The notes under the pieces were generated by a model. The model worked only from the letters and a program-made list of their open reading frames with translations, was not told where the DNA came from and ran no database searches. 64,000 bases of DNA from Bifidobacterium sp. ESL0682 (GTDB taxonomy: Bacteria; Actinomycetota; Actinomycetes; Actinomycetales; Bifidobacteriaceae): the NCBI RefSeq assembly GCF_029392815.1, contig NZ_CP113942.1:496001-560000 (forward strand), given 5' to 3'. The position numbers and the translations under genes are program-made. Positions 1 through 64,000 of this stretch are shown here, piece after piece (the stretch's first letter is position 1; every line of letters starts with the position of its first letter).

Positions 1-399
1 TGCATCTGCGGCGATTGCTACGAGGTGGGCGACGAGATCGCCGACGAGTTCGACGCGCAATTCCCCGGCACCTTCACTCTGACCCGTTTCGGCGGCCCCG
101 GTATCGACATCGCCAAAGCCGCGCTGCAGGAGCTAGACAAGGCCGGTATTCCGCGCGACAATGTCATCAGCTCGATCCCGCGTGTTTCCGCCGCGACGCA
201 ATATCTCGACCAGGACGCCGAACTTGCCGCACTGTGTGCCTCAGACGGCGAGGGCAGCCCCGAGTTGGAGGAACGCATCGGCGAGGTGCGTCACAGCCTG
301 TGCACGCTGGAAAACCCGCTCTGGTATTCGCATCGCCGTGCTTCCTTGGCCGAAAAGCAGCACGAAGGTCGCATGCTCGCTCTGATTGTGCGCGAATAG
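1..399 (+). CDS. YfiH / polyphenol-oxidase-family protein, C-terminal part
   Basis: The frame is open from the first base and stops at TAG 397-399, so the N-terminus lies outside the window. The visible 132 residues begin CICGDCYEVGDEIADEF, the cysteine-containing core of the YfiH (Cu-oxidase_4, DUF152) family, and end with the family's terminal block, here LWYSHRRASLAEKQHEGRM. Members are described as multicopper-like polyphenol oxidases or as purine nucleoside phosphorylases/adenosine deaminases, so the substrate is uncertain. A long stem-loop follows the stop, which makes this the last gene of its transcript. Confidence 0.75.
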   Translation, partial: CICGDCYEVGDEIADEFDAQFPGTFTLTRFGGPGIDIAKAALQELDKAGIPRDNVISSIPRVSAATQYLDQDAELAALCASDGEGSPELEERIGEVRHSLCTLENPLWYSHRRASLAEKQHEGRMLALIVRE

Positions 400-432
400 G
401 CCGGTCGTTCGACGGAATGATTGCGAGCATCT

Positions 433-484
433 GCACAGCCAATGACATGAGGTGATCAGCAATATCATCGGCCATTGGCTGTGC
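433..484 (+). terminator. Stem-loop terminator after the YfiH-like gene
   Basis: A perfect 12-bp inverted repeat, GCACAGCCAATG (433-444) and CATTGGCTGTGC (473-484), encloses a 28-nt loop and is followed by CTTCTTTCC. It sits between the upstream stop and the pcp promoter. Confidence 0.6.
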
Positions 485-520
485 TTCTTTCCTGCTTGCG
501 AGTTCGCGCACCGCTCGCGC

Positions 521-526
521 TAGACT
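521..526 (+). promoter_or_regulatory. -10 box for leaderless pcp
   Basis: TAGACT lies seven bases before the ATG at 534, and no Shine-Dalgarno sequence is visible between them. This is the geometry expected if transcription starts at the start codon. No convincing -35 was found. Confidence 0.4.
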
Positions 527-533
527 GGACACC

Positions 534-1247
534 ATGGAACACTTGAACGTCGTCATCTCAGGTTTCGACCCCTACGAAGGGGTGGAACACAACCCCTCGC
601 ACGTGGTGCCACAGGCGCTCGCCGCCGATGGGCTGGGCGGAGAAGCCGGTTTCGAGAGCGACGATCCTCTGCGTGATGTCGACATCTCCATCAATGCCGT
701 TGATCTGCTGGTGAGCTACAAAGAGGCATGGCCCCAGCTCAAGGAGACTCTGGAAGCCACGCACCCCGACATCGTCATCGCCACAGGGCTCAAAACCGCG
801 GCCCGCGGCATCCTGCTGGAACGTTGCGCCAACAACATCATCGATACCGCCAAGCCCGAAGCCAAAGATGAAGCGCTGGGCATGCGGGCGGACGCCCCTG
901 AAGAGCCGTTGCTCCAGCCCATCGCTTCCAACGGTCCAGCCGCTTTCTGGACGAGGCTGCCATTGCGCTCGATTCTGAATGATTTCGCCTCGGAGGGCAT
1001 CGCGTCGGCGCTGAGCTCGGACGCGGGCACGTTCGTCTGCAATTCTCTTTTCTACAACCTTATGAAATGGACGGCTTCCCAGCACAAAGTGCTCTCGGGA
1101 TTCGTCAGCCTGCCGGTCATCAACGAAGAACCGCATTCCCAGCACGGTCTGCCGTTGAATCAGCAGATCGAGGCTTGCCGTGTGGTGGTGCGTCAGACGG
1201 CGCGATATTTCCTGGAACCCACCTCGTCGAGTATTCTCATCGCTTGA
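534..1247 (+). CDS. pcp: Pyroglutamyl-peptidase I-like protein (possible active-site change)
   Basis: The 237-residue protein is close to the usual length of cysteine pyrrolidone carboxyl peptidase (about 215), which removes N-terminal pyroglutamate from peptides in the cytoplasm. The opening motif GFDPYEGVEHNPS matches the family signature GFxPFxGxxxNPS. The block TGLKTAARGILLERCANN carries the catalytic Glu region, and DAGTFVCNSLFY holds the nucleophile Cys. The family's third residue is a His in G-F-I/V-H-x-P; here the segment reads GFVSLP, with Ser in its place and a His (EEPHSQH) several residues later. Activity is therefore uncertain although the fold assignment is solid. The ATG has no ribosome-binding site and may begin a leaderless mRNA. 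Confidence 0.8.
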   Translation: MEHLNVVISGFDPYEGVEHNPSHVVPQALAADGLGGEAGFESDDPLRDVDISINAVDLLVSYKEAWPQLKETLEATHPDIVIATGLKTAARGILLERCANNIIDTAKPEAKDEALGMRADAPEEPLLQPIASNGPAAFWTRLPLRSILNDFASEGIASALSSDAGTFVCNSLFYNLMKWTASQHKVLSGFVSLPVINEEPHSQHGLPLNQQIEACRVVVRQTARYFLEPTSSSILIA

Positions 1248-1448
1248 TTTTTACTGCGTGAATCGCAACGATTTCGACAGATTCGGCGTCGGCGTATGCG
1301 ATTGCTCAGCGCCGTTTCATTGTTTCGCGTGGTGTCTGTGAGGATTAGACGAATGTTACGGGATGACTTCGGCAAATACACTACAATGAAATGACTGATA
1401 TATGCTTTCAATAACTGCGGCATGGGTCGCAAAGCGGAGGGAATTACG

Positions 1449-2903
1449 ATGGCGGATCGCTTTCTGACAGAGTTGCGTGGATACAACAAGGAGCAGGTGG
1501 ACCAGAAGTTGGCCGAACTGCAGCAGACATTGGACGGTTTGCGCGCCCAGGTCGCTTCGAGTGATCAGACCATTCTCCAGTTGCGTGCGCAGCTTGCCGA
1601 AGAGAAGAACAAGGCTTCGAAGGCCTCGAAGGGCAATTCGTTCGCCTCGCTTGGCGCTAACGCCCAGCAGATGCTTGCCAGTGCCGAGCAGACCAGCACC
1701 GAGCTGGTCAACCGCGCCAAGCAGGACGCCTCAAGCACTCGCGCCGCTGCGGAACACCAGGCCGAGACGCTGGTCAACAATGCCAAGCTCGACGCGCAGC
1801 ATATCACCGATGAAGCTAATTCCAAGGCCGCCACGATTCTCGCCAAGGCACAGACCGAGTCCGAATCGATCACCACTTCCGCCAAGCAAGACGCTACCCG
1901 TCTGCGCGAGGAGACGGCCAAGAAGGTCACCGAGCAGCGCGACACCATCGAAATCGAGCTGACGAACACTCGCGAGGAACACAACAAGCGTATGGCCAGC
2001 GAAAAGGCCAAGCAGGATCGTGAGATCGCCGAACTCAAGGCGCAGACCACCCAGCAGGTTGCTGAGCAGCGCAAAACGGCCAGCGATGAGGTCGCCAAGC
2101 TCAAGAGTGACGCCAACGACCAGATTGAGGCTGCGCTGGCTGAGGCCAACAAGAAGCTTGCCAACGTGCGCGAGCAGGTCACCCGCCAGACCACCGAGGC
2201 CCAGCGCAAGGCCACGGAAATCATTGACGCCGCGAAGGCGAAGGCTCAGGGCATCACCGATGAGGCCGAGGTGCAGCGCACCAAGACCTTAAGCCAGGTC
2301 AACGCTGAGGTCGAGCAGATTCGCACCGATATCTCCGAGCAGCAGGAAGAGGCGACAGGCAAGGTTAACGACCTTTTGAAGCAGCTCGAGCAGAGCCGCG
2401 CCGCCGCCAAGAAGGAAACCGACAGCCTGATTGCCAAGGCCAAGGACATCCGCGACGAGGCCGATAACTACACGGTTGCGAAGCGCCAGGAAGCCGACAA
2501 GCAGGCCGAGGACATTATTGCCAAGGCCAAGAAGGATGCCGAAGCGCGCGTTGAGGAACGTCGTCAGGCCGCGCAGGGCGAACTCGATGGTTTGCAGAAG
2601 CGCATCAAGGACCTTCAGGAGCGCGAGTCGACCATTACTCAGCGTGTCACCGAGCTGCGTTCGATGTTCACCAACGCGTTCTCCGGCTTTGGTTTTGCCG
2701 ATAACAAGCAAGGCGGCGTGAATGTGCCGGTCGTTAATGCCGTGGCGAACGATCTCGACGATGCCGCCAAGCAGGACGGCGACGGCAAGGGCGAGAACGA
2801 TGCTGCCGATGCGTCTCAGGAAGCTGCGCAAGGTGATGCCTCAGCTCAGCAGGCTCCGGCCCAGTCTCAGCAAGCTTCTCAGGAAGAGCCGTCTGATGAG
2901 TGA
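1449..2903 (+). CDS. DivIVA-like long coiled-coil protein
   Basis: The start at 1449 is preferred over an upstream ATG at 1422 because GGAGGG lies about eight bases before it. The 484-residue product opens with FLTELRGYNKEQVDQKLAEL, which resembles the membrane-binding DivIVA head (RGYxxxxVDxFL). Residues of about 20-400 form an almost uninterrupted Ala/Lys/Glu/Gln-rich heptad coiled coil with repeated TxxAKxDA-type segments. The tail is acidic and Gln/Ala-rich. In Actinobacteria such proteins (Wag31/DivIVA type) organise polar growth or septation, so a cytoskeletal or division-site role is inferred. The gene overlaps pepC by 8 bp, so the two are probably co-transcribed. Confidence 0.65.
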   Translation: MADRFLTELRGYNKEQVDQKLAELQQTLDGLRAQVASSDQTILQLRAQLAEEKNKASKASKGNSFASLGANAQQMLASAEQTSTELVNRAKQDASSTRAAAEHQAETLVNNAKLDAQHITDEANSKAATILAKAQTESESITTSAKQDATRLREETAKKVTEQRDTIEIELTNTREEHNKRMASEKAKQDREIAELKAQTTQQVAEQRKTASDEVAKLKSDANDQIEAALAEANKKLANVREQVTRQTTEAQRKATEIIDAAKAKAQGITDEAEVQRTKTLSQVNAEVEQIRTDISEQQEEATGKVNDLLKQLEQSRAAAKKETDSLIAKAKDIRDEADNYTVAKRQEADKQAEDIIAKAKKDAEARVEERRQAAQGELDGLQKRIKDLQERESTITQRVTELRSMFTNAFSGFGFADNKQGGVNVPVVNAVANDLDDAAKQDGDGKGENDAADASQEAAQGDASAQQAPAQSQQASQEEPSDE

Positions 2904-4233
2904 TATGAAACCGCTGAGCGACGAACGTCTGGAACAGTTGCAGGAGGCTTTCGAAGCGAAGCCCGTCAACACGTTGGCGATGAACGCTGTCACTACCTCC
3001 GGCATCAACCCGGTAGCGCACAATTACGACCGCGCCCGCAGGCTTCAGCGCCGTTTCTCGGTGACCGTGGACAACAGCGAAGTCACCAACCAGAATCGTT
3101 CCGGGCGTTGCTGGCTCTTTAGCTCGCTGAACGTGGCGCGTTTTGTGGCCAAGAAGAACCTCAATCTCGATCAGTTCGAGTTCTCGCAGAACTATGCGAT
3201 GTATTTCGACAAGCTCGAGCGCATCAACTACTTCGTGCGCGATGTCGCAGACTTGGTTCGCGCCGGTGAACCTGCCGACTCCCAGCTGATGCAGCATCTG
3301 CTTGCTGACGTGATGGGTGACGGCGGCCAGTGGACGATGGCCATGAACGTCTACAAGAAGTACGGCGCCGTGCCCAAGGATTTCTTCCCGGAGACCGCAT
3401 CTTCCACCAACACCAGCGAGATGAACACACAGCTGCGCCGTCTGCTGCACACGGCCGTGGCGCACATGTACGCCGATCCGTCCGCCATCGACAGCATCGT
3501 CGACGAGACCGTCGAAGCCGGTCACCGCATGCTCACCATCCACTTGGGCGAGCCGCCGAAGAGCTTCGACTGGGAATGGACCGACAAGGACGGCAACTTC
3601 CACCGCGATGGCGAGACCACGCCGGTCGAGTTCTGGAAGAAGTACGTCGGCAGCGCCGATCTTGAGGATTACGTTTGCCTCGTAGACGACCCGCGCGCCG
3701 AGCACGCCAAGGGCAAGAAGATCGGTATCGAGCACTTGGGCAATGTCGTCGGTGGAGACCCGACCGAGTATCTGAACGTTCCCAACCAGTTCATGAAGGA
3801 CTGCGTGCGCCACATCCTTTCCGAAGAGGGCATGCCGGCTTGGTTCGGTGCGGATTGCCACCCGATGATGGACCGCAACAACGGCGCTTGGGCCACCGAC
3901 CTTTACGAATACGGCAAGGTCTACGACGTCGATTTCGACATGGACAAGGAAGCGCGCGTGCGTTACGGCGACTCCGCGATGAACCACGCGATGGCGTTCG
4001 TCGGTGTCGACGTGGCCGACGACGGCAAGACCACCAACCGCTGGCGCGTGGAGAACTCGTGGGGCTGCAAGGTGGCCGACAAAGGCTACTTCACCATGAG
4101 CGACGACTGGTTTAGCGAATACGTCTACGAGGTCGCCGTCCCGAAGTCGATGCTTCCCGCCGAATATCAGGCCGCGCTTAACGAGCCCGCCACGATGCTT
4201 CCAGCATGGGATCCGATGGGCGCTCTCGCGTAA
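2896..4233 (+). CDS. pepC: Aminopeptidase C (bleomycin-hydrolase family)
   Basis: This cytoplasmic papain-family (C1B) aminopeptidase trims N-terminal residues from peptides. The 445-residue length fits PepC. All catalytic elements are visible: the Gln and Cys in QNRSGRCWLFSSLN (near residue 75), the His in MNHAMAFVGVD and the Asn in RVENSWGCKV. The start is the ATG at 2896, which overlaps the last codons of the coiled-coil gene. A longer in-frame reading from 2722 only re-reads that gene. The coding end forms the left arm of a strong terminator hairpin. Confidence 0.95.
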   Translation: MSDMKPLSDERLEQLQEAFEAKPVNTLAMNAVTTSGINPVAHNYDRARRLQRRFSVTVDNSEVTNQNRSGRCWLFSSLNVARFVAKKNLNLDQFEFSQNYAMYFDKLERINYFVRDVADLVRAGEPADSQLMQHLLADVMGDGGQWTMAMNVYKKYGAVPKDFFPETASSTNTSEMNTQLRRLLHTAVAHMYADPSAIDSIVDETVEAGHRMLTIHLGEPPKSFDWEWTDKDGNFHRDGETTPVEFWKKYVGSADLEDYVCLVDDPRAEHAKGKKIGIEHLGNVVGGDPTEYLNVPNQFMKDCVRHILSEEGMPAWFGADCHPMMDRNNGAWATDLYEYGKVYDVDFDMDKEARVRYGDSAMNHAMAFVGVDVADDGKTTNRWRVENSWGCKVADKGYFTMSDDWFSEYVYEVAVPKSMLPAEYQAALNEPATMLPAWDPMGALA

Positions 4234-4266
4234 GAAAAGCCCTGTGGGCTTTTCGTGCGAGAGCGG
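4221..4266 (+). terminator. Long terminator hairpin overlapping the pepC stop
   Basis: An inner stem AAAAGCCC-TGT-GGGCTTTT is flanked by an outer stem CGCTCTCGC / GCGAGAGCG whose left arm lies in the last pepC codons. It can stop transcription after pepC. Confidence 0.75.
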
Positions 4267-4294
4267 CTTGGCCTTGTCTCATGACAAGGCCAAG
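4267..4294. terminator. Perfect 12-bp stem-loop in convergent intergenic region
   Basis: CTTGGCCTTGTC-TCAT-GACAAGGCCAAG directly abuts the previous hairpin. It is symmetric and could act on either strand between pepC and the convergent surface-protein gene. Confidence 0.5.
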
Positions 4295-4378
4295 CAGAAT
4301 TGAGTGTTCGCGTAAGTGAACTCAATAATTGCAGGGCCCGGAGGGCATTGGCCTAGCAACACCTAGCTTTTAATACGA

Positions 4379-4419
4379 CTGAATCCGTTGTCTCTGTTAA
4401 AGAGAGGCAACGGATTCAG
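4379..4419. terminator. Third stem-loop between pepC and the surface-protein gene
   Basis: Arms CTGAATCCGTTG and CAACGGATTCAG continue into TCTCT/AGAGA with a two-base bulge and a GTTAA loop. It is probably the terminator for transcription arriving from the minus strand. The remaining bases up to 4631 show no gene I can support. Confidence 0.5.
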
Positions 4420-4631
4420 TGTAAGAAGAAGGGTGCCGACGATGAGGTTGGTTTATTTGGGTTGTTGGTTCCACCGTCGACACCCTGTTTGAATTCCCGC
4501 CCAGCGGTTATTGGGTGTTACCGGACGGGAAGTGTTGTAGGTGGCATAGGCTCGGCCGTCGTTACGGACAGAACCTATGGCCACGGGATTATTCGGGGCG
4601 CACAATCGCTCGCCGGCAGTCGTCGCCATGC

Positions 4632-5150
4632 TTATGCGTGGTGTTTTTGCTGTCGGCGGTTGTTGGCGATGCCGGCGGCGGCCACGACGGCCAGCGCCAG
4701 GGCGAGGGCTGCGATGAGGACCCACTGGCGGCGTCCGCCGGTCAAAGGCATCTGGTGCTGGTAGATGCCGGCGATCTTCCATGTGCCGTTGGCGGGAACA
4801 CTGTATACCTGCGGGGTGCCGGTGCGGTAGGTGTCCGTGCTGCCCAGCGTGGCCGTGACCGTGGTGTCCCCACCCGCCAGGTCTCCCGCGTTGATGACGC
4901 GCGTCCACGTGTGGCTGGTGCTGCCGTCATAGGCCAGCGTGGCGCCGTGCCCGTCGGTCGCGTCGACGGCCACATTCGCGCATCCGGCCGCCCCGACGCA
5001 CACGCTGAGTCTGTCGCCGGCGGTGAGGGGTGTGGCGGTGCCGGTGACAGTGACCTGGTTGGTCGTGACATCGCGTTTCACGCTCGTGACCGTGGGTGTC
5101 CTGACCTCTCGCCAGACGGCGTAGTCGGTGGCCCACTGATGCAAACCGGG
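4632..5150 (-). CDS. Surface protein, C-terminal frame with MPLTG anchor
   Basis: The frame contributes HQWATDYAVW (end of an InlB-type repeat), an Ig-like domain (TPTVTSVKRDVTTNQVTVTG onward) and the cell-wall sorting signal: MPLTGG, a hydrophobic helix (WVLIAALALALAVVAAAGIA) and a basic tail NNRRQQKHHA. MPLTG is a variant of the LPXTG sortase motif. No sortase gene lies in this window, so a housekeeping sortase elsewhere is assumed. Confidence 0.65.
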   Translation of the reverse strand, partial: PGLHQWATDYAVWREVRTPTVTSVKRDVTTNQVTVTGTATPLTAGDRLSVCVGAAGCANVAVDATDGHGATLAYDGSTSHTWTRVINAGDLAGGDTTVTATLGSTDTYRTGTPQVYSVPANGTWKIAGIYQHQMPLTGGRRQWVLIAALALALAVVAAAGIANNRRQQKHHA

Positions 5151-8100
5151 GTGACGGGTGTGCTGTGGTTGAGGGCGCAGGTGCTGTTGGGCGTGCAGGC
5201 GTTCGCCCGTGTTGAATCGGCGCTGGTGGCCCACCCCTGGAAGACGCCGTGGTCGTCCGTGGGGCTGCCGGACGAATAGCCGTGCATGCCGTCGGCGCCG
5301 GGCATCCTGATCCAGGCTGTGCCGCTGCCCGTGTCGATGAGCGCGTCCGCATGACCGTCATGGGCGTTGCTCCCGCCGGGTGCCGTGCCGCTGCCGCCGT
5401 GCGTGGTGTTCACGTCCAGCGGCTGGCTCGCATACGCCAGCGTCCCGGAGGTGAGTCCGCTGCCAGCCTGGGTCGCTTCGGAATCGACGCTGTTGTTGGT
5501 GGCGGGGTCCTTGACCGTGTACATGGCGGTCATCGTGTACGCTAGGCCCGGGCCGGGGAACGTCGTGGACTGGCCTGCAGTCAGCGAGCCGGGCAGGCTA
5601 AACGTCGGCAGGCTCATGGTCTGCTGGCCGCCGGCGCTGCTTGCCACGCTCTGGCATTGGTCTGCCGCGTAGCCGCTGCTTTGGCTACTGGGCTTCACAC
5701 ACGCCTTGAACGAGGTGTCGCCCGTAGGCAGGTTGGCGGACACCTTCACCGTGGCCGTGCCCTGGTCGGGGGTGTTCGTGGTGACGTTCACCTTGTCGAC
5801 CGTGCCACTGGCCTCGCCGGTCAGCGCCTGCCACGTCGCATCGATCGCGGCCGCGCCGCCGGCGCCCTTGGGTGCGGTGAGCGTGTGGTTGCTGATCGTG
5901 GCCGCACCGCCGGTCACGCCGGTCGTGTCGAACGACCAGCCCTGGAACAGGGCGTGCGGCCTGTTGGCGGTGATATGGGTCGCCGCGTCGCCGGGTATGG
6001 TGTACGTGCCGTCTCGGAAGGTGGTGTCGATGGCGAGTCCCGTGGTGTCGGTGGTGCTGATGGTGGTGGGCAGAGCGTTGTCGCCGGTGCCGCCGTTGAG
6101 GTCGTATTTGAGGTCGGTGTAGGTGACGTTGACGTCGGTGCGGATGTAGGTGCCTTGGGGGTTGGCGCTTGCGGCGCGTGCCTTGAGGGCGTCGAGCGTG
6201 CCGGCCGTGGCGGCGCCGGCGGGGTCGGCGACGGGTCCCTGGTCGATGGGGTGGTGGCCTTGGGGCCAGTCCCATGTGTGCCAGGTGGTCGTCTGGCTGA
6301 TGGTGCTGAAGGGCCCCACGTGCGCGTTTCGGGTGGTGAGCCTGGTCCGTGGGCCGAGGCGGAGGCGTTTGAGGTTGGCAGGCAGCATGTCATTCATGTT
6401 GCCGTTGTAGCCGCCGGTGTCGATGCCGGTGGTGTCCCACCCGCTGATATCGAGGTCCTCCAGGGCGGTGTCGCCGTCGAACGTGAAGTTCAGGCTGGTG
6501 AGGGCGGTCGTGTCCCATCGGCTCAGGTCCAGTGTGGTGAGGCTGGTGCAGTCGCGTATGCCGAACATCTGGAGACTGTGGGTGTCCCATGCGCCGATGC
6601 CTTTGATGCCGGTGAGGGCTGTGTTCGCTATGAACAGCATGTCCATGGCGGTGGCGGTGCCGGTCTTCCATCCGGTCAGGTCGACCGATGGCAGGGCCTG
6701 GTCGTAATAGAACAGGTGGCTGCCGCCGGATTTGTCGAGGGTGACGGGGTGGCCGTTGTCGTCGATGCGGGTGAGCAGGGGCATGTTGCCGAACGGGGTC
6801 GCGTTGCTGCTGTACGAGCGGGCGTCGTCGCCGGTCAGGGTGAGGTCGCCCTCGATGGAGATGCCGGTGATGCCGGGTTTCGAGGCGTCCCACGGGGTCG
6901 TTCTGGTGTTGAGGTTGGGGCTGGTGCCGCCGGTCAGGCGCAGGGTATCGTTCTGGATGGTCCAGCAGACCTCGGCGTCGACGCGGTCCAGGCCGGCGGT
7001 GGGCGATCCCGTTCTGCCGTCGTGCCCGTAGGGGGCGCCCCAGGATTGCCAGCCGGCCGAATCGCCGCAGTGGCCCGGTTTGGGTGCGTTCCCCAGCGGG
7101 ATCCAGCGGGCGTAGAGGGTCAGCAGGGTCTCGTTGTCCCCGCCGGGCGTGCCGGCGGAGGAGGGCACCGCGGTGGCGTTGCCGGACGGATAGTCCGTGC
7201 CGGTGCCGTCGGACGTGGTGTTCCATTTGCCAAACGTCTGGGCCGGCGGCGGGGTGCCGATGCCGCCGGGCAGGGGCACATAGGCGTTGCGGTCGCCGGA
7301 GTCGATGAGGCCCCTGACGCTGCCGTCGCCTCCCGGCTGCTGCTGGCTGCCGGGCCTGAGGGCGACGGTCATGTAGGGCAGAACGCCGTTGACTCGCGTC
7401 CAGCCGCTGGTGACGGCGGCGCCGGTGGAATCGATGGCGTTGGAGCGCACCTCTGCGGTCCATGTGGCGCCGGGTGTGAAGCCGGTGTCGTCCGTTGTGA
7501 AGGAACCGGCGGGTACGATCGGCGAGTAGCTGAGGCTCCAGGAGAGGGCGCCGGGGCTGCCCTTGACCCGGATGTCCCATCCCGTGGCGTTCATGGGCAG
7601 CCCGGAGGCCGTGAACGAGACCTTCCCATGGCCGTTGTCGCGCTTCCATGTCGCGCTCACGCCGGTGGGCGCGGGCAGGTCAACCCAGATGGCGTAGAGC
7701 GTCACTGTGGTCTTGCCGTTGGCGGTCGTGCCGGCCGTGGTCGGGATGACCTGGGCGCCGGACGGGAAGGTGCTGCCGGTGCCGTCGGCCGCGGTGGCCC
7801 AGTTGCCGAACACCTTGCCGGCCAGGCCCATGCCCGAACCGTCGGGCAGTGTGAACCAGGCCTTGCCGGTGGGCGTGTCCACCAGCGCCTGCTTGCCGGC
7901 GGGGGCGGTGCCGGTCGTGGCGTTGTTGCGGTCGAAGCCCACACTGACATAGGGCAGGACGGCCTGCCTGACGTCGGGGTCGCTGCCCACGGTGCGGCCC
8001 GTGGCCGGGTCGACGCGGCTCATGCTGGCGCTCAGCTTGTACTGGCCGTCCCAGCCGGAACGCAGCTGGCTCGGCGTGAGGCTCCAGGTCAGGGTGTCCG

Positions 8101-8530
8101 CGCCACCCGCGGTGGCATACGGCTGACTGACACTCCAACCCGAACCGAACGCGGAAGACACATTCAACGTGTCACCGGCCTGGTGGGCGGGCATAGACAC
8201 CACGACGTCGACGCTTGGCGTGGCACCCGCCGCGGCGTGCACATTCGGCGCGGCCATCGTCGGACCAGTGAGTACGGACCAGGCGGCCGACAAGGTTAGC
8301 GTGGTGTGATTGCCCGTGGTCGTGCCCTCACTGGTGGCGATGGTGGCTTGGCCAGGCTGACGCGTCCGCCCGCCACCGGTCCAACCGGCGTAAAGCATGT
8401 GGCTGGGGTTGATGAGATTAGAAGGCTGGGGTAGAGTAAACACTGCCGTGCCGCCGGCCGTGTCGACCAGTGCGTCGAGCGTGGCCGGCGCACTGCCGGT
8501 GGCGCCGTTCTTGTCGAACGACACGCTCAT
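5078..8530 (-). CDS. Surface protein, central frame (second LRR module)
   Basis: Beginning at the ATG that overlaps the previous TGA, this frame gives MSVSFDKNGATG, which continues an InlB-type repeat (compare YMNVSFAAGGASGD in the first frame). Four such repeats alternate with Ig-like domains up to about residue 480. A second lead domain (GHCGDSAGWQSWGAPYG) follows, then DUF285 repeats near 600-710 with units such as LTTLDLSRWDTTALTSLNF and the cap MLPANLKRLRLG, then further repeats. The last sensible segment is NHSTPVTPV; the remaining residues before the stop are out-of-frame reading. It would be translated only through coupling or after repair of the first break. Confidence 0.55.
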   Translation of the reverse strand: MSVSFDKNGATGSAPATLDALVDTAGGTAVFTLPQPSNLINPSHMLYAGWTGGGRTRQPGQATIATSEGTTTGNHTTLTLSAAWSVLTGPTMAAPNVHAAAGATPSVDVVVSMPAHQAGDTLNVSSAFGSGWSVSQPYATAGGADTLTWSLTPSQLRSGWDGQYKLSASMSRVDPATGRTVGSDPDVRQAVLPYVSVGFDRNNATTGTAPAGKQALVDTPTGKAWFTLPDGSGMGLAGKVFGNWATAADGTGSTFPSGAQVIPTTAGTTANGKTTVTLYAIWVDLPAPTGVSATWKRDNGHGKVSFTASGLPMNATGWDIRVKGSPGALSWSLSYSPIVPAGSFTTDDTGFTPGATWTAEVRSNAIDSTGAAVTSGWTRVNGVLPYMTVALRPGSQQQPGGDGSVRGLIDSGDRNAYVPLPGGIGTPPPAQTFGKWNTTSDGTGTDYPSGNATAVPSSAGTPGGDNETLLTLYARWIPLGNAPKPGHCGDSAGWQSWGAPYGHDGRTGSPTAGLDRVDAEVCWTIQNDTLRLTGGTSPNLNTRTTPWDASKPGITGISIEGDLTLTGDDARSYSSNATPFGNMPLLTRIDDNGHPVTLDKSGGSHLFYYDQALPSVDLTGWKTGTATAMDMLFIANTALTGIKGIGAWDTHSLQMFGIRDCTSLTTLDLSRWDTTALTSLNFTFDGDTALEDLDISGWDTTGIDTGGYNGNMNDMLPANLKRLRLGPRTRLTTRNAHVGPFSTISQTTTWHTWDWPQGHHPIDQGPVADPAGAATAGTLDALKARAASANPQGTYIRTDVNVTYTDLKYDLNGGTGDNALPTTISTTDTTGLAIDTTFRDGTYTIPGDAATHITANRPHALFQGWSFDTTGVTGGAATISNHTLTAPKGAGGAAAIDATWQALTGEASGTVDKVNVTTNTPDQGTATVKVSANLPTGDTSFKACVKPSSQSSGYAADQCQSVASSAGGQQTMSLPTFSLPGSLTAGQSTTFPGPGLAYTMTAMYTVKDPATNNSVDSEATQAGSGLTSGTLAYASQPLDVNTTHGGSGTAPGGSNAHDGHADALIDTGSGTAWIRMPGADGMHGYSSGSPTDDHGVFQGWATSADSTRANACTPNSTCALNHSTPVTPVCISGPPTTPSGERSGHPRSRA

Positions 8531-11133
8531 CCAATCAATACACCGTCGAGGTCGCCGGAGGGGGAAGTCGCGCCGCCGCTGGTCTGGATGGCGGTGAAGT
8601 GGTGAGTGCCGCCGTAACCGTATCGCTGGAGGTAGTCGCTGGCCTTGAACTTGACGTTCCATTGCCATGCGCCGGTCCCTTGACCGGAGCGGTTGGCTTG
8701 TAGACAGGTATCGGTGCCGATTGAGCCTTGCGTCATGCATGCGTTGACCGAGTCTCCGCCGATGCCGTCGGCGTTGCCGGCCAGTTCAACTTCGTTGGTG
8801 CCGGAAAGATATATGGCGGTAAGGTTGTGAGGTGCCGGTACACCCTGCCAAAGGGCCGTCATCGTCAGCGAGGTGCATGCCCCGCTGGTTGTGCCGGCCG
8901 ATTTGCTGATGGTTGCGGTGCCTGCTGGCCACGTGGCGCCGCCGCCCGACCATCCCATGAACGCATAACCCGTTCTGGCCAAATTTCCTTTTCCGGGAAG
9001 GGTAGGTGATGCAGTACCTGCGCCCGTATCGATGAGAGCCTTCACATCGGCCGGTGCGTCGCCCGAAGCGCCACCCGCAGCGAACGAGACATTCATATAT
9101 GGTAGAGTGCCGGACGCGGTTCCCGCTGCGCTGGTTACCGCGTTGCCGGTGGCCGGGTCATTGGCCGTGGTGGTCACGCTGACGCTGTACGTGCTGCCCG
9201 GAGCGGATTCCAGCTGGCTTGCGGCAATACTGTTGGATCCGTTCCACGAGCAGCTGTTACTGCTGGAACAGCTGGAGCTGCCGCCCTGTCCCGTTGTCAG
9301 GTTCATTCTTCCGCCTGACGGGGCCGACGCGTTGCTGGCCGAAAGGTCCACCGTCGCAGTGCTCCCGGCCAACGCATGTGTGGCACCTATCGACACTGTC
9401 GGTTTGGGCATGTCTTTCCATTGTGCGTAGAGATTGTAAGTGGTGTTCGCGCCTTTGGGGAAGCTGGCATAAGCGCCGGAATTATAGGAAGTGCCTGTGT
9501 CGCTGCTGTTGGTGTTCCAATGAGTAAACAGTTTGGCTGAGGGGTTGCCGGAAATATATGAGCTGGGATAGGGCATGTAGAATCCGTTGGACCCAGTGGT
9601 GGTGTCTGCCTCAAGGTTTGCCCATCCGCCGCCAGATCCGCCGTTGGCGTACATGTAACTCAAGCGTACGCAACTGGGAGACAGCGCACTATCGGTGGTG
9701 TAATAGTCACCTGCAATGTTGGTGCCTTGGGAGACGCGGCTGGCAAGGGCGGCCGTATTGCCGATGGTGGTGATGGATGCGCAGTGACCCGGGCTGCTGG
9801 TATAGGCCTCCCATGTGAGGTTGGCAGGTACATTGTTGAACGCGGGGAAGCTATGTGAGTAGCCTTGTAATAGAGCGGTATGCTGCCCCAACTTGAGATG
9901 GCGCAGGCTGGAGGGCAACATGTTGAGAAAGGGGCCTCCTTCTGTGGTCTCTCTTGCTGCACGTGTGTCCCAGTTGGATAGGTCCAGGCTGGTCAGACTG
10001 TCGCAGCCGGAAAATATTTGACTCATATTGTCGACTTTGCTGGTGTCCCAGTTGGATAGGTCTAAGCTGGTCAGTCCGCTGCAACCGTAAAACATGGTGC
10101 TAACGTCATTGACGTTGCTGGTGTTCCAATTGGCAATATTCAGGTTCGTAAGCCCGGTATCTTGGGAGAACATATTGTCGAGGAGAAGAGCATTGCCCAT
10201 GTTCCAACCAGATAGGTTCAAGCTACGTAGGTTTGTAGTTTTCATGAACATATTTTGGAAGTGAGTGTTTTGGCTGACGTCCCAGTTTTCGATGCCGTTT
10301 ATGGTCGTCAAAGAGTCGTCGAATTCCAAGAAACCTTCGGCAGCCGCACCGGCGAGGTGGAGGGTACCTTGGGTTGTATCGAAGGAGGTGAGGTTATGCA
10401 TTTGACCGAAGGCGCTTTGATTATGATCCATGTAATACCAATGGGTGTATAGCGTAAGGTTGCCTTCGATTTGCACTCGAGTAATCCGCGAGGCGTAAGA
10501 GCTATTGACCCACTGGATCCAAGGCGCGGGTACTTTTCCTATGTCGGGGCTGGTGCCGCCGGAAATGTGGAGGGTGCAGGAGCTGTCAACATACCAGGTG
10601 ACGGTACTTGAATCTCTGCCATAAATATTAGGTAGGCCGTCGGCGCTGGTGGCTGGTGTTCCCCAGGCAGCCGGGCTGGACGGTGTGCAATAGGACTGTG
10701 GCCCAACCGAAGGTTGTTCGTTTTCTGAGTTGGACTTTGACTTGTTGGTGCTGCTTGCTCCAGTTGGTTGGCTGTCGAATGAGCCAAACGTCGATATCGT
10801 GGGAGTAGGGCTTAATGGAGAGCGTGGGGTTAAAAGTGTTGGCAGTGAACGCTGAATTGCCATGGAAGGCTGCGGGGATTGCTGGGTCGCGATGGTGCGT
10901 TGTGCGGTGGAATGGGATTGTGAGGAAATAGACTGAAGCGAATCAGAATAAGTGGAATGTGAAGCGGACCGCGACGATGCGGAAGGGCCGGAAGAGGCCG
11001 AATGCGAGGAGAATTGTATTACGTTATTTGACGGCGAACTGTCGACGGTTAGAAATCCCGCGGGGGGGGGGGTAGTATTCAATGCTGTTGTAATACAAAT
11101 AAATAGCGTGACTATGCTTTTAAAAACACCCAT
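8527..11133 (-). CDS. Surface protein, N-terminal open frame (first LRR module)
   Basis: These 868 residues begin with MGVFKSIVTLFICITTALN, a short basic head and hydrophobic core fitting a signal peptide, followed by TTPPPAG encoded across an 11-C tract. Residues of about 30-145 are Ser/Thr/Gln-rich. A lead domain starts near 148 (YCTPSSPAAWG), and DUF285-type repeats lie near 280-400, where the unit is like LTSLDLSNWDTSKVDNMS. A capping segment MLPSSLRHLKLG follows. Next come InlB-like repeats (FTHWNTNSSDTGTSY; GYAFMGWSGGGATW) separated by Ig-like stretches. AAAAGGG upstream of the ATG may be its ribosome-binding site. The frame ends mid-domain at TGA, immediately overlapped by an ATG in the next frame. 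Confidence 0.7.
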   Translation of the reverse strand: MGVFKSIVTLFICITTALNTTPPPAGFLTVDSSPSNNVIQFSSHSASSGPSASSRSASHSTYSDSLQSISSQSHSTAQRTIATQQSPQPSMAIQRSLPTLLTPRSPLSPTPTISTFGSFDSQPTGASSTNKSKSNSENEQPSVGPQSYCTPSSPAAWGTPATSADGLPNIYGRDSSTVTWYVDSSCTLHISGGTSPDIGKVPAPWIQWVNSSYASRITRVQIEGNLTLYTHWYYMDHNQSAFGQMHNLTSFDTTQGTLHLAGAAAEGFLEFDDSLTTINGIENWDVSQNTHFQNMFMKTTNLRSLNLSGWNMGNALLLDNMFSQDTGLTNLNIANWNTSNVNDVSTMFYGCSGLTSLDLSNWDTSKVDNMSQIFSGCDSLTSLDLSNWDTRAARETTEGGPFLNMLPSSLRHLKLGQHTALLQGYSHSFPAFNNVPANLTWEAYTSSPGHCASITTIGNTAALASRVSQGTNIAGDYYTTDSALSPSCVRLSYMYANGGSGGGWANLEADTTTGSNGFYMPYPSSYISGNPSAKLFTHWNTNSSDTGTSYNSGAYASFPKGANTTYNLYAQWKDMPKPTVSIGATHALAGSTATVDLSASNASAPSGGRMNLTTGQGGSSSCSSSNSCSWNGSNSIAASQLESAPGSTYSVSVTTTANDPATGNAVTSAAGTASGTLPYMNVSFAAGGASGDAPADVKALIDTGAGTASPTLPGKGNLARTGYAFMGWSGGGATWPAGTATISKSAGTTSGACTSLTMTALWQGVPAPHNLTAIYLSGTNEVELAGNADGIGGDSVNACMTQGSIGTDTCLQANRSGQGTGAWQWNVKFKASDYLQRYGYGGTHHFTAIQTSGGATSPSGDLDGVLIG
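11062..11072 (-). repeat. 11-base poly-C (coding strand) tract, likely contingency locus
   Basis: Eleven consecutive G on the plus strand read as C on the coding strand, in codons 21-25 just after the signal-peptide core. At this length the reading frame is open for 868 codons. Gain or loss of one base would close it. Confidence 0.9.
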
Positions 11134-11462
11134 GGCACCAAACCCTTTTCATGCTTCATGAAATGCGCCAAACTCAACGCATTACTAAAATCATCATTAA
11201 TTTACAATATCCGTAGTACAAAAGTGATGGTTTCGTGTTACATTGTCGCGGCGAGTTGATGCGGCGGTTGGTTCCGTATGGGTAGGCGGATGGGCGGAAT
11301 GTCGGCGTGAAATCGACTTTGAAGAGAACTGGGTTCCCCGCTCTGTTTGGGCTACTCGAAATGCAATGCGTGTTCCCGTGCCGGATGTGCAACAGTGGAT
11401 GGCAGACTCGGCGGCGACCTGTTTTTATAGTGAACCAGCGATGGTGTGCGCATGAAGATGGC

Positions 11463-11468
11463 TATAAT
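11463..11468 (+). promoter_or_regulatory. -10 box upstream of the first DAHP synthase
   Basis: A consensus TATAAT with a weak -35 region upstream (GATGGT at 11440-11445), leaving a leader of about 45 bases before the start codon. Confidence 0.5.
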
Positions 11469-11519
11469 AGACACCCTATGGTCAATTGACGCCAATGGGC
11501 GTTCGGACGAGAGGAGGGA

Positions 11520-12662
11520 ATGATGGCGATTATGCGAGGGCCTGGAAGTTCGGAGGATGCTCGGCGATTCAGCGAGGAAGCTGTTTATCCCGAAACCGTG
11601 GATGTCAACATCCGTCAGCTCGACCCGATTCCCGCGCCGCGCGAGTTTCTGAAAGAACGTCCACTGACCAAGCCGATGAGCGACCTGGTGCTGAAGTCGC
11701 GTCAGGAAATCCGCGACATCCTGCACGGGCGCGACGATCGGTTGCTTGTCATTGTCGGCCCCTGCTCGATTCACGATCCCGAGGCGGCGAAGGATTACGC
11801 CGGGCGGCTCGCCAAGGTCAACGAGGAACTCAAGGACCGTCTGATGATCGTCATGCGCGTCTATTTCGAGAAGCCGCGTACCACCGTGGGCTGGAAGGGC
11901 CTGATCAACGACCCGGATCTCGACGGCGAATTCAATATTCGCAAGGGTATGTTCCTGGCTCGCAAGGTGCTTTCCGACGTGCTCGAGCTTGGTCTGCCGA
12001 CTGCTACCGAATGGCTGGATCCGATCACTCCGCAATACATCTGCGACATGGTCAGCTGGGGCGCCATCGGCGCGCGCAACACGGAGAGCCAGGTGCACCG
12101 CGAGCTGGCCAGCGGCATGTCGATGCCGATTGGCTTCAAGAACTCCACCGACGGTTCGGTGAAGGTTGCCGCCGATTCCTGCTACGCCGTGGCCAACGAG
12201 CATCATTTCCTTTCAATTAACCTCGACGGTCGCGTTATTTCCGCGGAAACCAAGGGTAATCCGGATTGCCATATCGTTTTGCGCGGTTCGAGCAGTGGAC
12301 CGAATTACGACGCGGAATCTGTGGCCAAGGCGCTGGAAACACTGAAACAGTCCAAGGTTACTGGGCCCAGCGAGCACGGTCTGGTCATTGACGCCGCGCA
12401 TGGCAATTGCGGCAAGGATGAGGTGCGCGAGGCTGAGGTGATCGAGGAAATCGCCGCACGCTTGGCCAAGGGCGAACCTGGCATTTTCGGCGTGATGATG
12501 GAAAGCAATATCCGTGGCGGCCACCAGTCGCCTGCGCCGCTCGATCAGCTGGTCTACGGCCGCTCGGTCACCGATGCCTGCATTCCATGGGACCGAACCA
12601 ACGAGCTGCTCCACACCCTTGCCGACGCTGTTGCTACCCGCCGCAAGCTCGACGGTGAGTGA
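11520..12662 (+). CDS. aroG: 3-deoxy-7-phosphoheptulonate (DAHP) synthase, copy 1
   Basis: The enzyme condenses phosphoenolpyruvate and erythrose 4-phosphate in the first step of the shikimate pathway to aromatic amino acids. The 380-residue class I (AroF/G/H-type) protein shows VGPCSIHDP near residue 79, KPRTTVGWKGLINDP, ARNTESQVHRELASGMSMP, the metal-site region HGNCGKDEV and MMESNIRGG. AGGAGG at 11512-11517 serves either ATG 11520 or ATG 11523; the second has the better spacing. A second DAHP synthase follows, so these are probably isoenzymes with different feedback control. Confidence 0.95.
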   Translation: MMAIMRGPGSSEDARRFSEEAVYPETVDVNIRQLDPIPAPREFLKERPLTKPMSDLVLKSRQEIRDILHGRDDRLLVIVGPCSIHDPEAAKDYAGRLAKVNEELKDRLMIVMRVYFEKPRTTVGWKGLINDPDLDGEFNIRKGMFLARKVLSDVLELGLPTATEWLDPITPQYICDMVSWGAIGARNTESQVHRELASGMSMPIGFKNSTDGSVKVAADSCYAVANEHHFLSINLDGRVISAETKGNPDCHIVLRGSSSGPNYDAESVAKALETLKQSKVTGPSEHGLVIDAAHGNCGKDEVREAEVIEEIAARLAKGEPGIFGVMMESNIRGGHQSPAPLDQLVYGRSVTDACIPWDRTNELLHTLADAVATRRKLDGE

Positions 12663-12676
12663 ATAAAACCGTTATT

Positions 12677-12722
12677 GCGACCAAAAGCACGATGTTGATG
12701 TTTATTTTTGTGCTTTGGTCGC
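12677..12722. repeat. Inverted repeat between the two DAHP synthase genes
   Basis: GCGACCAAAAGCAC and GTGCTTTGGTCGC pair with one bulged base around a 19-nt AT-rich loop. It lacks a clean T-run, so it may be a terminator or a member of the same extragenic repeat family as the elements near 18.7 and 23.9 kb, which share GTGCTTTTGGTCG-like words. Confidence 0.5.
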
Positions 12723-12879
12723 AGTAAAAATGCAACTACGACAAAAACGCGGGAAAGCATGCTTTTAGCCGCGGCAGTGTGACAGTTTCAGATGTGGTCT
12801 GGTATGCCTTGTCGGCGCTATGATCGATATGTTGACAAAGACTAATAGATCGACAACTACGACAGAGAGAAGTTTGGCG

Positions 12880-14103
12880 ATGGCGAACGCGGAAAGCAAG
12901 CCGGGTAGCAGTGAGCAGAACGACCAGGGCATTGACGCCGCCAAAAACCATGCCGCTTTCGAAAAGGCGCGGAAAAACGGAGAGAACCCTCTGAAGGTCA
13001 GTGGCATCACGCGCTGGGAGGATGAGGCCGGCGTCAATCGCATCGTCAACCGTCGCGTTTTCGAGCTTGAGCCGTTGCCCACTCCGGCCGATGTGCTCTC
13101 CAACATGCCGCTGAGTTCCGAGGCGACAGATTTGGTCGTTCGCTCCCGCGATGAGATTCGCAACTGCCTCTATGGCAAAGACGACCGGTTGTTGGTAATT
13201 ACCGGTCCTTGCTCGGTTCACGACCCTGCGGCAGCGCTGGATTACGCGGGCCGTCTGGCGAAGATGAAGGACGAGCTCGGCGATCGTTTGCTTATCGTCA
13301 TGCGCGTCTATTTCGAGAAGCCACGCACCACCGTGGGCTGGAAGGGCCTGATCAACGACCCCGACATCGACGGCAGTCACAACATCAAGAAGGGCCTGCT
13401 GCTCGCGCGCAAAACTTTGCTTGGTGTGCTTGATCAGGGTGTTGCGGCTGCGACGGAGTTTCTGGAGCCGACCAGCCCGCAATATATTTCCGATGCGGTG
13501 AGCTGGGGTGTCATTGGTGCGCGCAACACCGAATCGCAGATTCATCGTCAACTGGCCAGTGGGCTTTCGATGCCGATTGGCTTCAAGAACGCCACAGACG
13601 GGTCCGTCAAGGCCGCCATCGATGGCTGCTATACGGCTGCTCAACAGCATACGTTCTTCGGCATCGACCATCTGGGCCGGGCAAGCGCCGTCGAAACACT
13701 TGGCAACCCTGACTGCCACGTCGTATTGCGCGGCTCCTCAACCGGACCCAATTACGATGCGGTGTCGGTCGGACAAGCGATGCAGGATATTCGTGGCGAG
13801 ATGCCGGAGGACTCCGCTGCGAGCCACGGTCTCATCATCGACTGCTCGCACGGCAATTCCGGCAAAGACGAGATTCGTCAGGCCGAGGTCGTGCGTGAAT
13901 TGGCCGGCCGCATCGCCGTAGGCGAGCCCAATATCACCGGCTTGATGATGGAAAGTTTCATCGCCGGAGGCAATCAGCCGGCGGCTCCGCTTTCCCAACT
14001 CGAATACGGCAAGTCAATCACCGACAAGTGCATCGCCTGGCCCGAAACGGAACGTCTCCTCCGAGAGCTTGCCGACGCAGTAGATGTTCGCCGCGGCGCA
14101 TGA
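12880..14103 (+). CDS. aroG: 3-deoxy-7-phosphoheptulonate (DAHP) synthase, copy 2
   Basis: This second class I DAHP synthase has 407 residues and shares long blocks with copy 1 (ITGPCSVHDP, KPRTTVGWKGLINDPDIDG, ARNTESQIHRQLASGLSMP, CSHGNSGKDEI, LMMESFIAGG). It carries an extra N-terminal extension of about 45 hydrophilic residues. The frame is open from 12820, but ATG 12880 is preferred: a GAGAGAAG sequence precedes it and a TTGACA hexamer at 12832-12837 would lie inside the longer reading. It may have its own promoter rather than depend on read-through from copy 1. Confidence 0.93.
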   Translation: MANAESKPGSSEQNDQGIDAAKNHAAFEKARKNGENPLKVSGITRWEDEAGVNRIVNRRVFELEPLPTPADVLSNMPLSSEATDLVVRSRDEIRNCLYGKDDRLLVITGPCSVHDPAAALDYAGRLAKMKDELGDRLLIVMRVYFEKPRTTVGWKGLINDPDIDGSHNIKKGLLLARKTLLGVLDQGVAAATEFLEPTSPQYISDAVSWGVIGARNTESQIHRQLASGLSMPIGFKNATDGSVKAAIDGCYTAAQQHTFFGIDHLGRASAVETLGNPDCHVVLRGSSTGPNYDAVSVGQAMQDIRGEMPEDSAASHGLIIDCSHGNSGKDEIRQAEVVRELAGRIAVGEPNITGLMMESFIAGGNQPAAPLSQLEYGKSITDKCIAWPETERLLRELADAVDVRRGA

Positions 14104-14222
14104 TTCGCGTCATTTAATACGTAATTTTGTGACGAAGATTGTGCCGTGAATGCCTGATTTGCGTCTGATATATTGAAAACAATTTCGACCAAAAACAAAA
14201 CGAAATCAAGAAACGAGGAAAC

Positions 14223-14915
14223 ATGAAGACCGTTGCCATCATTGGGGCCATGGAAGAAGAAGTCGCGTTGATCGCGAAGTCTCTGAACGATGTCAAGCAC
14301 AACAAGACCGCGAGCCTCGACATCAACGTCGGCACACTGACTTCCAAGTCCGGCGAGCAGATTGCCGTCGCCGCAACCGTCGGTGGCATGGGCCTGGTCA
14401 ACGCGGCCGCGACCACGCAGTGCCTCGTCGACAACTATCATCCCGATGCGGTCATCTTCTCCGGAATCGCCGGCTCGCTCAACAAATCCATGCACATCAA
14501 CGACGTCGTGCTCGGCGGCACCCTGCGCTACCTCGATTCCGACATGCGCATGATCGCTCAGTGGAAGCCTGAAACCGAGGAATTCCATAGCGACCAGCAC
14601 CTGCTTGATGTGGCCGGCGAAGCGCTCGACGAGCTGGGCATTCATCACATGACCGGCGTCATCGCCTCTGGCAACAATTTCATCGGCACCCCGGAACAGG
14701 CCGCCGTGGTTGCTGAAAAGACGCACGCCGACGCGGTGGAGATGGAAGGTGCGGCCGTGGCGCACGTAGCCGCCCGCAACGATGTGCCAGCTTTAGTCAT
14801 CCGCGCACTTTCCGACGAGGCCGACACCGAATACGAGCAGTTCAAGGAATTCGACATCTCCGAGTACGCCGACACCGCCGCTCGTCTCGCCGTCGATATC
14901 GTTACTCGGCTTTGA
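14223..14915 (+). CDS. mtnN: 5'-methylthioadenosine/S-adenosylhomocysteine nucleosidase
   Basis: The enzyme cleaves the glycosidic bond of MTA and SAH, recycling adenine and relieving SAH inhibition of methyltransferases; it also yields the S-ribosylhomocysteine used for AI-2. The 230 residues carry the family's hallmarks: IIGAMEEEV (first catalytic Glu), SGIAGSLN, the substrate segment ASGNNFIG, DAVEMEGAAVAH and the catalytic Asp in ALSDEAD. GAGGAA precedes the ATG. It appears monocistronic, with a short hairpin directly after the stop. Confidence 0.93.
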   Translation: MKTVAIIGAMEEEVALIAKSLNDVKHNKTASLDINVGTLTSKSGEQIAVAATVGGMGLVNAAATTQCLVDNYHPDAVIFSGIAGSLNKSMHINDVVLGGTLRYLDSDMRMIAQWKPETEEFHSDQHLLDVAGEALDELGIHHMTGVIASGNNFIGTPEQAAVVAEKTHADAVEMEGAAVAHVAARNDVPALVIRALSDEADTEYEQFKEFDISEYADTAARLAVDIVTRL

Positions 14916-14918
14916 TCT

Positions 14919-14932
14919 GAGCCTTTTGGCTC
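14919..14932 (+). terminator. Short hairpin after mtnN
   Basis: GAGCC-TTTT-GGCTC begins three bases after the stop and is followed by CTACTGTT. The stem is only five pairs, so termination may be weak. Confidence 0.45.
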
Positions 14933-15086
14933 CTACTGTTCAGCCAAGCAAATCGACCGCGTATGGACCTATCAGTCATGTCGTAGAGACGCGATTCTAC
15001 GCGCCGGTTTTCGCAGCAGGTCTGTTCGCTCAATGAGAAAACCGCTGACTTCGATTTCTTGTGGCTGAACGGTTCTCGCATGAAAA

Positions 15087-15260
15087 GGTCGGTGCCCCGT
15101 CGACGCATTGGTCGGTGGGGCACCACAAATTTGGTCGGTGACACTGACGTCAAAAAATAATTTGCTGGTGCTGTTTTCGTGTTTCTGCCATGCATAATTC
15201 ATACAAAAGGTCGGTTTTCGAATTGTCACACGGTCGGAGGCCGATTTTTTGATTGGTCGG
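15087..15260 (+). promoter_or_regulatory. Phased array of six GGTCGG boxes upstream of pstS
   Basis: GGTCGG occurs at 15087, 15110 and 15133 and again at 15209, 15232 and 15255. Within each triplet the spacing is exactly 23 bp. Most boxes are preceded by an A/T run. A GGTGCCCC / GGGGCACC inverted repeat (15091-15124) overlaps the first triplet. The array fills an otherwise empty interval and ends about 80 bp before pstS, so it is probably a multi-site operator for that operon; the binding protein is unknown. Confidence 0.6.
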
Positions 15261-15326
15261 CGGCGCTGCCAAGTGCCGCAGCAGAAATGCCACAGATTGT
15301 CTAATCATTGACGGCATACCTTCTGA

Positions 15327-15332
15327 CATAAT
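15327..15332 (+). promoter_or_regulatory. -10 box for leaderless pstS
   Basis: CATAAT lies six bases before the GTG at 15339, and TTGACG (15308-15313) lies upstream at a shorter than usual distance. There is no Shine-Dalgarno sequence. Confidence 0.45.
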
Positions 15333-15338
15333 AAAAGC

Positions 15339-16475
15339 GTGAGCAACATCATGCACAGCACTACGTGCAAGCGCCTTATCGCTGTCGTTTCCTCGTTGGC
15401 GATGATGGCTTCTCTTTCGGCCTGCGGTGACAATACAAGCCCGGCCGATTCTTCCAATGCCGCAAAAGACAAAAACTCCGGAATCTCTGGTGAGTTCCAC
15501 GGTGCAGGTGCCTCCTCCCAGCAGGGTGCAGTGGAGGCTTGGATCGCGACCTATCAGAAGACGAACCGCAATGCGAAGATTGCCTACAACCCTTCTGGTT
15601 CCGGCGCGGGGGTCAGCACGTTTCTGACCGGCGCCATCGCATGGGCCGGCACCGATGCGCCGTTGAGCGACCAGCAGGTCGAGCAGTCCCAGAGCATTTG
15701 TGCATCCGGCAGCGCCTTCGACGTTCCGGTTTACGTCTCGCCTGTAGCCGTGATGTTCAATCTCAAAGGCATTTCGGGGCAGGGCAAGCATCTGAACATG
15801 GATGCCGGGATTATCGCCCGTATTTTCGACGGCAAGATCACCCAATGGAACGACGACGCCATCAAGGCCGAAAATCCCAAGGAAAATCTGCCTGCCGTGC
15901 CGATCACTGTGATTCATCGTTCCGACAAGTCCGGCACCACCAACAATTTCACGTCGTATCTCAAAGCTGCCGCGCCAAGTGATTGGGGCTACAATCCGCA
16001 GGAAAACTGGCCTAACGAGGTCGGGCAGGCTGCCAAAGGCACCGACGGCGTGGTTAGCAGCATCGGCCAGGCCGATGGCACCATCGGTTACGCTGATCTC
16101 GCCAAGGCCGGCAATTTCGGCACGGTCTCAGTCAAGGTCGGCTCCGATTATGTCGCGCCTACCGCTGAGGCCGCCGCGAAAACGGTGAACACCTCGCCGT
16201 TGCGCCAGATGCCCAAGGGCAGCAAACGTGTGGTGGTGGACGTCGATTACGGCACCGCCGTCGCAGGCAACTACCCGGTGGTTTCCTCGTCGTATGCCGT
16301 GGCGTGCCCTGCCTACAAGGACGCCAAAACCGGCGCCTTCGTTCGCAGCTGGTTGGACTATGTCCTGAGCGACTCCGGCCAGGAAGTCGCCGCGGACAAC
16401 ACCGGCTCGGCGGCGCTGGGCGGAGCATTGACGCAAAGCGCCCTGAAATCCGTGAATACCATACAGACGAAATAA
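15339..16475 (+). CDS. pstS: Phosphate ABC transporter substrate-binding lipoprotein
   Basis: PstS captures inorganic phosphate outside the membrane and passes it to PstCA. The 378-residue precursor has a lipoprotein signal ending in the lipobox LSAC with the lipidated Cys at residue 29, followed by a Ser/Asp-rich linker. Phosphate-binding motifs are present: GAGASSQQGAVEAW, GSGAGVSTFL, AGTDAPLSD and HRSDKSGTTNNF. GTG 15339 fits a leaderless start; ATG 15351 is an alternative that keeps the signal peptide intact. It heads the pstSCAB cluster. Confidence 0.95.
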   Translation: MSNIMHSTTCKRLIAVVSSLAMMASLSACGDNTSPADSSNAAKDKNSGISGEFHGAGASSQQGAVEAWIATYQKTNRNAKIAYNPSGSGAGVSTFLTGAIAWAGTDAPLSDQQVEQSQSICASGSAFDVPVYVSPVAVMFNLKGISGQGKHLNMDAGIIARIFDGKITQWNDDAIKAENPKENLPAVPITVIHRSDKSGTTNNFTSYLKAAAPSDWGYNPQENWPNEVGQAAKGTDGVVSSIGQADGTIGYADLAKAGNFGTVSVKVGSDYVAPTAEAAAKTVNTSPLRQMPKGSKRVVVDVDYGTAVAGNYPVVSSSYAVACPAYKDAKTGAFVRSWLDYVLSDSGQEVAADNTGSAALGGALTQSALKSVNTIQTK

Positions 16476-16564
16476 CGTAATCAAATTTTTCTTCAAGACC
16501 ATCAACAAATCGCAAGCGTTGCCGGAAGTGTTGGCAGGCTTCGGATTCGAGATTTAGGAGAAGC

Positions 16565-17553
16565 GTGACGATGACATCAGAAAGCGGTGGCGCGGGCGAG
16601 GCGATGTCCGTGGGTGCGGTGGATGCCAAGCCGCACAGGCATAGCCAAGACCGGATTTTCCATGCGGTGGCCGTGTGCTGTGGTGCCTTGATATTGGTGG
16701 CTTTGGGCGCGGTGGTGCTCTTCCTGCTGCTGCGCGCCTGGCCGATTTTTGCCGGTCCGCAGGCTAAGACTTCCGCGGTTTTCGCCTCCCTGAGCGGCGG
16801 CAAGGCACACGGGTTCTGGCAATATGTCGGGCCTCTGGTTTTCGGTACTGTGGTGATTGCGGCGCTTGCGCTGGCAATCGCCTTTTTTATAGCTGTTGGC
16901 GTGGCCTTGTTCATCACCTTCTACGCGCCGAAACGCCTCGGCACAGTGCTCAATTACGTCGTTGATTTGCTGGCCGCAATTCCTTCGGTCATCTACGGCC
17001 TGTGGGGCGCGCTGGTGCTGGTTCCGGCGATGTACCCGTTCTGGAATTGGGTTTCCAAACATCTGGGCTGGATTCCGTTGTTCGCCGGCCCTGCCGCCAA
17101 CCCGCCACGCACCGTAGCCAGCGCCGCGGTGATTCTGGCCATCATGATCATGCCCATCATCACTTCGATGACCCGCGACATCTTCGCCCAGACTCCGCGA
17201 CTCAATCAGGAAGCGGCGCTCGCGCTGGGTGCCACCAAATGGGAGATGATCAAGCTGACCGCCCTGCCGTTCGCTAAGTCCGGCATGGTCTCGGCCTCGA
17301 TGCTGGCGCTTGGCCGCGCACTGGGGAGACCATGGCCGTGATGATGGTGCTTTCGCCAGGCATGACCTATTCGTGGCACTGGCTGCAGGCATCGAAAAGC
17401 CAGACCATCGCCGCCAACATCGCCGCGCAATACCCTGAAGCTGATTCGCTTGGCGTCTCCGCTCTGATTGCTACCGGTCTCGTCCTCTTCGTCATCACGT
17501 TCGTGGTGAATCTCCTTGCCCGACGCATCACCAAGAAGGGAGGTGCGCGATGA
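16565..17553 (+). pseudogene. pstC: Phosphate ABC transporter permease PstC (one-base frameshift)
   Basis: PstC is one of the two membrane subunits of the phosphate importer. The frame from GTG 16565 (or ATG 16571), with AGGAG just before, reads through the permease loop QEAALALGATKWEMIKL up to ALGRALG and then stops early at 17341. The next frame resumes with MAVMMVLSPGMTYSW and runs to the true C-terminus at 17553. The family sequence is GRALGETMAV, and one extra G in the GGGG at 17323-17326 restores it exactly, giving about 329 residues. Because the neighbours are intact this is more likely a base-calling error than gene loss. The stop overlaps the pstA start (ATGA). Confidence 0.85.
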
Positions 17554-18629
17554 AAGAACGTGACAAGGGCATGGCAGAATCGATCGCTTTGAATGCTTCT
17601 CAAGCCGGAACCGTTGCCGCCGATGCAGTGGTGGCAGCCTCCGATGCTGCTGCCAACGCTTCGGAATTCGCTGGCCACACCCCCGATTTCTCAAAGTTCA
17701 AGCCATCGGAAGCACTGCTCAAGCAGCGTGAATGGAAGAGCCGCATTATGGCGGTAATCATCGGCCTTGCGTTTATCGTCGCGATGATTCCGCTGATTTC
17801 GCTGCTCTGGACCACTATCGCGCGCGGCGTCAAACGGCTCAATCTCAACTTCCTGTCGTTCAACATGTCTGGCGTCATCGGTGGCATGCCCACGCCCTCC
17901 GGCGGCCACGGCGGCATCGAACACGCCATCATCGGCACGCTGGAGGTCACGCTCGGTGCAATGGTGATATCCGTGCCGGTCGGCCTGATGTGCGCGATCT
18001 ATCTGACGGAGTACGCGCGTGGCGGCAAATTCGCCAAAGCCATCTCGCTGCTGGTCAACGTGATGAGCGGCATTCCCTCTATCGTTGCCGGTCTTTTCGC
18101 CTTCTCCCTGTTCTCGATTCTGATGGGTCCTGGTGTCTCCAACGGTTTCGAAGGCTCGGTCGCGCTTTCGATTCTGATGATTCCCACGGTGGTCAATTCC
18201 AGCGTCGAAATGCTGCGCATCGTCCCCGACGACCTGCGCGAGGCCTCGTATGCGCTCGGAGTCACCAAATCTCGGACCATCGTCAAAGTCGTCTTGCGAA
18301 CGGCGCTTCCGGGCATCGTCTCTGGCGTCATTCTCGCCATCGCCCGCGTGATTGGCGAAACCGCGCCGCTCTTGATGACGGCCGGATTCATCGTCACCAC
18401 CAACTGGAACCTCTTCAGTGGGCAGATGACCACGTTGCCGGTCTTTGTCTACCAGGAATACAGCAAGATGTCGGTGACTTGCCCGCCCAGCGCCGGCTTC
18501 GGCTGCGTCGCTTCCATTCCTTCCGAGCGTTCGTGGGCGGCGGCCCTTGTGCTCATTGCCATTGTGCTGGTCCTGAATCTCATCGGTCGTCTGGTGCAGC
18601 GTCTTTTCAGCGTGGAGGCATCTAAGTGA
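17550..18629 (+). CDS. pstA: Phosphate ABC transporter permease PstA
   Basis: This is the second membrane subunit of the phosphate importer, 359 residues with about six membrane helices after a soluble N-terminal extension of some 60 residues rich in Ala. The EAA-type loop is REASYALGVTKSRTIVKVVL, which contacts the PstB ATPase. It starts at the ATGA overlap with pstC, indicating translational coupling. A 245-bp gap with three imperfect 51-bp repeats separates it from pstB. Confidence 0.95.
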   Translation: MKERDKGMAESIALNASQAGTVAADAVVAASDAAANASEFAGHTPDFSKFKPSEALLKQREWKSRIMAVIIGLAFIVAMIPLISLLWTTIARGVKRLNLNFLSFNMSGVIGGMPTPSGGHGGIEHAIIGTLEVTLGAMVISVPVGLMCAIYLTEYARGGKFAKAISLLVNVMSGIPSIVAGLFAFSLFSILMGPGVSNGFEGSVALSILMIPTVVNSSVEMLRIVPDDLREASYALGVTKSRTIVKVVLRTALPGIVSGVILAIARVIGETAPLLMTAGFIVTTNWNLFSGQMTTLPVFVYQEYSKMSVTCPPSAGFGCVASIPSERSWAAALVLIAIVLVLNLIGRLVQRLFSVEASK

Positions 18630-18684
18630 GGGGCTATATCGCGCGATTAATCACGTATCATAGCTCATCGGCCTCGATGCGCGC

Positions 18685-18820
18685 GCACTTTTTGACGTTA
18701 GCGTGCGAAAAGTGCATTTTGGATTCGCTAAAGTGCAGGCATCTGACGGCAGCGTGTGAAAAGCGCATTCGAGATTCGGCAAAGTGCGCTTTTTGAACGG
18801 TAGCGTCTGAAAAGCGCCAT
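18685..18820 (+). repeat. Three imperfect 51-bp direct repeats between pstA and pstB
   Basis: The core GCGTxxGAAAAG recurs at 18701, 18752 and 18803, a 51-bp period. The first and third units also contain an inverted repeat (GCACTTTT...GAAAAGTGC; GCGCTTTT...GAAAAGCGC), so the RNA can form hairpins. They could modulate expression of pstB relative to pstSCA or be extragenic repeats of the kind seen near 23.9 kb. Confidence 0.7.
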
Positions 18821-18874
18821 ACGTAAAGGCGACACGAATTCCAATATCGGTATCAACAATGAAAGCGAGTCAAC

Positions 18875-19654
18875 ATGGGGCAACGCATTGATGTCGAACA
18901 CCTCAACGTCTACTACGGTGATTTCCTGGCCGTTGAAGACGTCAACCTCAACATTCAGGCCAACAAGGTGACAGCCTTCATCGGACCGTCCGGCTGTGGA
19001 AAATCCACAGTTCTGCGCACGCTCGACCGCATGCACGAGATCACGCCAGGCGCTCGCGTCGAAGGCAAGGTCCTGCTTGACGGCCACGATCTCTACGGCA
19101 AGGGCGTCGACCCGGTGGCCGTGCGTCGCGATGTCGGCATGGTCTTCCAGAAGGCCAACCCGTTCCCGACGATGTCCATCCGTGAGAATGTGCTGGCCGG
19201 CATCCGCCTGAACAACCGGCACATTTCCAAGTCTGACGCCGATGACTTGGTGGAGTGGGCTTTGCGCGGGGCGAATCTCTGGAACGAGGTCAAGGACAGA
19301 CTCGACAAACCGGGCATCGGGCTTTCCGGCGGCCAGCAGCAGCGCCTGTGCATCGCCCGTGCCGTCGCCGTCCACCCGCAGGTGCTTCTGATGGACGAGC
19401 CGTGCTCCGCCCTTGACCCGATCTCCACGCTCGCTGTCGAGGATTTGATCAACGAGCTCAAGCGCGACTATACCATCGTCATCGTCACCCACAACATGCA
19501 GCAGGCCGCCCGTGTTGCCGATTACACCGCCTTCTTCAACCTGAAAGCCGTCGGCAAACCCGGCCACCTCGAGTATTTCGCCGACACCACCACGATGTTC
19601 AACAACCCGCAAAACGAGGAAGCCGAGCGCTACATCTCCGGCCGTTTTGGCTGA
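18875..19654 (+). CDS. pstB: Phosphate ABC transporter ATP-binding protein
   Basis: PstB hydrolyses ATP to power phosphate import through PstCA. The 259-residue protein has Walker [10 protein letters not shown] (near residue 38), the signature LSGGQQQR, Walker [13 protein letters not shown] and the switch His in IVTHNM. Length and order are normal. No phoU follows within the window, which is unusual for a pst cluster but not decisive. Confidence 0.97.
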
Positions 19655-20454
19655 GTTTGGTGTTATTATTCAATGCTTTCTCATGCAGATTCATGCCTGC
19701 GAAGCAGTGAAGGAGAAGTTCACTTTATATGGTATTCAGAGCTGTTCAGATGAATAAAGTTCTATGCTATTCCGCCGTTTTGCTTTTTAAATGACGAAAT
19801 CGACAGCACGGAAGCCGTGGTTCCGATATTTTCCCTTCAATGTTGCATGCTGATGACTTTATGCAGCATCTAAAGCGTTTTGTATATCGGATTGCCATTC
19901 CGTGCTGCTGATTCTTTTTAATTGCAGCATTGAACTTCCGCAATGGAATTTTTATGAATCAGTTCTGTGAACACGCAGCACCGAAGACGAATCGGGAAGA
20001 AACTATCTTTCTCTGCTGTTCAATTAGATTATCGACTACGCCATTCCGCCGCTTTACATGCAAGAGTATTGGGAATCGCAGCATTGAAAGCAAAATAATC
20101 TTCAAATACGTTTAAGAACCTCATACTTATTGTGTTTGAGCTCACACGCATAGCAACCATATCCTGTTAGTACTCGAATTCCGAGATGGAACACACTGCC
20201 ATGCGACGATTCCAAGGATAAAAGGCAGTATTGGGCCTTCCTGAGCTCACTGATTTTGTTCCTTCACCAAGACTTGATGTTTCAATCACAGTGAATCCCG
20301 CAATTTACCTAATATGCCCAAACGGGCATGTCTCATAACGCAGAAGATAAATTCCAGATCTCAAGTCTTTGTTGCTGGTTCTACTTCATTGGTGGATAAC
20401 TCGTCATGGCTACCTTGGTTTCGGCGTATTGCGCATTGGTATGGTCCTACTTCA
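19655..20454. other. AT-richer intergenic island without a supported gene
   Basis: About 800 bases, visibly lower in G+C than the flanking genes, with several GCAGCAT-type short repeats and only short unconvincing frames. At about 20370-20424 it carries a degenerate copy of the 3' end of the adjacent DUF559-type gene (shared words GGTxCTACTTCATT and AGCTACC/GGCTACC), suggesting a decayed paralogue or partial duplication. Confidence 0.5.
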
Positions 20455-21381
20455 TTACGAACGGCTCGTGATAGCTACCGGTTTGGTTGTTTTTATTCGT
20501 TCGAGCGGCTTGGCGATTATGGAAAAGTTGAATAAAGCACCACGGGAAGCCAGCTGTCGTCCGGCTTGCAACGCAAAACGCGCCCTGACCTCGTCGTCAT
20601 CGATATCGCCAGATGAAATGATGACGATTCTCCATCCATTCGCACGCAATTTATCCCGTTTTTCTCGGTCACGGTGCCATTGCTGCTTGTCATAACGATG
20701 TTGGTCTCCATCGTATTCCACGCCGACATGCCACTGGGGCCAAGCCATATCCAGTGTCATCGGCGCGCCGGATGTAAATTTCAGCCCTGGAACGATGAAA
20801 TTGACTTCTGGACAGGGCAAGCCGTGGGAGAGGAGCGCGAGTCTGCTTTCGGTTTCTCGGGGTGAACAGACACCTGGCATAATGAACCTCAAGGCCTGCT
20901 TGCACCGTTGCTTGCCAGTGAATCGCGGTGCTGATGTAACGAATGAAACAAATTGATGATGGATGTGATTCATCTGCGCGACGTCATTATGCGCTTGCGC
21001 GTGAATAATCGATTCGGCAAGCACGATTAAGTCCATTAATGGCACATGTGCGCCGAGTTGCGCCCAAGTGCTGATGAGATCCAGCGTGAAGACATGCTTG
21101 GATATTTGTACCTGGCATGCAGGTTTGAGCATCTTCCAAACATGGTGTTCGACGAGTTTGCTCTGGACTCTGAGATTTTGACAGCTTGCGGTTGTATGGA
21201 GTGCGTTGGTGTCAAGGTCGCAATGTTTGGGTAACGATATTCCTTGAAGTTCAAGCGAAGTCGTCATTCCGAACAACAGCTCTCTTCCCAATGCTTTCGT
21301 CACTTGGCTGCATCTCGACATAGCGGTTTGGCGTAATTTCGCGGATTCTGCGGTTTCGATCGATGGCGTTCTGTGACTCAT
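20455..21381 (-). CDS. DUF559-type (Vsr/REase-fold) protein
   Basis: The 308-residue protein has an unrecognised N-terminal half and a C-terminal PD-(D/E)xK-like domain of the DUF559 type. Its core is LDMAWPQWHVGVEYDGDQH followed by DREKRDKLRANGWRIVIIS, the usual spacing of the fold with the acidic and Tyr-Asp-Gly residues retained. Such proteins are common in Actinobacteria, often near mobile or defence loci, but their substrate is not established. The gene lies alone between two AT-rich islands, which may indicate acquisition. TAATGT six bases before the ATG would allow a leaderless mRNA. Confidence 0.65.
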   Translation of the reverse strand: MSHRTPSIETAESAKLRQTAMSRCSQVTKALGRELLFGMTTSLELQGISLPKHCDLDTNALHTTASCQNLRVQSKLVEHHVWKMLKPACQVQISKHVFTLDLISTWAQLGAHVPLMDLIVLAESIIHAQAHNDVAQMNHIHHQFVSFVTSAPRFTGKQRCKQALRFIMPGVCSPRETESRLALLSHGLPCPEVNFIVPGLKFTSGAPMTLDMAWPQWHVGVEYDGDQHRYDKQQWHRDREKRDKLRANGWRIVIISSGDIDDDEVRARFALQAGRQLASRGALFNFSIIAKPLERIKTTKPVAITSRS

Positions 21382-22366
21382 ATCAGCACATTAGCGGATA
21401 TTGCATTGTTACCGAGCCGTTTTCCGGTCATGTGGTCGAATGGTTGTCTTCTCGGCGTGTTTGTGCATAACTCGTTGCCGTCTAAGCGCAAGTGTGCATG
21501 GATTGGAATTATTGTATTGATTGATATTGGCTAATTATGGTCTTACCTCAACTGACCTAATTGGCGATTTTGCATGATATTCGCGATTGATTAAAGACAA
21601 TTGAGCAGATACTTGGATAGAGTTTTGCTTAGGCGTCGAAGGAATATCGGCACAGCTAACGGGATAGACGACAAATAGTAATTTCCCTGATGAATAAGAA
21701 TGGTGCAGAGCAATCCGGCAAATTCGCGATGAAGTCTGTTTCGTAGCAGGGAAGGCTTAGAAAGTTGATTTTGCTGTTCGGTGCTGTATCCAGAAAAATC
21801 AAAGGTTGAAATTCTGCGAAAAGTATTGTTGCTTTCCGTGTTTTTGCAGCATGGAAAGGCTAAATAAAGTAATTATTGCTTCAATGCTGTGAAATACGAG
21901 AAGAAACACAGCAGGAAAGCAAATTATTGTCGAGGGATTTTCTCACTGCTGTGAGCTTTCAGTTTTAAGCCGTGGAATGTAGTGCATGCTATTTAATCGC
22001 CGCTTTTGACGTTTAACAAATTACGTAAAGGTTTTACCTGTCAGAGCTCATACAAAATAAAGACATAACTTTATGGTTACGATGATTGCCAATCAAAATT
22101 CAGAAGACGATATGCTGTTTAATGGTACAGAAAAGATTTTTAATCCAGAACTCTACCAGACACGCTGGAAGAATTATGGCCGGTGGGGATGTTATATTCG
22201 ATACGTCCGCGGAACCGCGGGCGAGTCGCAGCAACCTCCGTATCGTCAATTCATTCATCAACAGTTAGTGAAGTTCGTCGGTCTTGTAGTGTTGAACGCC
22301 GTAAGCGCCGACCGCCCATTTTCTGCAACCTGACTTGGCGATGCACAAACCAAGGAAGAGAGAACG
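21382..22366. other. AT-rich intergenic island and leader of the purine permease
   Basis: Nearly 1 kb without a credible gene. Bases up to about 22050 are AT-rich with short repeats of GCAGCAT and CAGCAGG types. The last 200 bases, just before the permease, are G+C-richer and form a compact predicted structure (listed separately). Confidence 0.5.
22199..22245 (+). promoter_or_regulatory. Structured leader candidate upstream of the purine permease
   Basis: CGATACG (22199-22205) pairs with CGTATCG (22239-22245) and encloses the hairpin CCGCG-GAAC-CGCGG plus a small GCG-AGT-CGC stem, giving a three-way-junction shape about 120 bases before the start codon. I do not recognise it as a purine riboswitch; a regulatory role is only inferred. 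Confidence 0.35.
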
Positions 22367-23760
22367 ATGGACAAGTTCTTCCATCTCAAAGAAAATCACA
22401 CTACGGTATCCACTGAAATCACAGCGGGCATCACCACCTTCTTCGCGATGAGCTATATTATCGTCGTCAATCCGCAAGTCCTAAGCACCACCGGCATGCC
22501 GTGGGGCGCCGTGTTCCTCGCCACCATCATCGCCTCCGTCGCCGGAACCTTGGTGATGGGCCTCTTCGCCAACGTTCCCTATGCGCAATCCGCAAGCATG
22601 GGTCTCAACGCCTTCTTCGCCTACACCGTCTGCGCCGGCCTCGGCTTCACCTGGCAAGAGACGCTGTGCATGACGTTCCTGTGCGGTCTGATCAATATTC
22701 TGGTCACCGTTACCTCCATCCGCAAGCTCATCATCGCCTGCATCCCCGAATCGTTGCAGCACGCCATCGGTGGCGGCATCGGTCTGTTCGTGATGTACGT
22801 CGGCATGCTGAACGTCGGTTTCATTTCCTTCACCCCAGGCGACCCGAAGGCTGCTGCCAAGGGCGGCCCAATTCACGCGACTCCTGGACTTTCGATGCTC
22901 AACAACCCCGAACTCTGGGTCTTCCTCATCGGCTTGGCCATCGCCATCGTGCTCACTCTGCTTAACGTTCGTGGTTCGTTGTTGATTTCCATCATTGCCG
23001 CCGCCATCATCGGCATTCCCTTCGGCGTGACCAACATGTCCAATTCGGTGTCCATCGGCTCCACCTTCGCCCAGCTGCCCACCACCTTCCTCGCGATCTT
23101 CAGCCCGCAGGGCTTCCCGGCGCTCTTCGGCAATCTCGGTCGTCTGCCACTCGTGATTGTCACCATCTTCGCCTTCTCGATGCCGATATGTTCGACACCA
23201 TCGGCACCTTGGTCGGCACAGGCCGCAAGACCGGCATCTTCTCCGACCAGGACATCAAGAACATGGCCGACGGCCACGGCTTTAGCTCCAAGATGGACAA
23301 GGCCCTCTTCGCCGATTCCATCGCCACTTCCGTCGGCGGCTTGTTCGGCACCTCCAACATCACCACCTACGTCGAGTCCTCGGCCGGCATTGCCGCGGGC
23401 GGCCGCACTGGCCTGACTTCGGTAACCGTGGCCGTCTGCTTCATCATCTCGATGTTCCTCTCGCCGCTGGTCTCCGCGATCCCGTCCGCCGCAACGGCCG
23501 GCGTCTTGGTCGTGGTCGGCTGCATGATGGCCTCCAGCTTGAAGGAAGTCGACTGGGGCGACCTCGCCGAGGCCATTCCGGCCCTCTTCGCCTCGGTGTT
23601 CATGGCGCTTTCGTACTCGATTTCCTACGGCATCGCCGCGGGCTTCATCATGTACTGCCTGGTCAAGATCTGCAAGCGCAAGACCAAGGACATCAGCCCG
23701 GTGATGTGGATCGTCACTGCTCTCTTCGTCCTCGACTTCGCCTTGCAGGCCGTTCTCTGA
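22367..23760 (+). pseudogene. AzgA-type (NCS2) purine permease, one-base frameshift
   Basis: The product is a guanine/hypoxanthine/adenine-type permease of the COG2252 branch, with about twelve membrane helices. The first frame carries GITTFFAMSYIIVVNPQ, NAFFAYTVC and QHAIGGGIGLFVMYVG and derails after IFAFSM at 23182. The other frame continues MFDTIGTLVGTGRKTGIF, TTYVESSAGIAAGGRTGLTSVTV and the C-terminus. The expected junction is FSMADMFDT, restored by one extra G after ATG (ATGGCC for ATGCC), giving about 464 residues. GGAAGAGAGAA precedes the ATG. All conserved blocks are present, so the break is probably a sequencing artefact. Confidence 0.8.
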
Positions 23761-23847
23761 TTGTCCGCCGTCGCCATCGAGGCTGATTGTCTGGTCGCTT
23801 GATGGGCTGAGAAGCTGGTTGACTTCTGTCAACTCTTTGGATCGCAT

Positions 23848-23886
23848 ACTTTTCGCCGCAATTTATCGTCAGTTGCGGCGAAAAGT
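23848..23886. repeat. Perfect 14-bp inverted repeat downstream of the purine permease
   Basis: ACTTTTCGCCGCAA and TTGCGGCGAAAAGT flank an 11-nt loop. It could terminate the permease transcript but lacks a T-run after the right arm. Confidence 0.6.
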
Positions 23887-23983
23887 GCGTTTTGGCCCCA
23901 TTTTCGTGCTTTTGGTCGTGTTAATGGTGAAGGTGCGGTGAAAAGTATGTTTCGGCCTACTTTTCGTGCTTTTCGTTGCAGCG
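23875..23983. repeat. Two 60-bp-period extragenic repeats
   Basis: GCGGCGAAAAGTGCG at 23875 and GCGGTGAAAAGTATG at 23935 begin two imperfect copies that share TTTCGTGCTTTT downstream. The GAAAAGTGC word also occurs in the pstA-pstB repeats, suggesting one repeat family. Confidence 0.55.
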
Positions 23984-24070
23984 GTGTTCAGCAGGGAAGT
24001 AGCGATGACACCCTCACAGGTGCTATCTACCTAGGTTGCGGGGCGTGTCGCGTGGTCGGCCGCCGTCCGT

Positions 24071-24235
24071 ATACTGTTCATTTGTAAACCACAGACTGTT
24101 GGTTAGAGGTGCAAGCCTCTCGAAGTTTGGTTCGCCAGGCCAGCATAGGTTGAATGTCATAAGCCTTGTAAGAGGCGGGTCGTGCAAGCGGCTGGTATGG
24201 TGCTCTGCCTATGTGCAGGGCATTTTTTGTAGGGT
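24071..24235 (+). ncRNA. Ribosomal L10 leader with attenuator-like hairpin
   Basis: A TATACT -10 box at 24071-24076 is followed by the structured leader typical of rplJ-rplL operons, where free L10(L12)4 binds and represses its own mRNA. Bases 24202-24221 form GCTCTGC / GCAGGGC followed by six T (24223-24228), a terminator-like element about 100 bases before rplJ that could act as an attenuator. The leader assignment rests on context and fold; I cannot score it against a model. Confidence 0.6.
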
Positions 24236-24321
24236 TGCAAGTTTGCAGCAATGCAGGAAATCGCTCATCAAGCCGAAACGTTCCAACTTCCCAATCAATG
24301 GTCGACTCAGGAAGGAACGCC

Positions 24322-24843
24322 ATGAAAAGGCCCGAAAAGGAAGCGGTGATCGCCGAGCTTACGGAGCAATTCCGTAACGCCGATGCGGTTTACCTTACCG
24401 AGTACCGCGGGCTTACCGTTCCGCAGATTTCCGATCTGCGTGAAAAGCTAGGCCGCGATACTTCCTACTCAGTGGCTAAGAACACGCTCGCTCGCATCGC
24501 CGCCAAAGAGGCTGGATACGAGGGCTTCGATGAAGTCCTTTCCGGCCCCTCCGCAATCACCTTCGTGAAGGGTGATTACGTCGAGGCTGCGAAGGTCCTG
24601 CGTGACTTTGCCAAGAAAACCCCAGCCCTCGTCATCAAGGGTGGTTTCGCAGACGGAACCATGTACGACGCCGAAGGCTTCAAAGTGCTCGCGAACCTCG
24701 AGTCTCGCGAGACCCTGCTCTCCAGGATGGCAGGCGACCTCAAGGGCTCCATGTCCAAGGCCGCTCGCACGTTCGCCGCTCTGCCTACCAAGGCTGTGCG
24801 TACGATCGACGCCCTGCGCGAAAAGCAGGAAAAGGCCGCTTGA
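24322..24843 (+). CDS. rplJ: 50S ribosomal protein L10
   Basis: L10 anchors the L7/L12 stalk on the ribosome and regulates its own operon. The 173-residue protein begins MKRPEKEAVIAELTEQF with GGAAGGAA upstream and contains TEYRGLTVPQISDLREKL and SVAKNTLARIAA, typical L10 blocks. A longer in-frame reading upstream only covers the leader. It is followed by rplL after 121 bases. Confidence 0.97.
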   Translation: MKRPEKEAVIAELTEQFRNADAVYLTEYRGLTVPQISDLREKLGRDTSYSVAKNTLARIAAKEAGYEGFDEVLSGPSAITFVKGDYVEAAKVLRDFAKKTPALVIKGGFADGTMYDAEGFKVLANLESRETLLSRMAGDLKGSMSKAARTFAALPTKAVRTIDALREKQEKAA

Positions 24844-24964
24844 TTTCCTCGCGGTTCCGGCCGCGTAGACATCGTGCAGTTTTGCAGTGAAAATTAAAAA
24901 TATTTAAGAATTTAGGTGACGGAACCCAACAAACATCCGTTGCCATGATTGAAAGGAAGCCATT

Positions 24965-25348
24965 ATGGCTAAGCTCTCAAGCGATGAGCTCCTCGATGCG
25001 TTCAAGGAAATGACCCTGGTTGAACTCTCCGACTTCGTCAAGAAGTTCGAGGAAGAGTTCGACGTCGAAGCTTCCGCTCCGGCTGTTGCTGTTGCTGCTG
25101 CTCCTGCCGCTGGTGCAGGCGCTGGCGAAGAAGAGAAGTCCGAGTTCGACGTGGTTCTCTCCTCCTTCGGCGACAAGAAGATTCAGGTCATCAAGGCCGT
25201 CAAGAACATCACCGGCAAGGGCCTGGCTGAGGCCAAGGCTCTCGTCGACGGCGCTCCTGCCACCGTTCTCGAGAAGGCCAAGAAGGAAGACGCCGAGAAG
25301 GCTAAGGCTGAGATCGAAGAGGCCGGCGGCTCCGTCGAACTCAAGTAG
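24965..25348 (+). CDS. rplL: 50S ribosomal protein L7/L12
   Basis: The stalk protein that recruits translation factors. Its 127 residues comprise the N-terminal dimerisation domain ([20 protein letters not shown]), an Ala/Gly hinge near residues 40-55 and the conserved C-terminal factor-binding domain ([30 protein letters not shown]). AAAGGA precedes the ATG. Confidence 0.98.
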
Positions 25349-25422
25349 TTCTTTCCTGCTTGTAGGCTTCAGGCAAAAGCGGCATGATGTCGCTCTGTGT
25401 CTGAAAGCTTGACAGATTGTTG

Positions 25423-25459
25423 CAAACCCTGTGTGCGGAATCTCCGCTCGCAGGGTTTG
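25423..25459 (+). terminator. Terminator of the rplJ-rplL operon
   Basis: CAAACCCTG (25423-25431) pairs with CAGGGTTTG (25451-25459), with an inner GCGGA/TCCGC stem, followed by TTCATTTTG. Confidence 0.75.
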
Positions 25460-25623
25460 TTCATTTTGTCGGCTATCGTAGTAGATATGGTGTGTTTCCG
25501 ATATAAGCGGGAACGGGCGCATGCGTGAGTGTTGTCAATGTCTGTCATTTTTCTGCTAAGTTCGACAGAAACATGGCACAATGGCAGTAACGCGAATAAA
25601 AGTGTATAAGGGGAGGCCGCAAG

Positions 25624-27540
25624 GTGTCTGATCCGCGAACGACGAAACATTGGGTCATCAAGGTCAATGGCTCCACGAAAGTCGATGTCGGTCCCGGCGA
25701 AAACGTCGAGATTGGGCGGAGGCCCTTGCGTCCGCTTGCCAATGATGGGCGTCATCGCCTGGAGATAGACGACAAGACCCGTTCGATGTCGAAGCGTCAC
25801 GCGGTGTTCACCGTCGCCGACAATGGCGGTGCTTCGGTCACCGATCTCAATTCCACCAACGGGTCGTATGTGGTGGATGACAAGGGCTTGCGCCGGCTCA
25901 AGGCCAATCAAGATTTCATTCTTCCGGATTCGCCAGTTCGTCTGCAGTTTGGTGATGTGCCTGTCGATTTTGTGCGTATCGACGTCGAGGAAAAAGCTGA
26001 AGACAATCATCTGGTTACCGATTTGTTCGATTACGCGTTGAGTGGTGCGCAAAACCCCGATATCGAACCGGACATGGCCGATATGTCGGTTGATGACATT
26101 TTGAACTTGCGCGCCGGCGAGCCCACAACGGCCTTTAGCGCGGCTGATGTCGCCAACCGTCTGCAATCCGCTTCCGCTGTTGGCACAGGGCATGGTGATG
26201 GGCAGCTTTCGCAAAGCGCCCAGCCTGAACAGGGCAACGCTAATAACGCAGATAATAAAGACGTTAAGGACTCCGAGGTAAGTGACGAAAAGGAACCCGG
26301 GGAAGGTGCCGTTGAAGGTGCCGTTGCCAACCCTGCAGAAGCGACTGTAAACGATGAAATCAATCATGCGGTGGATCGTATCTCGCTCAATGTAATGGCC
26401 GCCTCGGATGCGCAGTCTGGCGATGGCAAGGCACGCGATTTGTTCAAGGACGCGATGGAAAGCGAGTTGGAAAACCATTCTGCGCCTGCTGGAAACGGTG
26501 GGGAAGCGCAGGCGATGCAACGGTCCCAGGCTCCTTCCTCTGCAGTCTCCCAATCTCAGGATTCCGCTGATTCATCAGCCGATTCTCCGGTGCAGGCGGC
26601 GCAGAGCGAGTCGGGAGTGCAGCGGGTCTCGTTGCCTTCGCGTCGAGGCGATGGGCAGAATAGTCAGACTTCTTCTCAACTGGTTCAGCAGGAGAATGCG
26701 GTTCGCCCTGCTGGTGTACAGCAAAGTTCGATTCAATCTGTTGGCCTGCCACAGGACTCGGTTCAGTCTGCTGGCTCACAGCAAGGTCCGGTTCAGTCTG
26801 CAGATGTGCAGCAGAAGATTCGTAATGGCGGTTCAATTGCTGTCACAGGCCAAGCCTCTGCGTCTGGTCGTATTTCAGGCTTGAACGGCAATGTCGAACG
26901 TGCCTCCGAGCGCAACACCGATAATGTAACTGCCAACGCCAACCAGCCAATGAATATGAGTGGCAGCGTAAGCGGCAACGAGCAATCTGCTGAGAAGTTC
27001 TCTCGCTCAGGTTCCGACAGTGCAGTATTCGTTCCCATGGATAAAGATCCTCGCCCAAATGGCAGTAGGCCAGTGAGTACGCAAAACATGACTCCGGCTG
27101 GCAATATCCCAACCAATGAATCTTCCAAAGCAAGTGATGAGGAACGCAACAAGTTCATGCGGCCCGTGGTGCGCGACATGGGTTCCTCGCCGGTTTCCGG
27201 AACTTCTGGCCTTGATGAGACACAGGCGTTCAAGCCGACGTTCGAGCCTGGTTCGGTTTTTGAAAAGGTGTCGAACGGTGAATTCGATCAGAAGGCGCCC
27301 GAGGTCGAGATCGAGGGCATGAGTTCCGATGATGCCAAACGGACTACCGATTTTTCCCAGCAGTTCGAGATGGCAAAGCATCCGGAGCTGCTGCCGTTCC
27401 TGGCGATGAATCCTTCATTATATGACGATTTGTATGAATGGCTTTCGGCGGTGGGCAACAACGACATCGACACCGCGCTGGCCGCCAATTCCGGCTATGT
27501 CGAATATCGTAAACAGGTTGCGGAGGGACGCGAACAATGA
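25624..27540 (+). CDS. FHA-domain protein with C-terminal variant leucine-rich repeat
   Basis: The GTG start at 25624 follows GGGGAGG. The 638-residue protein has an N-terminal forkhead-associated domain (about residues 8-120: GENVEIGRR, SMSKRHAVF, TDLNSTNGSYV), which binds phosphothreonine and implies control by Ser/Thr kinases. Residues of about 130-570 are disordered and Ser/Gln/Ala-rich; near 350-400 a 15-residue Gln-rich unit is repeated about four times (QQENAVRPAG, QQSSIQSVG and so on). The last 55 residues (HPELLPFLAMNPSLYDDLYEWL) match the variant leucine-rich-repeat block seen in bifidobacterial proteins. It overlaps the next gene by 4 bp (ATGA), so the two products probably work together. 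Confidence 0.75.
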   Translation: MSDPRTTKHWVIKVNGSTKVDVGPGENVEIGRRPLRPLANDGRHRLEIDDKTRSMSKRHAVFTVADNGGASVTDLNSTNGSYVVDDKGLRRLKANQDFILPDSPVRLQFGDVPVDFVRIDVEEKAEDNHLVTDLFDYALSGAQNPDIEPDMADMSVDDILNLRAGEPTTAFSAADVANRLQSASAVGTGHGDGQLSQSAQPEQGNANNADNKDVKDSEVSDEKEPGEGAVEGAVANPAEATVNDEINHAVDRISLNVMAASDAQSGDGKARDLFKDAMESELENHSAPAGNGGEAQAMQRSQAPSSAVSQSQDSADSSADSPVQAAQSESGVQRVSLPSRRGDGQNSQTSSQLVQQENAVRPAGVQQSSIQSVGLPQDSVQSAGSQQGPVQSADVQQKIRNGGSIAVTGQASASGRISGLNGNVERASERNTDNVTANANQPMNMSGSVSGNEQSAEKFSRSGSDSAVFVPMDKDPRPNGSRPVSTQNMTPAGNIPTNESSKASDEERNKFMRPVVRDMGSSPVSGTSGLDETQAFKPTFEPGSVFEKVSNGEFDQKAPEVEIEGMSSDDAKRTTDFSQQFEMAKHPELLPFLAMNPSLYDDLYEWLSAVGNNDIDTALAANSGYVEYRKQVAEGREQ

Positions 27541-30500
27541 GTGACACGAAGCAGGCAGCGAGCGGTATCGAGCGCATGCGCCAATGGTATGACAGCTACC
27601 GTAGTGGGCTCGTTCCCTCGCCTTTGGAGGATGTCAGGCAACTGACCGCCCAGCTTGATTTGACCCATGCCCACCCCTCGGGCATCGCCCAACTTTTCGC
27701 CAGTGGTCACACCACGCTTGATTCCATGTTCCGCGATGCGGGCATGCTGCGCGCGGCGGGCCGTCACCTTGAACGTGTGTTGGAAGACGAGGCCGTTAAG
27801 GCACGTGCCGCCGGTGTGGCCGAGCTTTCGCTGGTTGTCGGCGTTGCCGGATGGAAGGGCAACTCTGTGCCAGTGTTGCTGTATCCGGTTGAAGTACAAC
27901 GCAAGCCGGATGGCCGTGAGACCGATGCCACCATACGATTCACCGGTCATGTGAGCCTCAACCCTGCATTTACTACCGCGATGCACGAGCAGCATATCGA
28001 TATCGATGAATCTGCCTTGTTCGATGGCAGGAATTATGCCAGCGGTACTCCCGACACCTCTTCGGTGTTCACCGCCATCATTGACGAAGTCAAACCGGTA
28101 CTTGCCGATTTCGACATCGAACGCAACATCGTGCTGGGTTGCTTTATGGACCCCTCCACCAAGATGCTTGCCGAGGGTCGCCACATCATCGATGCTTTGG
28201 AAAAGAAGCCCAGCGGCAATGCCACCCTTGATGCGTTGGCGGGCAACAGCGATGCAGTCAGCGCGCTGAAAGACAGCAAACTGGCAGTGTATAGCCCCTT
28301 CGATTCCGACCCTCATAGCGAGCACGAAGCCGGGGATGTCGATAATGTGGTTCGTTATGCGGCGAATATGGCGGCGTTGGGCCACTCGCTGTTCGTCGAC
28401 GATGCCGCAGGTACCGATACCGCGCAAATCTCCGCCGCCATCGCTTCGCGTTGCATCGGCGAGGGGAAGACCGTGCTGTATGTGCCTGGCGTCGCAGAAC
28501 AGAAGAAACGGTTCACGCACGTCATGGAATCCCACCGCTTGGGCAACCGTGTCATCGACATGGCCGATCCCAAGGGGGCGCAACAGATTGATCAGGAGCT
28601 GATTGCGGCTGTAGGCTACCAACCGGGTGCTTCGGTGGCACGTTTCGATCAGGTTGCCGACGAGTTGGTCGGAGTGCGCTCGCGACTGACCCGCTATCTT
28701 GGAGACCTGCACGGGGTGAGCAAGGAATGGGGCGTTTCCGCCTACCAGACCATCCAGAACCTGGCCAGTATCTCGGCGATGCCGACTCATCCGGCCACCC
28801 ATGTCCGCCTTTCCAAGGAAACCGCACGTGCCATCGCTCCGCACATGGAGGATTGGACCAAGAAGCTGCGTGAGGCCGGCCGGTACGGCGAATTCACCAT
28901 CGGTCCGGAAGACACCCCGTGGTTCGGAGCGTCGCTGTTCTCCAATGACGATGCTGTTGCGGCCTACCAGAACGTCGAGAACCTTCTGCAACGCCTGCTG
29001 CCCGCCACTCGTGAGCAGGTGGCATCTGTCGCGGAGACCTGCGGCTTCCCAGTGCCTAACACCGTTAAGGAATGGAGCCGTCAGGTCACGGTGCTGAAGA
29101 ATCTGCGCCGCGTGCTCGATGTTTTCCAGCCTGAGATCTTCGAACGTGATATCGACTCGATGATTGAAGCCAGCAAGCCTAAAGCACAGCGCAAGGCAGA
29201 GGGCAGCAGCATGGGCTTCTGGGAACGTCGTCGGCATGTCAAAGAGGCTAAGGGCCTGCTCCGTGCCGGTTCTCAGGTGGAAGATCTGCACGATGCATTG
29301 CAGGTCGTCGCCAAACAATCCGAGCAGTGGCATGAGATTGTGCCTCACGGCGGTTGGCCGGTGCTGCCGCCCAAGCTTGACTCCATTGTGGAAACGCAGG
29401 AATCCCTGATGCGGGGGATTACCGCGCTCGATGCCGTGCTGGCTACCACTGTCGCCGGCGGCGATCTTGAATCCGTCGATTTGGGCCAGCTCGAAGAACG
29501 ACTGAAGCTGCTTTACGCCGACCGCAAGTCGCTGGACACATTGCCGGGCCGTGCCTGCCTGGAACGCGATTTCCATTCCATCGGACTCGATGCGCTGATT
29601 GAAGATCTGCGTACTCGTCGGGTGACTGTTGATGCAGTGGAAGGCGAACTCCAGCTTTCCTGGTGGACCACGGTTTTCGAGGACATCGTGCGTTCCTCGG
29701 CCATCATCTCCAATCAGGACGGCTCCGCGTTGCAGTCCGCCGCCGATCGTTTTGTGCAGGTAGACGTGGACCATGTTAATTCCATCGGCCCCATGATCGA
29801 TCAGGAATCGATGCGTCGTCTGTGTGATCTGCTCTTCTCCCATACCCAGGAAGCCAATCAGCTGCACACGCTTTTGGCGAGCAATGCCCGTGTGCCGTTG
29901 AGCCGTATCGTCCGTGAATATCCGCAGATTCTCGGTGCGGCCAAACCGGTGATTATGGCCACGCCTTCCACTCTGGCTGTGTTGAGCGATCCCGCGCCGT
30001 TGGCCGATGTTGCTATCATCGATGCCGCCTCGCACTTGCCGTCTCTCGAGTTGCTCGGTATTGTCAGCCGCGCCAAGCGTGTAATCGTCATTGCTCACCA
30101 GTCCACCATCACCTCTGAGGCGTTGAAGGCTTTGGTCGCTTTGCTGCCCAAAGTCACGGTCGATGCTCGTCCGGTGTGCCGCGATCCGCGTCTTGCCTCC
30201 TTCCTTGCCACGCAAGGTTACGGCAGCGTGCCCAGGAATGTAGCTACGGAAGCCATGCAGGGCAGAACGCGTTTCCACAGGGTCGAAGCCAATGGTGTGC
30301 CGGTGCTTGCCACAGGTTTGGTCGAAAGCAGTCAACAGGAGATTGACGAAGTCATCGCCATCATCAAGAGGCGTGCTGCCAGTTTCACGGTTGTACCGAC
30401 CGGTTATCTGTTGGCAGTGGTCACGCTGACACCGGTGTTCCGCACCAGGCTGGGCGCCGAGCTGAAGTCGCTTGCTAGCAAGAACGAGGCGATGGGTCGG

Positions 30501-31154
30501 TTCCTGCGCCATGTTCGTCTGGTCGACATCGATGAGGTGGCCGGCATTCGTTCCACTGATGTCATCCTTTCGCTCTGCTTCGCCAAAACGTCCCACGGTC
30601 GTCTGCTCCAGCAGTTCGGTGCGCTCGAAGGCGAAGGTGGCGACGGCAAGCTGCTTGATGCGCTCGCTTTGGCTGATCGCAATCTTGACATCGTTTCCGC
30701 TTTCGGATCGGAAGACATGGAAGACGACCGTCTTCATCAGTCTGGGCCGAAGCTGTTGAAGGTCATGCTTCATTGGGCAGAGCATCTGGGCAAGGAAGTA
30801 GTACGCCCTTCGGTGTCGCTTAAGGGAGACAATGTTCTCTTTGACGATCTTGCCGATCGCATTCGTGCTCGTGGGCTCAAGGTGGCTGCCAATTATGGTT
30901 TCGATGGTGGTGCCTCCATTCCTCTTGTCGTCGGTTTGAAAGACAAGCCTTTCTCATTGGCGGTGATGACCGATAACGCGCAGTTCATGGGCATTCAGTC
31001 CACTCGCAAGCGTCATCGTGTCCTTCCGCAGGATCTTGAGTCGTTGGGCTGGTCGGTGATCACGGTCTGGAGCGTTGCTGCGTTCGTTAACCCGGATAAG
31101 GAAGTCGATCGTATCGTCGCCCGTATCAGTGACATGTATCGTGAGGTCCGCTGA
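27537..31154 (+). CDS. Large superfamily-1 helicase-like protein, probably catalytically inactive
   Basis: The 1,205-residue product has the layout of large actinobacterial SF1 helicases with a C-terminal nuclease-like domain, but the key residues are gone. Where Walker A (GxxGTGKS/T) should be, near residue 284, it reads DDAAGTDTAQIS, without Lys. The Walker B region near 827 is VAIIDAASHLPS instead of a DEAS-type box, and the following motif is AHQSTITS rather than GDxxQLPPT. In the last 110 residues the Vsr/DUF559 pattern RxRxxxLExLGWxVxxxWS survives as RHRVLPQDLESLGWSVITVW, yet the metal-binding acids of the upstream strand (IDLAV...ECDG) read IPLVV...MTDN. A scaffold or DNA/phospho-signalling role with the FHA protein is inferred. 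It overlaps both neighbours. Confidence 0.6.
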   Translation: MSDTKQAASGIERMRQWYDSYRSGLVPSPLEDVRQLTAQLDLTHAHPSGIAQLFASGHTTLDSMFRDAGMLRAAGRHLERVLEDEAVKARAAGVAELSLVVGVAGWKGNSVPVLLYPVEVQRKPDGRETDATIRFTGHVSLNPAFTTAMHEQHIDIDESALFDGRNYASGTPDTSSVFTAIIDEVKPVLADFDIERNIVLGCFMDPSTKMLAEGRHIIDALEKKPSGNATLDALAGNSDAVSALKDSKLAVYSPFDSDPHSEHEAGDVDNVVRYAANMAALGHSLFVDDAAGTDTAQISAAIASRCIGEGKTVLYVPGVAEQKKRFTHVMESHRLGNRVIDMADPKGAQQIDQELIAAVGYQPGASVARFDQVADELVGVRSRLTRYLGDLHGVSKEWGVSAYQTIQNLASISAMPTHPATHVRLSKETARAIAPHMEDWTKKLREAGRYGEFTIGPEDTPWFGASLFSNDDAVAAYQNVENLLQRLLPATREQVASVAETCGFPVPNTVKEWSRQVTVLKNLRRVLDVFQPEIFERDIDSMIEASKPKAQRKAEGSSMGFWERRRHVKEAKGLLRAGSQVEDLHDALQVVAKQSEQWHEIVPHGGWPVLPPKLDSIVETQESLMRGITALDAVLATTVAGGDLESVDLGQLEERLKLLYADRKSLDTLPGRACLERDFHSIGLDALIEDLRTRRVTVDAVEGELQLSWWTTVFEDIVRSSAIISNQDGSALQSAADRFVQVDVDHVNSIGPMIDQESMRRLCDLLFSHTQEANQLHTLLASNARVPLSRIVREYPQILGAAKPVIMATPSTLAVLSDPAPLADVAIIDAASHLPSLELLGIVSRAKRVIVIAHQSTITSEALKALVALLPKVTVDARPVCRDPRLASFLATQGYGSVPRNVATEAMQGRTRFHRVEANGVPVLATGLVESSQQEIDEVIAIIKRRAASFTVVPTGYLLAVVTLTPVFRTRLGAELKSLASKNEAMGRFLRHVRLVDIDEVAGIRSTDVILSLCFAKTSHGRLLQQFGALEGEGGDGKLLDALALADRNLDIVSAFGSEDMEDDRLHQSGPKLLKVMLHWAEHLGKEVVRPSVSLKGDNVLFDDLADRIRARGLKVAANYGFDGGASIPLVVGLKDKPFSLAVMTDNAQFMGIQSTRKRHRVLPQDLESLGWSVITVWSVAAFVNPDKEVDRIVARISDMYREVR

Positions 31155-31354
31155 TGGCTTACGATCCCCATCGCCGCTCGCCACGCGTCCACAAGCGCGT
31201 GGTGCGCGAAGGCAATGAGCGTTTCGATGTCGATGGCGCTGATTTTGACCCGTCGGACCGACGCCCACAGGGCAGCAAACAACACGACGATGACAGCCGG
31301 ATTCTGCGTGAGCTACCGCCGCATTGGGGCATCTTCAGCGAGCGAGATCAATAG
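31154..31354 (+). CDS. Small acidic/basic hypothetical protein
   Basis: The 66-residue product MAYDPHRRSPRVHKRVV... ending in LPPHWGIFSERDQ has no recognisable domain. Its ATG shares a base with the TGA of the helicase-like gene (TGATG), strongly suggesting translational coupling and a role in the same complex. It is charged, without a signal peptide or membrane segment, and is closed by a terminator. Confidence 0.65.
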   Translation: MAYDPHRRSPRVHKRVVREGNERFDVDGADFDPSDRRPQGSKQHDDDSRILRELPPHWGIFSERDQ

Positions 31355-31397
31355 ACTGGAGCAGTAAGGCAAGCAAAACCTGTATGTTTCTTGATGC

Positions 31398-31437
31398 GAA
31401 AAGGTGATGGCTTTATCAGGCTGTCACCTTTTCTCGT
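31398..31437. terminator. Terminator after the FHA-helicase operon
   Basis: CGAAAAGGTGA and TCACCTTTTCTCG form a long stem in a convergent interval. It may also serve the minus-strand SAF gene. The remaining bases to 31599 are T-rich on the plus strand, with no gene. Confidence 0.65.
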
Positions 31438-31599
31438 ATCATCCCTTTTGCCCTCAACTTTGCTGCTGTCTGCCCATCTGTCATCTTTTATTACCGTTGC
31501 TATAACATTTTTTCTTCGCGTTATCCTTCCTTGTTTGTCTTTACTATCACGTTCTCGTCCACCATTCTTTCTTTGCCGACACTTTGCGCCATTCATCAT

Positions 31600-32418
31600 T
31601 CATAATTTGGCAGCCATAATGGGCATCCGCTCCTGCACCGCCATGATGCGTGCCGCGTCTTGTGGAGGCATGGCAAGCTGAGCAGTGGTGATTCCGCCAT
31701 CGTTGCGATGAGGGTTGCCCGTCACTGTCGCTTGAGGTGCCAGTGTGCAGGTTTGGCCTGTCGATTCCATGGGTGACGTTTCAGTACCGGCATCGTTCCC
31801 CTCTATATCACCAGTATCGATCGGCGATTGGCCGCTTTCGGATTCGTCGCTTGAGGCATTGTTTACCAGCGTTGGGCTCGCCGGATCTGTCGCGCTGGTA
31901 GGCTGCTGGTGCTGTGCTTGTGGAGCTATCGGATTCGGCACGGATTCGCATCCTGCACTGCCGACCAATGAGACGTTATCGCCGACAATCAGTGAGGATT
32001 GTGAACCGGTCACCCGTACGTCGATGACGGTCAGACCGTGCGCGATCACTGGGGAAGCCCGTGCCATCGGCTTGGAAATGATACCGCCTGAGTCGATATC
32101 GACCTGTGCCACCAATCCGTCCACGGCTTTTTCGGAAGTGAACAAAGCCGATAGGGCTGGACTGTCGTTGACCTGGACAAGGTGCACGTCGTCGCTACGA
32201 ATGGTGTGGCCACGTTTGATGGCATGGACGGTGGCGACTACGGTTTTGGTGGCCATGCTGCTCGTCAAGGATTGCAATGCGAAAAACACTGCGAGTCCGG
32301 CGCACAATGCCGCCGATACGGTGCGCAGCTTTCGCATGTCACGTCGCTGTTTGAGCGTCGGCTTACGTCCCGTGCCGATCTTGCTGCCGATATGAAAAAG
32401 GTTCATCATGTGTACCAT
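31600..32418 (-). CDS. SAF-domain (CpaB-like) membrane protein
   Basis: The 272-residue protein (start 32418, or the nearby Met at 32406) has a basic cytoplasmic head (KPTLKQRRDMRKLR), one membrane helix (VSAALCAGLAVFFALQSL) and a SAF domain (KRGHTIRSDDVHLVQVN, AQVDIDSGGIISKPMA) as in the pilus-assembly protein CpaB/RcpC. The C-terminal third is a Pro/Ser/Asp-rich linker. No tad/flp pilus genes are nearby, so a role in pilus biogenesis is only a family-based suggestion. Confidence 0.65.
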   Translation of the reverse strand: MVHMMNLFHIGSKIGTGRKPTLKQRRDMRKLRTVSAALCAGLAVFFALQSLTSSMATKTVVATVHAIKRGHTIRSDDVHLVQVNDSPALSALFTSEKAVDGLVAQVDIDSGGIISKPMARASPVIAHGLTVIDVRVTGSQSSLIVGDNVSLVGSAGCESVPNPIAPQAQHQQPTSATDPASPTLVNNASSDESESGQSPIDTGDIEGNDAGTETSPMESTGQTCTLAPQATVTGNPHRNDGGITTAQLAMPPQDAARIMAVQERMPIMAAKL

Positions 32419-32689
32419 GATGAACCAAGATTAAAAATTTCCGCGTCCAAAACGACTACTGTGGTCGAACGCTATGGCTTATGCACATCTGAGGCGTGTG
32501 GCAGTGTACATCCGCAAAAGTTATTCACATTGCAAATTCCCTACGATATCCAGTGGATGCAGGTGTAGGCAATGAATAAGAATTATGAAGAACACACGCT
32601 TTGCCAAGCTCAATGGGTTCAGTATCCGGCTTCAAGCGAGAATGAATCGAATCCATCGAGAACGCCATTCGTATAAACCTATTCGAGGG

Positions 32690-32893
32690 TCACTTTTCGG
32701 ACGAAGAGGATGATCCGCCCTTGTCGGTGCGATAGAAACCGTGCCCCTTGAACTCGATGGGTACCGCCGAATAGACCTTGCGCACCTGTTCCTCGCCGCA
32801 TTTCGGGCAGATGGTGATGGGGTCGTCGGAAAATGACTGCTGCTCAGTGAAATCGTATCCACAATTCTTGCAACGATAATGATAGGTAGGCAA
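32690..32893 (-). CDS. FmdB-family zinc-ribbon protein
   Basis: A TTG start is chosen at 32893: GGAGGG lies four bases upstream and the encoded sequence then begins PTYHYRCKNCGYDF, the normal FmdB N-terminus (MPTYxYRC). The frame is also open from ATG 32938, but that adds 15 non-conserved residues. The 67-residue product has two CxxC pairs (CKNC, CPKC) for one zinc and a Ser-rich tail. The family's function is unknown; it is commonly next to the 5-formyl-THF cyclo-ligase gene, as here. Confidence 0.8.
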   Translation of the reverse strand: MPTYHYRCKNCGYDFTEQQSFSDDPITICPKCGEEQVRKVYSAVPIEFKGHGFYRTDKGGSSSSSEK

Positions 32894-33119
32894 CGGTCCC
32901 TCCAACAAAAGTAAAAACTCAACGATTGAACTGTTCATATCCTAGTCCCAGCCCTGACGCTCGTTCGTCACTGGTGAAGATATTGCTGCTCATACAGCTT
33001 GGGAAATATATCGAGATGCGAAGCGCGAGGAGTGATCAAACGTGCAATATATTTGCGATCTGGCCCATGAGCAAAGGAAATCACGTTTCAGCGATTTTTC
33101 ATGAATTGCTACGTGTAAA

Positions 33120-33869
33120 TCAGTTTGCAGAGCCATTGATGGCTAAGTTTTTCTTGGATATGCCGATGATTCGTTTGTCTGTCACCACGGCATCCACAGG
33201 AATATCGTGTGATTCACGTGGCACGGCCCCATATTGGTCGATGAATTCCCAATCCCAGCACACTCCGATTTTAAGCGCATCAGGACGGCAGAACCCGAGA
33301 ACCTGGTCGTACCAGCCGCCACCGCGCCCCAATCGCAGGCCGTCAAGGTCGATGGCGAACGCGGGAATGAACACGATTGTTGCCTCTTCGATGGCTTGTG
33401 CTCCAAGGACTTTTCCATAAGGTTCCTTGGGCCGCAATCCGCCTGCAGCGTTGCGAGGCATCTCCTGCAAGCCGTTTTCGCCTGAGTATTCGCTCCATCC
33501 GATATCTCGTCCACGGCCAAGTCTGGGCACCAGTACCCGCAGTTCTTGGCTCAGCAGCCACTCCAGCAACGGCAACGTCGGCACTTCCGTTCCCATTGAA
33601 ACGTATGCCGCCACGCTAGCTCCTACGGACAATGAAACATTGCATCGATCGCCGTTCGCAGCGTTCGCTTCGGTGTTCGTGTCAGACGGGAATGCGTCCG
33701 TTGCGTGCTTGCCATGGCTGACCAGTTTTTGTACTTGGTTCATCAACTTTTTCCCGGCCTCGGTGCGTTCTGCCTCGCCTACCGTCTTACGTCTGGCTAT
33801 GGCAGCGCGGCGCATGCGAGTTTTGCACTCTTTTACGGTCAAGTCAGTTTCGTTTTCCATGTCTTCCAT
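33120..33869 (-). CDS. 5-formyltetrahydrofolate cyclo-ligase
   Basis: The enzyme converts 5-formyl-THF to 5,10-methenyl-THF using ATP, returning the storage folate to one-carbon metabolism. The 249-residue protein contains the family signature LGRGGGWYDQVL and the earlier blocks KTRMRRAAIARRK and IPAFAIDLDGLRLG. A poorly conserved insert of about 35 residues follows the N-terminal helix. It is transcribed toward the fmdB-like gene. Confidence 0.9.
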   Translation of the reverse strand: MEDMENETDLTVKECKTRMRRAAIARRKTVGEAERTEAGKKLMNQVQKLVSHGKHATDAFPSDTNTEANAANGDRCNVSLSVGASVAAYVSMGTEVPTLPLLEWLLSQELRVLVPRLGRGRDIGWSEYSGENGLQEMPRNAAGGLRPKEPYGKVLGAQAIEEATIVFIPAFAIDLDGLRLGRGGGWYDQVLGFCRPDALKIGVCWDWEFIDQYGAVPRESHDIPVDAVVTDKRIIGISKKNLAINGSAN

Positions 33870-33943
33870 GCTACTAGCCGTGGGTGGTGCGGCTTTTTGA
33901 AAAATGGTTGCCCGAGTTTGTATAAAAGTAATGTGCGTACGCG

Positions 33944-33949
33944 TACTAT
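33944..33949 (+). promoter_or_regulatory. -10 box for leaderless acetyltransferase gene
   Basis: TACTAT lies exactly six bases before GTG 33956, with no ribosome-binding site. Confidence 0.45.
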
Positions 33950-33955
33950 GAGCGT

Positions 33956-34603
33956 GTGTCAGTATTTCGTTCGCTACGTAATGCGCTTGCGCCCAATCCC
34001 CATGCCATTGTCATGCCTCGAGAACTTATGCCACCCGATGGCGCCATACAGATTCGGCTACGGCCGATAACCGCCGAAGACGAAGCAGGCTGGAACGAAA
34101 CCAGACAGCGCAATGCGGAGTGGCTTGCGCCTTGGGATTCCAACGATCCGATGCATGGTCCGGGCCTGACGTTCAACACGTGGATTCAGCGGCAGCGTGC
34201 TGACGAGGCCTGCGGAGCCGGGGCATTCTTCGTTATCGAATATCAAATGGCCATTATCGGACAGGTTTCGATAGGTGCGATTTGCTACGGTTCGATGCGT
34301 AGCGGAAATATCGGCTACTGGGTCGATCAAGGTCACATTGGTCATGGCGTGGCGCCGCTGGCCGTGGCGATGCTTGCGGATTGGGCGATGCTCGATTCCG
34401 CCGGTCCGAGACTGCATCGTCTGGAGGTTTCCATGCTGCCGGAAAACCAGCGTTCCCGCCGTGTCGCGCAAAAACTGGATGCTCACCATGAGGGCATTCG
34501 GTTGAAGAGCATGTTCATCAACAATCAGTGGCACGATCACGATGTCTATAGCCTGCTGGCTGAGGACGCCCCGCAAGGTTTTGTGCGTCGTTTGCTTGCA
34601 TGA
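33956..34603 (+). CDS. GNAT-family N-acetyltransferase (RimJ-like)
   Basis: The 215-residue protein fits the RimJ/RimL subgroup that acetylates protein N-termini: IRLRPITAEDEAGWNETR at the start, then a GNAT core with IGYWVDQGHIGHGVAPLAVAML (acetyl-CoA loop region) and LHRLEVSMLPENQRSRRVAQKL. The GTG start is supported by a -10 element at leaderless distance. The precise substrate cannot be deduced. Confidence 0.85.
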   Translation: MSVFRSLRNALAPNPHAIVMPRELMPPDGAIQIRLRPITAEDEAGWNETRQRNAEWLAPWDSNDPMHGPGLTFNTWIQRQRADEACGAGAFFVIEYQMAIIGQVSIGAICYGSMRSGNIGYWVDQGHIGHGVAPLAVAMLADWAMLDSAGPRLHRLEVSMLPENQRSRRVAQKLDAHHEGIRLKSMFINNQWHDHDVYSLLAEDAPQGFVRRLLA

Positions 34604-34658
34604 CACGCCCGAATTACATGCGTGTAAAAAGTCACTAACACTCTCTATTCTTGGACAT

Positions 34659-34979
34659 ATGGATTATACGTGGGTGAGCAGCATTGTTGTGCTGGTCATT
34701 CTCGCTATTTTGATACTTGGCTGGCTGCCGCGGTGTACGGCGGATAGCATGAACAGGGTGGTCGAGCACCGCGAGGACAAGTATTCGCCGTCGTTGCATC
34801 TGGTTGATGAACGCAGCGGTACCAGGTTCTGCGATACCCGGCAACCTTTGTCAGGGGGTTCTCATGCATTCGGTTCAGGCAAATGCCATAGAGGGGTCAT
34901 CGGCTGCGCCGATTGCAGATTCTACAAAAGCCGCCAAAGAGCGTGCAAAGGTCGCTCGTGTCCGTCAGTTGCGTCGTGA
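34659..34979 (+). CDS. Small single-helix membrane protein
   Basis: The frame encodes 106 residues: a short head, one helix (IVVLVILAILILGWLP), then MNRVVEHREDKYSPSLHLVDE, a hydrophilic segment that looks genuinely coding. Beyond CDTRQP the sequence becomes Cys/Arg-rich and overlaps the next gene by 116 bp in another frame, which is suspicious. One or more miscounted bases in the GGGGG at 34852-34856 would either end it near 34893 or fuse it to the next gene. Function unknown; it probably forms a unit with the following membrane protein. Confidence 0.45.
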   Translation: MDYTWVSSIVVLVILAILILGWLPRCTADSMNRVVEHREDKYSPSLHLVDERSGTRFCDTRQPLSGGSHAFGSGKCHRGVIGCADCRFYKSRQRACKGRSCPSVAS

Positions 34980-36246
34980 AGCAGCTCGTCGTCGCGCCAT
35001 CATTGCTGCAACGTTGTTGGTCATTACCCTTGTTGTTTTGGGCATTTCGTTCCCTCTGAACTTCAGCCCGCTGTTTGCCTTGATTCCCGCCGTTTTGCTG
35101 GCAGTGGTCGTGGCCTTTGGCGTGCGCACGGCCAATCATGCACGTGCTTGGGAGCGTAATCTGAAAGCCAAACGCGAAGCCGAAGCTAGAACCCGAGCCC
35201 AGGCTCGGCGCTCGGCTCGCCAAGATAGTCCTCAGTCTGTCAAACAAAGCGACGTGACTGATCAAGATACCGCCAAGGCACCTGTCTCCGAAGATGAGCA
35301 GCCAACCGGCATGATGGCCGAGCAGGAGATTCAGCAGGCTCTGCGTGAGACCAAGGCCGAAAAGGAACGTGCCGAAAAGCGTCGTGCCAAGCATCAGTCG
35401 GCACAGGGCCGCAAGGGTGCCGAAGAGAAGATTGCTGCGCAAGCTAGTGTTGATGTAGACAGCAGCTCCGAGAAAGCGGAAGGTGCATCGACTGCGCGTG
35501 CCAGGGCCGATGCCCAGAAAGCCGATAAGGCATCGTCGTCCGCTAAGCAGCGTCAGCGTCGTCCTGAAGACAAGGATGCCGAAAAGTCCGTGAAGCGGAC
35601 AGCGCAGGTTTCCAGCAAGCATACTGATGCGCATCGTACTGATGATGCTGTTTCTAAAGCACAAAAAGCTCAGCAGGCGCAGGCAAATGAGCCTACTGAT
35701 GCCACGCATGAGCTAGAGCAGGTGCATCCCGCGCCGGCTCTTGATGTCGTTGATTTGGCATCGAACCAGGATCTCATTTCGTTCTCTCTGGGTGCGCCGC
35801 GCAACGGCGTCGAGGTCAAGAGCGAGGAGCCGAAGAGCTTGGAAATCAAGTCTACGCGGCAGGTAGCCGAAGCCAAGGCAACCACAAAGTCGGACGCCGA
35901 AAGCACTTCTGCTCATTCGGATTCGACGTCATCGGTTGCAGAGAAAACCGAGAGCGACAGCAAGAAGGTCGAAGCGAAGACGGCGAAGTCTTCCTCGTCT
36001 TCACGTTCTCATCGTACGGATGCCGCCGACTCTTCCCTGAATAAGAAATCTGTCAAGAAGAGTCGCAGGCGTGCCAAGGCTGCTGCCAAGAAAAGCAGCC
36101 CGGTGAACGATAAGTCGCGTGCGTACGCCAGCGATCCCGAGAAGTTCCATGCTTCCGAGCTTTCCGCTGATGCCGAGGCTCCGGCGGTCTCATCCGATTC
36201 TTTGGGCACTGGACTTGAGAAGATTCTTGAGCGTCGCCACGTCTGA
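34864..36246 (+). CDS. Membrane protein with long charged cytoplasmic tail
   Basis: The start at ATG 34864 follows CAGGGGG. The 460-residue product has a basic helix (AKVARVRQLRREAARRRA), two closely spaced membrane helices (IIAATLLVITLVVLGIS, LFALIPAVLLAVVVAFGV) and then about 370 residues rich in Ala, Lys, Glu, Ser and Gln, predicted disordered or coiled. No known domain is visible. The tail resembles bifidobacterial hypothetical membrane proteins that flank groES. A strong terminator follows. Confidence 0.65.
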   Translation: MHSVQANAIEGSSAAPIADSTKAAKERAKVARVRQLRREAARRRAIIAATLLVITLVVLGISFPLNFSPLFALIPAVLLAVVVAFGVRTANHARAWERNLKAKREAEARTRAQARRSARQDSPQSVKQSDVTDQDTAKAPVSEDEQPTGMMAEQEIQQALRETKAEKERAEKRRAKHQSAQGRKGAEEKIAAQASVDVDSSSEKAEGASTARARADAQKADKASSSAKQRQRRPEDKDAEKSVKRTAQVSSKHTDAHRTDDAVSKAQKAQQAQANEPTDATHELEQVHPAPALDVVDLASNQDLISFSLGAPRNGVEVKSEEPKSLEIKSTRQVAEAKATTKSDAESTSAHSDSTSSVAEKTESDSKKVEAKTAKSSSSSRSHRTDAADSSLNKKSVKKSRRRAKAAAKKSSPVNDKSRAYASDPEKFHASELSADAEAPAVSSDSLGTGLEKILERRHV

Positions 36247-36271
36247 GTGTTACATTTAGATTCTTTTCGTT

Positions 36272-36312
36272 GTTGGAGTTCCACGCATACGTTGGAACTC
36301 CAACTGTTTTTT
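36272..36312 (+). terminator. Strong intrinsic terminator
   Basis: GTTGGAGTTCCA (36272-36283) pairs with TGGAACTCCAAC (36293-36304), followed by TG and six T. Confidence 0.85.
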
Positions 36313-36341
36313 ATTGAAATGTGAAGGTTTCACTCAGAGCG

Positions 36342-36368
36342 TTAGCACTCGGGTTGGCAGAGTGCTAA
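36342..36368 (+). promoter_or_regulatory. CIRCE operator (HrcA binding site)
   Basis: A perfect TTAGCACTC-N9-GAGTGCTAA lies about 120 bases before groES. HrcA represses chaperonin genes at this element and is released on heat or folding stress. Confidence 0.95.
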
Positions 36369-36489
36369 TTTTCGCGCTACGATAGACAGGTAAGCGCAAA
36401 GGGACGGTGCCGAAAGTGATCGTCAGCCTCTGAAAGCGGTGTCCTCGCGCGAGGAAATGAAACTCTCATAAAGAAAGAGGAGGTCCACA

Positions 36490-36783
36490 GTGTCGATCTC
36501 ACTTACACCGTTGGAAGACAAGATTATTGTCAAGCAAGCCGAAGCGGAGACGCAGACGTCATCCGGCCTTTACATCCCGGACAACGCCAAGGAAAAGCCG
36601 CAGCAGGGCGAGATTCTGGCCGTCGGCCCGGGTCGTCGCGACGATAACGGCAACCGCATCCCGATGGATGTCAAGGTCGGGGACAAGGTGCTGTATTCCA
36701 AGTATGGCGGCACTGAGGTGCACTATCAGGGTGAGGATTACCTCATCGTCGGTGCTCGCGACGTGCTCGCGATTCTGAACTGA
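36490..36783 (+). CDS. groES: Co-chaperonin GroES
   Basis: GroES caps the GroEL folding chamber. The 97-residue protein starts with GTG at 36490 behind AAGAGGAGG and carries [15 protein letters not shown], the mobile-loop region [18 protein letters not shown], and the C-terminal [10 protein letters not shown]. It is monocistronic here, with groEL elsewhere as is usual in bifidobacteria, under CIRCE control and closed by its own terminator. Confidence 0.98.
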
Positions 36784-36810
36784 TAGCGTCATTTTCGCAA
36801 GTTTGTAACG

Positions 36811-36852
36811 ATGCGTCCCAGCCATGCAGATGGTGGTTGGGACGCATTTTTA
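36811..36852 (+). terminator. groES terminator
   Basis: ATGCGTCCCAGCC pairs with GGTTGGGACGCAT (one G-T pair), followed by TTTTATTTG. Confidence 0.85.
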
Positions 36853-37036
36853 TTTGTTTTCTCGAATCTTTAAGCGGTTTGGTTTGATTTGTGTAATCAT
36901 GCTTTATTGTTTATTGCGTCCGATCGCGTGATTTTAGAATTTTAAGGAATCGTCTTCCCTCTCTTTTGCAGCAAAGCGTATTTTGAAATCTGTCTTGAAC
37001 TTGAATCGCAAATGTGCAATATTTCTTGTCGCGGCT

Positions 37037-37042
37037 TACAAT
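37037..37042 (+). promoter_or_regulatory. -10 box for leaderless aminotransferase gene
   Basis: TACAAT lies exactly six bases before ATG 37049, with no Shine-Dalgarno sequence. Confidence 0.5.
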
Positions 37043-37048
37043 GCGATT

Positions 37049-38131
37049 ATGACTTTCAAACATCGTGCCATAGTTGATACCATCCCCGCTTACAAGCAGG
37101 GTAAGCCGGCCCCCGCAGTCGCGGGCCAGAAGTCCTTCAAGATCTCCAGCAATGAGAATCCGTACCCACCGCTGCCAAGCGTTCAGAAGGCCATCGAAGA
37201 CCACGCGCTCGACCGCATCAACCGTTACCCAGACATGGGCGGTTGGCAGGTCGTCGAACGCCTCGCCAAGGATTACGAAGTCGGCCAGGACGAGATCGTC
37301 CTCGGCTGTGGCTCCACTGAGGTCATTACCCAGCTCACCAACCTTTTGGCAGGCCCGGGTGACGAGGTGATTTACCCGTGGCGCAGCTTCGAGGCGTATC
37401 CAATCATCGTTTCCGGCGCTGGTGCGACCAGTGTCCAGATTCCCAACCGTCCCGACGGCGGTCACGACATCGACGCGATGATTGCTGCGATCAACGACAA
37501 GACCCGTATGATCATCGTCAACAACCCGAACAATCCGACCTCTTCGTCGGTGAGCGACAAGGATGCCCGCCGCCTGATGGAGGCCGTTCCCAGCGATGTC
37601 ATCGTGCTGTTCGACGAGGCTTACATCCACTTCAACACCGCCCCTGACACCAGCGTCGGTATGAAGCTCTATCGCGAGTATCCGAACATCGTCGTGGCCC
37701 ACACCTTCTCCAAGGCTTATGGTCTGGCCGGTCTGCGTATTGGCTATGGCATCGCCCAGCCTGATGTCATCACCGGCATGCGCAAGATGTCACTGCCTTT
37801 CGGCGTCACCCAATCCGCCCAGATCGCCGCACTTGCTTCGCTCGATGCCAAGGACGAACTGATGGAGCGTGTACAGGCGCTGATTGGCGAACGTGGTCGT
37901 GTGGTGAGCGCGCTGCGTGAACAGGGCTGGGATTTCCCGGAGCCGTACGCGAACTTCTTCTGGCTTCCGCTTGGTGATAAAACCTCCGAAGCCGCAGCCC
38001 GTTTCACGGCCGCCGGCCTTTCCACCCGCGTCTTCGAAGGCGAGGGCATCCGCATCTCCATCGGCGAGACCGAAGCCAACGACAAAGTCATCGAGGTTTG
38101 CAAGTCCCTGAAAGACGACGGCATCGCCTGA
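37049..38131 (+). CDS. hisC: HisC-like histidinol-phosphate / aromatic aminotransferase
   Basis: A PLP-dependent class I/II aminotransferase of 360 residues. Motifs are KISSNENPYPP at the substrate entrance, GCGSTEVI, NNPNNPTSSSV, LFDEAYIHF and the PLP-lysine segment TFSKAYGLAGLRIGYG. This branch contains both HisC (histidine synthesis) and aromatic aminotransferases (Pat), and sequence reading alone does not separate them. The isolated position, away from other his genes, leaves the aromatic role open. ATG 37049 is preferred over the upstream open frame because of the -10 box at leaderless distance. Confidence 0.85.
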   Translation: MTFKHRAIVDTIPAYKQGKPAPAVAGQKSFKISSNENPYPPLPSVQKAIEDHALDRINRYPDMGGWQVVERLAKDYEVGQDEIVLGCGSTEVITQLTNLLAGPGDEVIYPWRSFEAYPIIVSGAGATSVQIPNRPDGGHDIDAMIAAINDKTRMIIVNNPNNPTSSSVSDKDARRLMEAVPSDVIVLFDEAYIHFNTAPDTSVGMKLYREYPNIVVAHTFSKAYGLAGLRIGYGIAQPDVITGMRKMSLPFGVTQSAQIAALASLDAKDELMERVQALIGERGRVVSALREQGWDFPEPYANFFWLPLGDKTSEAAARFTAAGLSTRVFEGEGIRISIGETEANDKVIEVCKSLKDDGIA

Positions 38132-38154
38132 GTTATCGTTGACGGTAATCGCTG

Positions 38155-38190
38155 AAAGCGGCCATTGCGCATTTCGCCAATGGCCGCTTT
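38155..38190 (+). terminator. Terminator after the aminotransferase gene
   Basis: AAAGCGGCCATTG pairs with CAATGGCCGCTTT, and a further outer AATCGC/GCGATT pairing extends the stem. Confidence 0.7.
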
Positions 38191-38415
38191 GCGATTGTGA
38201 TGGATTTGACTGATGAGTTTGTTTTTTTAGTTTATATTTATACGCAAAAGCCAATGATTTGGCGGAATTTGAGCCTTGATGTCGCTTGAGAGCACCAGTT
38301 TTGTTACGCTGTTTTCGACACACTAGGCGTGTCGTGGCTTGCATCCGTCTGCAGTCCGTGCCATTATAGTCAAGTTGCCTGCTTCAAGGTGGTTAAAACT
38401 GAGAAGTGAGTAATT

Positions 38416-38497
38416 GGCGGATTTCCCAAGCGGTCAAAGGGAGCTGACTGTAAATCAGCCGCTGATAGCTTCAGTGGTTCGAATCCACTATCCGCCA
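38416..38497 (+). tRNA. tRNA-Tyr (GTA)
   Basis: Acceptor GGCGGAT pairs with ATCCGCC. The anticodon loop CTGTAAA gives GTA, and the long variable arm is typical of tRNA-Tyr. First of three tandem tRNAs; CCA is not encoded. Confidence 0.95.
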
Positions 38498-38498
38498 C

Positions 38499-38570
<72 letters not shown>

Positions 38571-38574
38571 CTTT

Positions 38575-38648
38575 GGCGGGATAGCTCAGCTGGCTAGAGC
38601 GTACGACTCATAATCGTAAGGTCAAGAGTTCGAGTCTCTTTCCCGCTA
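38575..38648 (+). tRNA. tRNA-Met (CAT)
   Basis: The anticodon stem-loop ACGACTCATAATCGT has anticodon CAT. The acceptor GGCGGGA pairs with TCCCGCT with a G-T first pair, and the D-loop is of the elongator type. It is probably co-transcribed with rpmG. Confidence 0.93.
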
Positions 38649-38697
38649 CAAACTTCCGACATACGTCGGCAAGGAACAACACGCAGAAGGTGAACCA

Positions 38698-38868
38698 ATG
38701 GCAAGCAAAAGCGCCGCAGTCCGTCCGGGCATCACGCTGGCATGCACGGAGTGCAAGGAGCGTAACTACATTACGACGAAGAATCGTCGTAACACTCCGG
38801 ATCGTCTTGAGTTGAAGAAGTTCTGCCCTCGTTGCGGCAAGGAAACTGTGCATCGCGAGACTCGTTGA
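38698..38868 (+). CDS. rpmG: 50S ribosomal protein L33
   Basis: A 56-residue gene not covered by longer frames. It starts ATG 38698 ([20 protein letters not shown]) behind GAAGGTG and ends TGA 38866-38868. Motifs CTECKERNY and [14 protein letters not shown] are typical of the zinc-binding (four-Cys) form of L33. The position directly after tRNA genes is common for rpmG in Actinobacteria. Confidence 0.95.
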
Positions 38869-38885
38869 GTTTTAGCGGATTTGAA

Positions 38886-38908
38886 GCCTGACTGCGGTCG
38901 GGCTTTTT
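38886..38908 (+). terminator. rpmG terminator
   Basis: GCCTGAC-TGCG-GTCGGGC (one G-T pair) followed by TTTTT. Confidence 0.8.
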
Positions 38909-38947
38909 CGTATTTAATCCCGAATATTTTCAATTTGATATTAGAAA

Positions 38948-40261
38948 ATGTCGGTAGCAAACACGATGAAAAATGATGAAAGGACAGGCGACGACAGCAT
39001 GACAGGGCAAACGGATTCGTCACAACCTACGACACCGACATTGGCACAACTGACGACCGTTGGCGTCGGCGGGGCTGTCGATCGATTCGTCGAGGCGCAA
39101 AGCGAAGAGGAATTCATTGCGGCCGTTCGTGGTGCCGATGCCGAAGGACTGCCGCTGTTGGTGATTGGCGGCGGGTCGAATCTATTGGCTGATGATGAAC
39201 CGTTCCACGGTGTCGTGGTGCGTGATGCCCGTCGAGGTATTTCGGTGTTGGACGATGATGCCCATGCCGGTGTTGATGCCGGTGCAGTTTCCATTGTGGC
39301 GCAGGCGGGTGTGAACTGGGACGATTTCGTCGCGTTTTGTGTTGATTCCGGTTTTTCGGGTGTTGAAGGGCTTTCCGGAGTGCCTGGAACCGTAGGAGCT
39401 TCAGTGGTGCAGAACATCGGTGCCTATGGCCAGGAAGTCGCTTCGTCGGTGTCTTCGGTCCGGGTTTTCGACCGCGAAAGCAAGAGAGTAAGCCAGCTTG
39501 ATCGCAATGATATGCATTTCGGATACCGTAGTTCGGCCTTGAAATCAAGTATGTATACAGCTCCAGCGACTCCGGCCGACAGCTATTTCCCGACGCCGCG
39601 CTATGTGGTGCTTTCGGTCACCTTTACGTTGCAGCGTAACGAGACCAATGAGGTTGCGTTCGGTCAGCTGGCCAAGGCTCTCGGCGTCGAGATGGGGGAG
39701 CGGATGCCGATTGCCGATATCCGTCAGGCTGTGCTCAAAGTTCGTGCCGCCAAGGGCATGTTGGAAGACATGAGTCGATACTTGTCGCCTTGGATGCGTG
39801 GTTGCAAGAATTTCCATATTGTCACCGATGTGTTGTCGGCGGGCAAACTGGCCAGTCACGATCGCTTCACCAACGTGAGTGGTGAAGCCGGGTTCCATCA
39901 GGATTTTGACCGTCACAGTTGCGGCAGCTTCTTTATGAACCCGATATTGGACGCCGCTCAAGCGGCAGCACTTCCGGAAGATGCCCCGCGGTTCGATGCG
40001 GTTTTGCCCGATGGGCAACCGGGCATCAAGACCTCGGCCGCATGGCTGATCGACCACGCCGGTTTCCATAAAAGCTATCAGTTGCATGATGGCGCCTCTG
40101 CTGGCCTTTCGACCTTGCATACGCTTGCCTTGACCAACCGAGGTGGTGCCAAAGCGAGCGATATCGCCGAATTGGCACGCGTCATCCAAGATGGTGTGGA
40201 AGCAAAATTCGGCGTTCGTCTGGTTCCTGAGCCTGTGGTCGTTGGCATGGATTTGCGATGA
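38948..40261 (+). CDS. murB: UDP-N-acetylenolpyruvoylglucosamine reductase
   Basis: MurB reduces UDP-GlcNAc-enolpyruvate to UDP-MurNAc with FAD and NADPH in cytoplasmic peptidoglycan synthesis. The 437-residue protein shows the FAD-binding blocks LPLLVIGGGSNLLADD and GVEGLSGVPGTVGASVVQNIGAYG, the catalytic Ser region HSCGSFFMNPI and the late block IKTSAAWLIDHAGF. It carries an insert of some 60 residues around 260-320 relative to short MurBs. The start may be ATG 38948 (TGATAT six bases before it, leaderless) or ATG 39000. Confidence 0.95.
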   Translation: MSVANTMKNDERTGDDSMTGQTDSSQPTTPTLAQLTTVGVGGAVDRFVEAQSEEEFIAAVRGADAEGLPLLVIGGGSNLLADDEPFHGVVVRDARRGISVLDDDAHAGVDAGAVSIVAQAGVNWDDFVAFCVDSGFSGVEGLSGVPGTVGASVVQNIGAYGQEVASSVSSVRVFDRESKRVSQLDRNDMHFGYRSSALKSSMYTAPATPADSYFPTPRYVVLSVTFTLQRNETNEVAFGQLAKALGVEMGERMPIADIRQAVLKVRAAKGMLEDMSRYLSPWMRGCKNFHIVTDVLSAGKLASHDRFTNVSGEAGFHQDFDRHSCGSFFMNPILDAAQAAALPEDAPRFDAVLPDGQPGIKTSAAWLIDHAGFHKSYQLHDGASAGLSTLHTLALTNRGGAKASDIAELARVIQDGVEAKFGVRLVPEPVVVGMDLR

Positions 40262-40262
40262 G

Positions 40263-40282
40263 ATGAGATTTCGGAATCTCAT
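40263..40282 (+). terminator. Hairpin directly after murB
   Basis: ATGAGATT-TCGG-AATCTCAT, a perfect 8-bp stem with a stable TCGG loop. A second stem ACCTC...GAGGT followed by GTTTTAT lies at about 40304-40326 and may be the actual terminator. Confidence 0.6.
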
Positions 40283-40518
40283 GTGTTAAATGTGTTAAAA
40301 CGATACCTCCTCTTTACGAGGTGTTTTATCAATAATGGTAGTCACGTTTTGGCGACTATCGCTTTATAAGCTCTAACCATCGATATTCGATAGATATTGA
40401 GTTTCCGTCGAATAAATTGTCCGCTATATGAGTCGGACACTACCATCGTCATGCCATATTTCTATTCTTTCGATAGGTCTTTTTACCAGGCCACGAGAAT
40501 GAGAAGGGTTAACTTCCA

Positions 40519-42078
40519 ATGGATCTGTTTAGAACAAAATCGGTAGAGCAGACGCTTGCCGAAACCGCCACCGGCGACCGTAAGCTGGTGCGTAATCTGG
40601 GGGCTTGGGACCTTGCCGTCATGGGCGTGGCCGTCGCCGTTGGTGCAGGCATTTTCTCCGTGGGTGCACAGGCCATCGCCTTCCACGCTGGCCCTTCCGC
40701 TATCATCAGCTTCCTGATCGCCGGCATCATCTGCGCGGCGGCCGTGATGTGCTATGCGGAGTTTGCGTCGATGATTCCCGCAGCCGGTTCTGCCTACACG
40801 TTCACCTACACCACGGTCGGCGAACTGATGGCTTGGATTATCGGCTGGGACCTCATTCTTGAGATGCTCATGGCCAGCTCGGTGATCGCCAAGTACTGGA
40901 GCGTCTACCTCAACGATTTCCTGCACCTGATGGGCTTCAATTCCAGCACTGAAATCAATTTCGGCTGGTTCACCTTTGATTGGGCCCCGCTGATTGTTGT
41001 CGCGTTCTTCACCGTCCTTCTGGTGTTCGGCACCAAGATTGGCGCCCGTGTTGACGGTGCGTTCACGATTTTGAAGATTGGCATCGTCGTTTTCGTGGTC
41101 ATCGTTGGCTTCTTCTACATCAAGCCGTCCAACTACACTCCGTTCGTCCCGCCGTCGCAGCCGGCTAGTTCCGTGCCGGGCGCCGCATCCAACGGCATCA
41201 TGACCCAGCCGCTGTTCCAATGGATCATCGGCCAGCAGCCCACCATTTACGGTGTTTCCGGCATCATTTCCGGTGCGGCTCTCGTCTTCTTCGCGTTCAT
41301 CGGCTTCGATGCGGTCGCCACCGTCAGTGAGGAGACCAAGAACCCCGCCCGCAACGTGCCGCTCGGCCTTGGTCTCGGCATGGTGCTCGTCATCATCATG
41401 TATGTCCTCGTCACCGTTGTTACCACCGGCATGGTCTCTTATAAGGACCTCGCCAAAGCCAAGAACCCGTCGTTGGCCACAGGCTTCGAGTTGGTCGGTG
41501 CCACCTGGGCCGCCAAGATTATTTCCTTTGCCATCGTGCTCGGCCTGACCACCGTGGTCATGGTCATGTTGCTGTCGCTGACCCGCGTGGTCTTCGCGAT
41601 GAGCCGTGACGGCCTGCTGCCGCGTGGCCTTTCCAAGGTTGGCAAGCACGGCACGCCAGCCAAGCTGCAGGTCGGTGCCAGCGTCGTGGTGGCCTTCGTC
41701 GCCTCTTGCTTCAACATCAACGTTCTTTCCGACATGATCAACATCGGCACGCTCTCGGCGTTCACTTTGGTCGCGATTTCCATCCCGATCATGCGCAAGA
41801 AGCGTCCCGACCTGCACCGCTCGTTCAAGATTCCGGGCAATCCATGGATTCCGATTCTCATCGCCGTTGCCAACCTTTGGCTGATGCTCAACCTTTCGGT
41901 GCTCACCTGGATTCGTTTCGTCGTCTGGCTCCTGATTGGCTTCTGCATCTATTTCTGCTACTCCTACAGGCATTCGCGCCTGGGCACCGGCGAGCTGGAT
42001 GCCGACCTTAAAAAGGTGAAAGCTCAAAGGGCCAAGGAGGCCGAAACGGCGCAGGCCAAGGCAGAATCCGGCGAATAA
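40519..42078 (+). CDS. APC-family (cationic) amino acid permease
   Basis: The 519-residue integral membrane protein of about twelve helices belongs to the amino acid-polyamine-organocation superfamily, closest in pattern to CAT/YfnA-type transporters: AVMGVAVAVGAGIFSVGAQAI in helix 1, MCYAEFASMIPAAGSAYTF, FFAFIGFDAVATVSEETKNP and LLSLTRVVFAMSRDGLLP. GAGAAGG precedes ATG 40519. The last 30 residues are charged and cytoplasmic. Substrate specificity cannot be assigned. Confidence 0.88.
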   Translation: MDLFRTKSVEQTLAETATGDRKLVRNLGAWDLAVMGVAVAVGAGIFSVGAQAIAFHAGPSAIISFLIAGIICAAAVMCYAEFASMIPAAGSAYTFTYTTVGELMAWIIGWDLILEMLMASSVIAKYWSVYLNDFLHLMGFNSSTEINFGWFTFDWAPLIVVAFFTVLLVFGTKIGARVDGAFTILKIGIVVFVVIVGFFYIKPSNYTPFVPPSQPASSVPGAASNGIMTQPLFQWIIGQQPTIYGVSGIISGAALVFFAFIGFDAVATVSEETKNPARNVPLGLGLGMVLVIIMYVLVTVVTTGMVSYKDLAKAKNPSLATGFELVGATWAAKIISFAIVLGLTTVVMVMLLSLTRVVFAMSRDGLLPRGLSKVGKHGTPAKLQVGASVVVAFVASCFNINVLSDMINIGTLSAFTLVAISIPIMRKKRPDLHRSFKIPGNPWIPILIAVANLWLMLNLSVLTWIRFVVWLLIGFCIYFCYSYRHSRLGTGELDADLKKVKAQRAKEAETAQAKAESGE

Positions 42079-42134
42079 CCGTCGTTGCGTTCACGTACCC
42101 TAAAGAAAGTTCAGGTTGTAAGGAGGCCTCCTCA

Positions 42135-42458
42135 ATGGCTTATGTGATTGCTCAGCCTTGCATTGATGTCAAGGACAAGGCATGTGTGGACGAGTGCCCG
42201 GTCGACTGCATTTACGAAGGTGACCGTACGCTCTACATCAATCCCAACGAGTGCGTGGATTGTGGTGCGTGCGAGCCGGTGTGCCCCACCGAGGCGATTT
42301 TCTACGAGGATGACGTGCCTGATGAGTGGGCGTGGTACAAAGATGCTGCGGTCACTTATTTCAACGATCTCGGCGATTTGGGCGGTGCCCAGGCTGCTGG
42401 CCCGTCCGGCAAGGACGAGGCCCGTATCGCCGCGCTTCCTCCGCAGAATCAGGACTGA
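42135..42458 (+). CDS. fdxA: 7Fe ferredoxin
   Basis: A 107-residue electron carrier with one [3Fe-4S] and one [4Fe-4S] cluster. Motifs are CVDECPVDCIYEGDRTLYI and CVDCGACEPVCPTEAIFY, followed by the C-terminal extension of actinobacterial FdxA. AAGGAGG precedes the ATG. It lies upstream of dapC, a conserved actinobacterial pairing, but has its own terminator. Confidence 0.97.
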   Translation: MAYVIAQPCIDVKDKACVDECPVDCIYEGDRTLYINPNECVDCGACEPVCPTEAIFYEDDVPDEWAWYKDAAVTYFNDLGDLGGAQAAGPSGKDEARIAALPPQNQD

Positions 42459-42479
42459 TTCTTTCGGTTCGTTTTTACT

Positions 42480-42526
42480 AACCCGCGTGTTTTCATCTGA
42501 TGAGGTGAAGCACGCGGGTTTGTTTT
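42480..42526 (+). terminator. fdxA terminator
   Basis: AACCCGCGTG (42480-42489) pairs with CACGCGGGTT (42511-42520), followed by TGTTTTAT. Confidence 0.85.
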
Positions 42527-42757
42527 ATCGGAGTGGAGGAGGGATGCGTCTCTTCCTGACGTATTCTTCTTTCTGACACATCAGCTCTTCAAGGGTGGAA
42601 TGGATGTATCTGGAGCTTATCTTGCATCGTCATGAAAGCCGAAAACAGCAATAGTACAGATATCATTTGGCTTATCGAATGTCATTTGGCATTGTTGCCG
42701 GTATCATCGCAATTAGGTATTTTCCTTCAGATAGATTGATGTGAAAGGCGGCGGCAG

Positions 42758-43894
42758 ATGGGTTTTTACAGGTTTGATTCTCCCTATGATTGGGATCGTG
42801 TTGTGCCTTTTAAGGAAACGGCGAAGAAGGCTCCTGGTGGCATGATCGACCTCTCCGTCGGCTCCCCGGTTGACCCTGTGCCGGCCAAAGTTCAACGTGC
42901 GCTTGCCGATTCCGCAAATTTGCCGAATGCTTACGGCTATCCGACCGTTGCCGGTACCAAGGATTTGCGTAAGGCTGTGCCGGAGTGGTTCCGTGCCAAT
43001 CGCGGAGTCGATTTTGAAGCGATCGGTGCCGACTTCGTGCCCACGGTGGGTTCCAAAGAGGCTGTGGCCTTGATGGCCTCGCTGCTGCATTTCGGTCCCG
43101 GCGATGTCATTGTGCAGCCTGCGGTGTCTTATCCCACGTATGATATCGGCACCCAATTGGCCGGTGCCAAAACTTACAAGGCTGCCGACATTGCCGATGT
43201 GGATTCGTGGCGCTCCATTCCGGGCGTCAAGGCTGTTTGGGTCAATTCCCCAAGCAATCCTACCGGCGAGGTGCTTTCGGCCCCGCAGATGCGCGGCATC
43301 GTCGCCGCGGCTCGCGAAATCGGTGCCGTGGTCCTTTCCGACGAATGTTACGGCCTCTTGACATGGACTGATAACGACGACGCTGAGCCAAGTCCGGCGC
43401 CTTGCATGCTGCAGCCCGATGTCTGCGACGGCAGTGCCAAGGGCATTCTCGTGCTCTATTCGCTGAGCAAGCAGTCCAACATGGCCGGCTACCGCACCGC
43501 GCTTATCGCCGGTGATTCCGAACTTCTTCGACCGATGACCGTCTACCGCAAGCAAATTGGCGAAATCATTCCCGGCCCGATTCAGGCCGCAATGGCTGAG
43601 GCGTTGCGAGATTCTGATGCCGTCAGCACCCAGCATGCCCGCTATGCCAGTCGTCTGCACCAACTGGTTGACGCTCTGTGTGCTTATGGCTATGACGCGC
43701 ATATGCCACAAGGTGCGCTCTACGTGTGGGTTCGTACCAAGAGCGGCGATTGCTGGCAAGACATGGGCGATTTAGCCCGTCTAGGCATCATCGCCAGTCC
43801 GGGCGAATTCTACGGCGCTCCCGCCTATCTGCGTTTCTCCGCTACCGCCACAGACGCGTCCATAGCCGAGGTCGTCGCTCGTCTGCGTAGCTGA
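42758..43894 (+). CDS. dapC: Succinyldiaminopimelate transaminase
   Basis: DapC transfers an amino group to N-succinyl-2-amino-6-oxopimelate in the lysine/meso-diaminopimelate pathway. The 378-residue fold-type I aminotransferase begins MGFYRFDSPYDWDRVVPF, typical of DapC, and contains IDLSVGSPVDPVP, NAYGYPTVAGTKDLR, VNSPSNPTGEVLS, LSDECYGLLTW and the PLP-Lys segment LYSLSKQSNMAGYRTA. GAAAGG precedes the ATG. It converges on dinB with 20 bp between the stops. Confidence 0.93.
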   Translation: MGFYRFDSPYDWDRVVPFKETAKKAPGGMIDLSVGSPVDPVPAKVQRALADSANLPNAYGYPTVAGTKDLRKAVPEWFRANRGVDFEAIGADFVPTVGSKEAVALMASLLHFGPGDVIVQPAVSYPTYDIGTQLAGAKTYKAADIADVDSWRSIPGVKAVWVNSPSNPTGEVLSAPQMRGIVAAAREIGAVVLSDECYGLLTWTDNDDAEPSPAPCMLQPDVCDGSAKGILVLYSLSKQSNMAGYRTALIAGDSELLRPMTVYRKQIGEIIPGPIQAAMAEALRDSDAVSTQHARYASRLHQLVDALCAYGYDAHMPQGALYVWVRTKSGDCWQDMGDLARLGIIASPGEFYGAPAYLRFSATATDASIAEVVARLRS

Positions 43895-43914
43895 AAGCTT
43901 GAAAGCCGTGCGAC

Positions 43915-45381
43915 TCAGGGCTTAGGCTTGCTGTTGTTGGCGACTTGCTTGGCTTTCCAGTCGCCATGTTCCAGTCCCAGGCTGGCTGCGCCCGTTCCGT
44001 AACGCTCTCTGACGGCATCAAGCACGGTCTCGGCGTTGCGGATGCGTTTTTCGTTATTGTTGCGCTTGGTGCTGTTCGTGTTGTCGCTATTGCTGCCGCC
44101 GTTGTTGCTGTTTGTGGCGGAGTTGTTGCGCTCGTTGTTTTGCGACTCGCTGTGACCATTAAATGTATGGTCAGCGTTGCTGCCGTGTGCCTGATCATTG
44201 CTGTCGCTAGCGTTATCGCCCAGCAAATCCTCAATCGTCAGCTGCACTGGGGTTTCGTTCTTATTGCTCAGCGAGCTGGCGCTGACGCCGGCAAGCCGAA
44301 TCTCGCGTGGCAGGGGAGTGTTGTCATCGGCATCTGCCGGCATTTTGAGCATGGCTTTCAAAAGTGCCACGGATTCGGGGTACATCGCCGCAGCAGTGTC
44401 AATGGGCCGTTCGAGCGTATGCGCCTTGGTGGAGTAGCTCATGTCGGCGAACCGTAGTTTCACCGTCACCGTTCGCGCCACCAAATCTTTCTGTCGCAAG
44501 GCGTGCGTCACTTCGTTGCTGCAATGGTGCAACAGCTCGCGAACCTCTTCGAAATTACGTGTGTCCTGCTCGAAGGTGATTTCCGCGCCGATGGACTTTT
44601 CCGGCGCATGAGTGACGATGGGTCGTTCATCCTCCCCGCGGGCGGCAAGATAGAGATTGTGCGCGGTTATTTTCGAACGCGTCGCCTGCAGCAAAGCCGT
44701 TTCGTCCATCTTGGCCAGGTCGGCCACGGTTTTGACGCCCCATTCGTTGAGCCGTTTCTCGAGCGAAGGTCCGATGCCAGGAATGCCACGCAATGGCATC
44801 ATCTGGACGAATTGCGCATGCTGTGCCTTCGGAATGAGCAGCATCCCGTCCGGTTTCGCATTGGTCGAGGCCATCTTCGCCACGAGTTTGTTTGCCGCGA
44901 TGCCCACCGAGCAAGTGATGCCGAAGCGTTGTGCCACCTGTGCCCGAATCCACGCGCCGATGACGCTCGGTGACTTCCAACGCAGCAGAGCGCCAGAAAC
45001 GTCCATATAGCCTTCATCGACGGAAACCTGCTCGATCTGATCGGTGACTTGCCGGAACACTTCGTCGAAAATGCGTTTTGACATCATCCGGTAATAGGCC
45101 ATGTCGACCCGCACATACGCACCGCCAGGGCAAAGCTGTTGCGCCCGTACCATCGGCATCGCCGAATTCACGCCGTATTTGCGTGCCTCGTAATTCGCTG
45201 CCGATACCACGCTTCGTGGCCCGGGCCAACCGATGATGACCGGACGGCCGCGAAGCTCGGGATGCCGAGCGATTTCCAGTGAGGCGTAGAAGGCATCCAT
45301 GTCGATGTGCAGCACCGTGCAGCCGGTCTCGTCGTGACCCCAGTCGCGTTTCGCGGCGGCGTTCCTTGGTGCTGTACTCAT
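43915..45381 (-). CDS. dinB: DNA polymerase IV (Y-family)
   Basis: An error-prone translesion polymerase of 488 residues. The metal-binding acids lie in HIDMDAFYASLE and SVDEGYMDVSG. The helix-hairpin-helix thumb motif RGIPGIGPSLEKRLNEWGVK and the little-finger domain follow. Between the little finger and the terminal block TVLDAVRERYGTGAASLG sits an unusual linker of about 70 residues very rich in Asn, Ser and Gly. The start ATG 45381 is supported by TACAAT six bases upstream on the coding strand; the frame is open further upstream. No SOS box was recognised. Confidence 0.92.
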   Translation of the reverse strand: MSTAPRNAAAKRDWGHDETGCTVLHIDMDAFYASLEIARHPELRGRPVIIGWPGPRSVVSAANYEARKYGVNSAMPMVRAQQLCPGGAYVRVDMAYYRMMSKRIFDEVFRQVTDQIEQVSVDEGYMDVSGALLRWKSPSVIGAWIRAQVAQRFGITCSVGIAANKLVAKMASTNAKPDGMLLIPKAQHAQFVQMMPLRGIPGIGPSLEKRLNEWGVKTVADLAKMDETALLQATRSKITAHNLYLAARGEDERPIVTHAPEKSIGAEITFEQDTRNFEEVRELLHHCSNEVTHALRQKDLVARTVTVKLRFADMSYSTKAHTLERPIDTAAAMYPESVALLKAMLKMPADADDNTPLPREIRLAGVSASSLSNKNETPVQLTIEDLLGDNASDSNDQAHGSNADHTFNGHSESQNNERNNSATNSNNGGSNSDNTNSTKRNNNEKRIRNAETVLDAVRERYGTGAASLGLEHGDWKAKQVANNSKPKP

Positions 45382-45387
45382 GCCCCC

Positions 45388-45393
45388 ATTGTA
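45388..45393 (-). promoter_or_regulatory. -10 box for leaderless dinB
   Basis: On the minus strand TACAAT is followed by GGGGGC and then ATG, the same six-base spacing as at several other genes here. The G-run could alternatively act as a ribosome-binding site, though it sits too close to the start. Confidence 0.45.
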
Positions 45394-45529
45394 GGTGCGA
45401 GCCATGTCGTTCACTGTGCGTGTGAAGCCGCCGATGGCTCCGAAAATCCAGAGTGCCGCAATGGAAACGCATGCCGTATCATGTTTCAAAAGACACCCTT
45501 CAAATATTGGTCAGTATGGTGTAATTTAA

Positions 45530-46552
45530 GTGATTATGCCGTCGTCTTCATCGTCTTCTTCTCAGCAACACCGCGAATCCCGTACTTCCGTAGACGCTCG
45601 CTCGTCCGGTTCGCGACTGGATGCCGTATTCAACCGCATTCCGGTGGTGCTTATCATCATGGGCGAGGGCCTGATGATCTATCTGGCCACGTCGGTCGCC
45701 AAATTGGCGTTCACCCAGCTCGACCCGTTGCTTGCCGCCTGGTATCGCGTCGGTTTCGTCGCGGTGCTGATGATGGCTTGGCGTCGCCCGTTCTCGAAGG
45801 CGAAACGTGCTGGCTTGCCGCGCACTTCGCGCGATTGGTGGATTGTCGCGCTCGCAGGCATATCGGTAATGCTGATGAACACGCTGTTCTATTTGGGCAT
45901 GAGCAACATGGACATGGGCATCGCCGTTTCCATTGAATTCGTCGGTCCTCTTGGTGTTGCCGTGATTACCGGCCACAGTTGGCGTGAACGTGTCGGTATC
46001 GTGCTCGCTGCCGCGGGAGTGGTCCTGCTTGCCGGCGTGTCGTTTGCAAATCCGACTAAATATCCGCATTTTCTACTTGGGCTGATTGCCATCCTCATCG
46101 ACGGCGTGATGTGGGGTTGCTACATCGTCTTCGGCCGTATGGTCGCGCAGCGTTCGAATCCGCTCGATTCCCTGACACTCAGCATGTTCATCGGCTGGTT
46201 GGTTCAGTCGGTTTTCCTTGCCGTCCCGGCGATTAAAGGCGTCATCAGCCCCAAACCGAGTGCGACATGGGCTCGAGGCCAATTCGGTGCGCTGAAATTG
46301 CTGGGCGTGATGCTGGTGGTCGCCGTATTTGCCTCGTTCCTCCCTTACATCATCGATCAGGTCATCATGCGCCGTGTCAGTTCCGCCCGCTATTCCGTCA
46401 TTCAGGCGATTAACCCGGTGATGGCGCTTTTGGTGGGTCTCATCATCGGCGAGATCCCGACTTTGGGCGATTTGGCAGGTGTCGCATTGGTCATCGTTGC
46501 CGTGGTGATTACGTTCTCTGGTCATCGTCAACTTGACCCGGAAACAATGTAG
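45530..46552 (+). CDS. EamA/RhaT-type drug-metabolite transporter
   Basis: The 340-residue membrane protein has about ten helices arranged as two EamA repeats (IMGEGLMIYLATSVAKLAF...; GLIAILIDGVMWGCYIVFGRM...). The end of the second repeat, YSVIQAINPVMALLVGLIIG, is typical of amino-acid exporters of the RhtA type. The start is GTG 45530 or ATG 45536. Divergent from dinB with about 150 bp between. Confidence 0.8.
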   Translation: MIMPSSSSSSSQQHRESRTSVDARSSGSRLDAVFNRIPVVLIIMGEGLMIYLATSVAKLAFTQLDPLLAAWYRVGFVAVLMMAWRRPFSKAKRAGLPRTSRDWWIVALAGISVMLMNTLFYLGMSNMDMGIAVSIEFVGPLGVAVITGHSWRERVGIVLAAAGVVLLAGVSFANPTKYPHFLLGLIAILIDGVMWGCYIVFGRMVAQRSNPLDSLTLSMFIGWLVQSVFLAVPAIKGVISPKPSATWARGQFGALKLLGVMLVVAVFASFLPYIIDQVIMRRVSSARYSVIQAINPVMALLVGLIIGEIPTLGDLAGVALVIVAVVITFSGHRQLDPETM

Positions 46553-46712
46553 AAAGCGGGAATGCTGCGTCCATCACCGGTCATATTCATCGCCCCGTCG
46601 TGTAGGGCAGCAATTCGGCCAACGGAGACACGGGTAAAAATTCGGAGTGGCGCGAGTCGCCGGATGCTGTTATAGTATTCAAATGTTGCGCTCGCGTATG
46701 CGTGTGCAGCTC

Positions 46713-46799
46713 GGAGCTGTGCCTGAGTGGCCGATAGGGGCACCCTGCTAAGGTGTTAACTGCGCAAGCGGTTCGAGAGTTCGAATCTCTCCGGCTCCG
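46713..46799 (+). tRNA. tRNA-Ser (GCT), integration site of a mobile element
   Basis: Acceptor GGAGCTG/CGGCTCC, anticodon loop CTGCTAA (GCT), and the long variable arm of a class II tRNA. Its 3' end is the left copy of an 18-bp repeat that recurs 9 kb downstream, so the gene was the attachment site and remained intact after insertion. Confidence 0.95.
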
Positions 46800-46800
46800 C
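46783..46800 (+). repeat. attL, left 18-bp core of the integrative element
   Basis: GAATCTCTCCGGCTCCGC spans the T-arm and acceptor end of tRNA-Ser and is repeated exactly at 55760-55777. Confidence 0.9.
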
Positions 46801-46806
46801 GAATAG

Positions 46807-46838
46807 GGCTTCCGAGGTTTTCCTTGGAAGCCTTTTTT
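46807..46838 (+). terminator. Terminator after tRNA-Ser, inside attL side
   Basis: GGCTTCC-GAGGTTTTCCTT-GGAAGCC followed by six T. It was brought in by the element and ends the tRNA transcript. Confidence 0.85.
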
Positions 46839-46937
46839 CATGCGGTTTTCCTTGCAATTGCAAGGTTTTTCGGACTTTCTGTGACATACGGCGTTGTTGT
46901 CAGCATGACCCATAAATGGTCAGGAATACAGATAGTT

Positions 46938-46957
46938 ATGGTACGTTTTATGGTACG
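46938..46957 (+). repeat. Left integrase arm-site candidate
   Basis: ATGGTACG occurs at 46938 and 46950 (12-bp period). The right end of the element carries the same pair (GGTACG at 55684 and 55696, 12-bp period), as expected for arm-type integrase binding sites. Confidence 0.6.
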
Positions 46958-47002
46958 CACCCTGACCGGAAGGGTCGGTGCGGTATGCCGAGGAGAAAAG
47001 CA

Positions 47003-48271
47003 ATGCGTTCGGAGTTCGGAAATATCAGGACACGCAAGAACCGGCGTGGCGAAGCGGTGTCGCTATCGGCGCGGTACAAGAACCCGTTGTCGGGTGCCGA
47101 GATAACCAAGCGTTTCCCGTTGGGGGCGAAGGCCATGGCTCAGGCTTGGCTCGATGCCGAGGAGAAATACCGAGATGAATGTTTCCGAGACCATATCCAG
47201 TGGTTGACTCCGAAAGAGCGGGAAGTAACGGAATCGAGAAACGAGGTCATCTTTTCCGATTATGCGGACGATTTTCTACAACATTATCGTGCGTCTGATG
47301 GTTCCAAGCTTGTAGAGTCTTCCATGCGTAAGAAACGCGAATCGGTCGACCATTTGGACAGGTTTTTCGGTGAGATGCAGGTAGAGGCAATCAGTGAGGA
47401 AGATGTTAACCGTTGGTACGATGGCTTTGATGAAGGTGTGCATGCCCAGCGTCGTGCGTATCAGACATTGAAGGCCATTTTCAGAAAGGCGGTCAGCGAG
47501 GGCATCGTTAAGAAATCGCCCTGCATACGTCCGAACCCGAAGTTGCCCAAATCCGAGCAATCCATGATTCCCGAGGCTACTCAGGATGAACTGAGAGCAA
47601 TGTATGAGGCTATGCCGGAATATTCGCGTATCGCAATATATCTGGGAGCGGTGTTCGGCTTGCGTATCTCGGAGGTTTGTGCGTTGCAGCGCAGGGACTT
47701 GGATTTCAAGCATGGCGTGCTGCATGTGCGTCATTCGCTTGCCCGTGGCGAGGGTGATGTGGGCGAATTGAGGCTGAAGGCGACCAAGACAGAGAGCAGC
47801 AACGCTGACCTGCCTATACCTGACGCTTTCGTACCCATGCTAAAGGCGCATTTGAAGAGCTATTGCGACAAGGGTGCAGAGGCTATGGTCATCCGTCCCC
47901 AGCGCGGGGATATTCTTGCTCCAATATCGTTGCGAGAACAGTTTGACAAGGCAAAGGAAGCTGCTGGTCGCCCCGATTTGCATTTCCATACGCTTCGAGC
48001 CACGGCAATCACTGCTGCGTCACGTATTGGTACGCCCAAAGAAGCCCAGCTCTATGGACGTCATGCTGACGCCAAAGTGAGCCTGCAACTCTATCAGCGT
48101 GCCAACGATAAGGGTGAGAGACGGGTCGCCGATAAGGTCTTTGATTCGCTGGTTGCTCCAGAGCGCACGCCTGAATTGGTGATGGCGGAACTCGAACAGG
48201 CCGAGAAAAGGCTGCGTGATGCCGAGGCAGATGTCACAAAGCTGAAAACCGAACTGGCGGGCTTGGAGTGA
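47003..48271 (+). CDS. Tyrosine-type site-specific integrase
   Basis: The integrase inserts and excises the element at the tRNA-Ser site. ATG 47003 is chosen because AGGAG lies seven bases before it, giving 422 residues; the frame is open further upstream. Order: an N-terminal arm-binding region, a SAM-like core-binding domain (about 70-175: VIFSDYADDFLQHY... VNRWYDGF), and the catalytic domain with the first Arg in VFGLRISEVCAL, HFHTLRATAIT and the nucleophile Tyr in KVSLQLYQRAND. A coiled-coil tail of about 35 residues ends the protein. It is the first gene next to attL, the usual position. Confidence 0.93.
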   Translation: MRSEFGNIRTRKNRRGEAVSLSARYKNPLSGAEITKRFPLGAKAMAQAWLDAEEKYRDECFRDHIQWLTPKEREVTESRNEVIFSDYADDFLQHYRASDGSKLVESSMRKKRESVDHLDRFFGEMQVEAISEEDVNRWYDGFDEGVHAQRRAYQTLKAIFRKAVSEGIVKKSPCIRPNPKLPKSEQSMIPEATQDELRAMYEAMPEYSRIAIYLGAVFGLRISEVCALQRRDLDFKHGVLHVRHSLARGEGDVGELRLKATKTESSNADLPIPDAFVPMLKAHLKSYCDKGAEAMVIRPQRGDILAPISLREQFDKAKEAAGRPDLHFHTLRATAITAASRIGTPKEAQLYGRHADAKVSLQLYQRANDKGERRVADKVFDSLVAPERTPELVMAELEQAEKRLRDAEADVTKLKTELAGLE

Positions 48272-48279
48272 TGGTTTGC

Positions 48280-49334
48280 TCATGAAAGGAAATCAAGCGA
48301 TTCCAACAGCCCCTCGATGTATTCATCTTGTTCGTAGTGGGATGCGTCTTTAGACTTGCCGGGATGGCCATGGTCTTTGAGAAAACGAGTCAATGCTCTC
48401 ACATCGAAATCGTCGTCATATAATTCGTCGGGTAGGTGTCCAAATTGCGTATTTGAGTTCCTTCTGAATTTCTTTTTGCTTTTGAGCGTGGCCCTTTCCT
48501 TCTTGCCCCATGCTCTGATGGTGCTTTCCGGAATGCCGGTGACCTTGTGTATGGATTTCACAGGGACTCCGATGACATAGCAAAGGAACCACAAAGTGAC
48601 CCCCAGCTCATCCCTTGCCTGTTCCTTGAGTATGAACAGTTCATGTGCCGCCATGAGCAGTTGGATGCTTTGATAGCTGTTCTCATTGAATCCTGTTGCA
48701 GGTTTTTGGTCGGGTCATATTCGTAGACGTTGCAGTACATCAGGTCGAGAGGGTATGACTTGCTCGGCGGTTTCTTGCCCATGTCCAATAGAAGTTTTTT
48801 ACCGGCTTTTTTGAGCTTCTTGTCTTGGTCCTTACCGGTTTTCCAGCCTATCGTCTTTCCGTTCTCGTCGTACTCGTAGCTCGCGAAAAGTTCCCGAATA
48901 TATGCCCTATTCCGGTAGAATCTGTCGGCCTCTTTTTTGGATGTACGTTTTCCTTTTTTGCGCGGTTTTGCGCCATCGTCTTCAGTCTCTGACTCGTTTC
49001 CGTCAAACAGTTCGTTGCGGATTTCGTTGTTCAATATAGAATCAGTGTCCGGGAAACGCGGGCGTTGCGGATATTGAGGCTCACGGCCGTGGTCCCAACT
49101 GTTTTTGTAAGAGACATCGAAGTCATTGCACAATTTCAGCAGCAGGTTCCTCAGTACCGTTTCATTCGGCTCAACGCCGTATCTGCTGACCCCGACCCCG
49201 GATTCCAGGCTTTCCAAGAGCTGTTCTTCCATGATTATATGTTTCCGTAGTCGGACTATGAGCATGGCCACATACAAATGGACATCATCCAGAGGCCAGC
49301 CCCGTTCGTTTTCATGGTCTTCTTCCGTTTTCAT
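48280..49334 (-). pseudogene. Unknown element protein with HTH motif, one-base frameshift
   Basis: Two overlapping minus-strand frames join into one sensible protein if the five-base T run at 48703-48707 (A on the coding strand) is lengthened by one: ...YEYDPTKKPATGFNENSYQSIQ continues into MAAHELFILKEQARDELG. The repaired product has about 350 residues: a helical N-terminal half, a Lys-rich central part and a C-terminal helix-turn-helix (IHKVTGIPESTIRAWGKKE). GGGAG precedes ATG 49334. A DNA-binding role is inferred; I do not recognise the family. It is transcribed against the rest of the left half of the element. Confidence 0.55.
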
Positions 49335-49493
49335 TTTCTCTCCCAGCAAAATTGATGATATGGTTCTCATTTTATCATCGCTGGTTTATGGCGGAATTCC
49401 GGGCTTTTCGTTAAATGGGGGCACCATTTATGCGCCCCAAATATCAAAATCTCGGGTGCACGCTTATGCCTGTCAGCCGAAAGGAGGTGAGAC

Positions 49494-49910
49494 ATGGAAA
49501 AGCGTGAAAGGAACGCGGGACTGTTTGACGGTTACCCGGCCTTGCTGAGCAAGGAAGAAGCATCGAAAGCAATCCGCGTGTCAAAAAGCACTCTAAGCAG
49601 GCTTATCGCCACAGGCAAAGTGGAGGCGGTGAAACCTACCAAGCGCAGAACGTTGGTAACTCGAACCAGCCTCGAACGTTTTGTGCGTAAATTTCAACAA
49701 TTACAAGAAATAAATGACGGTTACGAAAAATCGGAATGCAGATGGAAAGGAGCTAGCAATGCAAGTAAACGGAACCGATTTGACAGCCAAAAACAAGAAC
49801 CAAAACAAAGAAAAGGAAATGAAAATGGTAACGGAAACGAATATCAAGAAGTCAGTCGCATTGACTGGGGTTATGGCCGAAGGAATCTCAAAGGCCAACA
49901 GACCCTATAA
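49494..49910 (+). CDS. Excisionase-like helix-turn-helix protein
   Basis: The first 70 residues form a MerR-type winged HTH of the excisionase class: LLSKEEASKAIRVSKSTLSR followed by LIATGKVEAVKPTKRRTLV and RTSLERFVRKF. AAAGGAGG precedes the ATG. After about residue 74 the sequence turns into a Lys/Asn-rich reading of the next gene in another frame. A TGA in the preceding frame at 49715 would give a normal 74-residue Xis, so the true end may be there. Its position at the head of the plus-strand block fits a directionality or regulatory factor. Confidence 0.65.
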   Translation: MEKRERNAGLFDGYPALLSKEEASKAIRVSKSTLSRLIATGKVEAVKPTKRRTLVTRTSLERFVRKFQQLQEINDGYEKSECRWKGASNASKRNRFDSQKQEPKQRKGNENGNGNEYQEVSRIDWGYGRRNLKGQQTL

Positions 49911-50172
49911 ATATGTGCAATTGAAAACGGAGGAGACCGGCGAAGATGTCGCCCGACTTTACTTATCTCCATTATCTATGAAGGCCTTAGGGCTGGATGG
50001 CGGGGCAACCGTCCGATTCACTGGGGTGAAGGAGAATGCTGTTTCACGTGAAGGCAAGCCCTACACGTATCTGAGTGTGCGGTATGGAAACCAAGAAATA
50101 AAGAGGCTCTTTTTGGAGACACTTGATTATGTGGGTCTGGGTCTCGCTTCGATTGAGGAGGATGCACGATGA
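49759..50172 (+). CDS. Unknown conserved-looking element protein
   Basis: ATG 49759 is preferred (AAAGGAG six bases before it) over ATG 49714. The 137-residue product has a Lys/Asn-rich head and a compact C-terminal domain (SVALTGVMAEGISKANRPYKY, ARLYLSPLSMKALGL, RFTGVKENAVSREGKPYTYL) that looks beta-rich, with an OB-like alternation. No family is recognised. It overlaps the following gene by 4 bp (ATGA), placing it in an operon with the membrane protein and the FtsK-like ATPase. Confidence 0.5.
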   Translation: MQVNGTDLTAKNKNQNKEKEMKMVTETNIKKSVALTGVMAEGISKANRPYKYVQLKTEETGEDVARLYLSPLSMKALGLDGGATVRFTGVKENAVSREGKPYTYLSVRYGNQEIKRLFLETLDYVGLGLASIEEDAR

Positions 50173-50873
50173 ACAACTTTCCAGATTGGCTTGAAAACCT
50201 GATTACGATTTATTGGAGGCATTTTCTCTATCTCCTGATATGCGCAGGCATCGAAATTTTCCTGCTGTGGAGAGGGGTGAAATCGCTGCCATGGAGACCG
50301 GTTCTGTTCTTTGCGGCGACGGCTTGGTTCTGCATAGCAATATACCTGCCGCTACATGTGACATGGCTGCATGACAAGTTGCTGAAGGACAACAAGAAGA
50401 ACAACGTTGGAAGTGAAAACAATGTCCAAAACGACCCCAACTCGCAACTTAAACAAAATATAGTGTGGAACTGGAAAAATGGAACGATACCGGAACGTAT
50501 CGGATTGTCCAAAGAATGTTCCCCTGCCCCTGATGTAAAAGCGAATTTTGAACTGGGATACAGGCAGGCGGAATACAACATCGAGCAGCAGACTGTTCCC
50601 GCTCAAAAGATTCTGATGCAGACGAACCTTGACCGCCAAAAGTATCTCGATTCGCATGTCATTCCATACATTCAAGTTGCCGATGGCAAGAGCGAGGACT
50701 CGCTGCTGGTTTCTCTGACTGCGGTACCACCGATTACCACCTCGGAAATCAGCGAGGCGTTGGAAACCTATGGTGTCAACGTTTTCGGCTTCGAGTTCGA
50801 AGAACCTCGGATATCAGGCCAGAAAGTCTACATCGAGTTACATACGAGTCAACGTGCGGACTGGGCGCAATGA
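50169..50873 (+). CDS. Two-helix membrane protein of the transfer operon
   Basis: The 234-residue product has two membrane helices near its N-terminus (HFLYLLICAGIEIFLLW and VLFFAATAWFCIAIYLPLHV) and a soluble C-terminal domain of about 150 residues. It overlaps both neighbours by ATGA, so it is translationally coupled to the FtsK-like ATPase and probably serves as its membrane partner in DNA transfer. No known domain is recognised. Confidence 0.6.
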   Translation: MNNFPDWLENLITIYWRHFLYLLICAGIEIFLLWRGVKSLPWRPVLFFAATAWFCIAIYLPLHVTWLHDKLLKDNKKNNVGSENNVQNDPNSQLKQNIVWNWKNGTIPERIGLSKECSPAPDVKANFELGYRQAEYNIEQQTVPAQKILMQTNLDRQKYLDSHVIPYIQVADGKSEDSLLVSLTAVPPITTSEISEALETYGVNVFGFEFEEPRISGQKVYIELHTSQRADWAQ

Positions 50874-51673
50874 CCGGGCAATGGTATTGCCCGATGGATT
50901 CGGCACGTGTCACGTTCGGTGTGGATGAATGGAACAGGTCATTGACACATGATTTTGCCAAGACTGCCAGCCACTTGTCCATCACTGGACTGACACGTTC
51001 CGGAAAAACCGCCCTTGCCTATGTTCTGCTAGGAAATCTCAGCCAAATGCCACATGTACGTGTGGTCGGTTCTGACCCCAGCTCCCTGCTTCTTGCCCCG
51101 TTTAGGCAAAGAGGCGAGAAACAGGTGGCTTTGGGCGGTGATGCCGCCGAGCATGTCAAGGTGCTGGAATGGTGCGTTGGCGTCATGCAAGAGCGTCTCA
51201 AATGGCTGCTCGAACATGGCATCGACAAGCTCACGGCCTTCACTCCCGAACGCCCGCTGCTCATCGTGTTCATGGAAGAGGAACTGATGCTTTCCCAAAT
51301 GGCCAAGGCCCAAGACGCGAGTTCTTCGCCGAAAGGCAAAAACGAGGCTCGAATCAAAGCCTTGCTATTGGAACTGTTGGCGGGTGGAGCAAAGTGCGGG
51401 ATACGCGTAGTCGTGTCTATGCAGCGCCCGGACGCCGAAATACTCGGTGGCCCGGCACGTAGCCAGATAGCGGCCAGATTCGTCCTCAAAAGCGATGCTG
51501 AGGGCATACGGATGGTTTTGCCCGGTCTGGATGAACGGAACAAGGCGTTGCTTGCGGATGCAAGACCCGGTGTCGGTGTCTATAGTGTGCCTGGCAAACC
51601 TCCGACCGCATTCAGAGGAAAAGACCTCTCATACCACAAATATGTGGAGGCTGTGCTTGCTCATGGGGTATGA
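50870..51673 (+). CDS. FtsK/SpoIIIE-like DNA translocase (Tra protein)
   Basis: A P-loop ATPase of 267 residues, much shorter than chromosomal FtsK and lacking its own membrane segments. Walker A is GLTRSGKTALAYVLLG near residue 45, Walker B is PLLIVFMEEE near 125, and the following blocks LLLELLAGGAKCGIRVVVSMQRPDAEIL and ARFVLKSDAEGIRMVLPG are typical of FtsK-type motors in actinomycete elements. It likely pumps element DNA between cells or segregates it, with membrane attachment provided by the upstream protein. Confidence 0.8.
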   Translation: MTGQWYCPMDSARVTFGVDEWNRSLTHDFAKTASHLSITGLTRSGKTALAYVLLGNLSQMPHVRVVGSDPSSLLLAPFRQRGEKQVALGGDAAEHVKVLEWCVGVMQERLKWLLEHGIDKLTAFTPERPLLIVFMEEELMLSQMAKAQDASSSPKGKNEARIKALLLELLAGGAKCGIRVVVSMQRPDAEILGGPARSQIAARFVLKSDAEGIRMVLPGLDERNKALLADARPGVGVYSVPGKPPTAFRGKDLSYHKYVEAVLAHGV

Positions 51674-51682
51674 AGCGGCAGC

Positions 51683-51726
51683 GGGGGCAAAGCGGCGCGA
51701 AGCGCCGCGCCGCCCCCTACTACGAC
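51683..51726 (+). other. Rolling-circle double-strand origin (nick site)
   Basis: GGGGGC (51683-51688) pairs with GCCCCC (51712-51717) and encloses a second stem GCGGCGC-GAA-GCGCCGC. Immediately after comes TACTACGAC (51718-51726), identical to the nick region of the pMV158 plasmid family (TACTACG/AC). It lies 130 bp before the rep gene; direct repeats further downstream that might bind Rep were not resolved. Confidence 0.75.
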
Positions 51727-51855
51727 TTTATATAGATAGAAGATTGAACAATGAATCGCTGTGGGAACATTGAAGTGGAACCCGCAAAAGTACCCGTTTT
51801 GATGTTCCTGCGGCGGTTATCGTTGTCGAGGATATTTTAGAAGAGACCATTAACA

Positions 51856-52605
51856 ATGACGAATACGTATCAGAAACACAGGTTCTTCAGCTTTCTGGCT
51901 TATCCGGAGTCGATGCCGAAGGATTGGAAGGAACAATTGGAGCTTTCAGGGGTGAAGGCGCTGGCCATTCTGCATGACCGGGATTTGTCCGATGACCCTG
52001 AGAAGCGCAAGGGCGGGGAACTGAAGAAAGCCCATTACCATATCCTCGTGGATTACGGTGCTGCTACGACGATGAGGAAGATGTGCAGCTTCGCTGAGAA
52101 AATCGGCGGCACGAAGCATGTCGAGGCTTTGGTTCATCCCGACATGTACGCCAAATATCTTATTCATGATGGCTGGCCTGAGAAATTTCAATACCTGCCG
52201 GAAGATGTTCTGGAGTTCGGCGGCGCGAATTATGAAGAGATGTCGAAAAGCTCGGAAGACCGGAAATCCTCGGAAGGAACCGACGTGCTGGACTTGGTTG
52301 AGCGTCTTGGCATCAACGGCTATATTCCCTTGCTGAAGGCCGCGCGTGATGAACGCCCCGACCTTGTCGGTTTCATCGTTCACAACACGTACTTCTGCAA
52401 GGAAATCCTTATCGACCGTGCCAGACGGCAAAGTATGAATGCCGAGATGCCTGTACCGGCAAACCGGAACAGGAGGCCCGAAGAATCGCATAAGGATACC
52501 ATTCGAGGCAACAGGGCTACGAACAGTGGGGAGCCGGACTATTCCAAGTACGGGTTGACCCAGATTACCGTGGATGACATTCTTGGGGACGAAAAGGAAA
52601 GGTGA
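51856..52605 (+). CDS. Rolling-circle replication initiator (RepB/Rep_2 family)
   Basis: The 249-residue protein matches pMV158-type Rep: FFSFLAYPESMPKDWKEQLE at the start, the metal-binding HUH motif in KKAHYHILVDY near residue 60, and the catalytic-Tyr region HPDMYAKYLIHDGW near 95. A smaller C-terminal part ends in ITVDDILGDEKER. It should nick the TACTACG/AC site upstream and drive replication of the excised circle. In this element Rep may also serve as the transfer initiator, since no other relaxase is present. Confidence 0.85.
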   Translation: MTNTYQKHRFFSFLAYPESMPKDWKEQLELSGVKALAILHDRDLSDDPEKRKGGELKKAHYHILVDYGAATTMRKMCSFAEKIGGTKHVEALVHPDMYAKYLIHDGWPEKFQYLPEDVLEFGGANYEEMSKSSEDRKSSEGTDVLDLVERLGINGYIPLLKAARDERPDLVGFIVHNTYFCKEILIDRARRQSMNAEMPVPANRNRRPEESHKDTIRGNRATNSGEPDYSKYGLTQITVDDILGDEKER

Positions 52606-52620
52606 TAACTCAAAATATAC

Positions 52621-52666
52621 AAAACATACCCCAATTCGGTTTCATGCCGGATTGGGGTATGTTTTT
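52621..52666. terminator. Bidirectional terminator between rep and the unknown cargo gene
   Basis: AAAACATACCCCAAT pairs with ATTGGGGTATGTTTT, with a T-run on the plus strand and the mirror image on the minus strand. It separates convergent genes. Confidence 0.85.
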
Positions 52667-52711
52667 AGTTATTTCTGGAATTGCTTTGTCCTAACGCCTA
52701 TCGGTTTAGGG

Positions 52712-53239
52712 TCAGTCTGAAATTCTCTTGAAGTACACGCGGTTTGTTTCGCTGCCTTCCCACCTCTTCAAGGCTTCTTTCAGGCTGTCGCCCTCGCGCA
52801 GGCCACTCGCGTTCTGCCCGTCTCCGGACTTCGGACAATATGCGTAGTTCTCGACGTCGAAATTGGATACGAGTCTCACGTTCTTCAGCTCAATGCATGT
52901 AGTCGCGCTGAAGGTCTCGAAACACTTCGCAGGTTGAAAATACTGGCCGTTTTTGTTGTTCCATTCGTCCGGATATTTTCCTCCGAGCTTGTTGATGACG
53001 CCGACCAAAGCGGGATAGTTGTTGCCGCCTTCGTGACTAATCAGAACAAGCTGCATTCCTTCTTGACAACTGTTTTTGGAAATCGCGTAAGGGGTTTTGA
53101 ACAGCACTGTTCCCTCATGGGAAGAGGCTGTGTTGAAAAGCTGCCACATGGTTCCAAGAGGCGAGTAAATCACTTCTTTGCCTTCTTCATCTATTCCATC
53201 TTGGCTGCCGGCTTTGAAGACGATGGTATCCTGTTCCAT
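52712..53239 (-). CDS. Unknown element cargo protein
   Basis: The 175-residue protein (MEQDTIVFKAGSQDGIDEEG...) is soluble, contains five Cys and no recognised domain, and has GGAGC shortly before its ATG. It is monocistronic and faces rep across a bidirectional terminator, the typical place for accessory cargo. Its codon use is less G+C-rich than that of the chromosomal genes. Confidence 0.6.
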   Translation of the reverse strand: MEQDTIVFKAGSQDGIDEEGKEVIYSPLGTMWQLFNTASSHEGTVLFKTPYAISKNSCQEGMQLVLISHEGGNNYPALVGVINKLGGKYPDEWNNKNGQYFQPAKCFETFSATTCIELKNVRLVSNFDVENYAYCPKSGDGQNASGLREGDSLKEALKRWEGSETNRVYFKRISD

Positions 53240-53498
53240 TTCCGCTCCTTTGGGTAATCTACTTTGATTCGCAAGACCATTATAGATTCATATGAGCAGA
53301 TTTATCTAACGGGCTTCAATGCTTGTTTTTCAGACAAAAGTCCTCATCTGGTCATCCGTAAATGTTTGTGAAAATTCCGGCGTCCCATAACCGATATGAT
53401 TACAATCAAACCAATAGAAATTCCTGACAGACATCGCCACTCCAATCGGACAAAACCACGACACAAAACGGATGACCTTACAACCGATGGCTAAAGCA

Positions 53499-53828
53499 CT
53501 AAAAGCTGGTCGCTACAAACAAATATCTTTCATACAGGTCTTCACAACCCAGCGAGTTCAGATAATCAGCATCACCATTACCTACCCCAGTCAAAGCCCT
53601 CACAAGCCAAGTCTTGGCTTCATCCTTATTCACTCGTCTGGCAAATACCATGTTGCACATTTTCCTATTGAACTCATTGTTACCGTCGACCCACGCGCTT
53701 CGCTCCTTGGCATTAGTAAAAGCATAAATCTTCGTATTGAAAATACCTCCAACATAATCACCGAATCGCAACTGATTGCAGACATTATCAACATCATGCT
53801 TAATACCCTCTACTGCATAACAGGTCAT
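53499..53828 (-). CDS. Unknown element cargo protein
   Basis: The minus-strand reading (109 residues, MTCYAVEGIKHDVDNVCNQL...) is preferred over the overlapping plus-strand one because it has a good GGAGG site before its ATG and a normal residue composition. It is soluble with a few aromatic and Cys residues and no recognised family. The flanking 53240-53498 and 53829-54028 intervals hold no other gene I can support. Confidence 0.5.
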   Translation of the reverse strand: MTCYAVEGIKHDVDNVCNQLRFGDYVGGIFNTKIYAFTNAKERSAWVDGNNEFNRKMCNMVFARRVNKDEAKTWLVRALTGVGNGDADYLNSLGCEDLYERYLFVATSF

Positions 53829-54028
53829 AACACGCCTCCAAAGGAAAAATAAAATACAATTACAAACAAAGGAATCAACAATGAGTCATCAAAGGCAAAT
53901 CAGCATGTATTCGAACGTGTGACATAAGAGAGACCACAGGACATACAGAACTACCTATAAGGCGACATCCACGGTCTAAAGCACCATATTAGAAGGTTCA
54001 GAGGCATACCACAAAAAATACAAGATAC

Positions 54029-54062
54029 AATAAAGCCTCCTCATTTCTGAGGAGACTTTATT
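54029..54062. terminator. Terminator of the element's surface-protein gene
   Basis: AATAAAG-x-CTCCTC pairs with GAGGAG-x-CTTTATT just downstream of the minus-strand stop at 54073. Confidence 0.75.
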
Positions 54063-54072
54063 AATTATTTAA

Positions 54073-55248
54073 TCAACCAACATTAATTGGAACCCAATCA
54101 TGCTGATTCAAGTCACCTGGAGTAGAAGGTCCAAACACTCCTGAAGCACCGCCGTTGTTGGAAGGAGCTGAGGGAGCTGGAGATGAGTGACTCGGAACAT
54201 TTGGGGCACTGTAGTGAGGAGCACTCGGAGCCTGAGAATGGCTCGGAGCTGGGGCACTGTAGTGCGGAGCTGAGGAACCATTGCCACGGCTCGGGGCACT
54301 GTAACGGTTGCCGCCACCCCGTGAGGAACCACCATTACGGGATGAAGCCGAATACCCACTGGTGGAACCCTGCGAGGAACCACCCTGAGATTGAGCCGCC
54401 TGCTGCTGGGATTGAGCGTCCTGAGCGGACTGGTCTGCTGCCTGCTGAGCGGCTGCGTCAGACTGCTGCTTTGCGGCTTGGGAATCGGTTACTGCCTTCT
54501 GGGCTGCGTCAAGCTTCGACTTCGCATCGGTGAACTTCTTAACCCAATCGGACGGGGTAGTGGTCTTTATGTGGAGGTCCTTTATAACCTGCTGCGCCTC
54601 TTTCGTGCCTTTGTTCTTCAACTCGGAGAACAGCTTGTTCGCACTGTCAATACCCTTCTTCAGGGCGTCACGGGTGCTCGCATCCGCCACCTGACCCTCA
54701 GTCGAATTATAAAGGTTCTGAGCATTCGTGATGTCAGCCTTCAAATCGCTCTTCGCCTTGTCAAGCTGCGAACCGGTCACCTTGCCTTCAAGGTCGGAAA
54801 GCTTCTTGGTCTCCGTGTTAACCTTTTCCGTGTAGTCCTTCTGAATACCCTTGGCCTTCGTGGTCTCCCACACAAGCATGCCATTAGGCGAAATTGATGG
54901 TGTTTCCTCGGTCTTGCTCTTGGACGCCTTCAGCTCGCTTTGCAGGTTGGTGATGGTATTCGCGTCCGCCACCTGCCCCGGCTTCACATCCTTCACGAGC
55001 TTCTGCGCCTTGTTATACTCATTGATAAACGATTCAGAGGCCTGTTCGGAATCGTTCACGCTGCCGTTGTACTGGCTGTCGGACGCATAGGCCACACCTG
55101 AATAGCCTCCCACGACCACCAAAGCGGCTATCGCGGCAACCAGCGTATAGAACTTTCGGCCGTGCTTCTTTTTCGGCTTGGCTTCTTCAGCGGAGTCTTT
55201 GGAAGTCTCAGCGTCTTCCCTCGCTTCGTCTTTTTGGGGATTATCCAT
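54073..55248 (-). CDS. Membrane-anchored extracellular coiled-coil protein
   Basis: ATG 55248 is chosen (GGGAG about nine bases before it); the open frame extends further upstream through the divergent promoter. The 391-residue product has a charged cytoplasmic head, one membrane helix (FYTLVAAIAALVVVGGYSG), an extracellular helical region with two FIVAR-like segments (ANTITNLQSELKASKSK; ASTRDALKKGIDSANKLF), a Gln/Ala-rich coil and a low-complexity Ser/Gly/Pro/His/Tyr tail with the repeated unit APHYSAP. It ends in HDWVPINVG. A role at the cell surface, such as contact or exclusion, is inferred from topology only. It is transcribed divergently from the Xre regulator and shares its operator. 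Confidence 0.65.
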   Translation of the reverse strand: MDNPQKDEAREDAETSKDSAEEAKPKKKHGRKFYTLVAAIAALVVVGGYSGVAYASDSQYNGSVNDSEQASESFINEYNKAQKLVKDVKPGQVADANTITNLQSELKASKSKTEETPSISPNGMLVWETTKAKGIQKDYTEKVNTETKKLSDLEGKVTGSQLDKAKSDLKADITNAQNLYNSTEGQVADASTRDALKKGIDSANKLFSELKNKGTKEAQQVIKDLHIKTTTPSDWVKKFTDAKSKLDAAQKAVTDSQAAKQQSDAAAQQAADQSAQDAQSQQQAAQSQGGSSQGSTSGYSASSRNGGSSRGGGNRYSAPSRGNGSSAPHYSAPAPSHSQAPSAPHYSAPNVPSHSSPAPSAPSNNGGASGVFGPSTPGDLNQHDWVPINVG

Positions 55249-55305
55249 CTTCGTTGCTCCCTTACGCTCACCCATGTATTGCACAGTATCATCATACAAC
55301 GAAAA

Positions 55306-55336
55306 GACTACATATATGGGCCACATATATGTAGTC
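55306..55336. promoter_or_regulatory. 31-bp palindromic operator between divergent element genes
   Basis: GACTACATATATG and CATATATGTAGTC are perfect 13-bp inverted arms around GGCCA. The site lies between the start of the membrane-anchored protein and the Xre regulator, so the regulator is the likely ligand. Confidence 0.75.
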
Positions 55337-55354
55337 AGGCGCTTTGCTGGAATC

Positions 55355-55636
55355 ATGAGCGCGAAAATCTCTGATGACATGACGTGGGAAGAATATTCCC
55401 GCAAGATAGGCCTGCAATTGCAGAAAGAGCGGGAACGGCGGAAATGGAGTCAGGAACGTGTTGCCTATGATGCCCACATGTCGAAAGTCCAGTACCAGCG
55501 TATCGAGGGCGGTGGTTACCGCAATGACCCCGTATCCAACCCGACCATCAAGTCGCTTATAGCCATTGCCGAAGTGCTTGACCTCAAAATCACGGACTTG
55601 CTTGCACAGCCTTGGCCTGATTTGCGAAGTCGATAA
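55355..55636 (+). CDS. Xre/Cro-family transcriptional regulator
   Basis: The 93-residue protein is a single HTH_3 domain: LQLQKERERRKWSQERVAYDAHMSKVQYQRIEGG followed by PTIKSLIAIAEVLDLKITDLL. ATG 55355 is chosen to keep the domain intact, although a clear ribosome-binding site is lacking. It probably binds the adjacent palindrome and keeps element genes silent, as phage-type repressors do. It is the last gene before attR. Confidence 0.85.
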   Translation: MSAKISDDMTWEEYSRKIGLQLQKERERRKWSQERVAYDAHMSKVQYQRIEGGGYRNDPVSNPTIKSLIAIAEVLDLKITDLLAQPWPDLRSR

Positions 55637-55681
55637 TTGCGTCGCTGGACGTGTCATAACGTCTTGGGTTATGTCGATAAT

Positions 55682-55701
55682 ATGGTACGTAATGTGGTAC
55701 G
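55682..55701 (+). repeat. Right integrase arm-site candidate
   Basis: GGTACG at 55684 and 55696 (12-bp period) mirrors the pair near attL; the flanking bases CAATCAGG also resemble CACCCTGA on the left. Confidence 0.55.
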
Positions 55702-55759
55702 CAATCAGGTTGTGCTGATTACAAACGTTGGAAATAAAGGGAAAGCTCTTTGATAGTCG

Positions 55760-55777
55760 GAATCTCTCCGGCTCCGC
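55760..55777 (+). repeat. attR, right 18-bp core of the integrative element
   Basis: GAATCTCTCCGGCTCCGC, identical to the 3' end of tRNA-Ser at 46783-46800. The original tRNA terminator follows directly. Confidence 0.9.
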
Positions 55778-55781
55778 TTTT

Positions 55782-55813
55782 AAGGTTTCCCGGATTTTCC
55801 GGGAAACCTTTTT
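55782..55813 (+). terminator. Original terminator of tRNA-Ser
   Basis: AAGGTTTCCCGG-ATTTT-CCGGGAAACCTT followed by TTTG, now separated from its tRNA by the inserted element. Confidence 0.85.
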
Positions 55814-56346
55814 GTTCTCTTCTCAATGTTTTCAACGCTTTAGGAATGCTCGGGCGACCGTGCCGTTTGACGTGTTGCGGCCGTGAATCGGTCATACGCG
55901 GCTGAAATAAATCGCGTCAGGTTGCGTTTGAGGTTCCGTTTGAATGCACGAATTGTTGGCGATTGGTTGCAAACTCATAGACCCGTTCCGGACATGGTTA
56001 TGGCTGCAATCGATGCATGTATGAGGAGTGAGGAACATCCTTGTCCCTTGCTCCTTGGATGCAAGTTTAAATAAGATATGATTTCAATTTCTCTTGCGTC
56101 TCAAGCTTTGAAATTTTAAGAGAATATTTTTACGTTGAGTCAATTCAGAATGGCCTGGATATACCTTTCGAGATGGCATGAAGGCTGGCGTGAGGGCAAA
56201 AGAACAAAAGCACTATAGCCAGTTCGTCACGAGCTTCGGCAGCAAAACATGAGAATGTTGCATGTATCCGGTCTCAGGATTATAAGATTATTGAGACGTA
56301 AAGCGACTATGAAAAAGTTTCAAGGTCGACGCGAGGAGACAAACCA
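55814..56346. other. Intergenic region without a supported gene
   Basis: About 530 bases. A 63-codon frame at 55883-56074 lacks a ribosome-binding site and any recognisable feature. The last 20 bases contain the GAGGAG site of the next gene. Confidence 0.5.
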
Positions 56347-57002
56347 GTGGGCATAGGCAGCGGACAGAACGGTACCATCGAGGGGTTCTCGACGATTACC
56401 AACACCGCCGAAACACCCGCTCATGATTCGTTCATCGAGAAAAATCCGAATTCATCGGTGATGCCTGCCATATCGAGACTCTTGATGAAGCGCTTGCGTT
56501 CGTGCAATCCATCCGCGATCAGCATCCGAAGGCGCGGCACGTCGCCTTTGCTGCGATTCTCGGCGCTGCGCAAGGAGCGGCCAAGGAGCGGATGAGCGAT
56601 GACGGCGAGCCGAGCGGCACGGCCGGCAAGCCGATTCTCGACGTGATTCGCATGGGCAAGCTCACCGACTGCGTCATCACCGTCACCCGTTATTTCGGAG
56701 GCATTCTTTTGGGCTCCGGCGGTCTTATCCGCGCGTATTCCACAGCTGCATCGATGTCGGTGAAAACGGCCGATATCATCGGAATTGTGCCGATGCAACG
56801 CTATAAAGTTGTACTTGAGTATTCGTGGCTCGGCCGTTTCGAACAGCTTTTGGCCAGTGTTGACGGGCAAGAGGAACATCGCGATTTCACGGATCGGGTT
56901 GCCGTACGGTTCTCTGTTCCACAAGTAAGAGCCGAGAGATTCGAAGAACAGGTTTGTGAAGCGTTTAATGCTCGTGCACGATTGTCTCGCCTCCAGAACT
57001 AG
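56347..57002 (+). pseudogene. YigZ/IMPACT-family protein, one-base frameshift
   Basis: GTG 56347 follows GAGGAG. The first frame is sensible to SFIEK and then derails; another frame picks up with QSIRDQHPKARHVAFAAIL, DGEPSGTAGKPILDVI and VTRYFGGILLGSGGLIRAYS, the signature of the IMPACT/YigZ fold. Adding one A to the AAAAA run at 56440-56444 gives FIEKKSEFIGDACHIETLDEA, exactly the family's N-terminal block, and a product of about 218 residues. The protein is a cytoplasmic regulator of unknown substrate, related to translation-stress factors. Probably an intact gene with a base-calling error. Confidence 0.8.
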
Positions 57003-57072
57003 CGCTGTCTTTTGCCCTATTGCGTCTGTCCCTCTCAATCATCGGCTCTCAGCCTCGCGTTAAGCTGAGGTC

Positions 57073-57899
57073 ATGAGCGAAATGGAACAAGACGACACGG
57101 AACAGCGTCAGGATGAAGCGTCTCAAAATGCGGAATCCGAGGTATCTACCGAGCAGACTCAATCAGCGCAAACCGCCGATAACGATGATAACGACACTGA
57201 GACGAGCGATAATTCCAGCGATGTTAAAGCCTCAGAAGAGAAGGCTGCGGAACAGGATTCTCAACAATCCGGTGACTCAGAGACGGGGAGTCTCAGGGTG
57301 CCGATGCCAATTTCGAACCGTTGACGGACACCTATGAGGAGCTGCGTCATTCCGAAGATTCCGCAGAGCTTAGCCATTTCGCCCGTGAGCCATTGCCGCC
57401 CAAAGAGAATCAGGCGGCCTTCTCCCGATCCACCGCATTGCTCGAGGCTGTGGCCGGCAATCAGCACACACCGCTGGAGGATCGTATCTTTTTGGCTTCT
57501 ACCATGCCGTTCCCGAACATCCTCGTCAAGCTTTCCGAAGACGAAAACGACGAAGTGCGCGCCGCCGTGGCGGCCAACCCGGATGACAAGAACTGGTTGG
57601 TGGGCAGGCTCACCAAGGACAAGTCAGGCAAGGTGCGTGAGGCCGCGCTGCGCAACCCGCAGACCTCTTGGAAGATGCGTCTTGAGGGTGCGGAAGACGC
57701 CGAGACTTCGGCTGATACGCTTGATTTCCTCGCCAAGCTTGGTGTTGAATCCGAGCCCAAAGCCCCTGCCGTTTTGGCAGCGATGGTGCGCCGTGCTGTC
57801 GCGCTCAATCCCAGCTGTTCCCAGGCTACGCTGGGCCGGCTCGCCAAGGATGAGGCAAGCGATGTTCAGAATGCTGCGGCCATTCGGCTTGCGCAGTAG
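57073..57899 (+). pseudogene. Variant leucine-rich-repeat protein, one-base frameshift
   Basis: The N-terminal frame encodes an acidic Glu/Gln/Asp/Ser-rich stretch and breaks at 57285-57288, where GGGG should probably be GGGGG; this restores ETGESQGADANFEPLTDTYEEL. The remaining 190 residues contain short HEAT/variant-LRR units (LASTMPFPNILVKLSEDENDEVRAAVAANP, read as blocks of about 25 residues, then VRRAVALNPSCSQATLGRLAKD). Repaired length is about 275 residues. The repeat type resembles the C-terminal block of the FHA protein at 25.6 kb. Function unknown; a protein-interaction role is inferred. Confidence 0.6.
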
Positions 57900-58118
57900 T
57901 TATCTGCCTGCCACGCACCCTGATTTTGTCGTGTTGCAGTTAGTCAGGGGCTTAAGTACAATGGTGAGTTGTTGTGTTTCCCTAGAGGGGTCCTTCAAAG
58001 CGCTTTCCCACTCGCACTAGGACTTTCAGGGAGCCCACGGATAAAGCGGTCGGAAAGGCATCATCGTAAGGTTTTGCCGATTTGGCCGGGAACACAATAT
58101 AAAGAAAAAGGTACACTC

Positions 58119-58568
58119 GTGAAAACTTTCACACCGAAGCCAGCTGATCTGACTCACGACTGGTACATCATTGACGCCACCGACGTGGTGCTGGGCAAGC
58201 TTGCGACCAGGGCAGCGCTTTTGCTGCGCGGCAAGAACAAGCCGACCTTCGCTCCGAACGCCGATCTGGGCGATCACGTGATCATCATCAACGCCGAAAA
58301 GATTGCGTTGACTGGCAAGAAGATGGACAAGGTGCTTTATAAGCACTCCGGTCGTCCCGGCGGCCTTCGTGCCGACAGCTACGCCGATTTGCTCAAGCAC
58401 AATCCTGAGCGCATCATTCGCGAAGCGGTCAAGGGCATGATGCCGAAGAACCGTCTGTCCAAGGTCGAGCTCGATCGTCTCCACATTTTCGCTGGTCCCG
58501 ATCACCCGCACACCCCGCAGAAGCCCCAGCCGATTGAGATCGCTGCGGTTTCGCAGCAGGCCAAGTGA
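58119..58568 (+). CDS. rplM: 50S ribosomal protein L13
   Basis: The 149-residue r-protein starts at GTG 58119 ([19 protein letters not shown]) behind AAAGAAAAAGG; a longer open frame upstream is not conserved. Typical blocks are [30 protein letters not shown] and [11 protein letters not shown]. It forms the universal rplM-rpsI operon with the next gene, 21 bases away. Confidence 0.97.
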
Positions 58569-58589
58569 ACCGAGAGGAGATAACGAATC

Positions 58590-59081
58590 ATGGCTGAAAA
58601 TACCAATAACTCCGCGGTTCAAGAGACCGAAGAGGAACTTACTTCATTTACCACTGAAACCAACACCGGTGCTGGCACTGGTGCTTCCACGATTGCCCCG
58701 GGCTACGGCACGGGTCGCCGTAAGGAAGCCATCGCCCGCGTGCGTTTGGTTCCCGGTTCCGGCAAGTGGACCATCAACGGCCGCACCCTGGAGGAGTTCT
58801 TCCCCTCCCGTCTGCAGCAGCGTGAGGTCAACTCCCCGATCGTTCTGCTGAAGCTTGAGAACAAGTTCGATATCATCGTCCTCGTTGAGGGCGGCGGCAC
58901 CACCGGTCAGGCAGGCGCCATCCGCCTCGGCGTGGCTCGTGCACTGAACGCCATCGATCGCGACGCCAACCGTGCCGCGCTCAAGAAGGCCGGCTTCCTC
59001 ACTCGCGACGCCCGCGTCGTGGAGCGCAAGAAGGCAGGTCTGCACAAGGCACGTCGTGCACCTCAGTTCTCGAAGCGTTGA
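58590..59081 (+). CDS. rpsI: 30S ribosomal protein S9
   Basis: The 163-residue protein has an N-terminal Thr/Ala-rich extension of about 40 residues and then the S9 core ([40 protein letters not shown]), ending in the decoding-site tail [17 protein letters not shown] precedes ATG 58590. Confidence 0.98.
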
Positions 59082-59096
59082 TTTTTATCGTTTCTC

Positions 59097-59133
59097 AAAC
59101 CTCTCGGATCTTTGCGGATTCGGGAGGTTTTTG
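59097..59133 (+). terminator. Terminator of rplM-rpsI
   Basis: AACCTCTCG pairs with CGGGAGGTT (one T-G pair), followed by TTTG. Confidence 0.75.
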
Positions 59134-59257
59134 TATATCAGGGTTCATTCAGGCAAGATTTCGACAAAGAATCTGCTGATGGGATGTTTATGGCCGGTGG
59201 TCAAGGTCGACAAGTAGATTCGGTCTTACATCACTTAATAACCTCAAAGGGGCGATT

Positions 59258-59653
59258 ATGAAGTCAATGTCCGATTTCACCACAGATTTTCAGCATTCCG
59301 GCATGCCTGCCAAGAATTTGGACGAAACCATCGAGTTCTATACCAAGAAACTCGGTTTTGAGCTCGTAGGCTTGTTCCCGAACGGCAAGAATCGTTGCGC
59401 GTTCCTGCGTTATGGCCACCTCACCATCGAGACTTGGGAGGGTGATCCGGTAGCGATGAAGGACGGCGCCATCAACCACTGGGCGTTGGATACCCCAGAT
59501 ATCGAAGCCGCATTCGAAAATGCCAAGGCACTGGGGCTTGAGTTGAAGGACAAGGAGATTCAGTCCATCCCTACCTTCTGGGATAATGGCATCCGCTACT
59601 TCAATGTCTACGGTCCGAACCGTGAGACCATCGAGTTCTGCCAGATCGTCTGA
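59258..59653 (+). CDS. VOC-family (glyoxalase/bleomycin-resistance fold) protein
   Basis: The 131-residue protein consists of two beta-alpha-beta-beta-beta repeats of the vicinal-oxygen-chelate fold: GMPAKNLDETIEFYTKKLGFEL and HWALDTPDIEAAFENAKALGL, ending in VYGPNRETIEFCQIV with a candidate metal-ligand Glu. Substrate is unknown. AAAGGGG precedes ATG 59258. Confidence 0.85.
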   Translation: MKSMSDFTTDFQHSGMPAKNLDETIEFYTKKLGFELVGLFPNGKNRCAFLRYGHLTIETWEGDPVAMKDGAINHWALDTPDIEAAFENAKALGLELKDKEIQSIPTFWDNGIRYFNVYGPNRETIEFCQIV

Positions 59654-59704
59654 GGCTCAAGGGAAAACAAGATCAGATTACCTTCGTTTATTTTCTATAT
59701 TTCC

Positions 59705-59716
59705 GTTAGCGCTAAC
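59705..59716. promoter_or_regulatory. LacI-type palindrome
   Basis: GTTAGCGCTAAC is a perfect 12-bp palindrome with a central CG, the shape of LacI-family operators. It lies between the VOC gene and adhE, about 250 bases before adhE. Its target is unclear. Confidence 0.35.
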
Positions 59717-59894
59717 AAAAATCCCTTATATCTCATGGAAAATGTTCACTTTTGTGTACTTGAACAAACTAGAGCCATTTAGCGCACAAAAAGGAAACAA
59801 ATTTGTGCGTTTACGGTAGATGAACCAAACATAATGTGCACAGTAATACATCAGGCTAAAACAAAACAAGAAACGTAGCGTTCTTCGGTTATAT

Positions 59895-59910
59895 TGTGAT
59901 GTGACTCACA
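59895..59910. promoter_or_regulatory. TGTGA-N6-TCACA operator upstream of adhE (Rex- or CRP-like)
   Basis: A perfect TGTGA-TGTGAC-TCACA lies 52 bases before the adhE start. The spacing fits both Rex (TTGTGAxxxxxxTCACAA) and CRP/FNR-family sites. Rex is the likelier reader because adhE is a common target of this NADH sensor. Confidence 0.6.
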
Positions 59911-59961
59911 TTACAGAAGTGATGTGTGATACGAACACGATTGCCAGCAGAAAGGGGAGTC

Positions 59962-62709
59962 ATGACTGCACAACCTAAGGGTGCCGGGACTTCACCTGTT
60001 ACGAAACCTACAACGAAGCAAGTGACGAGCGCAAAGTCTGACGTCAAGCGAGAGGTGGACCAACTGGTCGCCCGTGGAGTCGAGGCGCTGAACCAATTTG
60101 AGAAGCTCAATCAGGAGCAGGTCGACCGCATTGTGGCGAAGGCTTCGATTGCGGCGCTCAACAAGCACTTGGTGCTTGCGGATATGGCCGTCAAAGAGAC
60201 CGGCCGTGGCTTGGTGGAAGACAAGGCCACCAAGAACATCTTCGCTTGTGAGCACGTCACCCACTATTTGGCGGGGCAGAAGACGGTGGGTATCATCCGC
60301 TCCGACGACGTGGCGGGCATCGATGAGGTGGCTGAACCGGTCGGTGTGATTGCCGGCGTCACGCCCGTCACCAACCCGACATCCACCGCGATTTTCAAGT
60401 CGCTGATAGCACTGAAGACTCGTTGCCCGATCGTCTTCGGTTTCCATCCTTTCGCGCAGAAGTCCTCGGTTGAGGCCGCACGCATCGTACGAGACGCTGC
60501 GGTTGCTGCTGGTGCTCCTAAAGACTGCATCCAGTGGATTGAGCATCCTTCCATCGAGGCTACGGACATGTTGATGACCCATCCGGATGTGGCCACGATT
60601 CTTGCCACGGGAGGTCCTGGCATGGTCAAGGCCGCTTATTCCTCCGGCAAGCCCGCTCTGGGCGTTGGCGCGGGCAATGCTCCGGCATACGTCGACACCA
60701 ATGTTGATGTGAAGCGTGTGGCCAACGATCTGGTACTCTCCAAGCACTTCGATTACGGCATGATCTGCGCCACCGAACAAGCCATCATCGCCCACACCGA
60801 CATCTACGACGCTCTCGCCGACGAACTGAAACGTCGCAAAGCCTACTTTGTCAATGCCGATGAGAAGGCCAAGCTCGAGCAGTACATGTTCGGCTGCACC
60901 GCCTATTCCGGCGGCAAACCGAAGCTCAACTCCGTCGTTCCAGGAAAATCCCCGCAGTATATCGCTCACGAGGCTGGCTTTACCGTCCCAGACGATGCCA
61001 CGATTCTGGTGGCCGAATGCAAAGAGGTGGGGGAGCGGGAGCCACTCACACTCGAAAAGCTTTGTCCCGTCCATGCCATGCTGCGCTTTGAAACCGAAGA
61101 GCAAGGCTTCAAGATGTGCGAAGGCATGCTCAAATTCGGTGCCGGCCACACCGCTGTCATCCACTCCGATGATGAGGATCTCGTGAAGCGTTATGGCCTA
61201 CGCATGCACGCCTGCCGTATCATCTGGAACCAACCTTCGGCGCTTGGCGGCATTGGTGACATCTACAACGCCATCGCTCCATCCCTGACGCTTGGCTGCG
61301 GCTCCTACGGCGGCAATTCCGTCTCTGGCAACGTTCAGGCCGTCAATCTGCTGAACATCAAGCGCATCGCTCGAAGGAACAACAATATGCAATGGTTCAA
61401 AGTCCCGCCGAAGACCTATTTCGAGCCCAACGCCATCCGTTACCTGCACGATATGTACAACATCCGCCGTGTGGTCATTGTCTGCGACAAGGTCATGGAA
61501 CAGCTCGGCATCGTCGACAAGGTCATCGACCAGTTGCGCAGCCGCCCCGAGCCGGTCACGTTCCGCACCATCGATTACATCGAGCCCGAACCGTCCGTCG
61601 AAACCGTTGAGCGTGGTGCAGCCATGATGCGCGACGAGTTCCGCCCTGACACGATCATCGCAGTGGGCGGTGGCTCGCCGATGGACGCGGCCAAGATCAT
61701 GTGGCTGCTCTACGAACACCCGGAGATCTCCTTCGATGATGTGCGCGAGAAGTTCTTCGACATCCGCAAGCGCGCCTTCCGCATCCCGCCGCTCGGAAGC
61801 AAAGCCAAGCTGGTCTGCATCCCGACGTCGTCCGGCACTGGCTCTGAAGTCACACCTTTCGCGGTGATTACCGACCACAAGACCGGCTACAAGTACCCGA
61901 TCACCGACTATGCGCTCACCCCGTCGGTCGCCATAGTCGACCCAGTCCTGGCTCGTACTCAGCCGCCAACGTTGGCCAGCAACACTGGCTTCGATGCGCT
62001 CACGCACTGCATGGAGTCTTATGTCTCCGTCTATGCCAACGATTTCACCGACGGTATGGCCTTGCACGCCGCCAAGCTCATTTGGGATAATCTCGAGACC
62101 TCGGTTCGTGCCGAACCCGGTGAAGTCAAGCAGGCGGCACAGGAGAAGATGCACAACGCCGCTACAATGGCCGGCATGGCGTTCGGTTCAGCGTTCCTTG
62201 GGATGTGCCACGGCATGGCCCACACCATCGGTGCGCTGTGCGACGTGGCCCACGGCCATACCAATGCGATTCTTCTGCCTTATATCATCCGTTACAATGG
62301 CTCGATTCCGCAGGAGCCGACCAGCTGGCCGAAGTACAACAAGTACGTTGCCCCTGAGCGTTATCAGGAATTCGCTCGCGTGCTTGGCATCGATCCGGGT
62401 AAAACTCCGGAAGAAGGTGTCGAAAACCTTGCGCTTGCGGTTGAGGATTACCGCGACAACAAGCTCGGTATGGATTCCAGCTTCCAACAGTGCGGTGTCG
62501 ACGAGAACTATTTCTGGAGCATTCTCGACCAGATCGGCATGCGCGCCTATGAGGACCAGTGCACCCCTGCAAACCCGCGTATCCCGCAGATCGAAGATAT
62601 GAAGGACATCGCCATCGCCGCCTACTACGGTGTCTCGCAAGCTGAGGGGCACGCCCGCCGTCTTGAGCGTGAAGAGACGACCTCCGTTGATGAGACCGAA
62701 GTGAAGTAA
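59962..62709 (+). CDS. adhE: Bifunctional acetaldehyde-CoA/alcohol dehydrogenase
   Basis: AdhE reduces acetyl-CoA to acetaldehyde and then ethanol, reoxidising two NADH; it is the ethanol branch of the bifid shunt and works as cytoplasmic spirosome filaments. ATG 59962 follows GAAAGGGGAG; the frame is open a little further upstream. The 915 residues contain the aldehyde dehydrogenase half (GVGAGNAPAYVD, then the Cys region DYGMICATEQAII) and the iron-type alcohol dehydrogenase half (AVGGGSPMDAAKIMWL, TSSGTGSEVTPF, FDALTHCMESY, GMCHGMAHTIGA, DVAHGHTNAILLP with the metal-ligand His). Length is slightly above E. coli AdhE (891). Control by the TGTGA-N6-TCACA site is inferred. Confidence 0.97.
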   Translation: MTAQPKGAGTSPVTKPTTKQVTSAKSDVKREVDQLVARGVEALNQFEKLNQEQVDRIVAKASIAALNKHLVLADMAVKETGRGLVEDKATKNIFACEHVTHYLAGQKTVGIIRSDDVAGIDEVAEPVGVIAGVTPVTNPTSTAIFKSLIALKTRCPIVFGFHPFAQKSSVEAARIVRDAAVAAGAPKDCIQWIEHPSIEATDMLMTHPDVATILATGGPGMVKAAYSSGKPALGVGAGNAPAYVDTNVDVKRVANDLVLSKHFDYGMICATEQAIIAHTDIYDALADELKRRKAYFVNADEKAKLEQYMFGCTAYSGGKPKLNSVVPGKSPQYIAHEAGFTVPDDATILVAECKEVGEREPLTLEKLCPVHAMLRFETEEQGFKMCEGMLKFGAGHTAVIHSDDEDLVKRYGLRMHACRIIWNQPSALGGIGDIYNAIAPSLTLGCGSYGGNSVSGNVQAVNLLNIKRIARRNNNMQWFKVPPKTYFEPNAIRYLHDMYNIRRVVIVCDKVMEQLGIVDKVIDQLRSRPEPVTFRTIDYIEPEPSVETVERGAAMMRDEFRPDTIIAVGGGSPMDAAKIMWLLYEHPEISFDDVREKFFDIRKRAFRIPPLGSKAKLVCIPTSSGTGSEVTPFAVITDHKTGYKYPITDYALTPSVAIVDPVLARTQPPTLASNTGFDALTHCMESYVSVYANDFTDGMALHAAKLIWDNLETSVRAEPGEVKQAAQEKMHNAATMAGMAFGSAFLGMCHGMAHTIGALCDVAHGHTNAILLPYIIRYNGSIPQEPTSWPKYNKYVAPERYQEFARVLGIDPGKTPEEGVENLALAVEDYRDNKLGMDSSFQQCGVDENYFWSILDQIGMRAYEDQCTPANPRIPQIEDMKDIAIAAYYGVSQAEGHARRLEREETTSVDETEVK

Positions 62710-62742
62710 AACTGATAGTCTAATTGCCTGAAGATCATCATG

Positions 62743-62776
62743 ATTATGCCTGCCGTTGCAAAGCGGCAGGCATAAT
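62743..62776 (+). terminator. adhE terminator
   Basis: ATTATGCCTGCCG pairs with CGGCAGGCATAAT around TTGCAAAG. Confidence 0.8.
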
Positions 62777-63155
62777 TGGTATTTGTAGCAATATCTGCAT
62801 GGTTTATTACAGATGATTGAGAAGTTGCAGCATCATATTATTTTCTAAAATCGAAAATTTTTGATAGTAAAAAACTGCATGAAAGTACTCTGCAAAATCG
62901 TTGAAATCCAAGTAATGTCAACGACACGCCCGAATTTTTCTAGTAGCCCCCGAATGCTTTAATAGAACAGTTGCCTGTTTTAGGCTCGCAAATTGTAAGA
63001 AAAAGAGCGAGTGCAGTCCGGTGCCGTCCTCTCGAAGGCGCTGTAGTGCTGCACACTGATGTGGTTCGGCCACGGGATTTTCCCGGGGGTCGTGCGCGCC
63101 GGTGTCCTTAAAATAGGTTGGTAATGTCAACAATCGCTAGAAAGGGCGGACGGCA
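62777..63155 (+). promoter_or_regulatory. Upstream region and structured leader of the S10 operon
   Basis: The first 180 bases are AT-rich. TTGCCT (62971) and TGTAAG (62994) with a 17-bp spacer form a plausible promoter. The transcript from about 63005 on can fold into a stem GTGCAG/CTGCAC (63012-63017 with 63050-63055) with an inner GTGCC/GGCGC, followed by further G+C-rich stems, as expected of an autoregulated ribosomal leader. No known leader family was identified. Confidence 0.4.
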
Positions 63156-63464
63156 ATGGCGGGACAGAAAATCCGCATCAGGCTTAAGTCCTATGACCAT
63201 GAGGTCATCGACCAATCGGCGAAGAAAATCGTCGAGACGGTCACGAACGCGGGTGCCACTGTAGTGGGCCCGGTTCCTCTGCCTACTGAGAAGAACGTCT
63301 TTGTGGTAATTCGTTCTCCTCATAAATACAAGGATTCTCGCGAGCAATTCGAGATGCGCACTCATAAGCGCCTCATCGACATCGTGGACCCGACCCCCAA
63401 GGCCGTGGATTCATTGATGCATATCGATTTGCCTGCGGATGTCAATATCGAGATCAAGCTGTAA
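63156..63464 (+). CDS. rpsJ: 30S ribosomal protein S10
   Basis: The 102-residue protein starts ATG 63156 behind AAAGGGCGGA and carries [41 protein letters not shown] and [16 protein letters not shown]. It is the first gene of the S10 operon; rplC follows after 13 bases. Confidence 0.98.
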
Positions 63465-63477
63465 GGAGGGGAGAAGC

Positions 63478-64000
63478 ATGTCGTTGCAGAAAGCAAATCG
63501 CTCTGCGCTGCTGGGCCGCAAGCTCGGTATGTCGCAAGTTTGGGACGAACAAGGTTTCTTCGTTCCCGTGACGCTCGTAGATGTGTCCACTAACGTGGTC
63601 ACCTGCGTCAAGACCGAAGAGAGCGACGGCTACAAGGCCGTTCAGCTCGGCTACGGTCAGATTGATCCTACTAAGGTGACCAAGCCTATGGCTGGTCATT
63701 TCGCGAAGGCGGGCGTTACCCCGCGTCGTCATCTGGTCGAGGTCCGTACGGACAACGTCGACGAGTTCAAGCCCGGTCAGGAACTGACCGCTGACTTGTT
63801 CGCTGACGGTGCCGTTGTGGATGTCACCGGTACGACCAAGGGCAAGGGCTTCGCTGGAACCATCAAGCGCTGGGGCTTCAAGTCCTATCGCCGTACTCAC
63901 GGCTCTCACAAGAACGAGCGTCGCCCCGGCTCAGTCGGTGCATGCGCTACGCCGAGCCGTATTCTCAAGGGCAAGCGTATGGCCGGTCGTATGGGCCATG
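63478..64000 (+). CDS. rplC: 50S ribosomal protein L3, N-terminal part
   Basis: The frame starts ATG 63478 behind AAGGAGGGGAG and runs off the window's end after 174 codons. [22 protein letters not shown] and [19 protein letters not shown], then [19 protein letters not shown], are diagnostic of L3. About 40 C-terminal residues are missing. Confidence 0.97.

Follow-up and report, generated by a model that had tools for sequence, protein, structure and literature searches.

A run of 11 identical bases sits directly behind what looks like a signal peptide in a surface-protein gene of Bifidobacterium sp. ESL0682, and the question this locus raises is whether the run acts as an on/off switch for that gene. 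A sequence-only reading had proposed that it does, in a giant sortase-anchored protein, in the ON register and by the kind of mechanism known from bifidobacterial pilin genes. We evaluated this proposal in the 64,000-nucleotide stretch around the run (hereafter the window; contig NZ_CP113942.1, positions 496,001 to 560,000), in the rest of the genome and in other genomes of the genus.

The C11 tract and the gene behind it

Evaluating the letters first reported, we found the 11 identical bases present at 11062-11072, as G11 on the forward strand and as C11 (ACC CCC CCC CCC) on the minus strand that carries the gene. Within the open reading frame at 8527-11133, the tract takes up the last two bases of codon 21 and all of codons 22 to 24, such that the proposed span of codons 21-25 begins correctly and ends too late. 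Upstream on the minus strand are the start codon and a signal-peptide-like N-terminus, MGVFKSIVTLFICITTALNT (11074-11133), which was judged by eye and by its likeness to paralogues in which it recurs, and a Shine-Dalgarno-like AAAAGGG (11143-11149) in a GGGTTTGGT-like leader that is conserved among the copies of this module described below. A scan of 11050-11530 for promoters and terminators found none (shuffles, 0.7 and 0.5). The claim that no other homopolymer in the window is this long was borne out and can be extended, as the tract is the window's only homopolymer of at least 8 bases (a first-order chain predicts 0.009 runs of at least 11 for C and 0.010 for G) and the only C/G run of at least 9 in the entire 2,093,512-base genome. 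In silico, C11 opens a frame of 868 aa, C10 leads to a stop after 27 residues and C12 to a stop after 36, so that two hallmarks of contingency loci are found here: a coding-region homopolymer longer than chance, and a one-base change that toggles between a long and a truncated product. The database entry equal to the window protein (P0002) begins at residue 91 and is thus without the tract.

The gene itself does not fit the single giant sortase-anchored gene that had been described, as it is split over three frames of the minus strand. The first frame piece (8527-11133, 868 aa) holds a Ser-rich stretch, a DUF285 domain (BspA-like leucine-rich; residues 277-388, 9970-10305, E 3.4e-22) and a repeat region, and it stops at 8527 without an anchor. 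A frame break within 8527-8580, for which a one-base loss or a two-base gain would account, separates it from the second piece (5078-8540), in which a second DUF285 lies at 6422-6685 (E 2.8e-7), and a further break within 5100-5190, which fits loss of one base, separates that from the third (4632-5161), which carries a sortase-type anchor (MPLTGG), a membrane stretch and a basic tail. The C-terminal anchor therefore belongs to the third frame and not to the frame of the tract. With scores of 78.9 and 30.7 bits against a cut-off of 25, DUF285 was the sole Pfam domain of the first and second pieces, and stop codons are absent apart from the two frame shifts. In the sister genes L178 and L179, tract and anchor stand in a single frame. 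No solved structure matched at E up to 0.01.

The surface gene sits between pepC (2722-4233), which encodes an aminopeptidase-type protease, and a DAHP synthase gene (11520-12662). The latter is the first of two tandem DAHP synthase genes (11520-14103), about 60% identical when compared across relatives, and the pair also occurs in the loci of eight relatives. Neighbours with Pfam matches were Peptidase_C1_2, Peptidase_C15, DivIVA (below cut-off) and the two DAHP synthases; neither a pilin domain (in the first two pieces) nor a sortase (among the immediate neighbours) was found by Pfam. In four relatives (L034-L037) pepC adjoins the DAHP synthase gene directly and the surface gene is absent, indicating that it was either gained here or lost there. 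Across 80 loci around DAHP synthase, some with short flanks, none of the three pieces gave a tblastn match between pepC and aroF at E 1e-8, so there is no orthologue tract length to compare. Searching named genomes with the window protein returned 19 stretches that fitted a pattern, none of which was confirmed.

Recurrence of the module in this genome and across the genus

Within the genome, 11 of the 20 C/G runs of at least 6 stand behind the same kind of signal peptide (binomial P about 9e-27, assuming 25 genes of 120 nt). Run length among these module copies is C11 in the window, C8 in L178 and L179, and C6 in the remaining eight (L175, L177, L180, L265, L266, L267, L270, L271). Three copies read in frame, for 868 aa in the window, 830 aa in L178 and 1481 aa in L179, while at C5 or C8 frames of 505-1660 aa would open in six of the C6 copies; L265 and L175 reach only 116-142 aa in their best register, pointing to a further break. 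Several sister genes end anchorless or shift frame, and L178 matches the window protein (phmmer 1e-65) yet has no Pfam match. Counterparts of the window copy's signal peptide occur at least 12 times elsewhere in the genome, and two of these, L175:3301 (with an open frame of 867 aa) and L269, lack a C-run. In an alignment of the 5' regions of 12 copies, the ATG is invariant and the leader is conserved. Of the other nine runs, eight lie elsewhere and one is a G7 some 75 codons inside another DUF285 gene (L174:4249); out of frame as given, it represents a second tract type in the family. Elsewhere, genome positions 141451 (L302) and 149648 (L303) show the same flanks around C7 and C6, 8 kb apart, marking a duplicated stretch.

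Extending the search to the genus, we matched the window protein in 34 of 112 genomes, this one included. Tracts of C9 or longer (C9+) were then sought in 20 hand-chosen genomes, comprising this one, 18 others of the 34, and G095, which has no match. This yielded 202 tracts, of which we read 100 from 16 genomes, leaving out those of G012 (74), G056 (25), G094 (1) and G095 (2). Among the 100, 32 follow a signal-peptide-like start and are themselves followed by a match to the window protein (phmmer E below 1e-4), 7 follow such a start with no match behind them, 1 precedes a DUF285 gene whose start is unclear, and 60 lie elsewhere. In four complete genomes, 33 of the 51 C9+ tracts stand behind a signal peptide (G085, 6/12; G087, 16/25; G088, 6/6; G089, 5/8), 30 of these 33 before a relative of the window protein. 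The three without such a match are all among the 16 of G087, where L284 carries a Listeria-Bacteroides repeat and no DUF285 by Pfam, and where further signal-peptide types carry the C-run at the same place. All 33 are exactly one C short of the open frame, at both C9 and C10, and behind the 30 matched OFF copies the downstream frames stay open for 620-2161 aa.

Other registers do occur. One C too many is found in B. commune (L231, C11) and in ESL0763 (L259, C9, DUF285 by Pfam), and among the 36 C9+ copies, the window copy counted in, that of the window is the only one ON. Left out of this count were G082 L292 and L291, G025 L232, G092 L299 and B. commune L238. L291 is a C10 one short, with a good signal peptide, a BspA-like N-terminus by eye and no Pfam match, and L299 has DUF285 with an unclear start; as for L292 (from MAG B-bin1) and L232 (from B. 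commune), we rejected both as module copies, as they look like chance. Four family-rich genomes, G083 (ESL0728), G086, G090 and G091, have no C9+ tract at a signal peptide, from which we conclude that the C-run is not general to DUF285 genes. Comparing tract lengths among relatives, as the sequence-only reading had suggested, showed differences between paralogues and between species, from C6 to C11, and found no orthologue at the locus itself. We take bees to be the source of this Bifidobacterium group. Separately, G085 and G089 hold a repeat with C10 or C11 and no long frame behind it (L209, L211, L212, L246, L247, L248), flanked by sequence near 'cccta' and 'gcgatg'.

Assembly reliability, frame offsets and competing explanations

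The state of the window copy depends on the number of Cs in the assembly, and we therefore assessed how this assembly treats homopolymers. Genome-wide there are 20 C/G runs of at least 6, compared with 87-169 in ten relatives; per Mb this is 9.6 here and 33.6-88.9 in the relatives, a 3.5- to 9-fold deficit (with some genome sizes rounded). Runs of four and five are not scarce here within the stretches that were counted, and A-runs of at least 7 (47, against 43-153) are low yet inside the range of the relatives. When open reading frames of a 55-kb B. commune sequence were aligned to the window, over spans that sum to about 31 kb, two single-base deletions emerged, one near 17326, where the relatives' G5 is G4 here (flanking identity 79% and 99%), and one near 23182 (90% and 90%). 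At both places L034 and L036 agree with B. commune against the window, so that the deletions stand out relative to three related species (L034, L036, L037), and by the look of the sequence we take the two genes hit to be a phosphate-type ABC permease and a nucleobase permease. Apparent frame changes near 57988 and 24200 relative to the relatives were dropped, as the DNA there looks non-coding. The two deletions, falling in conserved genes, are likely assembly errors and bear on any frame call in this genome. The simplest reading of the run shortage is an assembly that shortens long C/G runs, while natural scarcity of such runs together with real decay may be the alternative. Run shortage and deletions together leave the count of 11, the ON register and both frame breaks uncertain, so that the state of the window copy (C11, ON, broken twice) cannot be taken at face value; the ON register that had been claimed is correct for the letters as given, with a C count that is not to be trusted.

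These observations frame how the tract is to be read. We consider it probable that, with its C11 tract, the window contains one copy of a module for slipped-strand phase variation. Recurrence across the family (11 genes here and 33 in the four complete genomes) and the one-base toggle argue for this, and the case for a switch rests more on the relatives than on this locus. The opposite registers of B. commune (C11) and ESL0763 (C9) also count for a switch. Against it count the double break downstream of the tract, the absence of the gene at this place in L034-L037, and the family-rich genomes without a tract together with the two run-less sister copies. The first two of these would fit a dead copy, in which the family is real and this member is a decaying pseudogene that has lost its anchor and for which the tract no longer matters. 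We regard this as rather unlikely: one protein lies over three frames and several sister genes are likewise anchorless or frame-changed, but the deletions in two conserved genes of the same window and the run-poor assembly mean that the breaks may be sequencing errors, and the protein has no stop codons besides the two shifts. That the tract reflects chance or codon bias, with proline codons merely happening to be CCC, is hardly credible. CCC is indeed used more often than any other proline codon in the three family genes that are in frame (76 of 194, compared with 61 of 285 in eleven housekeeping genes), and L175:3301 and L269 carry the signal peptide without the run, but the runs cluster at a single site across several genomes and many genes, and in most copies the frame that passes through the run is not the one in which the gene goes on.

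Random switching is expected to leave about one third of copies ON, and free random switching would not give the same offset in 33 of 33, which counts against a switch. A single offset throughout means shared ancestry among the copies, selection for OFF in culture, recoding, or an undercall that affects long C-runs generally. Of the 25 C9+ tracts in G087, 24 are exactly C9 whether they belong to the family or not, a uniformity suggestive of an assembly effect or of an equilibrium length that the tracts have in common. Programmed recoding, by which transcriptional slippage or ribosomal frameshifting at the C-run would yield a fixed share of full-length protein with no heritable switch, would account for all 33 tracts being one short, at C9 and C10 alike and behind several signal peptides. 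It nonetheless appears very unlikely, given that three copies here (C11, C8, C8) have no offset and those of B. commune and ESL0763 an opposite one, that the C6 copies need another shift, such that one rule does not fit all lineages, and that a common undercall of long C-runs would likewise produce a uniform offset. Also counting against a switch, 8 of the 11 copies here are at C6, which is short for a fast-slipping run, though this may itself be an undercall. More tentatively, we raise the possibility of a default-OFF phasome in a group of bifidobacteria, in which up to 16 giant BspA-like genes per genome share one kind of C-run switch, all parked one C short of ON in the isolates of the four genomes, and are turned on in different combinations in the host. 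If this were so, the shared offset would reflect strong counter-selection in culture or low-level recoding.

Proposed mechanism and relation to known systems

Under phase variation, the order of parts suggests how the module would work. A ribosome-binding site would be followed by a short Sec-type signal peptide and then by the C-run, which would supply proline codons where the mature protein begins. Slippage by one C during replication would shift the reading frame and so connect the remainder of the gene to its sole export signal or disconnect it. In the ON state a BspA-like giant would be exported and anchored to the cell wall, and in the OFF state only a peptide of roughly 24-60 residues would be made (for the copies as assembled). 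With several to many paralogues headed by the module in some genomes, a population could present many surface-protein combinations. Such a scheme presumes that tract length changes in living cells, that the protein may serve as an adhesin and that host selection may favour switching.

Repair genes are consistent with slippage. MutS_V was found in none of seven genomes tested and NucS in all seven, and Mycobacterium NucS leaves indels of 1-2 bases unrepaired (PMC11551767), so little repair of slippage is expected, and its rate is directly testable. If the tracts do slip, one clone could in principle display thousands of combinations of giant surface proteins, and a presumed commensal would then show a behaviour best known from pathogens. 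Such phasomes may also be overlooked elsewhere, since the 5' module may escape gene callers. The entry in the database begins downstream of it, and a search for relatives with the first 60 residues of the L179 protein, the N-terminus of the module, returned 24 candidates, none of which was kept at E up to 10.

Poly-G and poly-C contingency loci of Neisseria and Campylobacter are coding homopolymers that switch surface genes, in other phyla and other protein families. We found no publication on a C-run switch in this BspA-like family in the open-licence literature, judged by titles and opening lines. Closer at hand, in B. breve and relatives, a G-tract switches sortase-dependent pilus clusters ON and OFF. 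In B. breve, alleles placed in frame yielded pilus-like structures, mouse passage enriched for a tract length that apparently allows expression, and the authors caution that database tract lengths may deviate from the real ones (PMC9187656). The likenesses are a homopolymer (8-13 in their case) that separates the secretion signal from the remainder of a surface gene, the same genus, a slip that joins two parts, and a reference strain, UCC2003, that is out of frame at both loci (PMC9187656). The systems differ in that theirs are G-tracts in the first gene of pilin-sortase clusters, at 1-2 loci per genome in their table (PMC9187656), whereas ours are C-tracts in BspA-like genes, at 1 to 16 per genome where the module is found, with no sortase or pilin among the immediate neighbours of the window copy. 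The suggested link to pilin genes thus stands as a likeness to the described system (PMC9187656) and not as membership, which we rejected for the window gene on the Pfam matches of its immediate neighbours and the DUF285-only content of its first two pieces.

In protein family, the nearest parallel is Candidatus Mycoplasma girerdii, which has at least 28 BspA-like genes, eight of them affected by length-variable simple repeats, and in which OFF is the commonest state for a number of genes (PMC5476646), as OFF copies are common here too. The repeats there are mostly dinucleotides, in a wall-less mollicute and with length variants counted in reads (PMC5476646), whereas here C-runs stand right behind the signal peptide in an actinobacterium, with lengths taken from assemblies alone. 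The type of switch is therefore already known from bifidobacterial pili, and what appears to be new is its occurrence in another protein family and at a larger scale within the genus.
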